From contig JAGQYO010000031.1 of NCBI GenBank assembly GCA_020435995.1, positions 1 to 39,889 on the forward strand: a DNA stretch of 39,889 nucleotides, written 5' to 3'. Within the stretch, counting starts at the first letter, position 1, and each line of letters opens with the position of its first letter. The stretch is from Flavobacteriales bacterium. GTDB taxonomy: Bacteria > Bacteroidota > Bacteroidia > Flavobacteriales_G > Salibacteraceae. Under the pieces are notes generated by a model. It did not search any database and had not been told where the DNA came from. It saw nothing but the letters and a program-made list of their open reading frames with translations. Made by a program: the position numbers and the translations under genes. Shown here piece by piece: positions 1 through 39,889 of this stretch.

Positions 1-1696
1 TCTCCCATTTGAAAGCTTTGTCGCCAGCCACCGCCTTGCTGTCTATGAGCGAGTTTCCACATTTAATGTTGTTGTTGAGGTCGTTGAGTTTTCTACGAGG
101 CTGTGCGGTGCGCAACCAAAGCGAGAGTTTGGCTATTTCAACCGATTCTTCGTTGATGTCAACTCCGTAAATATTTTTTTCGAGTATGGTGTTTTCAATG
201 TCTGGAAAAATGAGTGTGCCGCCGGTCAAACTCGCTTGCAGTTCATCGAGGTATTCATGTTCTTTTATCAGAAAATCGAGTGCTTGGTTCAAAAAAGCCC
301 CAGAACCACAGGCTGGGTCGCAAATAGTAATATTCAATAGCCACGAACGGTATTTGTCCAGAATAGCTTGAAGCTCTCTAAGCTTATCCATCGTTCGGCC
401 TTTTCGGGCTTTTTGGTATTCAGCTTCATCAAGTTTAAATTCTCTTTTCTTCTCTTCGCATAGTTTGCCTACCGTATTGTCAACTATGTATTTGGTAATG
501 TACTTAGGTGTGTAGAAAACGCCATCTTTTTTTCGTTTGGTTTTTTGTTTGTCAAATTCGCCACCTTCTATTTCGGCATTTATGCTTTCAATTTCGTTGA
601 GCGAGTTTTCGAAAATGTGTCCAAGAATATTTACATCAACCTCACTCACAAAATCGTAACTCGACAATTGTTTGGTATGCCTAAAAAGTAAATCGTCGTC
701 AATTACCAAGCTGTCCAGCACGCCATCGGGTTTGAACAAACCACCGTTGTAGGCAAATATCTCAGCCGATTTATCAGTTCCTTTTCGTCCAGTATCTAAA
801 TAGTTGAAGTACTTCACATAGCGGTTGTACAGCGGAACGTACTCGTCCAGTTCTTTGAGTTTATTCCATTGTTTAAGGATTTTTACGGTAGAGTTTGGAG
901 GCAACAATCCCCTATTCTCGGCGAAGAAAATGAAGAGAAAACGATCGATGAGTTTTTGTGATTTTTTGAAAAGCGTAAGCTTTATGTTTTTTATGGCTCT
1001 GGTTTCATCCTCTTTTTGCAATTCAGATCTAAAAACGGCGCTATTCACGTTGTTTTTGACCAAATCGCGGTAGAGTTCTCTTTTGAACTTCGAATAGTCG
1101 TTATAAAACTCTTTGGTAATAGATTCTTCTTTTACAACAGAAGCCTTTTTTAATTTAAGAGGTACATCATTCAGTAGGTTCGATGCATTTAGACACAAAT
1201 ACATCAAAGCGAATTGCTCTTGGGTCAACTGAAACAAATCGAATTCTTCAAAATCTACGGCGTTTTCAATATAAAACCGCAGTTTTTCGAAATTGGAGGT
1301 AATCACGTAAACACACTTGGGCTGGTTGGCTTTGTAATCAAAGGCTTGTTTTCTTACATTTTCTAAGTCCTTGGTGTTGGTCCCTTTAAGTTCGATCACA
1401 CCAATAGCATTTCCATTTTTTAGAATAGCCCCATCGGCTTTGTTTGCGCCTGTTTGGTTTTTGAATTCAGTGGTCAGGTTATACTTTGGGTCTGGATTCA
1501 TTACATATCCAAACACATTAACAAACAGTTCCATTAGAAACTTCTGCTGAAATCCCTCTTCTTTAATTTCTAGAATGTTCTTTTGAACTTCTAGATTATG
1601 AAAGAACTTAATGTACTTTTTGTAGGCTTTTGAAACAGTTTCTTTATCCTGTTGGGCCAGGTAGTTGTTGAGAACCGACTTTTGAAATAATGCCAT
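1..1696 (-). CDS. Type IIG restriction-modification enzyme, N6-adenine methyltransferase, partial (3' end outside window)
   Basis: The frame is open from an ATG at 1696 to the window edge, giving 565 visible residues; the C-terminus lies outside. The N-terminal part looks like a PD-(D/E)XK nuclease: D88 (KADGAIL), then E102 and K104 (GVIELKG). A helical linker follows. The methyltransferase core has the SAM-binding motif I CDPACGSGAF at residues 459-468, preceded by the typical FYTPKYIT segment and followed by YGVDINEESVEIAKLSLW. The catalytic NPPY motif IV should lie just past the edge and is not visible. Nuclease and methyltransferase in one chain is the architecture of type IIG (Eco57I-like) enzymes, which cut and methylate without a separate partner. 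Target recognition cannot be read because that domain is missing here. A 113-bp gap separates it from the next gene upstream on the same strand. Confidence 0.88.
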   Translation of the reverse strand, partial: MALFQKSVLNNYLAQQDKETVSKAYKKYIKFFHNLEVQKNILEIKEEGFQQKFLMELFVNVFGYVMNPDPKYNLTTEFKNQTGANKADGAILKNGNAIGVIELKGTNTKDLENVRKQAFDYKANQPKCVYVITSNFEKLRFYIENAVDFEEFDLFQLTQEQFALMYLCLNASNLLNDVPLKLKKASVVKEESITKEFYNDYSKFKRELYRDLVKNNVNSAVFRSELQKEDETRAIKNIKLTLFKKSQKLIDRFLFIFFAENRGLLPPNSTVKILKQWNKLKELDEYVPLYNRYVKYFNYLDTGRKGTDKSAEIFAYNGGLFKPDGVLDSLVIDDDLLFRHTKQLSSYDFVSEVDVNILGHIFENSLNEIESINAEIEGGEFDKQKTKRKKDGVFYTPKYITKYIVDNTVGKLCEEKKREFKLDEAEYQKARKGRTMDKLRELQAILDKYRSWLLNITICDPACGSGAFLNQALDFLIKEHEYLDELQASLTGGTLIFPDIENTILEKNIYGVDINEESVEIAKLSLWLRTAQPRRKLNDLNNNIKCGNSLIDSKAVAGDKAFKWE

Positions 1697-1809
1697 TTAC
1701 CAATGTTTGGTTTAAGGCTACCAAAATAAGTTATAATCAGAATATGGTTTATTCGAATTGTGCTCAAATAAAAGTGTCTAGCTCATCTTTTTCTAACAGC
1801 CCCTCTTGC

Positions 1810-2064
1810 CTACCTATTCAACCTTACCAACCTTACCAACCTCACCAAACTCAACAAAGCCACACCAGCCCAAAACACATTGATGATGATAAAGGGTAAG
1901 GAGTTGATGTAAATAGCATTGATAGTCAGCAAAACTGCTGCTCCTAAATTGGTGAGTTGGTACATTTTATTATCTGCTGTTAACTTCCCAGAAGAGTTTA
2001 AATAAAAGGCGATCAGGAGAGCAGCCGCGCCTATCCATCCAGCGGCTTGGAGAATTATATCCAT
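1810..2064 (-). CDS. Small membrane protein, CBU_0592-like family
   Basis: An 84-residue hydrophobic protein with about three membrane-spanning segments. The pattern AGWIGAAALLIAFYLNSSGK, then YQLTNLGAAVLLTINAIY and a final LPFIIINVFWAGVALLSL segment is the arrangement seen in CBU_0592-like proteins, whose function is unknown. The C-terminal tail (LVRLVRLVRLNR) is encoded by a degenerate 9-bp tandem repeat, so its length may vary between strains. The ATG lies 12 bp downstream of the dipeptidase stop codon on the same strand, so the two are probably co-transcribed. No enzymatic motif is visible. Confidence 0.8.
   Translation of the reverse strand: MDIILQAAGWIGAAALLIAFYLNSSGKLTADNKMYQLTNLGAAVLLTINAIYINSLPFIIINVFWAGVALLSLVRLVRLVRLNR
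1821..1856. repeat. Degenerate 9-bp tandem repeat, about four units
   Basis: Units accttacca, accttacca, acctcacca and aactcaaca follow one another without gaps. They encode the repeating L-V-R tail of the small membrane protein. Because the unit is a multiple of three, gain or loss of units keeps the reading frame. Confidence 0.7.
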
Positions 2065-2076
2065 AAAAGGTTTCTT

Positions 2077-3489
2077 TTACTCCCCAGCTGCATAAAACTC
2101 GTAGAAATAAGGAATGGTCTCAATTCCTTTGAGGTAATTAAAAACGCCGTAATGTTCGTTTGGCGAATGAATCGCGTCGCTGTCCAATCCAAATCCCATG
2201 AGAATAGATTTTGACTTTAATTCTTGTTCGAACAGGGCTACAATAGGAATACTTCCACCCGACCTTACCGGAATTGGCTTTTTGCCAAACGTGGTTTCAT
2301 AGGCTTTGCTTGCCGCTTGGTAAGCTGGGTTATCAGTATGCGTTACATATCCATGCCCTCCGTGATGTGCTGTTACTTTCACTTTTACACTTTTGGGTGC
2401 AATGGCTTTAAAATGCTTTTCAAAAAGCTCAGAAATCTCGTCTGGTGTTTGGTTGGGAACCAAACGCATTGAGATTTTGGCGTAAGCCTTTGAGGCGATC
2501 ACCGTTTTTGCTCCTTCTCCCATATATCCGCCCCAAATTCCATTTACATCAAGGGTAGGTCTGATAGAATTTCTTTCCATAGTTGTATAACCCGTCTCTC
2601 CGTGTACATCGGCTATATCGAGAGCTGCTTTGTATTTATCCAAACTAAATGGCGCTTTGGCCATTTCAGCACGTTCTGCAGCGCTAAGCTCTTCTACTTT
2701 GTCATAAAAACCTGGGATGGTAATACGGTTGTCCTCATCTTGCAAAGAGGCAATCATTTTGGTAAGAATGTTTATCGGGTTGGCCACTGCCCCACCGTAC
2801 AATCCTGAATGTAGGTCGCGGTTAGGTCCAGTTACTTCTACTTCCATATAAGCCAATCCTCGAAGGCCAGTAGTGATGGAAGGAATGTCGTTGTCCAACA
2901 TGCCTGTATCTGAAATAAGGATTACATCATTCGCTAATTTGGCGTGGTTGCGTTTTACATACCATTCTAGGTTCTTGGAACCCACTTCCTCTTCCCCTTC
3001 TATCATAAACTTAACGTTACAAGGCAAGGTGCCCATTTGCATCATGAGTTCGAAGGCTTTTACGTGCATGTACATTTGACCTTTGTCGTCGCAAGCACCA
3101 CGGGCAAAAATGGCTCCTTCGGGATGTCTTTCTGTTTTTTTAATGACAGGTTCAAAAGGTCCTGAAGTCCACAATTCTAATGGATCGGCTGGCTGCACAT
3201 CGTAATGGCCGTAAACCAGTACTGTTGGTTTTTTAGGGTCTATTATTTTATCGCCATAAACCACAGGATAACCCGGTGTTTCGCATATTTCTACGTTTTC
3301 GGCGCCTGCTTCTTTCAATCTTTTGGCTACTTCGGCAGCCGTTCGGATCACGTCAGCTTTAAAGGCAGGATCGGCGCTTACCGATGGAATTCTCAGTAAG
3401 TCAAATAGTTCATCTAAATATCGTTGTTTGTTTTCTTGAATTGCAGCAGCGTATTTTGACATAAAATCTGTTTTTTTATTGAAGGGCAT
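2077..3489 (-). CDS. M20 family metallo-dipeptidase (CNDP/PepV-like)
   Basis: A 470-residue zinc peptidase of family M20, probably cytoplasmic because no signal peptide is seen. Metal ligands are visible: H95 and D97 in GHYDVQPADP, the bridging aspartate in the D134-D135 pair of ARGACDDKGQ, the catalytic glutamates around 166-168 in EGEEEVGS, an aspartate in SDTGM, and the C-terminal histidine in HSPNEH. The lid/dimerisation insert carries the DLHSGLYGGAVANP segment typical of the dipeptidase branch. Family members hydrolyse dipeptides; the exact substrate here is not readable. The ATG at 3489 is used; an alternative ATG at 3462 would remove nine residues. It is the first gene of a likely pair with the small membrane protein downstream. 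Confidence 0.92.
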   Translation of the reverse strand: MPFNKKTDFMSKYAAAIQENKQRYLDELFDLLRIPSVSADPAFKADVIRTAAEVAKRLKEAGAENVEICETPGYPVVYGDKIIDPKKPTVLVYGHYDVQPADPLELWTSGPFEPVIKKTERHPEGAIFARGACDDKGQMYMHVKAFELMMQMGTLPCNVKFMIEGEEEVGSKNLEWYVKRNHAKLANDVILISDTGMLDNDIPSITTGLRGLAYMEVEVTGPNRDLHSGLYGGAVANPINILTKMIASLQDEDNRITIPGFYDKVEELSAAERAEMAKAPFSLDKYKAALDIADVHGETGYTTMERNSIRPTLDVNGIWGGYMGEGAKTVIASKAYAKISMRLVPNQTPDEISELFEKHFKAIAPKSVKVKVTAHHGGHGYVTHTDNPAYQAASKAYETTFGKKPIPVRSGGSIPIVALFEQELKSKSILMGFGLDSDAIHSPNEHYGVFNYLKGIETIPYFYEFYAAGE

Positions 3490-3539
3490 GAAATTATTGT
3501 TTTTCGGGGAGTTTTTACAAAGCGTTAAGAAGCTTTATT

Positions 3540-6500
3540 TTATCGACCAACAACAAACCGATAGGTATCCTGCCCAATTTTAAGTACATACTGCCCTTGT
3601 GGAAGTTTTGTAACATCGAAACTCACTTGAGATTCAGTTGATTGAAGCACCATGTTGCGGGCATCCCACCTCTGCCCCATTGTATTCACAAAATGGGCAT
3701 TGGAGAGGTCTATACGATCTGATTCTAAAATCAACAACTCTTTTGTTGGGTTCGGATAAATGCGCCCATTGTTTGACTCTCCTATAAAATAATTTACCTT
3801 CTGAACTGGGTAAATCACTGATCTGCCATCGAGATCGAATTGAAGCAATCGATAATAAGAAGTGTTTGCCAGTGGCGCCTTGTCCATCAAAGTATATTGC
3901 ACTGCTTCATTTGAATTTCCTTGTGCCTTTGCGGTTTGTAAATCACCCCAAATTTTACCATCCCCAGAACGTTGGATGAGAAAGTAGTCGCTGTTTGTTT
4001 CGCTAGACGTTTCCCAAGACAAAAGGACCTTGTTGTCTAGCAAATTAGCTGTAAAGAAACTTAACTCTACTGGTAATGGGCTGTTGGCGTTGTTAATGGT
4101 AGCCAACGTAAACTTCTTCTTTTGAATAATATCGGCATCCACTACAAATGCGACCGTGTTGCTACCCACATTGATGGTGGGGCCAGAGATAGTTGTTGCA
4201 TAAGACCACGGCGAGGCGCTGGTAATTAATCTATAATCGGAGCCCGCTACGGTAAATGGTGCCGAAGCTGGATAATTGTCCAAGTCGAAGGTGAGTGTTA
4301 CATTTCCCGAATTGGTTTCGTTGCTTACAAATAGGCCATACCAGAATCGCGTCCAGCGTTTTACATCTGTTCCTGCCAATGCGCTCATATCGGCCTCGCT
4401 CGCTTTTGCTGTAATGCCACTCAAATTGTTATGCGCCACCCAAAGCGTGTCTTTGCAATCGGTTACAAAGCTTGAGTTGCTCATTGTTAAGGCCGAAGAA
4501 GTGGCCGAGGTGCTGCCTTCTCGAATAATGGCAGGATCACTTGAAATACCATTGTCACCAATGCTCTCGGTCTCATTGTAATACAAAGTGATATTGTATT
4601 TAGCCGCCAAATAAGCTTCAATTTGTCCGCGTTCTGCACAACTCAATTCTCGGTTATAAACTATTACTTCATGAACAGAACCGTCATAATCCCAGGACGC
4701 ATCTGGCACAAAATCACCATCAGTCGACCACCCGCCTAACGTAATGCCTTGTGTGTTGGTGTTGAGTGCCGCAGCTGTTGAAGATTGCACCACAATGGCC
4801 GATTCTCCATTGACAAAAAACTCAACATCTGTTACATTTTCATTTGCTCCGGCTTGTGTGGAAATCATGGCTCTGCTACCTGTTGGATAAGTATAATTCA
4901 TCACCTTGTTTCCGCTCACCCTTACCGCCATTCCATAAGTTGCTCCTGGGGTTTCCAAGGCGATTCCATATCCTGTACCTGCCCCATTGTTGGGTGCTAA
5001 CGAAAGCACCGCATTTCCGCTTGTTGCGGCCAAACTATTGGCTTGGGTCACCACAAAAACCGTCCTTGCCTCTGTTCCAGAGATTACTGAAGCCCCTCTT
5101 AAATACTTTGATCCTCCACTAAAATCCAAACTACTAATTCCACCAGAAATACTATAGCTAGGCGCTGAACCATAATCATTTGAAACATCCTTACCATTGC
5201 CGCTCATATCTCTCCAATAGGCAACATTATCGCCATTTGCCGCTGCTACACCAGCGGATTTTTCAACTCCACAATCTCCTTTAAGCCATAGCTTTAGTCC
5301 ACTGGTAAGTCCAGCTGGACCGCTAATTCCTGTCCATAAAGGGCTCGCAGTTTCATCTGTTGTACCTACTGTAAAAAACTTGTCATTTATCACAGATACA
5401 TCCACCGTAAACTGGAGTGCGTTACCAACAATTGTAGCCCCAGAAGTAAGTGTGGCTCCCGAAAATGCAGAAGTCGCAGAAGTTAACAAGCGGTAATTAG
5501 AAGCCGTACTTAGCGTATTTGCTGAGCCACAGGTAACCAAAGTGCCCAAATCAAAATTTAATACAACATTGCCCGTATTACTATTACAAGAGCTGTAATC
5601 AGCAAACCAAATCCTACTTTCTCTTCGATCAATTCCGCCCGGAATATCCGAGGTGGTATTTCCTGTTGAACCATTGTGGCCCACAAAAAGGGCATCTCCT
5701 GTACCACTCAAATAGCTCGAATTGCTTACCGTAAGCCCACCAGAACTTGAAGAGGTTAGGTCGGCATAGCTACCGTAACCTTTTATGATGCCCGAAACAT
5801 CATTTTCAATTCCATTAGAGCCTGTGCTTGTTTCGTCAAACAAATCAATTGTTATGTTGTATTTGTTGGCCAAATACAACTCTATTTGGCGTCGCTCGGT
5901 GCAAGTCAACTCTTTTGAATACACAATAATTTCATACACATAGCCATTGAAATCGTAAGCCGATTCAGGTATTAAATCATTTCCCGTAGAAAAACCACCC
6001 ACAATGGTGCCTACGTTGGATGAATTTAGGGTGGCATCATTGAGGTATTGCTCTTGGGTAAGAAATTGTCCGTTTACAAAAAAATCTGTCTGACCTACAG
6101 TTTCTGACGCGCCATTTTGTACCACAAACATCGATGGATTTGTGATCGAAGTGGTATAGTTCATAACGCGGTTGCCCGCCACACGACATGCAAGTCCACT
6201 AGTCCCGCCCGGTGCTTCTATAAAAAGGGAGTACCCCGTTCCAGAGGTGTTGTTTGGGCAAAGTGTAAATGGACTATTCGACACGGAATTAGAAATAGAA
6301 GTGGGCCGCGCCACTATAATCATGGTACGTGCCCCTGTACCAGAAAAAACCGAAGGTCCTATCAAATAGGCTGACCCTCCTGAAAAGTTAATGGCCGAAT
6401 CACCGCTTATGTTGCTATAAACAGGAGCTATTCCAGCGCTATTTGTTACTGTTTTACCGCTTCCACTCTGGTCGAGCCAATTGAGTATATTATCTCCAAT

Positions 6501-7937
6501 GGAGGCCGCAACCGAAGCGGCTTTTTCTACGCCACAATCTCCTTTTAGCCATAGCGTGAGGTTTGAGCCGACATCTCCTGGTCTATTTAATCCAGAAACG
6601 GCTACTGTAAAATGGTCATTGTTTGATAAATTAACTCCCGTAAAATAAACCGTATCGTTGCTATAAGTTGTTCCTGATACTATTGTGGCATCACTAAAAT
6701 CGGTATCTATGTTGTCAATTAACAGTTTAATGCTTGCTGCCGCCAATGGTGTTCCGCATTGATTAAGCCCTGGCAAGTAAAACTTCAAAGTAACAGTCCC
6801 AACCTCGTTGGTTTCGGTAACTCGCCATATTCTCTCCAACCTAAAATCTACTGTACCAGGAATACCAGTAGTAACATAAGTATTAGACCCGCCATCGTTT
6901 CCCCAAACCAAGTAATCCCCGTCAGCTAAACTAGAAGGGTTATACATCGATAATATGGTTCCCGCATTAATACTCCAAGCACTATCTTTTGTAAAACCTT
7001 GGGTACTTACGTTTCGTCCAATTCCCGCAATGTCGTTGGCAAAGGAGCTATGGGTGTAATAATCATGACTTGCCACGGGAATGGTAATGCCATACCTAAT
7101 ATTTAAATACGACTCAACCGAACGACGGTCCGTATTGGATAATTCTTGGCCATAAACAATCACTTCTGCAACATCCCCACTAAAATCGTAATTAGACTCC
7201 GGTATGTTATCGGCTCCACTAGAAAAACCGCCAATTACACAACCCAATGAACTTGTATTTAGCGTGGCAGATGTGGCAGATATTTGGGTGGTTATAGCAG
7301 TTCCATTGACATAAAATTCCGTGGCGGTTACATTTTCACCTGAGCCGTTTTGTACAGAAATAATAGAAGGATAAGTTGTGCTGGTGGTGTGATTCATTAC
7401 CCTATTTCCCTGTACCCTACACGCTAGGCCTGAAGATGTACCAGGCAATTCAGTAAACAAGGAGTATCCTCTACCCGCTGATTGGTTTGGCGCCAATTGA
7501 AATGCACAATTGCTAGAGCTAGCCAATAAGGTATCTGGTTTCAATACCAATATCATGGTTCGCGCTCCAGTACCCGACATAACCGAAGATGCTCTCAGGT
7601 ATTTCGAACCACCCGAAAAGTTTAGTGTAGTTCTACCCGCTGTGTAAGCATAAACTGGTGCGCCCCCCAAATCATTGGTAAAATGGTTTCCGTTGCCACT
7701 CTGATCGAGCCAATTCAATACATTATCGCCTATTGCGGCGGCGGCTGGCCCTGTTTTTTGTACACCTACATCTCCCTTTAGCCATAGCTTAAGGTTGGTG
7801 CTAACCCCACCAGGACTTTGGGCAGATAGGCCTAAAATCATTAGATAAGGCAGTAAATATAAAAGTAACTTCACCAAGCAAAAGTATTTGCTCCTACAAA
7901 AGTAAAGGCCCGCCTCAATGCATTTAAACCACGACAC
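3540..7937 (-). CDS. Secreted T9SS surface protein with three LamG-like repeats
   Basis: A 1465-residue exported protein. Three long repeats of about 410 residues each begin with LKLWLKGDxGV and hold a concanavalin-like (LamG-type) domain ending at an A-x-Y-N-I-T motif, then a beta-rich stretch. A fibronectin-like segment (LPVELSFFTANLLDNKVLLS) and a C-terminal type A sorting domain (YPNPTKELLILESDRIDL ... LPQGQYVLKI) follow. The sorting domain marks it for the type IX system and surface attachment or release; LamG-like domains usually bind glycans or proteins. The longest frame starts at GTG 7937, but the hydrophobic signal segment begins only at residue 23. TTG or GTG at 7877/7874 (just before VKLLLYLLPYLM) would give a more normal signal peptide, so the start is uncertain. 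Confidence 0.85.
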   Translation of the reverse strand: MSWFKCIEAGLYFCRSKYFCLVKLLLYLLPYLMILGLSAQSPGGVSTNLKLWLKGDVGVQKTGPAAAAIGDNVLNWLDQSGNGNHFTNDLGGAPVYAYTAGRTTLNFSGGSKYLRASSVMSGTGARTMILVLKPDTLLASSSNCAFQLAPNQSAGRGYSLFTELPGTSSGLACRVQGNRVMNHTTSTTYPSIISVQNGSGENVTATEFYVNGTAITTQISATSATLNTSSLGCVIGGFSSGADNIPESNYDFSGDVAEVIVYGQELSNTDRRSVESYLNIRYGITIPVASHDYYTHSSFANDIAGIGRNVSTQGFTKDSAWSINAGTILSMYNPSSLADGDYLVWGNDGGSNTYVTTGIPGTVDFRLERIWRVTETNEVGTVTLKFYLPGLNQCGTPLAAASIKLLIDNIDTDFSDATIVSGTTYSNDTVYFTGVNLSNNDHFTVAVSGLNRPGDVGSNLTLWLKGDCGVEKAASVAASIGDNILNWLDQSGSGKTVTNSAGIAPVYSNISGDSAINFSGGSAYLIGPSVFSGTGARTMIIVARPTSISNSVSNSPFTLCPNNTSGTGYSLFIEAPGGTSGLACRVAGNRVMNYTTSITNPSMFVVQNGASETVGQTDFFVNGQFLTQEQYLNDATLNSSNVGTIVGGFSTGNDLIPESAYDFNGYVYEIIVYSKELTCTERRQIELYLANKYNITIDLFDETSTGSNGIENDVSGIIKGYGSYADLTSSSSGGLTVSNSSYLSGTGDALFVGHNGSTGNTTSDIPGGIDRRESRIWFADYSSCNSNTGNVVLNFDLGTLVTCGSANTLSTASNYRLLTSATSAFSGATLTSGATIVGNALQFTVDVSVINDKFFTVGTTDETASPLWTGISGPAGLTSGLKLWLKGDCGVEKSAGVAAANGDNVAYWRDMSGNGKDVSNDYGSAPSYSISGGISSLDFSGGSKYLRGASVISGTEARTVFVVTQANSLAATSGNAVLSLAPNNGAGTGYGIALETPGATYGMAVRVSGNKVMNYTYPTGSRAMISTQAGANENVTDVEFFVNGESAIVVQSSTAAALNTNTQGITLGGWSTDGDFVPDASWDYDGSVHEVIVYNRELSCAERGQIEAYLAAKYNITLYYNETESIGDNGISSDPAIIREGSTSATSSALTMSNSSFVTDCKDTLWVAHNNLSGITAKASEADMSALAGTDVKRWTRFWYGLFVSNETNSGNVTLTFDLDNYPASAPFTVAGSDYRLITSASPWSYATTISGPTINVGSNTVAFVVDADIIQKKKFTLATINNANSPLPVELSFFTANLLDNKVLLSWETSSETNSDYFLIQRSGDGKIWGDLQTAKAQGNSNEAVQYTLMDKAPLANTSYYRLLQFDLDGRSVIYPVQKVNYFIGESNNGRIYPNPTKELLILESDRIDLSNAHFVNTMGQRWDARNMVLQSTESQVSFDVTKLPQGQYVLKIGQDTYRFVVGR
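4095..7817 (-). repeat. Three long intragenic repeats (~1.23-1.26 kb each) within the LamG-like T9SS gene
   Basis: Unit 1 spans about 7817-6585, unit 2 about 6584-5325 and unit 3 about 5324-4095. Each starts with the same block (NLKLWLKGD, then GDNxxxWxDxSGxGK) and repeats the order GxxYLxxxSVxSGTxARTM, ACRVxGNRVMNxTT, VExFVNGxx and DFxGxVxEVIVYxxEL. Units 2 and 3 share the CGVEK variant, while unit 1 has VGVQK, suggesting a more recent duplication of the later units. Confidence 0.85.
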
Positions 7938-8080
7938 AGTGTTGATAGTCGAAATTATCTTGCAATGACCGAAATCACTACGTCCAACGTACTTGGATTA
8001 GCAGAAAAAAAACTTCAGTTAGGGATTTGGCTGCGTTTTTTATAAAATGAAGTAGAAATGGATTTGCTTGTGAGGCTGTA

Positions 8081-10138
8081 TTAATGTTTAAGCAAAATTC
8101 GAGTATCTACGGCTGTAATTGATGTCAAATTTCCCAGTAAGGGGTTGATGTCCATTTCAGATATTTCTGGTGCTACGCTTACCAAAAGCGACACCTTGCT
8201 CACGAGCTTTGCAAACAACTCTACATCCACCCCTTCTTTTCCCCTCACGCCTTCGAGAATCTTATATCCGTTCAAACCTTTAATCATGCGCTTACACTCG
8301 TCGGGAGCCATTGGAGCTAACCCAGAGCTTACATCTTTCATTACTTCGATAAAAATACCGCCCAAGCCACATAGCACCAGGTGTCCAAATCCCTCATCGT
8401 GTTTGGCTCCGATAAACAACTCAATGCCTTTCATCATAGGCTGAACCAAAACACCCGTTGCCCCTTGTATTTGCATCAATTTGTTGAAATGATGTTCAAA
8501 GCCCGCTTCCGTTGACACGTTTAAAACTACGCCCCCTACATCAGTCTTGTGAACCGGCCCCATTACCTTCATTACAAGTGGAAAAGCGAGTTTTGCAGCT
8601 TGCGTTTTTAACACCTCATAGTTGCTTCCGCTAATTTCAGGCACCCGACCTATTCCAGCTGCATCCAACAGAATCCCCACCTCCTTTGACGGTAAAAACC
8701 CATCCGAATTTCGATCGATCACCTCTCGAATCACTTGCACATCTATATCTGCATAATCCGGTTCAAAATCACTTGGTTTTCTAGTTTTATACACTTCCGA
8801 AAGTGCCCTACCTAAAACCACTTCATCGGGAAAATTAACATTGCCCTTGCTCAAAAATGTTTGAATCTCCTTTTGCGCATTGACCACTGACGGCAAAACT
8901 GGATAAATGGGTTTGCTACACTCTTCTAGCTTAACACTCAGTACGTTGTAAACATTCTCCACATCAAACAATCCGGGGCTACCAAACACAACCACCATGG
9001 CATCAATCATGTCGAACTTGTTCTCGCAGAAGTCTATGATAGTGCCTAGTTGCTCCGCCGTACCAGTTGCCAAAAAATCAATCGGATTCCGCACCGATGA
9101 ACCAGGATACAAGTGTTTTAGTAGCTGATCTGTATGAGGGCCTTCTAAAACAGGTACTTCAAGACCTCGGCTACTAAGCGCATCGGTAAGCATCACAGCC
9201 GATCCACCAGCATGTGTAATTATGGCTATGTTTTTTCCTGTAAGTGGTTTGTAATAAAAAATAGAAGCAACTGTGAGCAGTTCTTCGCGGCTGCTACAAT
9301 AAACAATGCCAGCTTTTCGAAACAAAGCCCTAACAGTAACATCTGAGCTAGCCATTGCCCCAGTGTGGGAAGCGGCGGCCCTAGTTCCTGCGTCAGAACT
9401 ACCAGCTTTAATGGCGGCTATTTTTGCGCCTTTACGAATGAGGGAAGAAGCATGTTTTAATAGTTTTTGAGGATTCGAAATAGACTCCAAATACAAAAGT
9501 TTGGTAGTGGAATCACGTTCAGGTTGAAAATGTAAGTCCATATACTCGAGTACATCTTCAACACTCGTTTGGGCGGCATTGCCCACAGAAAAAACATTGG
9601 AAAACTTAATTCCCAAAGGAATTCCCGCTTCCATAATAAAAACTGCTGTAGCTCCAGATGCTGAAATCAAATCACAACCATTGTCGTGCAATTCGGGAAT
9701 TGGCGTGGTAAAAACACCGTGATAATTTGCATTGAGTACCCCAATACAATTGGGGCCAATAAGACAGGCGCCCGCCTTGTCTACTTCATTTACAATGTCC
9801 GATTCAAGTTTTTTTCCTATTAAATCAGCTTCTCCAAATCCCGCTGAAATAATAATAAACGCCTTGGTGTTTTTGAATTTTATGAGATCTTGCACGGCCT
9901 TCAAGCAATACTGCGCAGGTATAACGAGAATGGCCAACTCTACTTCGGGTAAGTGATCTATTGATGTTAAGCAAGGTAACCCCTGAACTACAGATTCCTT
10001 TGGATTCACAACGTAAAGTGGATGGGGATACCTCCCATCGATAATGTTTTTTAATAGCTTTCCACCTGGCTTCTTAATATCGTTGGAGCCCCCTATTACA
10101 ACAAGAGATTGCGGATTGATAATTTGTGAATTGAGCAT
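8081..10138 (-). CDS. ADP-forming acyl-CoA (acetyl-CoA) synthetase, fused alpha-beta form
   Basis: A 685-residue cytoplasmic enzyme joining an N-terminal CoA-binding Rossmann domain (residues about 7-130, SLVVIGGSND), succinyl-CoA-ligase-like domains and a C-terminal ATP-grasp domain (about 480-685, FPLVMKVMGPVHKTDVGGV). The phosphohistidine of the family is visible as H258 in ARAAASHTGAMASS-type context, matching the catalytic alpha-subunit histidine of archaeal ACD enzymes. These enzymes interconvert acyl-CoA + ADP + Pi and acid + ATP + CoA, giving substrate-level ATP from acetyl-CoA or related thioesters. The acyl specificity cannot be read; protein acetyltransferase (Pat-type) fusions share the core, but no GNAT domain is present. 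A 14-bp dyad (10184-10197) lies 46-59 bp upstream of the ATG. Confidence 0.88.
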   Translation of the reverse strand: MLNSQIINPQSLVVIGGSNDIKKPGGKLLKNIIDGRYPHPLYVVNPKESVVQGLPCLTSIDHLPEVELAILVIPAQYCLKAVQDLIKFKNTKAFIIISAGFGEADLIGKKLESDIVNEVDKAGACLIGPNCIGVLNANYHGVFTTPIPELHDNGCDLISASGATAVFIMEAGIPLGIKFSNVFSVGNAAQTSVEDVLEYMDLHFQPERDSTTKLLYLESISNPQKLLKHASSLIRKGAKIAAIKAGSSDAGTRAAASHTGAMASSDVTVRALFRKAGIVYCSSREELLTVASIFYYKPLTGKNIAIITHAGGSAVMLTDALSSRGLEVPVLEGPHTDQLLKHLYPGSSVRNPIDFLATGTAEQLGTIIDFCENKFDMIDAMVVVFGSPGLFDVENVYNVLSVKLEECSKPIYPVLPSVVNAQKEIQTFLSKGNVNFPDEVVLGRALSEVYKTRKPSDFEPDYADIDVQVIREVIDRNSDGFLPSKEVGILLDAAGIGRVPEISGSNYEVLKTQAAKLAFPLVMKVMGPVHKTDVGGVVLNVSTEAGFEHHFNKLMQIQGATGVLVQPMMKGIELFIGAKHDEGFGHLVLCGLGGIFIEVMKDVSSGLAPMAPDECKRMIKGLNGYKILEGVRGKEGVDVELFAKLVSKVSLLVSVAPEISEMDINPLLGNLTSITAVDTRILLKH

Positions 10139-10183
10139 AAAGCGAATTAAAATGCAAAGGTCTTTTATTCTCCTAAGATATAA

Positions 10184-10197
10184 ATGATACTTATCAT
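10184..10197. promoter_or_regulatory. 14-bp dyad upstream of the ADP-forming acyl-CoA synthetase gene
   Basis: ATGATA-CT-TATCAT is a perfect 6-bp inverted repeat with a 2-bp centre, lying 46-59 bp upstream of the minus-strand ATG at 10138. Its position fits an operator in that promoter, but it could also serve the divergent kinase gene. No regulator can be assigned. Confidence 0.3.
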
Positions 10198-10371
10198 AAG
10201 TTCATTTTAAGCCAAACACACACCCTTATTACCAAAACTGGCCAGCCATGAAATTTCAATTAGCTATCAAGACAGCAATCAACTATTCGCTCAGCAAAAT
10301 GACAATTTATTATAGAAATATTCGCTCATCTATTTTTTAAGCCACCCTAGTATGTTCTCAATCTTCAATTA

Positions 10372-10379
10372 TAGATTTG
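10372..10379 (+). promoter_or_regulatory. Bacteroidota -7 element TAGATTTG, four bases before the kinase ATG
   Basis: An exact TAnnTTTG match ends at 10379 and the ATG is at 10384, so transcription would begin at or next to the start codon (leaderless or nearly so). No clear TTG -33 element is seen 19-21 bp upstream, which lowers confidence. Confidence 0.35.
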
Positions 10380-10383
10380 AACC

Positions 10384-13209
10384 ATGAAAATACGGTCTAT
10401 TATCTTGTGTATTTACTTGGTCTCAAGAATGACTTCATTTGCCCAACAGCCCATCTCAAATCAACTAACAGAGGTACATGGTTTACCTTCCATGCTTGTG
10501 TATGACTTGTTTCTCGACCAAAAAGGTAAATTGTGGCTTGGCACCGAAGAAGGAATCTACTGGTATGACGGTTTTGAATTTCATGGCATTAGCCTCCCAC
10601 ACGCTAGATCTACCGCTGTAAGCGGAATTGTAGAAGCTCCTAGTGGAGAAATCCTTTTCCGAAATTTCTCCAGCCAAGTATTTGTATTGTCAAATGGAAA
10701 AACCAAACCATTGCAACTCAAAACAAAAAATGGAATAATTCAAGATTTTAAGGAATTTACAAGGTCTACTAATGGTCAGTTCTATTTTTTAAAAGACTCC
10801 GTGATTTATACAACCCCAAATCCTGTAACGGACTCTGCGAGCGTGATTTGGGATCAAAAAGTTGCGGGAGCTCCGGTGCGTTGGTTACATTTTGTAGTGA
10901 ACGACACCTTGTTTTTTTCAGAAAAACACATTGTTGACCTTGGCGATCAAAAGATTTACCCAAACCCTTTCAAGACAAGGGCTACTGGCTTTTTTGAAAA
11001 CCAATTGCTTCAATTCAACTATGCGAACTCGGCTTATTTCTACCTTGGCATAAACGATTCGATGAGCATATTTAAAGACCAACGTAAAACCATTATCAAC
11101 CACACCTATTTCGAATCGACAGAATCGGTGTGGCTTTGCACCAGAGATGGCCTATCTAACCTAAGAAAAGGGAAGTATCGAACATGGTTTTCAGGCGAAT
11201 TTGTGACGGATATGTTATCCGATAACGATGGCAACTATTGGGTGAGCACCTTGAACAATGGAATTTATCGCATCCCAAAACGAGAAGTTTATTGGTTTAC
11301 CGGCAATGAACAAATTCTTCAAAATCGCCACGTAACATGTGTGCAATGGAAGGACAACAATAGCTTTTTTGTAGGGACCAATGACGGTAAAGTGTACTTA
11401 TCGACTACCGAAGGCAAGACCAACCTTGTTTTTGACTCTAAATTTAAGGAGCCAATTAAACAAATATTGTTTCTCAATCCTGATACACTTGGCATGAAAA
11501 ATCAACCAGTATGGGCATTTGTGGGACACTCAATTTACTTTCTAAATGCGAAATTTGAAATGATAAATCACGCCATTAACGCCTCAAAAGGACTAACAAA
11601 ATTAGAAGCAAACAACTACCTTTTTACCTCAGGTGATGAATGTGGTCATTACGATATTCAATCAAATCAAAAGACTATTCATAGATTCCGTCGTGGACGG
11701 GCCATTCTGGTACAAAATGGTACACAGTTTATCGGCTATGACGATTCGCTAATGGTAAAAACCCCGAATAGCAATTGGAGAGCGGTTTCAAGCGAACAAG
11801 GTAGTATTGTTTGCTCTGCGTTGATTGGATACAGAGACACCGTATGGATCGCTACCCTCAATCAAGGGCTTCTTACTTACATTAATGGAAGGGTTTCGGC
11901 TCAATCTGCAAGTAAGGATATCGGACGAGGTATTCACATGAAATACCATAGAGGTAGGCTGTATATATCCACAACAAAAGGACTGTATTCCATTCAAAAT
12001 GGCCAATTGAATATAACGAACATTAGCCAGCAATTAGGCCTGCCACAAGGAGCTGTTCCCTACTTCGATTTAAACGATTCTTTACTTTTGATAGCCTTAC
12101 GCAATGGATTGATATATTGCAATTTAAACAAAATTGAAAATCATTTAGAATCCCATAACCTTGATCGGATTTCGATGAGCACTGATCTCAAAAACAAGTA
12201 TGACTACGATGAAAATGAGTTGACTCTTGGTTATGACTTTTGGAATTACAGCTCCAACAATTACAAATTATTTTACCGCCTTGATGAAGGTCCGTGGAAA
12301 GATCATCCCCTATTTCCCACTCAAATCACAATAAACACACCGCTACCTGGTCATCATGTACTACAGATGTCACTAGGAAATGAGCCAAGCGACGCTCACA
12401 TTTGGTTTTCACAGGCTTTTAGAATCTCGCCACCTTATTATGCTACTTGGTGGTTCAGGGTGTTGGTAGGTTTGATTCCCTTGCTCCTTGTCGCATTTTA
12501 TTATTCCCATAGAATCAAACAGCAAAAAATAAGATCTCTACAGGAACTGAGGATTAGTAAGGCCGAACAAGCCCGACAACTCTCTCAGCTCACTGCGCTG
12601 CGCTCTCAAATGAATCCTCACTTTTTGTTTAATGCGCTCAACAGTATTCAAGATTTCATACTTCAAAACGATAAAGGAGCAGCTAACCGCTACCTTGGCA
12701 AGTTTGCCGATTTAATCAGGAATACACTCACGCTATCATCCAGTGAGCTGATCTCGCTCCAAGACGAGATAAACGCGTTAGAGAATTACCTCGAATTGGA
12801 AGCATTGAGATTTAATGACCAACTCGCATGGAAAATAGAAATTGCCAATGGATTGGATTTAAGCTACTATCGCGTACCTCCATTACTCATCCAACCCTTC
12901 GTAGAAAATGCCCTAAAACATGGTTTGCTACACCTTGAGGGATCAAAGTCACTTTGGATAAGGGTTTCTGAATCACATGATTTGCTTTGTATTGAAATTG
13001 AGGACAACGGCATAGGAATCAAGGCCTCGCTGTCGCAAAAAGACAAAAACAAGGAACATAACTCCTTTGCTTTACAAGCCAATCGATCGAGAATAGATTT
13101 GTTAAACAACCTCTACAGTGGTAAACTAAATTTAGAAATTATTAGCCCCTCCCAGCATACCATAGGAACCTTAATTAGAATTCAATTACCTAATTTGCGC
13201 CACTCATGA
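10384..13209 (+). CDS. Propeller-type LytS-family sensor histidine kinase
   Basis: A 941-residue inner-membrane sensor. Order of parts: signal peptide (residues 1-21, ending SFAQ); a periplasmic beta-propeller of two-component-regulator-propeller repeats (for example DQKGKLWLGTEEGIYWYDG, DNDGNYWVSTLNNGIYRIP, VWIATLNQGLLTY) to about residue 600; a Y_Y_Y-like beta-sandwich; one membrane helix near 692-712; a short coiled coil; and a LytS-type kinase core. H746 in MNPHFLFNALNSIQDFIL is the phosphoacceptor, and the N-box is QPFVENALKHGL near 836. The architecture resembles Bacteroidota polysaccharide or envelope sensors, but the ligand is unknown. Its TGA overlaps the ATG of the LytTR regulator (ATGA), so the two form one transcript and a cognate pair. 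Confidence 0.9.
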   Translation: MKIRSIILCIYLVSRMTSFAQQPISNQLTEVHGLPSMLVYDLFLDQKGKLWLGTEEGIYWYDGFEFHGISLPHARSTAVSGIVEAPSGEILFRNFSSQVFVLSNGKTKPLQLKTKNGIIQDFKEFTRSTNGQFYFLKDSVIYTTPNPVTDSASVIWDQKVAGAPVRWLHFVVNDTLFFSEKHIVDLGDQKIYPNPFKTRATGFFENQLLQFNYANSAYFYLGINDSMSIFKDQRKTIINHTYFESTESVWLCTRDGLSNLRKGKYRTWFSGEFVTDMLSDNDGNYWVSTLNNGIYRIPKREVYWFTGNEQILQNRHVTCVQWKDNNSFFVGTNDGKVYLSTTEGKTNLVFDSKFKEPIKQILFLNPDTLGMKNQPVWAFVGHSIYFLNAKFEMINHAINASKGLTKLEANNYLFTSGDECGHYDIQSNQKTIHRFRRGRAILVQNGTQFIGYDDSLMVKTPNSNWRAVSSEQGSIVCSALIGYRDTVWIATLNQGLLTYINGRVSAQSASKDIGRGIHMKYHRGRLYISTTKGLYSIQNGQLNITNISQQLGLPQGAVPYFDLNDSLLLIALRNGLIYCNLNKIENHLESHNLDRISMSTDLKNKYDYDENELTLGYDFWNYSSNNYKLFYRLDEGPWKDHPLFPTQITINTPLPGHHVLQMSLGNEPSDAHIWFSQAFRISPPYYATWWFRVLVGLIPLLLVAFYYSHRIKQQKIRSLQELRISKAEQARQLSQLTALRSQMNPHFLFNALNSIQDFILQNDKGAANRYLGKFADLIRNTLTLSSSELISLQDEINALENYLELEALRFNDQLAWKIEIANGLDLSYYRVPPLLIQPFVENALKHGLLHLEGSKSLWIRVSESHDLLCIEIEDNGIGIKASLSQKDKNKEHNSFALQANRSRIDLLNNLYSGKLNLEIISPSQHTIGTLIRIQLPNLRHS

Positions 13210-13937
13210 GGGTTCTAATAGTGGATGATGAATTACGCGCTCAACGGTCGTTGGAGAACCTCCTAGATGCCTATTGCCCACGCGTATCGGTAGTAGCCTC
13301 AGTTGGCAGCGTGGCCGCAGCGGTTGGCGAAATTAATCGGCATCAGCCCGACTTGGTTTTTTTGGATATTGAAATGCCTCATGAAAATGGCTTTGCGTTA
13401 TTTAAATGGATGCCTAACCCAACCTTCAGAACCATTTTCACCACTGCGTACGAGCAATACGCGATTAACGCATTTCGGGTATCAGCCGTGGATTACTTGC
13501 TTAAACCCATACAAGCCGAACAATTAGTGCAGGCTGTAGACAGAGCGAGTGAATTGGATAAAAAACTTGAGGTTTGGAAGATTCAACATTTGCGAGAAAA
13601 TATGGAAAAACGGGAAATCAAAAAAGTCTCCTTCCCCACTTCCAACGGGCTTCGCTTTGTGCCCCCTCAAGAGATTGTCTTGCTCAAATCAGAAGGTAGC
13701 TACACGCATGTCTGGCTGCAAAATGATCAAAAAATGCTAATTAGCCGAAAACTTGGCGAGCTTGAATTTGTCTCCCTTCTACCCTATTTCTGTAGAACAC
13801 ATCGCTCATTTGTAGTTAACCTCCATCACGTGGTAGAATACGTGCGTAGTGACGGCGGCTATTTACTCCTAAGCAATGGCGAAATGGCCAGCATTAGCAG
13901 AGATAAAAAAGACGAAGTAATTGCCTTGCTTGGATAA
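13206..13937 (+). CDS. LytTR family response regulator
   Basis: A 243-residue DNA-binding regulator. The receiver domain (about 1-120) has the acidic pair in LIVDDE, phosphoacceptor D54 in LVFLDIEMP, and the conserved lysine near 100 in YLLKPI. The C-terminal LytTR domain (about 138-243) has the family signature IVLLKSEGSYTHVWL, then the FCRTHRSFVVNLHHV element. LytTR proteins bind pairs of short direct repeats about two helical turns apart; such a pair lies immediately downstream at 13949-13979, ahead of the next gene. The 4-bp overlap with the kinase supports translational coupling. Confidence 0.93.
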   Translation: MRVLIVDDELRAQRSLENLLDAYCPRVSVVASVGSVAAAVGEINRHQPDLVFLDIEMPHENGFALFKWMPNPTFRTIFTTAYEQYAINAFRVSAVDYLLKPIQAEQLVQAVDRASELDKKLEVWKIQHLRENMEKREIKKVSFPTSNGLRFVPPQEIVLLKSEGSYTHVWLQNDQKMLISRKLGELEFVSLLPYFCRTHRSFVVNLHHVVEYVRSDGGYLLLSNGEMASISRDKKDEVIALLG

Positions 13938-13948
13938 ACCGACTACCA

Positions 13949-13979
13949 TTCATGGGTTCTAAGCTTCATTTCATGGGTT
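13949..13979 (+). promoter_or_regulatory. Putative LytTR operator: 10-bp direct repeat with 21-bp spacing
   Basis: TTCATGGGTT occurs at 13949-13958 and again, identically, at 13970-13979. The 21-bp start-to-start distance is two helical turns, the arrangement known for LytTR-domain binding sites (AgrA, AlgR type). A near-match to the Bacteroidota -7 element lies at 14008-14015, so the repeats sit just upstream of the expected -33 region, where an activator would bind. Confidence 0.5.
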
Positions 13980-14007
13980 AACCCAATATTAGAATCCAAA
14001 CTCACGT

Positions 14008-14015
14008 GACTTTTG
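14008..14015 (+). promoter_or_regulatory. Candidate -7 element (GACTTTTG) for the T9SS propeller protein
   Basis: Matches TAnnTTTG at five of six fixed positions, 27 bp before the ATG at 14043. The imperfect match would fit a promoter that needs an activator bound at the direct repeat just upstream. Confidence 0.3.
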
Positions 14016-14042
14016 TCCAGAACTTTAAAATGGATATGAGTT

Positions 14043-15842
14043 ATGAAAAAATTAAATACACTACTATTTTCCCTTTGTTTAACTAGTATAATGGGAAGCG
14101 CGGCAGCGCAAACTTGGAAAAACACCTTCACCAGTGATGGGACGGGAGAACGCCCACAAATGAAAGAAAGCCCGGATGGAACAGTCTATATGGCCTTTCG
14201 GGACTATCAAACGGGTAAAGCCAACGTTAAGCAATACAGTAATAAGACCTGGACATGGGTGGGAGATTCTGTTTTCTCTCCTGGAATTATTTCCCAAATT
14301 CGATTAGCCGTAGGTGCGGATAATAAGCCTGTTGTGGCATTTCAAGACGTGGGATCAAATTTTCAGCTTACTGTGATGAAATATAACGGAACTACTTGGG
14401 ACACCATTGGTAATCGTGGATTTTCAGGATTAACTAGCGCTGGAGATATCGGGCTCGCTATTAAAGGCAATACCATTTTTGCTGCCTATCAGCAGTACAA
14501 CCAAATCAAAGTGTGGTATTGGGACGCATTTCAAGGTCAATGGAGCTTTGTGGGCAACAACGGATTAGCTTCTACTGGATTCCCTAGCGGACTCGACTTG
14601 GAAGTTATTGACAACAACCTTTATGTGGCTTACAGAGAAAACAGTGGTAAGAGTATGGTAAGATTTACAGGGGCTACCAACCCAAGCGCTGGCAACCTGT
14701 GGTCTACCTTGGGCGCAGCTTATAATTCAGGGGTTTCGAGCTGCCCGAAAATTATTCCTGTTCTGGGCAGAGTGATGACCACAAACAAAAAATCATCGGA
14801 TAATAAATTTACATGCGACATGTACATTCCACAGGGTAGTTTGTGGTATAAAGGGGGAACCACTCCAGAACAAATATTAAATTACTCTTATGATGTAAGT
14901 TCCAATAACATTGATTCTACAGCATATTTGGCTTATATCGACCCCAGTGATTCAGGAAGAATTTATAGTGCAAACATCAATTTGAGTTGGTCTAAGTTAG
15001 GAAATGGATTGTTTACTGATGAAGGAATCACTGGTGAGGTGGCTACCTTATATACTAGCGATAGACAGCTTTTTGTTGCTTATCAAACCAGAACGGGAAG
15101 CAAAATCAAGGTCAACACTTTTTGTAGTACCGTTTCAAATGCAACCCTAACATTGGCAGGTGATACAGTTTTCTGTGGAGATACCAATGTTTTATTAACT
15201 GCTTCTACAAAAGGGCGTACCTATCAATGGTACAAAGATGGGGTTATGCTTTCAGCTGAAACCAGCAAAAATCTTACTGTAAGTGAAAGTGGCTCTTACA
15301 AATACATTGTAAGCAACTCTTGTGGTGACATAGATTCTAGTGGAGCCATAGTGCTAACCAAAGAGCCAGTACCAGCCCCTACAGTTACCATAAACGGTTC
15401 AACGCTCGAAACACAGTCTTTTGGTTTATATCAATGGAGAAAATCAGGAGTGAATATTCCGGGTGCTACTTCTCAGACCTACACACCAACCGAAGACGGA
15501 CAATACTCGGTAGCTGTTACCAACACTAGGGTTCTGTGTCCTGGCGAATCTCCTGAAGTAAGTTTTACAATGCCTATAGAACCAAGTGGTGTGGCTTCCA
15601 TAGAAGGTTCTTCAAATCTATCGGTCTACCCTAACCCAACCGAGGGCATCATTTGGATAAGCGGTGTAAATAAAATTGATGAGTTCAGTCTTGTGAATAT
15701 TACTGGAAGTAGCATAGAATTAGAAGTTTCGCAAAACGATCCTATACAAATCAATCTGAACAATCATCCCAAGGGGGTCTATTTCCTTTATTTAAAAGAT
15801 TCTGAGGGAATGGACTCTGTGCAAAAAATCATTCTAAAGTAA
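14043..15842 (+). CDS. Secreted T9SS protein with beta-propeller-like and Ig-like domains
   Basis: A 599-residue exported protein: signal peptide (1-22, ending SAAAQ); a repeated beta-rich region to about residue 360 with blades such as GTVYMAFRDYQTGKANVKQY, DNKPVVAFQDVGSNFQLTVM and NTIFAAYQQYNQIKVWYW, consistent with a propeller; two Ig-like domains (RTYQWYKDGVMLSAETSKNL and LYQWRKSGVNIPGATSQTYT); and a type A T9SS sorting domain (SVYPNPTEGIIWISG ... HPKGVYFLYLKD). No catalytic residues are recognised, so a surface binding or adhesion role is likely but unproved. It directly follows the LytTR regulator, with the candidate operator between them, and a rho-independent terminator follows at 15891-15925, so it is probably a single-gene transcript controlled by that system. 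Confidence 0.87.
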   Translation: MKKLNTLLFSLCLTSIMGSAAAQTWKNTFTSDGTGERPQMKESPDGTVYMAFRDYQTGKANVKQYSNKTWTWVGDSVFSPGIISQIRLAVGADNKPVVAFQDVGSNFQLTVMKYNGTTWDTIGNRGFSGLTSAGDIGLAIKGNTIFAAYQQYNQIKVWYWDAFQGQWSFVGNNGLASTGFPSGLDLEVIDNNLYVAYRENSGKSMVRFTGATNPSAGNLWSTLGAAYNSGVSSCPKIIPVLGRVMTTNKKSSDNKFTCDMYIPQGSLWYKGGTTPEQILNYSYDVSSNNIDSTAYLAYIDPSDSGRIYSANINLSWSKLGNGLFTDEGITGEVATLYTSDRQLFVAYQTRTGSKIKVNTFCSTVSNATLTLAGDTVFCGDTNVLLTASTKGRTYQWYKDGVMLSAETSKNLTVSESGSYKYIVSNSCGDIDSSGAIVLTKEPVPAPTVTINGSTLETQSFGLYQWRKSGVNIPGATSQTYTPTEDGQYSVAVTNTRVLCPGESPEVSFTMPIEPSGVASIEGSSNLSVYPNPTEGIIWISGVNKIDEFSLVNITGSSIELEVSQNDPIQINLNNHPKGVYFLYLKDSEGMDSVQKIILK

Positions 15843-15890
15843 TGATCGCTGTTCTCACTTGATGTGATTCATATCCAAAGTGATCAGACG

Positions 15891-15925
15891 GCCTCGTTCC
15901 ATTTGGAACGGGGCTTTTTGTTTTT
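15891..15925 (+). terminator. Rho-independent terminator after the T9SS propeller gene
   Basis: GCCTCGTTCC, loop ATTT, then GGAACGGGGC form a 10-bp stem with one T-G wobble, followed by TTTTTGTTTTT. It starts 48 bp after the stop codon. Confidence 0.85.
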
Positions 15926-16100
15926 AGCACAACCAAGAACCTCGTGATGGGGTTAAGCTCTAGGGATATAATTCTACAAATCATTCCGTAGAAAACTTAC
16001 GAGCATAGATTGAAGGACAGTTTCGAAAGAAACTAACTCGATAACAATATATGCTTCGATATGTCCGTTTTTTATACCTTCACGTTTTCAAATTACAGCT

Positions 16101-16898
16101 ATGAAACCTTTTAATTATATCATCCTGTTTAGCGCCCTTTTAACTTTCAATTTCGCACTTGCACAAGATAAAATTTTCACCACCGATGGGGCTAAAATTG
16201 AGGGAAAAGTGCTTGAGGTAGGTATTGCTGAAATCAAATATAAAAAGAAGGATAACCCCGACGGACCAACATATTCCATGGAAATGTCCAAATTGTTGCT
16301 CATTGAATATGCTAATGGAAAGTTTGATACATTTAATACAAGTAGGGAAAAATCCAAGGGAATACTTCCCGACAGCTTATTTAAAAGAAACGCCATATAC
16401 TTTAATCCACTTCCACTATTGTATAGCCAGATCGACTTAGGTTACAAGCACATTTTTGCTGAAGGCACTATGGGGTTTTCTACCAATGGAGTTTACAATT
16501 TGGAAGAAGCGTATATTTTTAACTCAAACAGTAAATATCTAAAATGGTCAGGCAATGTTTTGTTTCATGTAATTCCTACAGGGCAAAGAAAAATCATGTA
16601 TGAAGTTGCAATTGGCCCTAGTATGGGGCAGGTTTTTGCTTATAGATACATAAGCTATTTAAGTTCAACCCAACCCAATACTTATCTCAGCTCCCGTGTT
16701 GAAGAGTCTATCAACTACATAGGTGCCGATTTAAGAAACGCAATAGTTGTCTCACCAGTTAGTTATTTTTCATTTTCAATCGGATTGGATGTTGGAATGA
16801 GGCGATATTTCCTATCATACCGAAATAATAAAAGTTACAGTTTTTCTGAATTAGATGCCTACGTAAGACCCCGACTTGATTTGGCATTTAAGTTTTAG
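16101..16898 (+). CDS. Exported protein of unknown function, possible outer-membrane barrel
   Basis: A 265-residue protein with a clear signal peptide (1-21, FNYIILFSALLTFNFALAQ). The first mature segment (TTDGAKIEGKVLEVGIAEIK, then a YKKKDNPDGP-type turn) is a small beta domain common at the N-terminus of Bacteroidota exported proteins. The rest alternates aromatic and polar residues (YFNPLPLLYSQIDLGYKHIF, VSYFSFSIGLDVGMRRYFLS) and ends in a phenylalanine (LDLAFKF), as outer-membrane beta-strands do. No catalytic motif or T9SS domain is visible. It stands alone, with 258 bp upstream (including the preceding terminator) and 297 bp downstream. Confidence 0.75.
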   Translation: MKPFNYIILFSALLTFNFALAQDKIFTTDGAKIEGKVLEVGIAEIKYKKKDNPDGPTYSMEMSKLLLIEYANGKFDTFNTSREKSKGILPDSLFKRNAIYFNPLPLLYSQIDLGYKHIFAEGTMGFSTNGVYNLEEAYIFNSNSKYLKWSGNVLFHVIPTGQRKIMYEVAIGPSMGQVFAYRYISYLSSTQPNTYLSSRVEESINYIGADLRNAIVVSPVSYFSFSIGLDVGMRRYFLSYRNNKSYSFSELDAYVRPRLDLAFKF

Positions 16899-17195
16899 AA
16901 AGGAGAATAATCCTACCTACGACACTTTTCAATAAGGTTGTATACCCTGCGCATATCCACTGTTTGAATTAAAAAAAATGAATTAGATCGCGCTTATTCT
17001 CATTAGTATGAGCAAGTAAAAACCAACATTAAACCCATAATCGACCTCAATACAATACCTCCTATTTACCATTTAACTCAAGATATTACCTTCTACCATT
17101 TTGTACCATCAAACAGGGTTATTTCCTTCGATTTGATGCAATGAAAATCCAAACTTGCGTCTTTAAAAGTGAACTGCTCAATGCGGAAATAGTAG

Positions 17196-17747
17196 ATGAC
17201 GCCCGAAACTGGAAATAAACAAAAACTAGAATCTTTTTTTAAGGAAGAATACAACACCCTAAAGGGCTATGTAGGTTCTCGTTTAAAAGCAAGCGCGTCG
17301 AGGGATCCAGAAGATATTATACAAGATGTAGCCTATAATTTATTTGCCAGCGCCGATGGCTACGGCCCCATCAGTAACGTAGCAGCATTTGTTTATCGCT
17401 CCATAAAAAATAAAATAATTGACACGATGCGCAAAGGTGGTCGCTTATCCGAAGAACGCTTACCATCAAGCGACGATCCCGATCAGTGGATGGAGTTCGC
17501 AGAATTATTTTACGGAAATGAAACTTCCGCTTATAGTGAAAAGATGGTGAGTTCACTAAAAGAAGCTATGCTGGGCTTAAACCCCGCCGACCACGACATA
17601 CTTATGGCAGTAGATTTTGAAGGCTATTCATATAAAGAAATCTCGGAGGAAACAGGAAAACCAGAAGGCACACTTATGTCGAGGCGACACAGGGCTTTGG
17701 GTAAATTGAACAAGTTACTAATTGAAATAAAAAACAAGGAAAATTAA
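17196..17747 (+). CDS. ECF-type RNA polymerase sigma factor
   Basis: A 183-residue sigma-70 family protein with regions 2 and 4 only. Region 2 is visible as SRDPEDIIQDVAYNLFASA and AAFVYRSIKNKIIDTMRK; region 4 is the helix-turn-helix DFEGYSYKEISEETGKPEGT followed by LMSRRHRALGKLNKLL. It should redirect RNA polymerase to a small set of promoters. The ATG at 17196 is preceded by a stop-rich 297-bp intergenic region. Two short genes follow closely (10 bp, then a 4-bp overlap), so the three form an operon. No typical anti-sigma gene is adjacent; the membrane protein downstream is the only candidate partner. Confidence 0.92.
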   Translation: MTPETGNKQKLESFFKEEYNTLKGYVGSRLKASASRDPEDIIQDVAYNLFASADGYGPISNVAAFVYRSIKNKIIDTMRKGGRLSEERLPSSDDPDQWMEFAELFYGNETSAYSEKMVSSLKEAMLGLNPADHDILMAVDFEGYSYKEISEETGKPEGTLMSRRHRALGKLNKLLIEIKNKEN

Positions 17748-17757
17748 AACAAGCATT

Positions 17758-18195
17758 ATGGAAAAGTACTTTAAACACAAATTGAAAGGGCGAAGTCCCA
17801 TAGTTATAGTTGGTTATGTAATATTCGGAATATTTGCGGTAACGGCCATGGCCATATTATTTGGCTATATCATCATGTCGCTGTGGAATTGGCTTATGCC
17901 AGAATTATTCGACCTACCAGTAATTAGCTATTGGCAAGCCGTTGGACTATTTATTTTGGCAAAATTTTTATTCGGATTTGGAAGCAGCGGTGGCGGCGGC
18001 TCAAAGGGGAAAAAGTCGAATTGCAAGGATGAAGCCTATGGCGAAAACCAAATGAAAAACAGGGATTTCTCTAAGTGGGCGCATTACGACAAGTTTTGGG
18101 AAGAAAAAGGCGAAAAGGCCTATACCGATTTTGTAGAGGAATTAGAAAAATCGAGGCATAAAAACGAAGACAACAACAACACTGAAAGTAAATGA
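17758..18195 (+). CDS. Small two-helix membrane protein in a sigma-factor operon
   Basis: A 145-residue protein with two hydrophobic segments (about 16-46, VIVGYVIFGIFAVTAMAILF, and 61-80, AVGLFILAKFLFGFG), a glycine-rich linker (SSGGGGSKGKK) and a charged cytoplasmic tail (FSKWAHYDKFWEEKGEKAYT) ending in Asn/Glu-rich sequence. I recognise no enzyme motif. Its place between the ECF sigma factor (10 bp upstream) and the HMA-like gene (4-bp overlap downstream) suggests it takes part in controlling or responding to the sigma factor. An anti-sigma role is possible but unproved: no ZAS-like H-x3-C-x2-C motif is present. Confidence 0.7.
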   Translation: MEKYFKHKLKGRSPIVIVGYVIFGIFAVTAMAILFGYIIMSLWNWLMPELFDLPVISYWQAVGLFILAKFLFGFGSSGGGGSKGKKSNCKDEAYGENQMKNRDFSKWAHYDKFWEEKGEKAYTDFVEELEKSRHKNEDNNNTESK

Positions 18196-18413
18196 ATCGA
18201 GTCCTAATTTTAAAAACAAATATTGAGTCAAAACAGCGGGCAAAAACACTGGCCATAGTGTTTGACAAGCACGAGAGCATTTCAAGTTGGTCCATTGATT
18301 TAGACGATGTTGACAAAGTGCTTAGAATAGAAGCATCCCCTACCCTCAGCGAAAGTGATGTACAGCAATTAATGGCCAGCAAGGGCTACTTCTGTGAAGA
18401 TCTGGCTGAATGA
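18192..18413 (+). CDS. Small HMA-like (ferredoxin-fold) protein without the metal CxxC
   Basis: A 73-residue protein whose beta-alpha-beta-beta-alpha-beta pattern (VLILKTNI, then SISSWSIDLDDVDKVLRIEA, then GYFCEDL) resembles heavy-metal-associated domains. The usual metal-binding CxxC in the first loop is replaced by KTNIESKQ, and the single cysteine sits near the end. Similar short proteins with the WSxDxxDxDKVLRIE core are common in Bacteroidota. Its ATG overlaps the stop of the membrane protein (ATGA), so it is translated from the sigma-factor operon. The function is unknown; protein binding rather than metal transfer seems likely. Confidence 0.65.
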   Translation: MNRVLILKTNIESKQRAKTLAIVFDKHESISSWSIDLDDVDKVLRIEASPTLSESDVQQLMASKGYFCEDLAE

Positions 18414-18697
18414 TTAATTGTATTTAACTCTGCTTAGGGCCACACTTGGCAAAAACAAAGAATTGACACCCCCATTACCCAAGTAAAAAAGGGGTTTTAT
18501 GGAAATTCAATCCAAAGACTTCTAATTGAAGTCCTTAGGCACTAATAGCTCGTTATAGTCAAATTTTTTTTATATGTGTGAATATTTGCTAATTCAGGCT
18601 TAAAATATACTAAAACTTACTCTCTCTGGGTAACTCTCAAGAATCAAAATACCAATTCCGATATTCTCTTTGCATCGAATTTAAATCCTTGCAAAAA

Positions 18698-21600
18698 ATG
18701 AAAAAATCCCTACTCTTTTTGGCCTTGAGTTTCCACATCATGGTTCAAGCCCAAATCCCTGAAATGATTTACTTGAAGTTTAATTCTTCGGGGACACAAA
18801 CCAATCAAAGCCCTGCCGCTACAAGGGTTTTCACAACAGCCACAATAACAGGCACGGGGCTTTCCGTGGGCGGAACCGGACTTTCTGGTACGGCACTCCT
18901 GGGTAGTAGCACTACTTCTACAAGCGGTGTAATCAATACGGGCTGGAACACCAGTTTAACAGGAAGTTGGACACTTGCTTTTTGGAGCTCTAACTATCAG
19001 CCAAGCTCAACTCTATTTTACATATTTGGAGATGCCGGAGCTGGAAGCTTTCGTTGTTTTACCAATGGCGCCGCGGGTGCCAACAACTGGTTGCTACGCG
19101 CCACTGGAATGACCGATGTGACCATTACAAATGGTGCTGATACTGGATCACACATGATTCATTTTGTACACGATGCAACAGCGAACGTAATAAGAGGTTA
19201 TAAAGATGGGGTTTTGGTAACCAGTGTAAGCCAAACTAGCGGAATGTCCATCACAAGTGGTACAGGCTTTCAAATAGGCGGATATGCTAGCAATACGGGC
19301 ATTGCAACTGGAGCTAAAATGGACGAATTTAGGCTCTATAATAGAGCGTTAACTGCGTCGGAAATCACAACAACTTACAACACCGAATTGTTCAGTTCTT
19401 CTTGCACAGGCAAACCAACTCTTGGCTCCGTAATAGCCAATTCTGGCGTTGTATGCGCTGGCAAACCAATCCAATTGAGCATCTCTTCATTACCAAGTGG
19501 ATCAGGTGTATCATATCAATGGCAAAGAAGCACATCTTCAGCTACTGGCCCATGGAATTCGCCAGTATCCGACACTTTCCCCACTTTGAGTTTTACGCCC
19601 GGAACCGCCACTTGGTTTAGGGCTATTGCCACTTGTGATTCCACTACACTAAAGGATACAACTGCTGCATACTACATCGGAACGGCCTCTGCTCCGTTAT
19701 CAGGTGTTTATACAATTAATTCAACAATGGCCACAGGTGGTCGAAATTTCAGCAGCATTGCGGACTTTATTACGCTATTGAATTGCTCAGGAATTTCAGC
19801 ATCGGTTACGGCCAATATTGTGGCGAATACAGGTCCTTATTCTGGTCCCGTTTCCTTTGGTGCAATTTCAGGGGTGAGTGCTACTAAAACTATTACCATA
19901 AATGGAAATGGCAATGCAATCGAATCCTCCACATCGCCAATTATGTCGTTTTCTGGCTCTTCGTTTATTACAGTACGAAATTGTAACATAATTGGCTCTA
20001 GCTCATTCGTAGGATTTGGAGTTCATCTTAGTGGAGCATCAAAAAACATTTCACTTATAAAAAATACAATTAACGTAGGTACCACAAGCACCTCTACACT
20101 TACAGGAGGAATTATAGTTAGTGGTTCAACTACCTCTGCTACTACTGTGGGAAACAATGCCCAAAACCTCATCATTGACAGCAATGAAATTATCGGGGGA
20201 TACTATGGAATGACCTTAATTGGGAATATTTCTTACATGAACAATACGGGGCATAAGGTGACCAACAATAAAATCTCAGATTACTATTTATATGGGCTTT
20301 ACATGATCCATGGCGATACTATACAAATTGAAGGAAACGATATGAACCGAGCAACTAGAGGCACATTATCTACCTTTTATGGCGTTTATATGAATCTTTC
20401 GAGGAACATAAAAGTTAGAAAAAACAGCATCCATGATGGGGGTGTCGGAACTTACACAGCTTACCCCATTTACATCGCTAATAGTGTAAATACAGTGGGT
20501 TACGAAACAGAGTTTTCGAACAACCAGATTTATAACATTAATACAACGGGTACATTTTACGGCCTCTATAGCGTGACAACCGCTTTAAATGGAGTGAAAA
20601 TTTATCACAACACCATTCAGCATGCATCGGCCACTGGAACGGGAGCTTTGAGAGGAATGTTTTTGAGTGTAGCCATGACCAATGTGGATATCCGTAACAA
20701 CATCATTAGCATCTCTGGAGCTGCTACTGGAGTGAAGTATTGTGTTTACGTAACTTCTGCTACCAACACTAACCTTACTATGGACCGAAATGTTTATTAC
20801 ATAAACAGTTCTGGAGGCACCAACAGCATAGGATATTGGACGGCTAATAGAACTTCCTTAAGTAACTGGCAGACTGCTAGTTCGCAAGACGCCAATTCTG
20901 TAGATAGCGACCCGATTTTCACAAGTTTGATTAATGGGGACTTAACTCCAATTAGTGTTTCTTGCGACAATATTGGTACCCCAGTAGGTGTCACAAAAGA
21001 CATTATTAATAGAACTAGGTCTGCTTCAACACCTGACCCTGGAGCGTATGAATTTGTAGGCGTAACAAGCGATTTATCACTATCCACGGGTTCTTTGGCA
21101 AGAAGCAGTATCTGCTACACCCTTTCGGATACAGTAAAATTAACGGTAAGACGTTCTGTCGGTCCTACCTTGAATTTTGCAAACGACTCACTAGTAATGA
21201 ACTGGTATGTAAATGGACCAGTAGCCAGCAGCGGAACCATGGTGATTAAAAATGGTACCCTAACCAATGGATCTTTTGCAACTTTCACTTCCACAGGTGT
21301 TAATTTTTCAAAGCCGGGAAACTATACGCTAAATGCATATATCGTGTCAGCTCCGTGGAATGGCTCTACATTAAATGATACCATTACTGATGCATTTACC
21401 ATTAAAGTGGATTCATTGTTAAGGGTAACACCCAAAAACATCTACATCACAAATGCTAAAGACACGGCTAAATTAGGGGCTACCTCACCCCTATTTCCTG
21501 GAGGTAATGTTTATATTTCAGAAATTGCCCACTACAAAGTTGCCACTGGGGCTCCTACAGCAGGGTGGCCAACCTACTTGTTGGCAGATGATTATATAGA

Positions 21601-24600
21601 ATTAACGGGAGTGCCAAACTCAGACTTGGATGGCTATAAATACGAAGAGTGGAATGCAAGTGGAATTCAATATTCTACTACCTTCCCTTCTGGCATCACT
21701 TTCGGCTCAAACGGAACCATGATTCTTGCCACTGGACAATTAGGATCTAGTGTGGCAGTTCCTGCTAGTAAATACTATCACATAGGCAATACTGCAACAC
21801 ATGGTTCTACCGTGGCTATGGGTTATATAATTAAGGATCCTTCTAACAACATTATTGACGCCGTAATGTATGGTGCCATTGCCTTCCCTGTTGCTTCTGG
21901 AGTTACTTCTGCACATTGGAGCGGAACCACTACTATTTCTTCAAGTTCAGGAATTAGATTATCTGGCCCCGATAACAATACAGGCAGTACATGGATAAAC
22001 TCATCGGTATCGCCTCAAGACCCTAATAATCTTAATTCTGGCACTTCGGTTCCTGTACCTGGCTCGTTAACGGGATTTTCTTGGTCCTTTTTAGGAACTA
22101 CCATCGATACTAACGTTCGTACACAAGTTGGGCCCTACTCATTTTCTGGCATTAGGGAATATGTAGCTCGGTATAATAACTCATGTGGTGTATATACTGA
22201 CACGGCATACGTTCACGTCAATCTGCTTAAAATCCAAAGCGTAAGCACTACTAGCCCAAGCTGTTTTGGTGCGGGTAATGGAACCGCGACCGTGAACCAC
22301 ACGGGTGGCACTGCACCATTTACATATAAATGGAGCGTTGCTGGTACTTCAAATTCTGTAAGTGGATTGGTAGCAGGTACGCATGGAGTTACAGTAACGG
22401 ATGCAGATGGCGCAAAAGATTCTGCAAGCTTTGTCATAACCACACCCTCAAGTTCTATCGCATATAGTGTGGTTACTACTCAAGTATCAGGATGCAATAC
22501 AAACGATGGTTCTTTTGTAATTACACCTTCTGGCGGAAGCAACCCTTATACCTTCACTATGAATGGCGGCACTAATTTCGTGAGCAACAGTGGTACTTTT
22601 TCTGGTCTTTCAAGTGGTTCTTATCTGCTTGGAGTAAAAGATAGCTCAGGTTGCCAGCGTCTAGATACTACACCGAGATTCATTGTTGCGCCAAGTGCTC
22701 CAGCAGCTCCAATTATTTCCGGCACTACAACCTATTGTCAAGGTCAATCTGTAGGCAATTTAACAGCAAGCATTGGTTCTGGCTCTTCTTCTAGTGCTTA
22801 TGCTTCTTGGTACAACGGCCCATTGTTGGCTCCATCAGACTCAGTTTACAGAGGGACTAGTTTCAGCCCTTCGATTACTTCTCCAGGTACATATACTTAC
22901 TACGCTTTAGTGAGTGATACTGGTTGTAAAAGTGTGGCGAGTACGGTAACGGTAGTAGTTAACCCCAGGCCTGCCAAACCTGCGGTAACAGCTTCTATCA
23001 TCGGCTATTGCACTGGCGATACCATAAGACCAATAACAGCAATTGGCAGTGGAACAATTAATTGGTACGCCACTGCGGCTTTAGGAACCCCATTGGCAAC
23101 AGGCGCTTCTTTTACTCCCGCCATTTCTGCAACAGGTAATTATAAATACTACGTAACCAATACTACGAATGGTTGTGTGAGTGTCACAGACAGTGTTCGA
23201 TTAGCTATCAATTCCCTTCCAAACGTGACGCTTGCTAGTTTCTCAAATGTGTGTAAAAATGCGCCTTTGCTTACACTTTCTGGTGGGGCACCTGCTGGTG
23301 GTGTTTACTCTGGAACGGGCGTAAGTTTAGGGAAATTTAATCCTGCATTGGCTAATTCGGGTAGTCATGTTATTTCATATCGCTTTACTGATGCAAACAA
23401 TTGCGCCAATACAGCTACTGGTTCTATCACAGTAGATACTTCCACAGCCGTAACGTTCGGGGTGCTTGCCAATTCGTGCAGTAATGCCTCTGCTTTTGCC
23501 TTAAGCACTGGATCACCTGCTGGAGGAGTATATAGCGGACCTGGCGTTAGCGCTGGCTTCTTCAACCCTGCGGTAGCTGGAGTTGGCAGCAAACAACTTA
23601 AATACGCTTTTACAAACGGTTTAAATTGCACAGATTCTACTTTCAGAAACGTTCAAGTACTTGCCCTGCCTAGTGTTTCAATTGGAGCACAGGCTTCTAT
23701 TTGTCAAAATTCACCGAGTAGAGTCATTACCGGATTGAACCCAAGTAACGGTACTTTAAGTGCTTCTTATGGACTAATTTCTGGTTCAAGTTATGATCCT
23801 AGCGCATCTCCAGTTGGTGTGGATACTATTATGTATTCGGTAACAGACACAAACGGTTGTGTTAACACGGCCTCTTCCCTCATTAGAGTAGATTCAGTTC
23901 CTTCGGTTGGCTTTGGCTCAGTACCAGATGTTTGCTCAGATAGAGCGGCATTTGCTCTTACTCAAGGCACACCAAATAGCAACGGTACAGGCAATTATAC
24001 TGGAACGGGAGTAGCAGGTGGCAGCGCGTTTTTTGCCTCTGTAGCTGGCGTTGGAACACATACCTTAACTTATGCATTTACTAACCTTAGAGGTTGTACT
24101 GACAGCAGCACTCAAACAATTACAGTGAACGCAATTCCTACCGTTACCTTAACGGCATTTGCAAAAGCTTGTGTGAATTCTGGTTTGATTACACTTACTG
24201 GTGGGAATCCATCTGGCGGAACATTTACAGGAAATCACGTAACAGCAGGTGCTTTCAATCCTGCTACTTCTGGTAAAGGCACGTTTACAATAACTTACAC
24301 TTATACCGATGTAAAAGGCTGCTCTGCGAAAGCTAGCAAACCTTTAATCGTGAACAGTGTGCCTGTGGTTAACCTGCGCACCCTGTCTCCTGTGTGCTTA
24401 AATAATGGCCCTGTAACTATTCCAGCAGGTACTCCTGCCGGTGGAACTTACACTGGAAATGACGTAAGCGGAAATACGTTTTCTCCTACGGTGGTTGGTC
24501 GAACTATTATAACTTATTCTTTTACCGATACAAATAACTGTTCAAATTCCGATACTTCTGGAATTCAAGTATTGGAGATTCCAGTTGTGAATCTTGAAGG

Positions 24601-25081
24601 CGTAGAATATTGCACCGGAAAAGATGTGGTACTGGATGTTTCCAATTCTGGTAAGTCCTACAAATGGAGTGTTGGTGATACTACTGCCAAACTTAACATC
24701 AAGGGTGAGACATCGGGTACCCCTTCATCAAAAATATATACCGTAACCGTAACTGGTCATAATGGCTGCATTACTGTTGATTCAGCAGTGGTTAGTTATA
24801 TTGGAAATTGTTTGAGTGTAAACGAAGTAAATGCTAAGTATGCCATTGGACTTTATCCGAACCCAAATAATGGCCAGTTTTATTTAGAGTTGGGCGGTGT
24901 TGAAGGTCCTGTTTTGGTTGAAATCATCAACATGAAAGGTCAAATTTTGGTAAAAGATACGTTCGTTAGTTCCTCATTAGAGCCTGCTTACATTGACTTT
25001 GGCGACGCTCAACCCGGTACCTATCTGTTAAAGTTGGTCATAAACGATGAGACCATTATTAAAAGAATGATCGTAAATTGA
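18698..25081 (+). CDS. Giant multi-domain T9SS surface protein
   Basis: About 2127 residues from the ATG at 18698; a TTG three codons earlier is less likely. Order: signal peptide (KKSLLFLALSFHIMVQAQ); a LamG-like domain (about 25-235); an Ig-like domain; a right-handed parallel beta-helix (about 340-775) with repeated short strands such as NIKVRKNSIHDGG and NVDIRNNIISISGA; a lamin-tail-like domain (ADDYIELTGVPNSDLDGYKY) near 960-1000; an SprB-like repeat (SCFGAGNGTATVNHTGGTAP) near 1185; further Ig-like modules; six tandem Ig-like repeats (23222-24583); and a type A T9SS sorting domain (GLYPNPNNGQFYLELGG). SprB repeats occur in gliding adhesins of Flavobacteriia. The mix suggests a large surface adhesin that may bind polysaccharide, but no catalytic site is recognised. 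A strong terminator follows. Confidence 0.87.
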   Translation: MKKSLLFLALSFHIMVQAQIPEMIYLKFNSSGTQTNQSPAATRVFTTATITGTGLSVGGTGLSGTALLGSSTTSTSGVINTGWNTSLTGSWTLAFWSSNYQPSSTLFYIFGDAGAGSFRCFTNGAAGANNWLLRATGMTDVTITNGADTGSHMIHFVHDATANVIRGYKDGVLVTSVSQTSGMSITSGTGFQIGGYASNTGIATGAKMDEFRLYNRALTASEITTTYNTELFSSSCTGKPTLGSVIANSGVVCAGKPIQLSISSLPSGSGVSYQWQRSTSSATGPWNSPVSDTFPTLSFTPGTATWFRAIATCDSTTLKDTTAAYYIGTASAPLSGVYTINSTMATGGRNFSSIADFITLLNCSGISASVTANIVANTGPYSGPVSFGAISGVSATKTITINGNGNAIESSTSPIMSFSGSSFITVRNCNIIGSSSFVGFGVHLSGASKNISLIKNTINVGTTSTSTLTGGIIVSGSTTSATTVGNNAQNLIIDSNEIIGGYYGMTLIGNISYMNNTGHKVTNNKISDYYLYGLYMIHGDTIQIEGNDMNRATRGTLSTFYGVYMNLSRNIKVRKNSIHDGGVGTYTAYPIYIANSVNTVGYETEFSNNQIYNINTTGTFYGLYSVTTALNGVKIYHNTIQHASATGTGALRGMFLSVAMTNVDIRNNIISISGAATGVKYCVYVTSATNTNLTMDRNVYYINSSGGTNSIGYWTANRTSLSNWQTASSQDANSVDSDPIFTSLINGDLTPISVSCDNIGTPVGVTKDIINRTRSASTPDPGAYEFVGVTSDLSLSTGSLARSSICYTLSDTVKLTVRRSVGPTLNFANDSLVMNWYVNGPVASSGTMVIKNGTLTNGSFATFTSTGVNFSKPGNYTLNAYIVSAPWNGSTLNDTITDAFTIKVDSLLRVTPKNIYITNAKDTAKLGATSPLFPGGNVYISEIAHYKVATGAPTAGWPTYLLADDYIELTGVPNSDLDGYKYEEWNASGIQYSTTFPSGITFGSNGTMILATGQLGSSVAVPASKYYHIGNTATHGSTVAMGYIIKDPSNNIIDAVMYGAIAFPVASGVTSAHWSGTTTISSSSGIRLSGPDNNTGSTWINSSVSPQDPNNLNSGTSVPVPGSLTGFSWSFLGTTIDTNVRTQVGPYSFSGIREYVARYNNSCGVYTDTAYVHVNLLKIQSVSTTSPSCFGAGNGTATVNHTGGTAPFTYKWSVAGTSNSVSGLVAGTHGVTVTDADGAKDSASFVITTPSSSIAYSVVTTQVSGCNTNDGSFVITPSGGSNPYTFTMNGGTNFVSNSGTFSGLSSGSYLLGVKDSSGCQRLDTTPRFIVAPSAPAAPIISGTTTYCQGQSVGNLTASIGSGSSSSAYASWYNGPLLAPSDSVYRGTSFSPSITSPGTYTYYALVSDTGCKSVASTVTVVVNPRPAKPAVTASIIGYCTGDTIRPITAIGSGTINWYATAALGTPLATGASFTPAISATGNYKYYVTNTTNGCVSVTDSVRLAINSLPNVTLASFSNVCKNAPLLTLSGGAPAGGVYSGTGVSLGKFNPALANSGSHVISYRFTDANNCANTATGSITVDTSTAVTFGVLANSCSNASAFALSTGSPAGGVYSGPGVSAGFFNPAVAGVGSKQLKYAFTNGLNCTDSTFRNVQVLALPSVSIGAQASICQNSPSRVITGLNPSNGTLSASYGLISGSSYDPSASPVGVDTIMYSVTDTNGCVNTASSLIRVDSVPSVGFGSVPDVCSDRAAFALTQGTPNSNGTGNYTGTGVAGGSAFFASVAGVGTHTLTYAFTNLRGCTDSSTQTITVNAIPTVTLTAFAKACVNSGLITLTGGNPSGGTFTGNHVTAGAFNPATSGKGTFTITYTYTDVKGCSAKASKPLIVNSVPVVNLRTLSPVCLNNGPVTIPAGTPAGGTYTGNDVSGNTFSPTVVGRTIITYSFTDTNNCSNSDTSGIQVLEIPVVNLEGVEYCTGKDVVLDVSNSGKSYKWSVGDTTAKLNIKGETSGTPSSKIYTVTVTGHNGCITVDSAVVSYIGNCLSVNEVNAKYAIGLYPNPNNGQFYLELGGVEGPVLVEIINMKGQILVKDTFVSSSLEPAYIDFGDAQPGTYLLKLVINDETIIKRMIVN
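23222..24583 (+). repeat. Six tandem Ig-like repeats (~76 residues each) in the giant T9SS protein
   Basis: Each unit follows the pattern V-x-L/F-x4-x-VCxN, then GGxPxGGxYxGxGVxxGxFNPAxxG, then xYxFTDxxxCxxx. Units start at about 23222, 23447, 23672, 23903, 24137 and 24362. Unit 3 (LNPSNGTLSASYG) and unit 4 (an NGTG insertion) diverge most. The two cysteines per unit are kept and could form one disulfide per domain. Confidence 0.8.
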
Positions 25082-25102
25082 TTCACGATTAACCTAAAAC
25101 AT

Positions 25103-25140
25103 AAAAAGCAGGTAGATAATAATTCTACCTGCTTTTTTTT
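25103..25140. terminator. Bidirectional rho-independent terminator between convergent genes
   Basis: AAAAAGCAGGTAGA, a short loop, then TCTACCTGC followed by eight T residues. The stem carries an A-run on one side and a T-run on the other, so it can stop transcripts of both the giant T9SS gene (plus) and the Acr3 gene (minus). Confidence 0.92.
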
Positions 25141-25174
25141 TCAATTTCGTTGACCTTGTAAATTCCGCTGGAGC

Positions 25175-26194
25175 CTAATATTCCCATCTTTTGGCCAAAT
25201 AAACCAATGACAACATGATGGGCACTTCGATCAAAACTCCGACCACAGTTGTTAACGCCGCACCAGAATTCAAACCAAACAAGGCGATGGCAACCGCAAC
25301 TGCCAATTCAAAGAAGTTGCTCGCCCCTATCATAGCAGCAGGAGCACAAATCGTATACTTCAGCTTGATGTATTTACCAACAAACCAAGAAAGAAAGAAA
25401 ATGAAGTAGGTCTGAAGCGTAAGAGGAATGGCAATCAACAAAATATTCTGAGGTTGAGCAAGAATTTGTTCGCCTTGAAAAGCAAACAGCAACACCAAGG
25501 TAGACAGAAGTGCGAGCATGGAAAACGGCTTTAGTTTCGGTAAAAACTGATTGCTGAACCATTCTTTTCCCTTTGTTTTGATAGCCCAAGTACTCGTAAA
25601 ATACCCAGCTAAGAGAGGAATAACAACAAAAGCAACTACTGAAGTGATTAAAACATCGTAGGGCACTTGAAAATCTGTTATGCCTAAAAGGAGTTGAACT
25701 ATTGGTACAAAAAGGACCAAAAGAATTAAATCGTTTACAGAAACTTGAACCAATGTATAATTAGCATCCCCCTTGCTTAAATAAGACCATACAAAAACCA
25801 TTGCTGTGCATGGTGCTGCCCCTAAAAGAATGGCACCAGCCAAGTATTCATCGGCTTGTTCGGGCGTAATCCAAGCTGCATAAATATGATCGAAAAAAAT
25901 CCATGCGAAAAAAGCCATAGTAAAAGGCTTAACTAGCCAATTTATTACAACCGTTAACCCAAGACCTTTGCCGTTTTCTTTGATGTTTTTAATGGAAGAA
26001 AAATCAATTTGTAGCATCATGGGATAAACCATTAACCATATCAAAATGGCAACTGGGATATTGACGTGGGCAAGTTCCCACGAAGAAATCACAGCAATCT
26101 TGTCTCCTCCAACAGCACCAAGTCCAATTCCAAGCCCAATACAGAGTAAAACCCAAAGGGTTAAATATTTTTCGAAAAATCCAATTCCCTTCAT
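25175..26194 (-). CDS. acr3: Arsenite efflux permease, ACR3 family
   Basis: A 339-residue inner-membrane transporter with about ten helices. The signatures are MVYPMMLQIDFSSIKNI in helix 2, the conserved cysteine segment AAPCTAMVFVWSYLSKGD, and QTYFIFFLSWFVGKYIK. ACR3 pumps arsenite (and sometimes antimonite) out of the cell using the proton gradient. The ATG at 26194 lies only 4 bp downstream of the arsenate reductase stop codon, so arsC and acr3 are one operon: arsenate is reduced inside and the product exported. No ArsR repressor gene is found in the window, so control must come from elsewhere or from a promoter-bound factor not visible here. Confidence 0.94.
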   Translation of the reverse strand: MKGIGFFEKYLTLWVLLCIGLGIGLGAVGGDKIAVISSWELAHVNIPVAILIWLMVYPMMLQIDFSSIKNIKENGKGLGLTVVINWLVKPFTMAFFAWIFFDHIYAAWITPEQADEYLAGAILLGAAPCTAMVFVWSYLSKGDANYTLVQVSVNDLILLVLFVPIVQLLLGITDFQVPYDVLITSVVAFVVIPLLAGYFTSTWAIKTKGKEWFSNQFLPKLKPFSMLALLSTLVLLFAFQGEQILAQPQNILLIAIPLTLQTYFIFFLSWFVGKYIKLKYTICAPAAMIGASNFFELAVAVAIALFGLNSGAALTTVVGVLIEVPIMLSLVYLAKRWEY

Positions 26195-26198
26195 TTTG

Positions 26199-26813
26199 TT
26201 ATTTCACTTTTGAAAATATATAAACCAACTCTTTAGCTATTTCTCGTGACCTTTCAAGGTATTTCGCCTTTTCCATTTCGCTGCCATCAAAGTCTTTGGG
26301 ATCGTTGTAGGTTAACGAGATTCTTAGCTCAGCACCTGGAATAAATGGACAGTTTTCATCTGCATGAGAGCACGTCATTATTGCTGCAAAACCATGAGTA
26401 GGATTGCTTTTATGCGTATAATCCTTAGAAAAAAAAGAGACACCTTGCCCTTGTAAATTCAGCTTGTAAATAGGGTTTTGGCCATTCTGTTCCACAGAAA
26501 AACGTACACCATCAGTTTCAAGTGCTAATACCGCCCTATCATTAAATGCGGTGACCTCTACTCCACCAGAATAACATTCTGCCTCAATGCTGAAGTAATG
26601 AGAAGCCAGCAAAGCCCATACTTGCGCTAGCTGACTCCTTCTGGAGTTGTGGGTACAAATAAAATTAAGTTTTACGGGCTTATTTTCGTTCCTTTTGGAT
26701 TGGATAAAATCAATAACCTTTTGTAAAATCCTTCGGCGGTGCAAAGGGATAGAAGCAATGGCGGCACTCGTGGTCATCATTTTAATAAAGCTGTTCATCT
26801 CTTCCTCTTCCAT
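26199..26813 (-). CDS. arsC: Arsenate reductase of the low-molecular-weight phosphotyrosine phosphatase family
   Basis: A 204-residue cytoplasmic enzyme. The phosphatase loop is C53-THNSR-R59 (FICTHNSRRSQLAQVWALLA), and the acid segment is YNDPKDF near 173. In Bacteroidota this form has an N-terminal helical extension of about 48 residues before the loop, as here, so the length is normal. It reduces arsenate to arsenite, drawing electrons from a cytoplasmic thiol system; it may also act on phosphotyrosine. A further cysteine pair (TCSHADENC) near 140-150 may provide the internal disulfide chemistry. Just upstream of acr3 with a 4-bp gap; function as arsenate reductase is therefore favoured. 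Confidence 0.87.
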   Translation of the reverse strand: MEEEEMNSFIKMMTTSAAIASIPLHRRRILQKVIDFIQSKRNENKPVKLNFICTHNSRRSQLAQVWALLASHYFSIEAECYSGGVEVTAFNDRAVLALETDGVRFSVEQNGQNPIYKLNLQGQGVSFFSKDYTHKSNPTHGFAAIMTCSHADENCPFIPGAELRISLTYNDPKDFDGSEMEKAKYLERSREIAKELVYIFSKVK

Positions 26814-27101
26814 AAATTAATGTATTAGATTTAGCTCTCTTATTTAATTTCAGGGATACAATCTAAAGAAAAAAAAACGACATAAAATGGCGTTGTAGGT
26901 TAAGTTTGATTGAAATAGTTGTCAGCACTTTTAGCAAGGCCAGCCTACACTTCTCTTCGGAATATAAATTTGTTTGTGAAACTCCAAAAACCATTTCATT
27001 GCAATATTACGATAAACGAGGCCTTTATCCTACATTGCCAACTAAGGTATTTCAATTTAAAGAAGCCGATTTTAATCGCTTGCTCCCCACATGAAATTGG
27101 G

Positions 27102-27623
27102 TTACTTCTGGCCTTTTTGTGCGAGTATTTGGTTAGCAGTGGCTATAAAAGCTTGGTCTTCCTTCCCTTCTTCGCTTCTAGGGTAGCCCAAACTTCCCAT
27201 AGCGTTAATCTGGTATTGCTTTGAAGCCGCGTCCAATTTCATATCGAATATCCATACGGTAGGAAAGCCCTGAACACCAAAGAAATTTTTAAGTTCATTG
27301 TTTTGTTGTGCTTGCAATGCCGGTAGTTGCTTCCTTCTTGGAAAATCCAACTCAAGAAGAATTACATTTTTACTGGCCCATTCCTTAAAAGTAGGTTTAT
27401 TAAATACCGTAGCTTGCAGTCTGTGACACCAACCACACCAATCGCTTCCAGTAAAAAAGCCGAAAATAGGACGATTGGTTTTGAGCGACATCGCATGAGC
27501 CTCTTCAATGTTCGAATACCATTTTAACTCTTCAGGCTGCGCTGCATGATTGGGTGAATTTACAAATGCCGATGTACCCACAAAAAGGCCTGAAATCAGC
27601 AATACTCCTAGGATATATTTCAT
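27102..27623 (-). CDS. Exported thioredoxin-family protein (CGWC)
   Basis: A 173-residue protein with a signal peptide (1-20, GVLLISGLFVGTSAF) and a thioredoxin fold. The active site is C63-G-W-C66 (GSDWCGWCHRLQATVFNKPT), and the cis-proline region is GVQGFPTVWIFD. The long tail is typical of periplasmic thioredoxin_7-type proteins. It should work in the periplasm, so it is not the direct electron donor of cytoplasmic ArsC. A promoter with both Bacteroidota elements (TTG, 21 bp, TAATTTTG at 27629-27636) lies upstream, and the TTTG ends five bases before the ATG, suggesting a leaderless mRNA. Confidence 0.88.
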   Translation of the reverse strand: MKYILGVLLISGLFVGTSAFVNSPNHAAQPEELKWYSNIEEAHAMSLKTNRPIFGFFTGSDWCGWCHRLQATVFNKPTFKEWASKNVILLELDFPRRKQLPALQAQQNNELKNFFGVQGFPTVWIFDMKLDAASKQYQINAMGSLGYPRSEEGKEDQAFIATANQILAQKGQK

Positions 27624-27628
27624 GCGCT

Positions 27629-27660
27629 CAAAATTAAATGTATAAAGATTTAGTTTTCAA
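27629..27660 (-). promoter_or_regulatory. Bacteroidota promoter of the thioredoxin gene, nearly leaderless
   Basis: On the minus strand, TTG (27660-27658), 21 bp, then TAATTTTG (27636-27629). Both elements match the Bacteroidota consensus with the right spacing. The start codon begins at 27623, so the transcript start should fall at or next to it. Confidence 0.6.
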
Positions 27661-27715
27661 TTATCGTGTTATTATTTGCTACAATTCCAGATTCTGGTCA
27701 TTCTTTGGATTTTTA

Positions 27716-28162
27716 TTATTCAAGTTTTGAGATCTTCATCGACTCTGAATTGATACAATATCTCAATCCAGTAGGTGGCGGCCCATCAGGAAAAACATGG
27801 CCCAAATGTGCATCGCAGGAATTACACACCACCTCTACCCTTACCATTCCATAGCTATCATCCTTGTTGTACTTAACCGCATTATCGGCAAGTGGTTCTG
27901 TAAAACTAGGCCAACCTGATTTAGAATCAAATTTAATGTCGGATTTAAACAAAGGATTGTCGCAACAGACACAATGATATATTCCTGATTCGTGCGCATG
28001 GCAAAATTCACCTGAGCCTGCGGGTTCAGTACCTTTTTTTCGGGTAATGCGAAATTGCTCTGGCGTTAGCAACGATTGCCACTCATCGTCAGATTTAACT
28101 ATCTTTCTAGTTGGTGCAGGACACCCACGGTTCACCATTAATATCACGTCATTCCAATTCAT
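27716..28162 (-). CDS. msrB: Peptide methionine-R-sulfoxide reductase MsrB
   Basis: A 148-residue cytoplasmic repair enzyme that reduces methionine-R-sulfoxide in proteins. The structural zinc ligands are C64 and C67 (HCVCCDNPLF) and C113 and C116 (CNSC). The catalytic cysteine is C136 in GLRYCINSESM, and the substrate segment SGWPSF is present. The start at ATG 28162 gives a short N-terminal extension with the KSDDEW segment usual for the family. It heads a same-strand run of oxidative and arsenic stress genes (msrB, thioredoxin, arsC, acr3), although the thioredoxin gene has its own promoter. A 17-bp dyad lies 49-65 bp upstream of its ATG. Confidence 0.95.
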   Translation of the reverse strand: MNWNDVILMVNRGCPAPTRKIVKSDDEWQSLLTPEQFRITRKKGTEPAGSGEFCHAHESGIYHCVCCDNPLFKSDIKFDSKSGWPSFTEPLADNAVKYNKDDSYGMVRVEVVCNSCDAHLGHVFPDGPPPTGLRYCINSESMKISKLE

Positions 28163-28503
28163 AATTATTCAATAATGAAGTGCAAATAAACATACAACCA
28201 TTCAATTCATTTGTCATTTCGTGACAACTGCCCTTTCTTCCTCCAAATTGACTTAAAATGTACCCCACTTGTCCGCGATAGTATGCCATTGCATCTCGTT
28301 CAATCCTTGGTTTTATCATGAGAAAATCATTTTCAAGATAATTCTTCTAAAGTCAGTTGCAGCTATTCCTTTTTTTTTAGATTTGAGGAGCAAACGACTT
28401 CCTCCTAGTTACAATGAATACAATTTGAAGGTCTCCAAGATGTCTTGGGTAGGATTTCTATAGGTGTATATCATTGAAAAATTGAGAATTAATAACTAGA
28501 TAT
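28163..28503. other. Intergenic region between divergent msrB and cytochrome c genes
   Basis: The 341-bp region contains the TTGTCA/TGACAA dyad near the msrB end and a T9 run near 28370. No ATG-started frame of credible composition is present and no exact TAnnTTTG element was found close to either start. It should hold both divergent promoters, which I cannot pinpoint. Confidence 0.5.
28211..28227. promoter_or_regulatory. 17-bp dyad upstream of msrB
   Basis: TTGTCA, five-base centre, TGACAA form perfect 6-bp arms, located 49-65 bp upstream of the msrB start. The position fits an operator, but no regulator is identifiable. Confidence 0.3.
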
Positions 28504-28917
28504 ATGCGTTTGTTCCTATTGCTTGTCTTCGGTATAATACACAGTAGTTGTGGTGAGGATTTAAAAACAGATAGTGCTAAAGAAGAAGGAGTTACCAAGC
28601 GAGGAGAGCTCAGTCTGGACTCAAAAATTTTTCTGGGCAATAGGTTGTTTTCCGAAAAAACCTGTATTACATGTCACGATGTGCATCTTGAAAAAAAAGG
28701 GCCATCGGTAATTGACATTATGCACGTGTACAAAGAAAAAAATGCCAGCATAGAACTGTTTTTGAGAGGGAAATCTAAACCCATAGTGGACACCACAGCA
28801 AGCCAAGTAGCTATTATGCAAGACAATATTAATGGCTTTTTGCAAAAAGTGACTGATGAAGATTTAAATGCAATTGCGACCTATATGCTTCACGTAAAAG
28901 ACTTAACAAGTAAATAA
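28504..28917 (+). CDS. Cytochrome c family lipoprotein
   Basis: A 137-residue protein with a lipoprotein-type signal (LFLLLVFGIIHSSCGEDL; lipidated Cys16) and a single c-type heme site C54-x-x-C57-H58 (CITCHDVH). A candidate axial methionine lies in AIMQDNINGFL near residue 102. The tail DEDLNAIATYML matches the last helix of class I cytochromes c. It should be a membrane-anchored electron carrier outside the inner membrane. A small Cys-rich lipoprotein follows 18 bp downstream on the same strand, so the two are likely co-transcribed. Confidence 0.87.
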   Translation: MRLFLLLVFGIIHSSCGEDLKTDSAKEEGVTKRGELSLDSKIFLGNRLFSEKTCITCHDVHLEKKGPSVIDIMHVYKEKNASIELFLRGKSKPIVDTTASQVAIMQDNINGFLQKVTDEDLNAIATYMLHVKDLTSK

Positions 28918-28935
28918 TAAATTAATTGGATCATT

Positions 28936-29136
28936 ATGAAAAATAGACCTTTGATTTTGCTGACTCTCGTTGCCGGGCTTTTTACTTTATCGTGCAACAA
29001 AGAGAAAAACGAGACCGTTTGTAATTCATCAAATTCTAATAGTGCTTGCATCCAGTGCTGCGACAGCAAAGGATTTAGTACTTATGAGTACAACGCTCTT
29101 GCTCCGAATGGTGAAAAATGTGCGTGTAGGAATTAG
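28936..29136 (+). CDS. Small cysteine-rich lipoprotein of unknown function
   Basis: A 66-residue protein: lipoprotein signal (RPLILLTLVAGLFTLSCNKE, lipidated Cys20) followed by a short mature part with six more cysteines (VCNSS, ACIQCCDSKG, KCACRN). The cysteine spacing could bind metal or form several disulfides. I do not recognise the family. It lies 18 bp after the cytochrome c gene and shares its export route, so a common role at the envelope is plausible but unproved. Confidence 0.65.
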   Translation: MKNRPLILLTLVAGLFTLSCNKEKNETVCNSSNSNSACIQCCDSKGFSTYEYNALAPNGEKCACRN

Positions 29137-29182
29137 GCTTTTGCCCTTATGAAACTACCTCTACTTGCTCGTACACGATCCG

Positions 29183-29326
29183 ATGCTCAACGGATGTAGC
29201 ATGTTATACCTCAATACTTTACCCCCCCCCAATAACGATCGTTTAATAGAATTGATCGAACGCGACAGAACCGCACACAAACTAGTGAATTTAAAGAAGG
29301 TAGCACAATTTCATTTTTATTCTTGA
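29183..29326 (+). CDS. Possible small protein with a C9 tract in its coding sequence
   Basis: An ATG-started frame of 47 codons, with a plausible charged helix (DRLIELIERDRTAHKLVNLK) before the stop at 29324. A run of nine C residues at 29222-29230 encodes Pro-Pro-Pro. The length and lack of a known family make it weak; it could be the remnant of a larger gene or non-coding. Confidence 0.25.
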   Translation: MLNGCSMLYLNTLPPPNNDRLIELIERDRTAHKLVNLKKVAQFHFYS

Positions 29327-29375
29327 TTTTTGACACGGCTGATAGGCCAATATCGAAAGCTAAAAATATGATAAG

Positions 29376-29867
29376 ATGATGTTGATTCGGCTTGCTGATG
29401 AAAAGGATTTTGAAGCTATCCTAGAAATATACAATCATTCGATTATTCACACGACATCTGTTTACACCTATGATGTAGTGGATATGCCCTGGTTGACAAG
29501 CTGGATAAACTCTAAAACTGAAAAAGGCTTTCCCGTACTCATAGCAGAAAAAAATGGAGAAGTAGCTGGATTTGCAACCTTCGACACATTTCGGAATTGG
29601 CCAGGCTATGTTCATTCAGTAGAACATAGTTTGCATGTGAATAGCCGATTTAGAAAACAAGGAATAGGAAAAGATCTTTTGCTTCAACTTATCGCTGAAG
29701 CCAAAAAACTAAAAAAGCATGTACTAATTGGAGGAATTGACGCGGAAAACCATGCTAGCATCCATTTGCATAAGCAACTCGGATTTGTTGAAGTGGGTCG
29801 CATAAAGGAAGTAGGATATAAATTTGATAGATGGCTTGACCTCTTGTTCCTACAACTCCTGCTTTAG
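29376..29867 (+). CDS. GNAT N-acetyltransferase (phosphinothricin acetyltransferase / MnaT-like)
   Basis: A 163-residue single GNAT domain of the PAT/YncA branch. Recognisable parts: the N-terminal IRLADEKDFEAILEIYNHSI, the substrate-side VEHSLHVNSRFRKQGIG with the acetyl-CoA pyrophosphate-binding RxxGIG, and the final GIDAENHASIHLHKQLGFVE. The family acetylates the amino group of small molecules such as phosphinothricin, methionine sulfoximine or amino acids; the natural substrate cannot be told. ATG codons at 29376 and 29379 are both possible starts. It appears to be a separate gene, with 239 bp upstream. Confidence 0.88.
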   Translation: MMLIRLADEKDFEAILEIYNHSIIHTTSVYTYDVVDMPWLTSWINSKTEKGFPVLIAEKNGEVAGFATFDTFRNWPGYVHSVEHSLHVNSRFRKQGIGKDLLLQLIAEAKKLKKHVLIGGIDAENHASIHLHKQLGFVEVGRIKEVGYKFDRWLDLLFLQLLL

Positions 29868-29896
29868 ATAGAGCCCAAACCCGCCACAGATAGCCA

Positions 29897-29904
29897 TATA
29901 TTTG
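29897..29904 (+). promoter_or_regulatory. Candidate -7 element TATATTTG overlapping the first possible start of the spermidine-synthase-like gene
   Basis: An exact TAnnTTTG match. If used, transcription starts near 29910, downstream of the TTG at 29902, which would favour translation from the TTG at 29929. Confidence 0.35.
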
Positions 29905-32124
29905 ACCTTTATTTCAATAATTGATTTTTTGAATACGCTCATTAGGAACTGGTATGTATTTGTAGTACTTATTGTAGAAGGAGCTTCCTTAATGGCGGTG
30001 GAACTCATAGGTGCGCGTTTTTTTGCTCCCTTTTATGGTAACTCTTTGTATGTGTGGACTGCAGTATTGACCATCACGGTATTGGGGTTGAGCCTTGGCT
30101 ACTTTGTGGGCGGAAAGCTTTCTCAAGTTTCCCAATCTCAAAAATGGATTTCTTATATAGTTGGACTTGCGGGAATACTTTCGTTTTTTATGCCTGAATC
30201 TGTTTCATGGGTCATTCAATGGAGCCATCATTTGAATTTAATTCCAGGGATCATTCTAGCATCTCTTCTCATTTTGTTTCCCATTATATTTTTATTCGGA
30301 CTTGTTGGCCCCTTAGCGGTGAGCTCCATTTCGGATCGTTTGTCCAAGGTGGGGCATGCGGTAGGTCTCACCTATTTGATATCTACAAGTTGCGGCATAG
30401 TAGCAACTTTTATATTCGGGCTATACTTTATTCCAGAGTATGGGATGATGTTATCTGCCAAAGCGGTGGGTGTGGCTCTCTTCGTAGTTTTCCTATTGAG
30501 CTTTGTGGCTCGAGGACATACCAGCCCATCTCAGCATTCCGAACAACTTAAAGAAAACCTAAATCCAGTTGAATTAAACCAAAAGGAGAGCATCTCCTCT
30601 AATTCAATTTTCTTTTTTGCGGCATTAGAGGGCGCATGTGTTATGGCAATTGAACTCATGGGTGCTAGAATGTTAGCTCCTATTTATGGCTCTTCTTTTC
30701 ATGTGTGGGTAGTGGTTATTGGAATTACACTTTTGAGTCTCGCCATTGGATATTTCGCAGGTGGTAAATTGGCAGATCGTAGCCCGAAGCGCGCCACTTT
30801 TTACCTGGTGCTTTTGGTGGCCGCAAGTTTAGTGGCAACCATGCATTTTATGGCAAGACTTTCTATTTTCACCACGCTAAGTTTAGATCTATCAATTTCG
30901 TTGGTCATAGTCAGCCTCATTTTACTCATGCCGCCTTTGGTGTGTTTGGGAATGATTCCCACCTTTCTGATTCGCTTTTTGACTACCCATAACACCTTGG
31001 CGGGTAAATCTACTGGCTTCGTTTTTTCGCTGAGCTCACTCTCCGGTATTTTGTCCTTGACTTTGCTTGGGTTTTGGGTGATTCCGGAGTTAGGCCTTAC
31101 CTACCCCTCTATTTTATTGGGATTGGTACTGGGATTATTTCCTGCCATGTATTTTCTCAAACGAATGGAATACAGTGGTTTTGTTTTTATTGGCATTGTC
31201 ATCTTCTCCTTTAGTCAGATAGTTCAAGTCAATTCTTCGGAACGAGTTAAAGTTCTGGAATATTCAGAGGGACTTTTTGGGCAGCTTATGGTTATGGAAT
31301 ACCCCAACCAGAGAAATGGAAAACCTATTTATGAACGCACCATGTTTGTGAATCGCACCTTTCAAACTAAAATTGATACCGCCTTAGAATTTCCAACGGA
31401 TTATGTGCTTTATACCAAAGGCATTTCCGAGTTTCTTCCCAAAAAATCAAAGGCTTTGTTGTTGGGTCTTGGAGGTGGAATAATGGCTAATGAATTGTCC
31501 GAACGCTTTGATTTGGACGCCGTTGAACTCGATGAAAGGATTTACCAAGTAGCCAAAACCTATTTTCGCTTAGCACCTGATGTTAACGTTATCATTGACG
31601 ATGCAAGGCATTTTATAGAAACCTCGGAGAACAAATATGACCTGATCGTATTCGATTTGTTTAAGGGAGAGTTTCAACCCGAACATGTACTCACGCTTGA
31701 GTGTTTTAACAAGGCGAAAAACCTATTGAATGAGAATGGAATTATCGTAATGAATTTTATAGGTTATATCGAGGGTGACAATGGCCTATTAGGTAGATCT
31801 ATCCTAAAAACATTTAATGAAACTGGATTGAACATCGAAATTTTACCTACCCCCGGAGTTGAACCACATCGCAATATTCTCTTTATAGGATCGAATGCGC
31901 AATATGATTTATCATCTACACCAAATCCAGCGTCAACAGCAGACAGTACCTTAGGTTCTTATTTTCTCAATACAGAATTATATTTATCTCAATCTGGAAT
32001 TGTGTTGGTAGATGACCAGCCTAAGATTAACAAGATGAATTTTAGCGTTGTTCACATGATGAGAACAGGATTTACGCGGCAAACCCGCTGGTTTTTGGGC
32101 GAGGGAATTCCCATCTTTCAATAG
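29902..32124 (+). CDS. Membrane-fused spermidine-synthase-like protein with duplicated membrane half
   Basis: Up to 740 residues. The membrane half is an internal duplication: VEGASLMAVELIGARFFAPF near residue 20 is repeated as LEGACVMAIELMGARMLAPI near 239, each followed by YGxSxxVWxxVxxITxLxLxxGYFxGGKL. The C-terminal part (about 470-740) is a Rossmann SAM/decarboxylated-SAM-binding domain with LLLGLGGGIMANELSERF near 522, the acidic VELDERI and the IIDDARHF and DLIVFDLFKGE motifs. Members of this fused type resemble aminopropyltransferases, but the exact reaction is unproved. The start is unclear: there is no ATG, TTG 29902 gives the longest form, and a promoter element there favours TTG 29929. 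It may be linked functionally to the transglutaminase-like and DUF350 genes 1.1 kb further on. Confidence 0.85.
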   Translation: MTFISIIDFLNTLIRNWYVFVVLIVEGASLMAVELIGARFFAPFYGNSLYVWTAVLTITVLGLSLGYFVGGKLSQVSQSQKWISYIVGLAGILSFFMPESVSWVIQWSHHLNLIPGIILASLLILFPIIFLFGLVGPLAVSSISDRLSKVGHAVGLTYLISTSCGIVATFIFGLYFIPEYGMMLSAKAVGVALFVVFLLSFVARGHTSPSQHSEQLKENLNPVELNQKESISSNSIFFFAALEGACVMAIELMGARMLAPIYGSSFHVWVVVIGITLLSLAIGYFAGGKLADRSPKRATFYLVLLVAASLVATMHFMARLSIFTTLSLDLSISLVIVSLILLMPPLVCLGMIPTFLIRFLTTHNTLAGKSTGFVFSLSSLSGILSLTLLGFWVIPELGLTYPSILLGLVLGLFPAMYFLKRMEYSGFVFIGIVIFSFSQIVQVNSSERVKVLEYSEGLFGQLMVMEYPNQRNGKPIYERTMFVNRTFQTKIDTALEFPTDYVLYTKGISEFLPKKSKALLLGLGGGIMANELSERFDLDAVELDERIYQVAKTYFRLAPDVNVIIDDARHFIETSENKYDLIVFDLFKGEFQPEHVLTLECFNKAKNLLNENGIIVMNFIGYIEGDNGLLGRSILKTFNETGLNIEILPTPGVEPHRNILFIGSNAQYDLSSTPNPASTADSTLGSYFLNTELYLSQSGIVLVDDQPKINKMNFSVVHMMRTGFTRQTRWFLGEGIPIFQ

Positions 32125-32206
32125 TGAAATTTAAGGTTGCGTGATTGAGTTTTCCAATTGCTGAAAACATCATAATACCGAAGTGCTATACATTATAGGC
32201 AAAAAA

Positions 32207-32230
32207 AAGAGCCCCTAAAAAGGAGCTCTT
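32207..32230. terminator. Bidirectional terminator between convergent genes
   Basis: AAGAGC-C-CCT ... AGGA-GCTCTT forms a stem with one mismatch, preceded by an A-run (the T-run of the minus strand) and followed by an A/T-rich tail. It lies between the stop codons of the spermidine-synthase-like gene and the T9SS gene. Confidence 0.7.
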
Positions 32231-32254
32231 AAAATCTTAGTTGAGAAGAATTAA

Positions 32255-32953
32255 TTATTCTACGAGGATTCTTCGAGACTCAACAAGTCCCATTTTATTG
32301 GTTATTTGAATAAAATACATTCCTTTTTCAATATTCGAAAGGTCGAGCATCGATTTTGATTCTGGCGTTTTAGGACTCAATTCTAAGGTTACCTTACCTG
32401 TTAAGTCAATTACCTTGATATTCGAATTCAAATCAGAGTTCTCTACATAAAGTTTTCCTTTTGCAGGGTTTGGATAAATAGACAAGCTATTAGAATGAGA
32501 AATTTGTTGTACACCTAGATACTTTTCACGATCAACACCAACGAACGTATATTTGATTGTATCCCTTTGTGTTGAGTCGAGAACGTCAAACATCTCGAAG
32601 CTAAATTCACAGTCTTTAGGCGTGTCTTTAGGATCTATCGACAAACTGTTGATCATCATGCCTGTTTCTCCTTGGTAAATTGTATCACATTGAACTTCAT
32701 AAGGAATGCCTTCTACACACAATGGGTAGGTACAAAATGTAACTCCCCAGTTGTTGGTGTCAATGGTGTTGGTAATCACCCTCAACTTCATAACAAGTGG
32801 AGCAGCGGCCTTATTGTCCAAAAAGATTTCGTGGTCTACATATCCCTTCTTCCAAAGTGTGTCGCTAATGTTGTGACGGTCAACTGTAAATCTTTGAGCG
32901 TGTAGGTTTAAACCCACAAAAGCGATTAATAATAGGAAAGATAATTTTTTCAT
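32255..32953 (-). CDS. Small secreted T9SS protein
   Basis: A 232-residue protein from the ATG at 32953, which begins a good signal peptide (KKLSFLLLIAFVGLNLHAQ); longer upstream frames lack one. The mature part is beta-rich (about 20-150) without a recognised domain and has paired cysteines (FCTYPLCVEG, VQCD, DCEF). The C-terminus is a type A T9SS sorting domain (SIYPNPAKGKLYVENSDL ... IEKGMYFIQITNKMG). The core resembles domains seen in Bacteroidota surface proteins but gives no function. An exact -7 element (TAATTTTG) ends 24 bases before the ATG. It is convergent with the spermidine-synthase-like gene and divergent from the transglutaminase-like gene. Confidence 0.85.
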   Translation of the reverse strand: MKKLSFLLLIAFVGLNLHAQRFTVDRHNISDTLWKKGYVDHEIFLDNKAAAPLVMKLRVITNTIDTNNWGVTFCTYPLCVEGIPYEVQCDTIYQGETGMMINSLSIDPKDTPKDCEFSFEMFDVLDSTQRDTIKYTFVGVDREKYLGVQQISHSNSLSIYPNPAKGKLYVENSDLNSNIKVIDLTGKVTLELSPKTPESKSMLDLSNIEKGMYFIQITNKMGLVESRRILVE

Positions 32954-32976
32954 AGTTTCAGATTTTTGTATCCCGA

Positions 32977-32984
32977 CAAAATTA
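32977..32984 (-). promoter_or_regulatory. -7 element TAATTTTG of the small T9SS gene
   Basis: An exact TAnnTTTG on the minus strand, with a predicted leader of about 18 bases before the ATG at 32953. No good TTG is present at the usual -33 spacing. Its location inside the longer frame supports 32953 as the start. Confidence 0.45.
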
Positions 32985-33206
32985 GCACTTATTCCGACAA
33001 TTAATTCTTTAAAATGCCGTTTGCCCAAGTTGTTTGCCATACAATTCTGTTAATAATTCCACTAAACACACCACTAACGCATCATACCGCTCATGTAAGC
33101 GATTTTTCGAATGCTATTAAGTGTCGTACATTTTGCATTAAATACCCTAATTTAATACACGCTGGTGAGGCCAACCACCCAAGCTTTAACAAGGCACAAT
33201 CTGTAC

Positions 33207-33214
33207 TAGATTTG
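33207..33214 (+). promoter_or_regulatory. -7 element TAGATTTG five bases before the transglutaminase-like ATG
   Basis: An exact TAnnTTTG; the ATG is at 33220, so the transcript would be leaderless or nearly so. The same octamer precedes the kinase gene (10372) and the glycosyltransferase gene (36080). Confidence 0.4.
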
Positions 33215-33219
33215 ACGCG

Positions 33220-34092
33220 ATGAAAAAGCTAAAAAGGTTTTTTGTGCTTGCATTTAAAATGGGTAGAACTGCCTTTCTATTCTATTTGTTGGTCTATCTT
33301 ATCATTTTTCTACTCAAACCCGCACCAAAGCCTAGCACCCCTGACTCCAAAATTACCAACTTAGAAATAGAAGCGCTTCTGATGTCAACGGGACAAGTCC
33401 CCTCACAATTTGAGCATGTAACGCATAACCGCTGTTGGGAAAAACCGGACAACTCAGATGAGGTATGCTTGGAATACTCCATGAACCTCTTGGAAACCAC
33501 CAAAGAATCGAAATATAAAACCCAGAACTTGAACGTTCAATATGACTCCAAACGCGATCTCGATTATTGGGAAGAAATCTACGGGAATTTGTACCGAAAC
33601 AACCCCGAAGGAATTGCACACATTGTGGACTCCCTGAGTAAGATTGCCACCAAGGAGTTTTATAGTCCCGAGCAATTAGCAAAACTCGTGGTGTCATTCA
33701 TTCAAGATTTGCCCTACTGGTATATTTTAGACGAAAGAAGAAGTTGTGATGAAGAAAAATATGCAGAAAAACCTTGTGTATCGGGCATAAAATACGGTCT
33801 TCTTTCGCCCCTAGAAACCGCGTACACAGCCTTTGGTGACTGTGACTCAAAAGCGCTTCTATTATATTGCATTTTGCGACAGCTCAACTTCGAACCCATC
33901 ATTGTTACAAGCAATCAATACCATCATGCTATGATTGCCATAAACCTTATTTCTGATGGTGATTTCATCATGCATCGAGGCAAAAGGTTTTACTTTTGGG
34001 AAACTACTATGTCGGGCTGGCAGCTTGGAATGCTCCCTCCCCCTTATTCAAATAAAAACTATTGGAATGTCGCTCTATCTTATGAATACTAA
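33220..34092 (+). CDS. Membrane-anchored transglutaminase-like protein
   Basis: A 290-residue protein with an N-terminal membrane anchor (AFLFYLLVYLIIFLLKP, residues about 18-34) and a papain-like transglutaminase core. Catalytic candidates: C208 in TAFGDCDSKALLLYCILRQL, H235/H236 in QYHHAMIAINL, and the third position as E261 in YFWETTMSGWQLG, where aspartate is usual. The domain faces outward if the anchor is a signal-anchor. Family members form or break amide bonds and can use polyamines as amine donors, but many bacterial versions are proteases or non-catalytic. Its 3' end overlaps the start of the DUF350-like gene, so they form one operon. Confidence 0.75.
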   Translation: MKKLKRFFVLAFKMGRTAFLFYLLVYLIIFLLKPAPKPSTPDSKITNLEIEALLMSTGQVPSQFEHVTHNRCWEKPDNSDEVCLEYSMNLLETTKESKYKTQNLNVQYDSKRDLDYWEEIYGNLYRNNPEGIAHIVDSLSKIATKEFYSPEQLAKLVVSFIQDLPYWYILDERRSCDEEKYAEKPCVSGIKYGLLSPLETAYTAFGDCDSKALLLYCILRQLNFEPIIVTSNQYHHAMIAINLISDGDFIMHRGKRFYFWETTMSGWQLGMLPPPYSNKNYWNVALSYEY

Positions 34093-34603
34093 TATTGCTA
34101 TGTTGGCCTTGGTGGAATTGGTTAGCGCCGTTTTTACTGGAATTGCCATTCTTTGGATTACTTACCGTGGCTTTCAATATTTTGGCCAGCGTTCGTTTGG
34201 CATGCGTGCCGAAAACAATTTAGCGTATTCAATCTTTCTAGCGAGTATGCTTTTTTCGGTTGGATTTTCGGTAAGTTCGGTAATTGATCCTCTTGTTTCC
34301 GCATTTCGCCTCTTCGACGACCAATCGAAGGATATGATGGAAACCGTAGGAATGTTTGCCGTATATGGAGGTTTTTATGTGGCTATTTCGTTTGCTGTTT
34401 CCATTACCGTGTCGGTGCTTGGGGTTACCATTTACATCAACCTCACACCCTTGGATGAATTTGAGGAAATTAAAAAAAACAACATCGGCGTCGCCTTGGT
34501 GTTGAGTACCATTGTAATTACCCTAAGCTTGATGAGCCGAAGTGGAATTACCTTGCTTATTGAATCACTCCTTCCTTATCCACAACTGCCTCCAATTGGG
34601 TAG
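34067..34603 (+). CDS. DUF350-like four-helix membrane protein
   Basis: 178 residues from the ATG at 34067; the ATG at 34082 (MNTNIAML) is an equally good start. Four membrane helices occur as two similar pairs: a first part ending in AENNLAYSIFLASMLFSVGF and a second in IKKNNIGVALVLSTIVITLS, which match the N-A-x-A-I/V helix signature of DUF350 proteins. The family function is unknown; in Proteobacteria such genes often sit with spermidine-synthase-like and DUF4178 genes (from memory). The start overlaps the transglutaminase-like gene by 11-26 bp, and its last 47 bp overlap the convergent glycosyltransferase gene. Confidence 0.68.
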   Translation: MSLYLMNTNIAMLALVELVSAVFTGIAILWITYRGFQYFGQRSFGMRAENNLAYSIFLASMLFSVGFSVSSVIDPLVSAFRLFDDQSKDMMETVGMFAVYGGFYVAISFAVSITVSVLGVTIYINLTPLDEFEEIKKNNIGVALVLSTIVITLSLMSRSGITLLIESLLPYPQLPPIG

Positions 34604-36056
34604 AAGGGCCGTTGGATTCTTCCTTTTGTTTATAGAAAACAAGCGACAGGCTTATAAAATCTTTTTTGAAGACAGCCCGATAAACCTCAGCTATTTTTTG
34701 CTCTGGAAGCAAATCTTGCTCCCTTTCAAATTGTCGTTTTACCAACCAGAATGACGAAGGCTGTGCCCCAAATGATAATACCGAAGCCCTCGATCCATAA
34801 GTTACGATACCCGTCATCCCAAACTTTCGTTCGTAATAGTCAACCTCATTTGTAGTCACTTCATTTATAACTGGAACACGATTTTCATTGGCTTGATTGA
34901 GGTATGCCACCACGCCCCTGTAGTCGGTTTTGGTGGGTGTGAAGTAGTATTTTTTTAGCACAACAACATCTATTAGCGAGTACCCCAGCAAACCCAAAAA
35001 CAATAAATACCTTATCCGCTTGTGTTGGATCGAATAAATAGCGAAAGCCGCCGCTAGCAAAATAAAAGGTAAGGCTCCAATGGTGTACCTCGAATATAAA
35101 ATGGGAACCCTTATGCTGGAATAGATATAAGGAATGATGTAAACAGAAATTCCAATAGATACGAATATCAATAAAGCCAAAAATTCTGGATCTCTGTTCT
35201 TTAGATGAATTTCAAATGCTTTAATCGAATTGATTTTGGAACTTAAATAAACGACCAAAAGCATAACAATAGCATATAAAATTGGTGAAGAATAACCAAA
35301 GTACATGAAGAAATAATCGTATAGAAAACGAATTTGAATTTCTGGAATCCAATAGGATTTTAATTCAACCATTCCCACCACTTGCTGTATCCAGGGTAAA
35401 AACAAAACAATTGATAAGACTAGTCCAAGGGCAGTTGATTTCAAAAGCATTTTCTTGTAACCATGATTTGAATATGCCCAGTACATCCCTAACACCAGCA
35501 ATTGTGAGCCAAATACAAACAAGCCATAATAATGTGTATAAAGCAGGACTGCATTGACAATGCCCCATTTTACACCATGACGAAAATTTGGGGTTTTGAT
35601 CAGGTATGTCGTGTACAAAAACGCCATTGCTGAAAACAAAAAAAGCATGGCATAACTTCTAGCTTCTTGAGAATAATACAGGTGAAAATAATTGACACAA
35701 GTTAGTGCTGAGGCAATAAGTCCAACTTGGCTGTTTTTGAGTTCCTTACCCAGCAAAAAAACCACATAAATCCCCAATGTGCCAGCAACCACCGAAATGA
35801 GTCGCGCAACAAAAGCATTGTAACCTAGCCATTCAAACGAGTACCTAGAAAGCAAATAATGAAGTGGTGGATGTTGGTCACAGCAAATAGAATATCGAAA
35901 AAACTCTTGGAGACTGCGACCGGGATCTGCCTGAACCATGGTATGCAACTCATCATACCACAAGCTTTGAAAATTGAGCCCATACATCCTAAGGATGAAT
36001 CCTAAAAGTAGGATCAACCCTAAGGCGTAATGCTCCTTACGTAATTTAAAATTCAA
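34557..36056 (-). CDS. GT-C glycosyltransferase, family 39 / ArnT-like
   Basis: A 499-residue membrane protein with about ten to twelve helices. The first outer loop has the acidic pair in QSLWYDELHTM (D35, E36), followed by QHPPLHYLLSRY, as in lipid-phosphate-sugar-using GT-C enzymes that transfer a sugar to protein or lipid on the outer face of the inner membrane. The C-terminal soluble part is short. No ATG is available; TTG 36056 is supported by a promoter (TTG at 36109-36111, 21 bp, TAGATTTG at 36080-36087) placing transcription start about 18 bases upstream. Its 3' end overlaps the DUF350-like gene. The donor and acceptor are unknown. Confidence 0.82.
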   Translation of the reverse strand: MNFKLRKEHYALGLILLLGFILRMYGLNFQSLWYDELHTMVQADPGRSLQEFFRYSICCDQHPPLHYLLSRYSFEWLGYNAFVARLISVVAGTLGIYVVFLLGKELKNSQVGLIASALTCVNYFHLYYSQEARSYAMLFLFSAMAFLYTTYLIKTPNFRHGVKWGIVNAVLLYTHYYGLFVFGSQLLVLGMYWAYSNHGYKKMLLKSTALGLVLSIVLFLPWIQQVVGMVELKSYWIPEIQIRFLYDYFFMYFGYSSPILYAIVMLLVVYLSSKINSIKAFEIHLKNRDPEFLALLIFVSIGISVYIIPYIYSSIRVPILYSRYTIGALPFILLAAAFAIYSIQHKRIRYLLFLGLLGYSLIDVVVLKKYYFTPTKTDYRGVVAYLNQANENRVPVINEVTTNEVDYYERKFGMTGIVTYGSRASVLSFGAQPSSFWLVKRQFEREQDLLPEQKIAEVYRAVFKKDFISLSLVFYKQKEESNGPSTQLEAVVDKEGVIQ

Positions 36057-36079
36057 AAAAGCAAAGATTCGTATACCAA

Positions 36080-36111
36080 CAAATCTACATTTAGCTATTG
36101 AACCAAATCAA
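36080..36111 (-). promoter_or_regulatory. Bacteroidota promoter of the GT-C glycosyltransferase
   Basis: Minus strand: TTG (36111-36109), 21 bp, TAGATTTG (36087-36080). Both elements fit, and the distance to the TTG start at 36056 is reasonable. Confidence 0.55.
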
Positions 36112-36136
36112 AAATAAAGTAATGAAATGTGGTGGA

Positions 36137-36619
36137 TTACGCCAGCTCGATGTGCTCTTGATGCGTATTTAGCACTTTGTGAGCAAGCTTGATGTCTTCC
36201 TCTGAGCCATTTACCACCACCATGTAGTGTCCATTTTCAAGATGTCGCTTGTATCTAACAATTTGGTCTTCTCTGAAGCCCAAAGACACAAATATGGAGG
36301 TAAGCCCTCCTGTAACCATGCCCAATGTAGCACCACCCAAAAGCCCAATAAACTTACCAGCCAGGAATACAAAGCCTAATCCGGGGACCGCTAACATACC
36401 AGCCCCAGCCAAAACGCCCAATACTCCGCCAGCCACAACACCTATGGGAACAGGCGCTTTTTTTAAGCCCTTTACTGACGATATATGCAATTTGTCTTCA
36501 ACCATTTCTCCATGACCAATGATGGAGATTTCTTTTTGATCAATTCCTTCTGCCTTTAATTTTTTAATTGCTCTAATAGCGCGGTCGTGGTCATCATAAA
36601 CTGCTATAGTTCCTTCCAT
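36137..36619 (-). CDS. YflT-like general stress protein with glycine-zipper segment
   Basis: 160 residues from the ATG at 36619; a longer TTG form is less likely, since an exact -7 element lies inside it. The N-terminal part (TIAVYDDHDRAIRAIKKLKA, then KEISIIGHGE) is the YflT / general stress protein 17M domain. The middle is a glycine-rich hydrophobic segment (VVAGGVLGVLAGAGMLAVPG, then LLGGATLGMVTGGL) that may insert in the membrane, followed by a second small alpha-beta segment (ENGHYMVVVNGSEED). Family members are induced by stress in Bacillus; the mechanism is unknown. Confidence 0.8.
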   Translation of the reverse strand: MEGTIAVYDDHDRAIRAIKKLKAEGIDQKEISIIGHGEMVEDKLHISSVKGLKKAPVPIGVVAGGVLGVLAGAGMLAVPGLGFVFLAGKFIGLLGGATLGMVTGGLTSIFVSLGFREDQIVRYKRHLENGHYMVVVNGSEEDIKLAHKVLNTHQEHIELA

Positions 36620-37015
36620 TTTTGTGTGTTTTATTTTTCGTCTTGAGCCGCCAAAAGTATTCAATGCGATTTAAATACTCCATTTTGCTTTGAAAGCGAG
36701 GAGCAAACCAAATAAAAAACAAGTCAAATTCAAGGGTTTTAAGGCCTTATTTGTAGCCTACTCATTCTGCCAACAGCCTAGGTCTGGGTTAGTTCCACCA
36801 TTAAAAGAGTGACAAATAATAAATTGTAAAATTCTATTCCCGCACAAAAAAACCATCACTTTACGCAGCCATTTAAAGAGATAATTTAGCTTAGTGCGCT
36901 CCATTTTGATCAACTGTAATCAATTGATCCAACTGGCTGAAGTACTCAATATTTAACTTATTAAACCCCGAGAGTCTCCTATATGCAAAGGGGGAATCTT
37001 GTAAAAATCAGAATT
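36620..37015. other. Intergenic region between divergent stress and exported-protein genes
   Basis: The 396-bp region contains the -7 element at 36652-36659 and a palindrome-rich stretch at 36906-36932 (TTGATCAA, then AATTGATCCAA) about 85-110 bp before the ATG at 37016, which may be a regulatory site. No credible gene is seen. Confidence 0.5.
36652..36659 (-). promoter_or_regulatory. -7 element TACTTTTG of the YflT-like stress gene
   Basis: An exact TAnnTTTG on the minus strand, about 33 bases before the ATG at 36619. No matching TTG at the usual -33 spacing. Confidence 0.4.
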
Positions 37016-38533
37016 ATGAAAAAAACACTTGCACTTTTACTCCTACTGAACACAACCTTATTACTTACCTCACAAATCACCTATGATAAAAGAATTGAGT
37101 TTGAATTAAAAGACGGATATGACAATGAAGAAATTGTTGAATTTGGGGAACTGGGCTTTATTATGGTTTCAAGAGAGGAGCAATCGGCTGGTGGAGAAAA
37201 TAAATGGAAATACGAACATTACAACACCGATCTCAAACTAGTAGACACAAAAACGGTATCGCTGGACAAAAAACTATATTCTGACGAAACCTATACAGAC
37301 AACGAGAGAACACATACGTTGTATAAGGATAAAAACGGCAATTTTTCAATCGTTTCAGTTGATGCGTCCAGCTTAAAAATCACCAAGGTGGATGGTGAGT
37401 TGCCCAAAAAGTCAAGTACCAAGGGGATAACTGTTTTGGGAGACTACGCCTTCTTAAATGCCACAGTTAAAAAAGCACCTTTTTTGTTTTCAGTAAATTG
37501 GAAAACAGGTCAAAAAAACCTAATCCCAATTTCGATAAGTGATATTAGCCCTAAAAAAACAACTTTTAAGGATCTTCAAATTTTAGAGGACGCCAAGGAG
37601 ATAATTGTTTATGCCAAGGCTCAAATCGACAAAAAAAACAGTGAGATGTACGTCGTTCGCCTCGACGATAAAGGGAAGAAAAAAGATTTCTTTAAACTCA
37701 CAAAAGATATTGAGCAGAATATTGTAGATATCTCAGCTTCAAAATTGGATAATGGCAAATACATTTTCACTGGAACCTACTCTACCAAATCCACCGATTT
37801 ATCGGAGGGCCTATTTTTCTGTCAATCAGAAAAAGGTAAGGTCGACTTTATTAAATTCTACAACTTCACCAAGTTGGAAAACTTCCTTAGCTACCTCCCA
37901 GAAAGAAAGCAAAACAAACTCGAAAAGAAAAAGCAGCGAAAAGAAGCAAATGACAAGGAACTTATCATCAACTACAGGATGGCCACGCACGAGGTAATTC
38001 AACTTGCCGATGGCTATTTGTTTTTGGGAGAAGCCTTCTATCCCACGTATAGAACCGAAACATACACCACTACCACAACATCGGCAAATGGGGGTACCAT
38101 TACAACAACGCATACGAGGCAAGTGTTTGACGGATATCAATATACCCATGCTGTGCTGAGCAAGTTTGACACACAAGGTAATTTGGTGTGGGACCAAATA
38201 TTTGAAATGTGGCCTTCGTACAAACCATTTTTTGTGAAGCGATTCATTTCCGTTGCCGAAAGAAACCCTAGCTCAATAAAACTTGTGTTTGCAAGTCATA
38301 ATAAAATAACTGTAAAATCATTCGATTATGACGGTAAGGTTATCGTAGACAACCAGTCTGAAGAAATTCAATCAACATATATGAACGATAAAACCAAGTT
38401 TTCTTTTTCAAATATTGATTATTGGTATGGCAATTATTTTATCGCCTACGGCAACCAAAAAATCAAAAACAAAGACGGAGAAACCAAACGCAAAAGAAAG
38501 GTCTATTTTATAAATAAAATTCGGTTTAAGTAG
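37016..38533 (+). CDS. Exported protein of unknown function
   Basis: 505 residues from the ATG at 37016, which begins a signal peptide (KKTLALLLLLNTTLLLTSQ); an ATG 11 codons upstream gives a charged extension before it and is less likely. The mature part is lysine-rich and mostly beta-strand, with recurring short blocks (KNGNFSIVSVDASSLKITKV, LDNGKYIFTGTYS, LADGYLFLGEAFYPTY) suggesting a beta-propeller-like fold. A Thr/Gly-rich stretch (TETYTTTTTSANGGTITTTH) interrupts it. There is no T9SS domain or recognised catalytic motif. The gene is convergent with the SDR gene, with only three bases between the stop codons. Confidence 0.75.
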   Translation: MKKTLALLLLLNTTLLLTSQITYDKRIEFELKDGYDNEEIVEFGELGFIMVSREEQSAGGENKWKYEHYNTDLKLVDTKTVSLDKKLYSDETYTDNERTHTLYKDKNGNFSIVSVDASSLKITKVDGELPKKSSTKGITVLGDYAFLNATVKKAPFLFSVNWKTGQKNLIPISISDISPKKTTFKDLQILEDAKEIIVYAKAQIDKKNSEMYVVRLDDKGKKKDFFKLTKDIEQNIVDISASKLDNGKYIFTGTYSTKSTDLSEGLFFCQSEKGKVDFIKFYNFTKLENFLSYLPERKQNKLEKKKQRKEANDKELIINYRMATHEVIQLADGYLFLGEAFYPTYRTETYTTTTTSANGGTITTTHTRQVFDGYQYTHAVLSKFDTQGNLVWDQIFEMWPSYKPFFVKRFISVAERNPSSIKLVFASHNKITVKSFDYDGKVIVDNQSEEIQSTYMNDKTKFSFSNIDYWYGNYFIAYGNQKIKNKDGETKRKRKVYFINKIRFK

Positions 38534-38536
38534 GTC

Positions 38537-39559
38537 TTAACGGGCCATTGCCTTTGTCACAGATTCAGCGGTGTCCAGTACCGTTTTTTCTAAGGGAATG
38601 GGTTTCCAATTGAAGGTTTTCATTGTTTCGCTTACGTCGGCTGTAAATGTGTTGCCGATAAATGGTCTGAGCCCCTTTAAATCGGCACTAAAATTCGACA
38701 TGAATTTTAATAAGAAATTAGGAGCTTCTTTGGTGTTTACTTTATCATAACCCTTCGATTTTAGAATTTGTGCTATTTCCAAAAAAGAGTGCACCTCTTC
38801 GGTGGTTACAATAAACCTTTTGCCGTTAGCTTTTTCGTTTTCTAGTGCAAGCACATGAATTTTGGCAATGTCTCTCACATCCGACATATTGAGGGCCGCT
38901 TTGGGCACCATAGGCATTTTTCCTGTGAGCAAGTTTTTAAACATGGTCATCGATTCGCCATTCAAATTCCCTGATAAAGTTGGACCATAAACGGGACCTG
39001 GGTTTACCACCACCAATTCGAGCGGGGAATCCCCTACCTGGGAGTCAACAAAATCCCATGCGCTTCTTTCAGCCAAGGTTTTGCTTTTTAAATAAGCCGT
39101 GGCGTGCTTCGCATTTACATCAGTCCAACTATCCTGGTTGATACTTACCGACCCATTGGCATTGCCCAACATGGCTACCATCGACGAGGTAAGGACTACC
39201 CTTTTCACACCAGCCTTCTTGGCGGCTTTGAGCGCGCGCTGGGTGCCATCTACGGCGGGTTTTATTAATTCGTTTTCGTCTCGGGGCTCCTTGGTTACGT
39301 ATGGCGACGCCACGTGCAGCACAAAATCACAACCTTTCATGGCCTCATCCCATCCTTCGTCTTTTGAAAGATTAAGTTGACAATATTCCAAGTTTCCATT
39401 GGGATCAACTACCGATTCAATGCCTTGCGTTACCTCTTGGGTTTTGGATAAATTCCTAACGGAACCCCTCACGGCGTAGCCACTTTTCAGCAATTCTGCA
39501 GCGCAATGCTGACCCACATATCCCGAAATTCCAGTTACTAGTACTTTTTTCATAGTCAT
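38537..39559 (-). CDS. Extended SDR reductase, dihydroflavonol-4-reductase-like
   Basis: A 340-residue NAD(P)-dependent enzyme. The nucleotide-binding motif is VTGISGYVGQHCAAELLKSG (G10, G13, G16); R31 in AVRGSVR favours NADP. The catalytic set is S125/S126 (VVLTSSMVAM), Y156 and K160 (ATAYLKSKTLAE). The NPGPVYGPTLS segment is typical of the extended SDR/DFR branch, which reduces aldehydes or ketones; the substrate is unknown. Starts at 39559 (MTM) or 39553 (MKKVLVTG) are both possible. No linked biosynthetic genes are seen. Confidence 0.88.
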   Translation of the reverse strand: MTMKKVLVTGISGYVGQHCAAELLKSGYAVRGSVRNLSKTQEVTQGIESVVDPNGNLEYCQLNLSKDEGWDEAMKGCDFVLHVASPYVTKEPRDENELIKPAVDGTQRALKAAKKAGVKRVVLTSSMVAMLGNANGSVSINQDSWTDVNAKHATAYLKSKTLAERSAWDFVDSQVGDSPLELVVVNPGPVYGPTLSGNLNGESMTMFKNLLTGKMPMVPKAALNMSDVRDIAKIHVLALENEKANGKRFIVTTEEVHSFLEIAQILKSKGYDKVNTKEAPNFLLKFMSNFSADLKGLRPFIGNTFTADVSETMKTFNWKPIPLEKTVLDTAESVTKAMAR

Positions 39560-39762
39560 CCTCTTTGTTGCTAATAAGATGCAAGTATAATTGAGTAAAG
39601 GACAACAAAGAAAATTGATAGAAGCTTTATGTTTTTTCCCACAGCAACATCCATGCAGGCCAATCTAGGCTCTGGAGGCTCGAACCACTGGATTTTAATC
39701 CTTGGTTCCAAAAAGATAAAAAGCCCTTTGGATGAAATATATTTGTAAAGGATATATGGCGG

Positions 39763-39784
39763 ATATATGTAACATTACATATAT
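39763..39784. repeat. 22-bp near-perfect palindrome
   Basis: ATATATGTAA-CA-TTACATATAT: ten-base arms pair perfectly around a two-base centre. Could be an operator or part of a dispersed repeat. Confidence 0.6.
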
Positions 39785-39820
39785 TCGGCTGTTGTGCCCC
39801 ATTTAAAAAAGCCAACGCGC

Positions 39821-39886
39821 AAATAGGCACATTTGGTTTTGCCCGAAACACAAGCTGACGCTTCGCAAAACCAAAAGAGCCTATTT
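39821..39886. repeat. Imperfect 22-bp inverted repeat forming a long hairpin
   Basis: Left arm 39821-39842 (starting AAATAGGC, ending TTTTGC) and right arm 39865-39886 (starting GCAAAACC, ending GCCTATTT) pair at 20 of 22 positions. The 22-base loop holds a smaller AAGC-TGAC-GCTT hairpin. A T-run follows the right arm at the window edge. Confidence 0.65.
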
Positions 39887-39889
39887 TTT

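Follow-up and report, generated by a model that had tools for sequence, protein, structure and literature searches.

A putative LytTR operator linking a two-component system to a neighbouring T9SS surface-protein gene in a Flavobacteriales bacterium

In the genome of a Flavobacteriales bacterium (assembly GCA_020435995.1), the 105 bp gap (13938-14042) that separates a LytTR response regulator gene from a gene encoding a protein with a type of C-terminal tail recognized by the T9SS contains a direct repeat that is very probably the operator of the upstream regulator and part of an activated promoter of the T9SS neighbour. All positions refer to the window, the 39,889-nucleotide stretch of contig JAGQYO010000031.1 that was analysed. 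The repeat, TTCATGGGTT-N11-TTCATGGGTT, occupies 13949-13979 on the + strand, with putative half-site 1 at 13949-13958, an 11 bp spacer at 13959-13969 and putative half-site 2 at 13970-13979; both copies are perfect and they lie 21 bp apart, start to start, as the preliminary description had reported. When the 105 bp gap was shuffled 5000 times with preservation of dinucleotides, a perfect 10-mer at an offset of 21 was never obtained, and one at any offset was obtained in 8 shuffles.

The genes that flank the repeat are all on the + strand. A sensor histidine kinase (10384-13209), with a Reg_prop periplasmic part and LytS-type His_kinase and HATPase_c domains (PF07494, PF06580 and PF02518, all over the Pfam cut-off for the translation), overlaps by 4 bp the gene for the proposed binding protein, a response regulator (13206-13937) with Response_reg (3e-21) and LytTR (1e-13) domains. 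By domain content and overlap, these two genes form one operon encoding a LytS/LytTR two-component system. The pair is not an LRS as defined in PMC6193735, a LytTR protein and a membrane protein without a histidine kinase, as here the LytTR protein carries a receiver domain and is partnered by a histidine kinase. The proposed target (14043-15842) encodes a 599-aa secreted protein with a T9SS C-terminal sorting domain (Por_Secre_tail, PF18962, 9e-11, over the cut-off). The sensor, regulator and sorting-domain assignments proposed before database searches are thus upheld, but the Ig domain also proposed for this protein is represented by only a weak Ig_2 match, below the Pfam cut-off. Two further features of the surrounding DNA were recorded. 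Upstream of the sensor gene, at 10281-10328, AACTATTCGCTCA and AAATATTCGCTCA recur 35 bp apart, versus the 21 bp of LytTR spacing, and could be the site of another regulator. Near the T9SS gene, a sigma-70-family gene (regions 2 and 4; 17196-17747) with a 145-aa ORF directly downstream appears to constitute a second regulatory unit.

LytTR sites have been described as repeats of 9-11 nt, positioned 11-13 nt apart, that share no common word (PMC4847170). With two 10 nt perfect repeats, a spacer of 11 and a period of 21, about two helical turns, that is kept in relatives, and with a location just upstream of a candidate −7 box at a conserved distance, the putative site at 13949-13979 fits this description exactly. 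A characterized likeness is the control of yhjX by YpdA/YpdB in Escherichia coli, in which a sensor kinase and LytTR regulator act through 10 nt repeats, GGCATTTCAT, also 11 nt apart with a period of 21 (PMC4847170). The E. coli repeat also ends in TTCAT, but here the sensor is of the Reg_prop type, the word is different, the promoter is of the Bacteroidota type and the target is T9SS-secreted.

Searching the complete genome (3.76 Mb) for the TTCATGGGTT pair with up to three mismatches returned a single other match, located within a uvrA-like coding frame, and the five other pairs of the 8-base core detected with two mismatches are all within ORFs. On the question of whether similar pairs precede other T9SS genes, this search of the 3.76 Mb found no further repeat pair ahead of such genes, and the site therefore looks dedicated to its neighbour; if it is an operator, it would serve one place in this genome. 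A BtsR-like pair pattern, ACCNTTCAT, was also evaluated in this genome and discarded, with 4 matches versus 6 in the reversed control.

The family genomes examined include no second species of the genus, and a search of genome contigs with the regulator identified 12 relatives, at 26-49% identity, none a close ortholog. In two other genera, represented by G034 and G008, a sensor gene is followed by a LytTR regulator gene, two copies of TTCATGGG (in G008 with one mismatch) at a period of 21 and then a gene encoding a T9SS tail. In G034, the best relative, the regulator is 46% identical, the sensor matches at 34% over its C-terminal half, the gene order is the same and TTCATGGG-N13-TTCATGGG starts 12 bp past the regulator stop codon. 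In G008, the regulator is 40% identical overall to that of the window, and the pair, in which the first half-site keeps 7 of 8 core bases, again lies after the regulator gene and ahead of the T9SS-tail gene. When the three regions were aligned without gaps and anchored on the repeats, 8 of the 10 columns of each repeat were invariant, compared to 2 of the 11 spacer columns. Across the order (42 genomes), the 8+8 core is matched exactly only twice, each time downstream of the orthologous regulator gene. Apart from that of G008, the few matches with one mismatch fall within or run into ORFs that are not near LytTR genes, or are in the coding frame of a sensor. In a quick tree of 103 regulators, the three associated with TTCATGGG group as a single clade (support 85), and they reach pair scores of 16, 16 and 15, with no other regulator exceeding 12. 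The two regulators closest by identity (48-49%; G286 and G262) have neither an adjacent downstream T9SS gene nor an adjacent repeat. The G034 and G008 target proteins are homologues of one another (33%), and the protein in the window shares only the sorting domain region with them. Conservation of the repeat together with the regulator and gene order, put forward as the means of checking the proposal, is therefore seen at the same place and the same spacing of 21 in both genera, and related words with that spacing are present in more distant families.

The gaps that follow 113 LytTR regulator genes in the family were collected. Based on simple ORF calls, with several genomes from the same genus and T9SS tails called by the PNP motif (key cases confirmed with Pfam), a repeat with at least 9 of 10 identities at an offset of exactly 21 follows 5 of the 11 regulator genes that precede a co-directional T9SS-tail gene, versus a mean of 0.02 when these 11 gaps were shuffled. 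Offsets of 12 to 40 other than 21 yielded 2 such repeats in total, and none of the 43 gaps before a co-directional gene without a T9SS tail has a repeat at 21. G030 accounts for two of the five, and these have other words, ATTCTCAGCG and CGTTTCTACA; differing words at a constant spacing are as expected if the protein fold fixes the spacing and each regulator the word. There is no clear repeat at 21 in several of the regions with T9SS genes next (L228, L259, L084, L087 and L364), and repeats at 21 also follow three regulators for which the next gene is convergent and no target is evident. In more distant families, a 21 bp repeat is present in 4 of 7 gaps ahead of T9SS genes, with the core TTC(A/G)TGAA, and in G344 a further pair, TTCGTGAA/TTCATGAA, belongs to a second T9SS gene that follows the first. 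In G130, which has a regulator 48% identical to that of the window, a T9SS gene with BNR repeats is divergent from the sensor gene and three copies of TnTGAAT, ~21 bp apart, lie between them. Outside the family the bare TTCATGGG pair was rejected as a class-wide diagnostic, as the matches examined with at most one mismatch were mostly chance matches in coding sequence. In G116, a TTCATGAAT/TTCATGAAG pair with a period of 21 is located between the sensor and regulator genes (L350, 6638-6716), which may reflect autoregulation, and a second pair follows the regulator gene.

The Bacteroidota promoter consensus is TTTG at −33 and TAnnTTTG at −7, the latter occupying −12 to −5 (PMC6847099). As the preliminary description had noted, an imperfect −7 element lies downstream of the repeat: the candidate, GACTTTTG at 14008-14015 on the + strand, matches the sigma-ABfr TAnnTTTG at 5 of its 6 fixed bases and begins 38 bp downstream of the first base of half-site 2. 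This distance is conserved in ten loci, as a −7 box (nAnnTTTG) is found at exactly +38 in the window and at nine other loci, one of them imperfect. These are in G034 (CACATTTG), G008 (GATTCTTG, the imperfect box), G279 (AACATTTG) and G344 (CATTTTTG), a total that none of 5000 shuffles reached, and also in G126 (CACTTTTG), G217 (CATCTTTG), G116 (TAGTTTTG), G049 and G191; the separation of operator and −7 box is fixed across five families. A −33 TTTG was not found at the expected place in the window sequence, which fits an activator-dependent promoter. A similar arrangement has been predicted elsewhere. In Bacteroides thetaiotaomicron and B. ovatus, LRS-like LytTR operons are predicted to have direct repeats with an 11 bp spacer, followed at a distance of 11 bp by a promoter, TGTA-19-TATCTTTG, in which TATCTTTG is the −7 box (PMC6193735). 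By our own arithmetic, aligning the ATTCA of these operons with the TTCA of the window gives the same 38 bp distance. Those LytTR proteins, however, are membrane-bound, have no sensor kinase and are predicted to regulate their own operons, whereas here the regulator belongs to a two-component system and faces a T9SS cargo gene.

If the −7 box occupies −12 to −5, the half-sites span about −71 to −41, a position that by analogy would be usual for an activator of the LytTR type. In Staphylococcus aureus, the LytTR protein AgrA activates transcription as a dimer bound to direct repeats whose centre is near −60, although its word, promoter class and targets are different (PMC4227749). Activation is argued here from geometry alone, and the regulator might instead bind at this site and repress the T9SS gene. 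We consider this unlikely, as the −7 box is preceded by the half-sites, at about −71 to −41, there is no −33 TTTG and activators of the AgrA type are positioned likewise (PMC4227749).

Operator and promoter were combined as TTCRTGRR-N13-TTCRTGRR-N31-ANNTTTG, and an exact search of 395 genomes of the class gave 9 matches, versus none in the reversed control and ~0.09 expected for random bases. Eight of the nine adjoin a LytTR sensor-regulator operon; as the pattern had been built on loci that are among its matches, six of the nine were already in hand and the other three alone constitute a test. Two of these three, in G049 and G191, which belong to the same genus and represent one lineage, lie next to a LytTR sensor-regulator operon, ahead of lipoprotein genes; for the third, in G012, there is no LytTR gene in the 14 kb examined. 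Within the order, the pattern also has an exact match in G034 and two matches with one mismatch in G001. In G191, three tandem paralogous lipoprotein genes are divergent from the LytTR sensor-regulator operon (L385, 3760-7913) and the exact composite precedes the third. The two G001 composites, each with one mismatch, are separated by a kilobase, one preceding a lipoprotein gene and the other a T9SS gene (L386, 7140-8250; G001:C1:2793162 and 2794156). There is no LytTR gene in the 16 kb examined, and these could possibly be remote targets.

Composite matches without a nearby LytTR gene, the general shape shared by LytTR sites and the presence of ten LytTR genes in this genome all leave room for the repeat to be the operator of a different regulator, such as any of the other nine LytTR proteins. 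The word, however, follows a single clade of regulators and their surroundings, and a second LytTR system of the same genome adjoins a different word, GTTCGTAAAG, making assignment to another protein improbable. The locus of that second system (L095, contig C163) has three copies, GTTCGTAAAG, TTTCGTAAAG and GTTCGTACAT, spaced by 21 bp at 11377-11430 after the regulator gene, and its G034 ortholog (L209, 7158-7190) has ATTCACAAAG and GTTCACAAAG. The next gene at L095 is convergent and deaminase-like, and the target could be a small RNA or a short ORF that lacks annotation.

The segment might also act as RNA, with a hairpin that ends the regulator transcript or controls the leader of the next gene. 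A hairpin is predicted (z −2.1 for the whole gap), and an imperfect inverted repeat, TGGGTTCTAA (13953-13962) and TTAGAATCCA (13989-13998), surrounds a 12 bp palindrome, TGGGTTAACCCA, and so overlaps the putative operator. But there is no T-run and no terminator call in the gap, and the G034 and G008 regions fold differently, without this stem, although both retain the direct repeat. The same kind of pair recurs before the second T9SS gene in G344, which neither a terminator nor a regulator leader predicts. With no conservation of the hairpin in these two genera, termination was rejected and a role as RNA appears very improbable. A 40 kb window offers many places for a fortuitous repeat, but other genera keep its place, its word and its spacing, and this conservation and the class-wide recurrence strongly disfavour chance, which is barely credible as an explanation.

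Comparative evidence thus supports the original suggestion that a LytTR operator links this two-component system to its T9SS neighbour. We infer the following sequence of events. The propeller part of the sensor would read a signal from the envelope or surface, and the kinase would then phosphorylate the adjacently encoded regulator. A regulator dimer would bind both half-sites on one face of the DNA, as a period of 21 bp corresponds to two turns, and would recruit RNA polymerase to a promoter that has the −7 box at 14008-14015 and a poor −33 region, so that the gene at 14043 for the T9SS-secreted surface protein would be switched on.

The type of operator is already known; the T9SS setting has been little studied, and a search for literature that connects LytTR regulators with the T9SS returned nothing relevant. 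Recurrent pairing with T9SS genes, a fixed distance from operator to −7 box and cargo exchange were not found in the open literature searched, a weak absence as the search covered open papers only, and that literature also contained no tested Bacteroidota target for a Reg_prop/LytTR two-component pair. In the polysaccharide loci of Bacteroides, hybrid two-component systems (HTCS) with a Reg_prop sensor control adjacent surface-protein genes. In an HTCS, however, the sensor and an AraC-type DNA-binding domain are fused in one protein, whereas here the sensor and the LytTR regulator are separate.

Somewhat more likely than not is a more general interpretation in which a Reg_prop sensor and LytTR regulator constitute a module present across the class in Bacteroidota that, through a rigid TTCRTGRR-N13-TTCRTGRR-N30-nAnnTTTG arrangement, drives adjacent T9SS or lipoprotein cargo, with the cargo (RCC1, LamG or unclassified proteins) exchanged between lineages and the operator and regulator retained. 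The geometry provides a base-level rule that predicts a target gene and its promoter from sequence, and it suggests that the cargo gene has been swapped while the switch has been kept. The genomes surveyed are rich in LytTR/Reg_prop systems, a first look at the richest relatives giving as many as about a hundred candidates, and control of individual T9SS surface proteins becomes directly testable.
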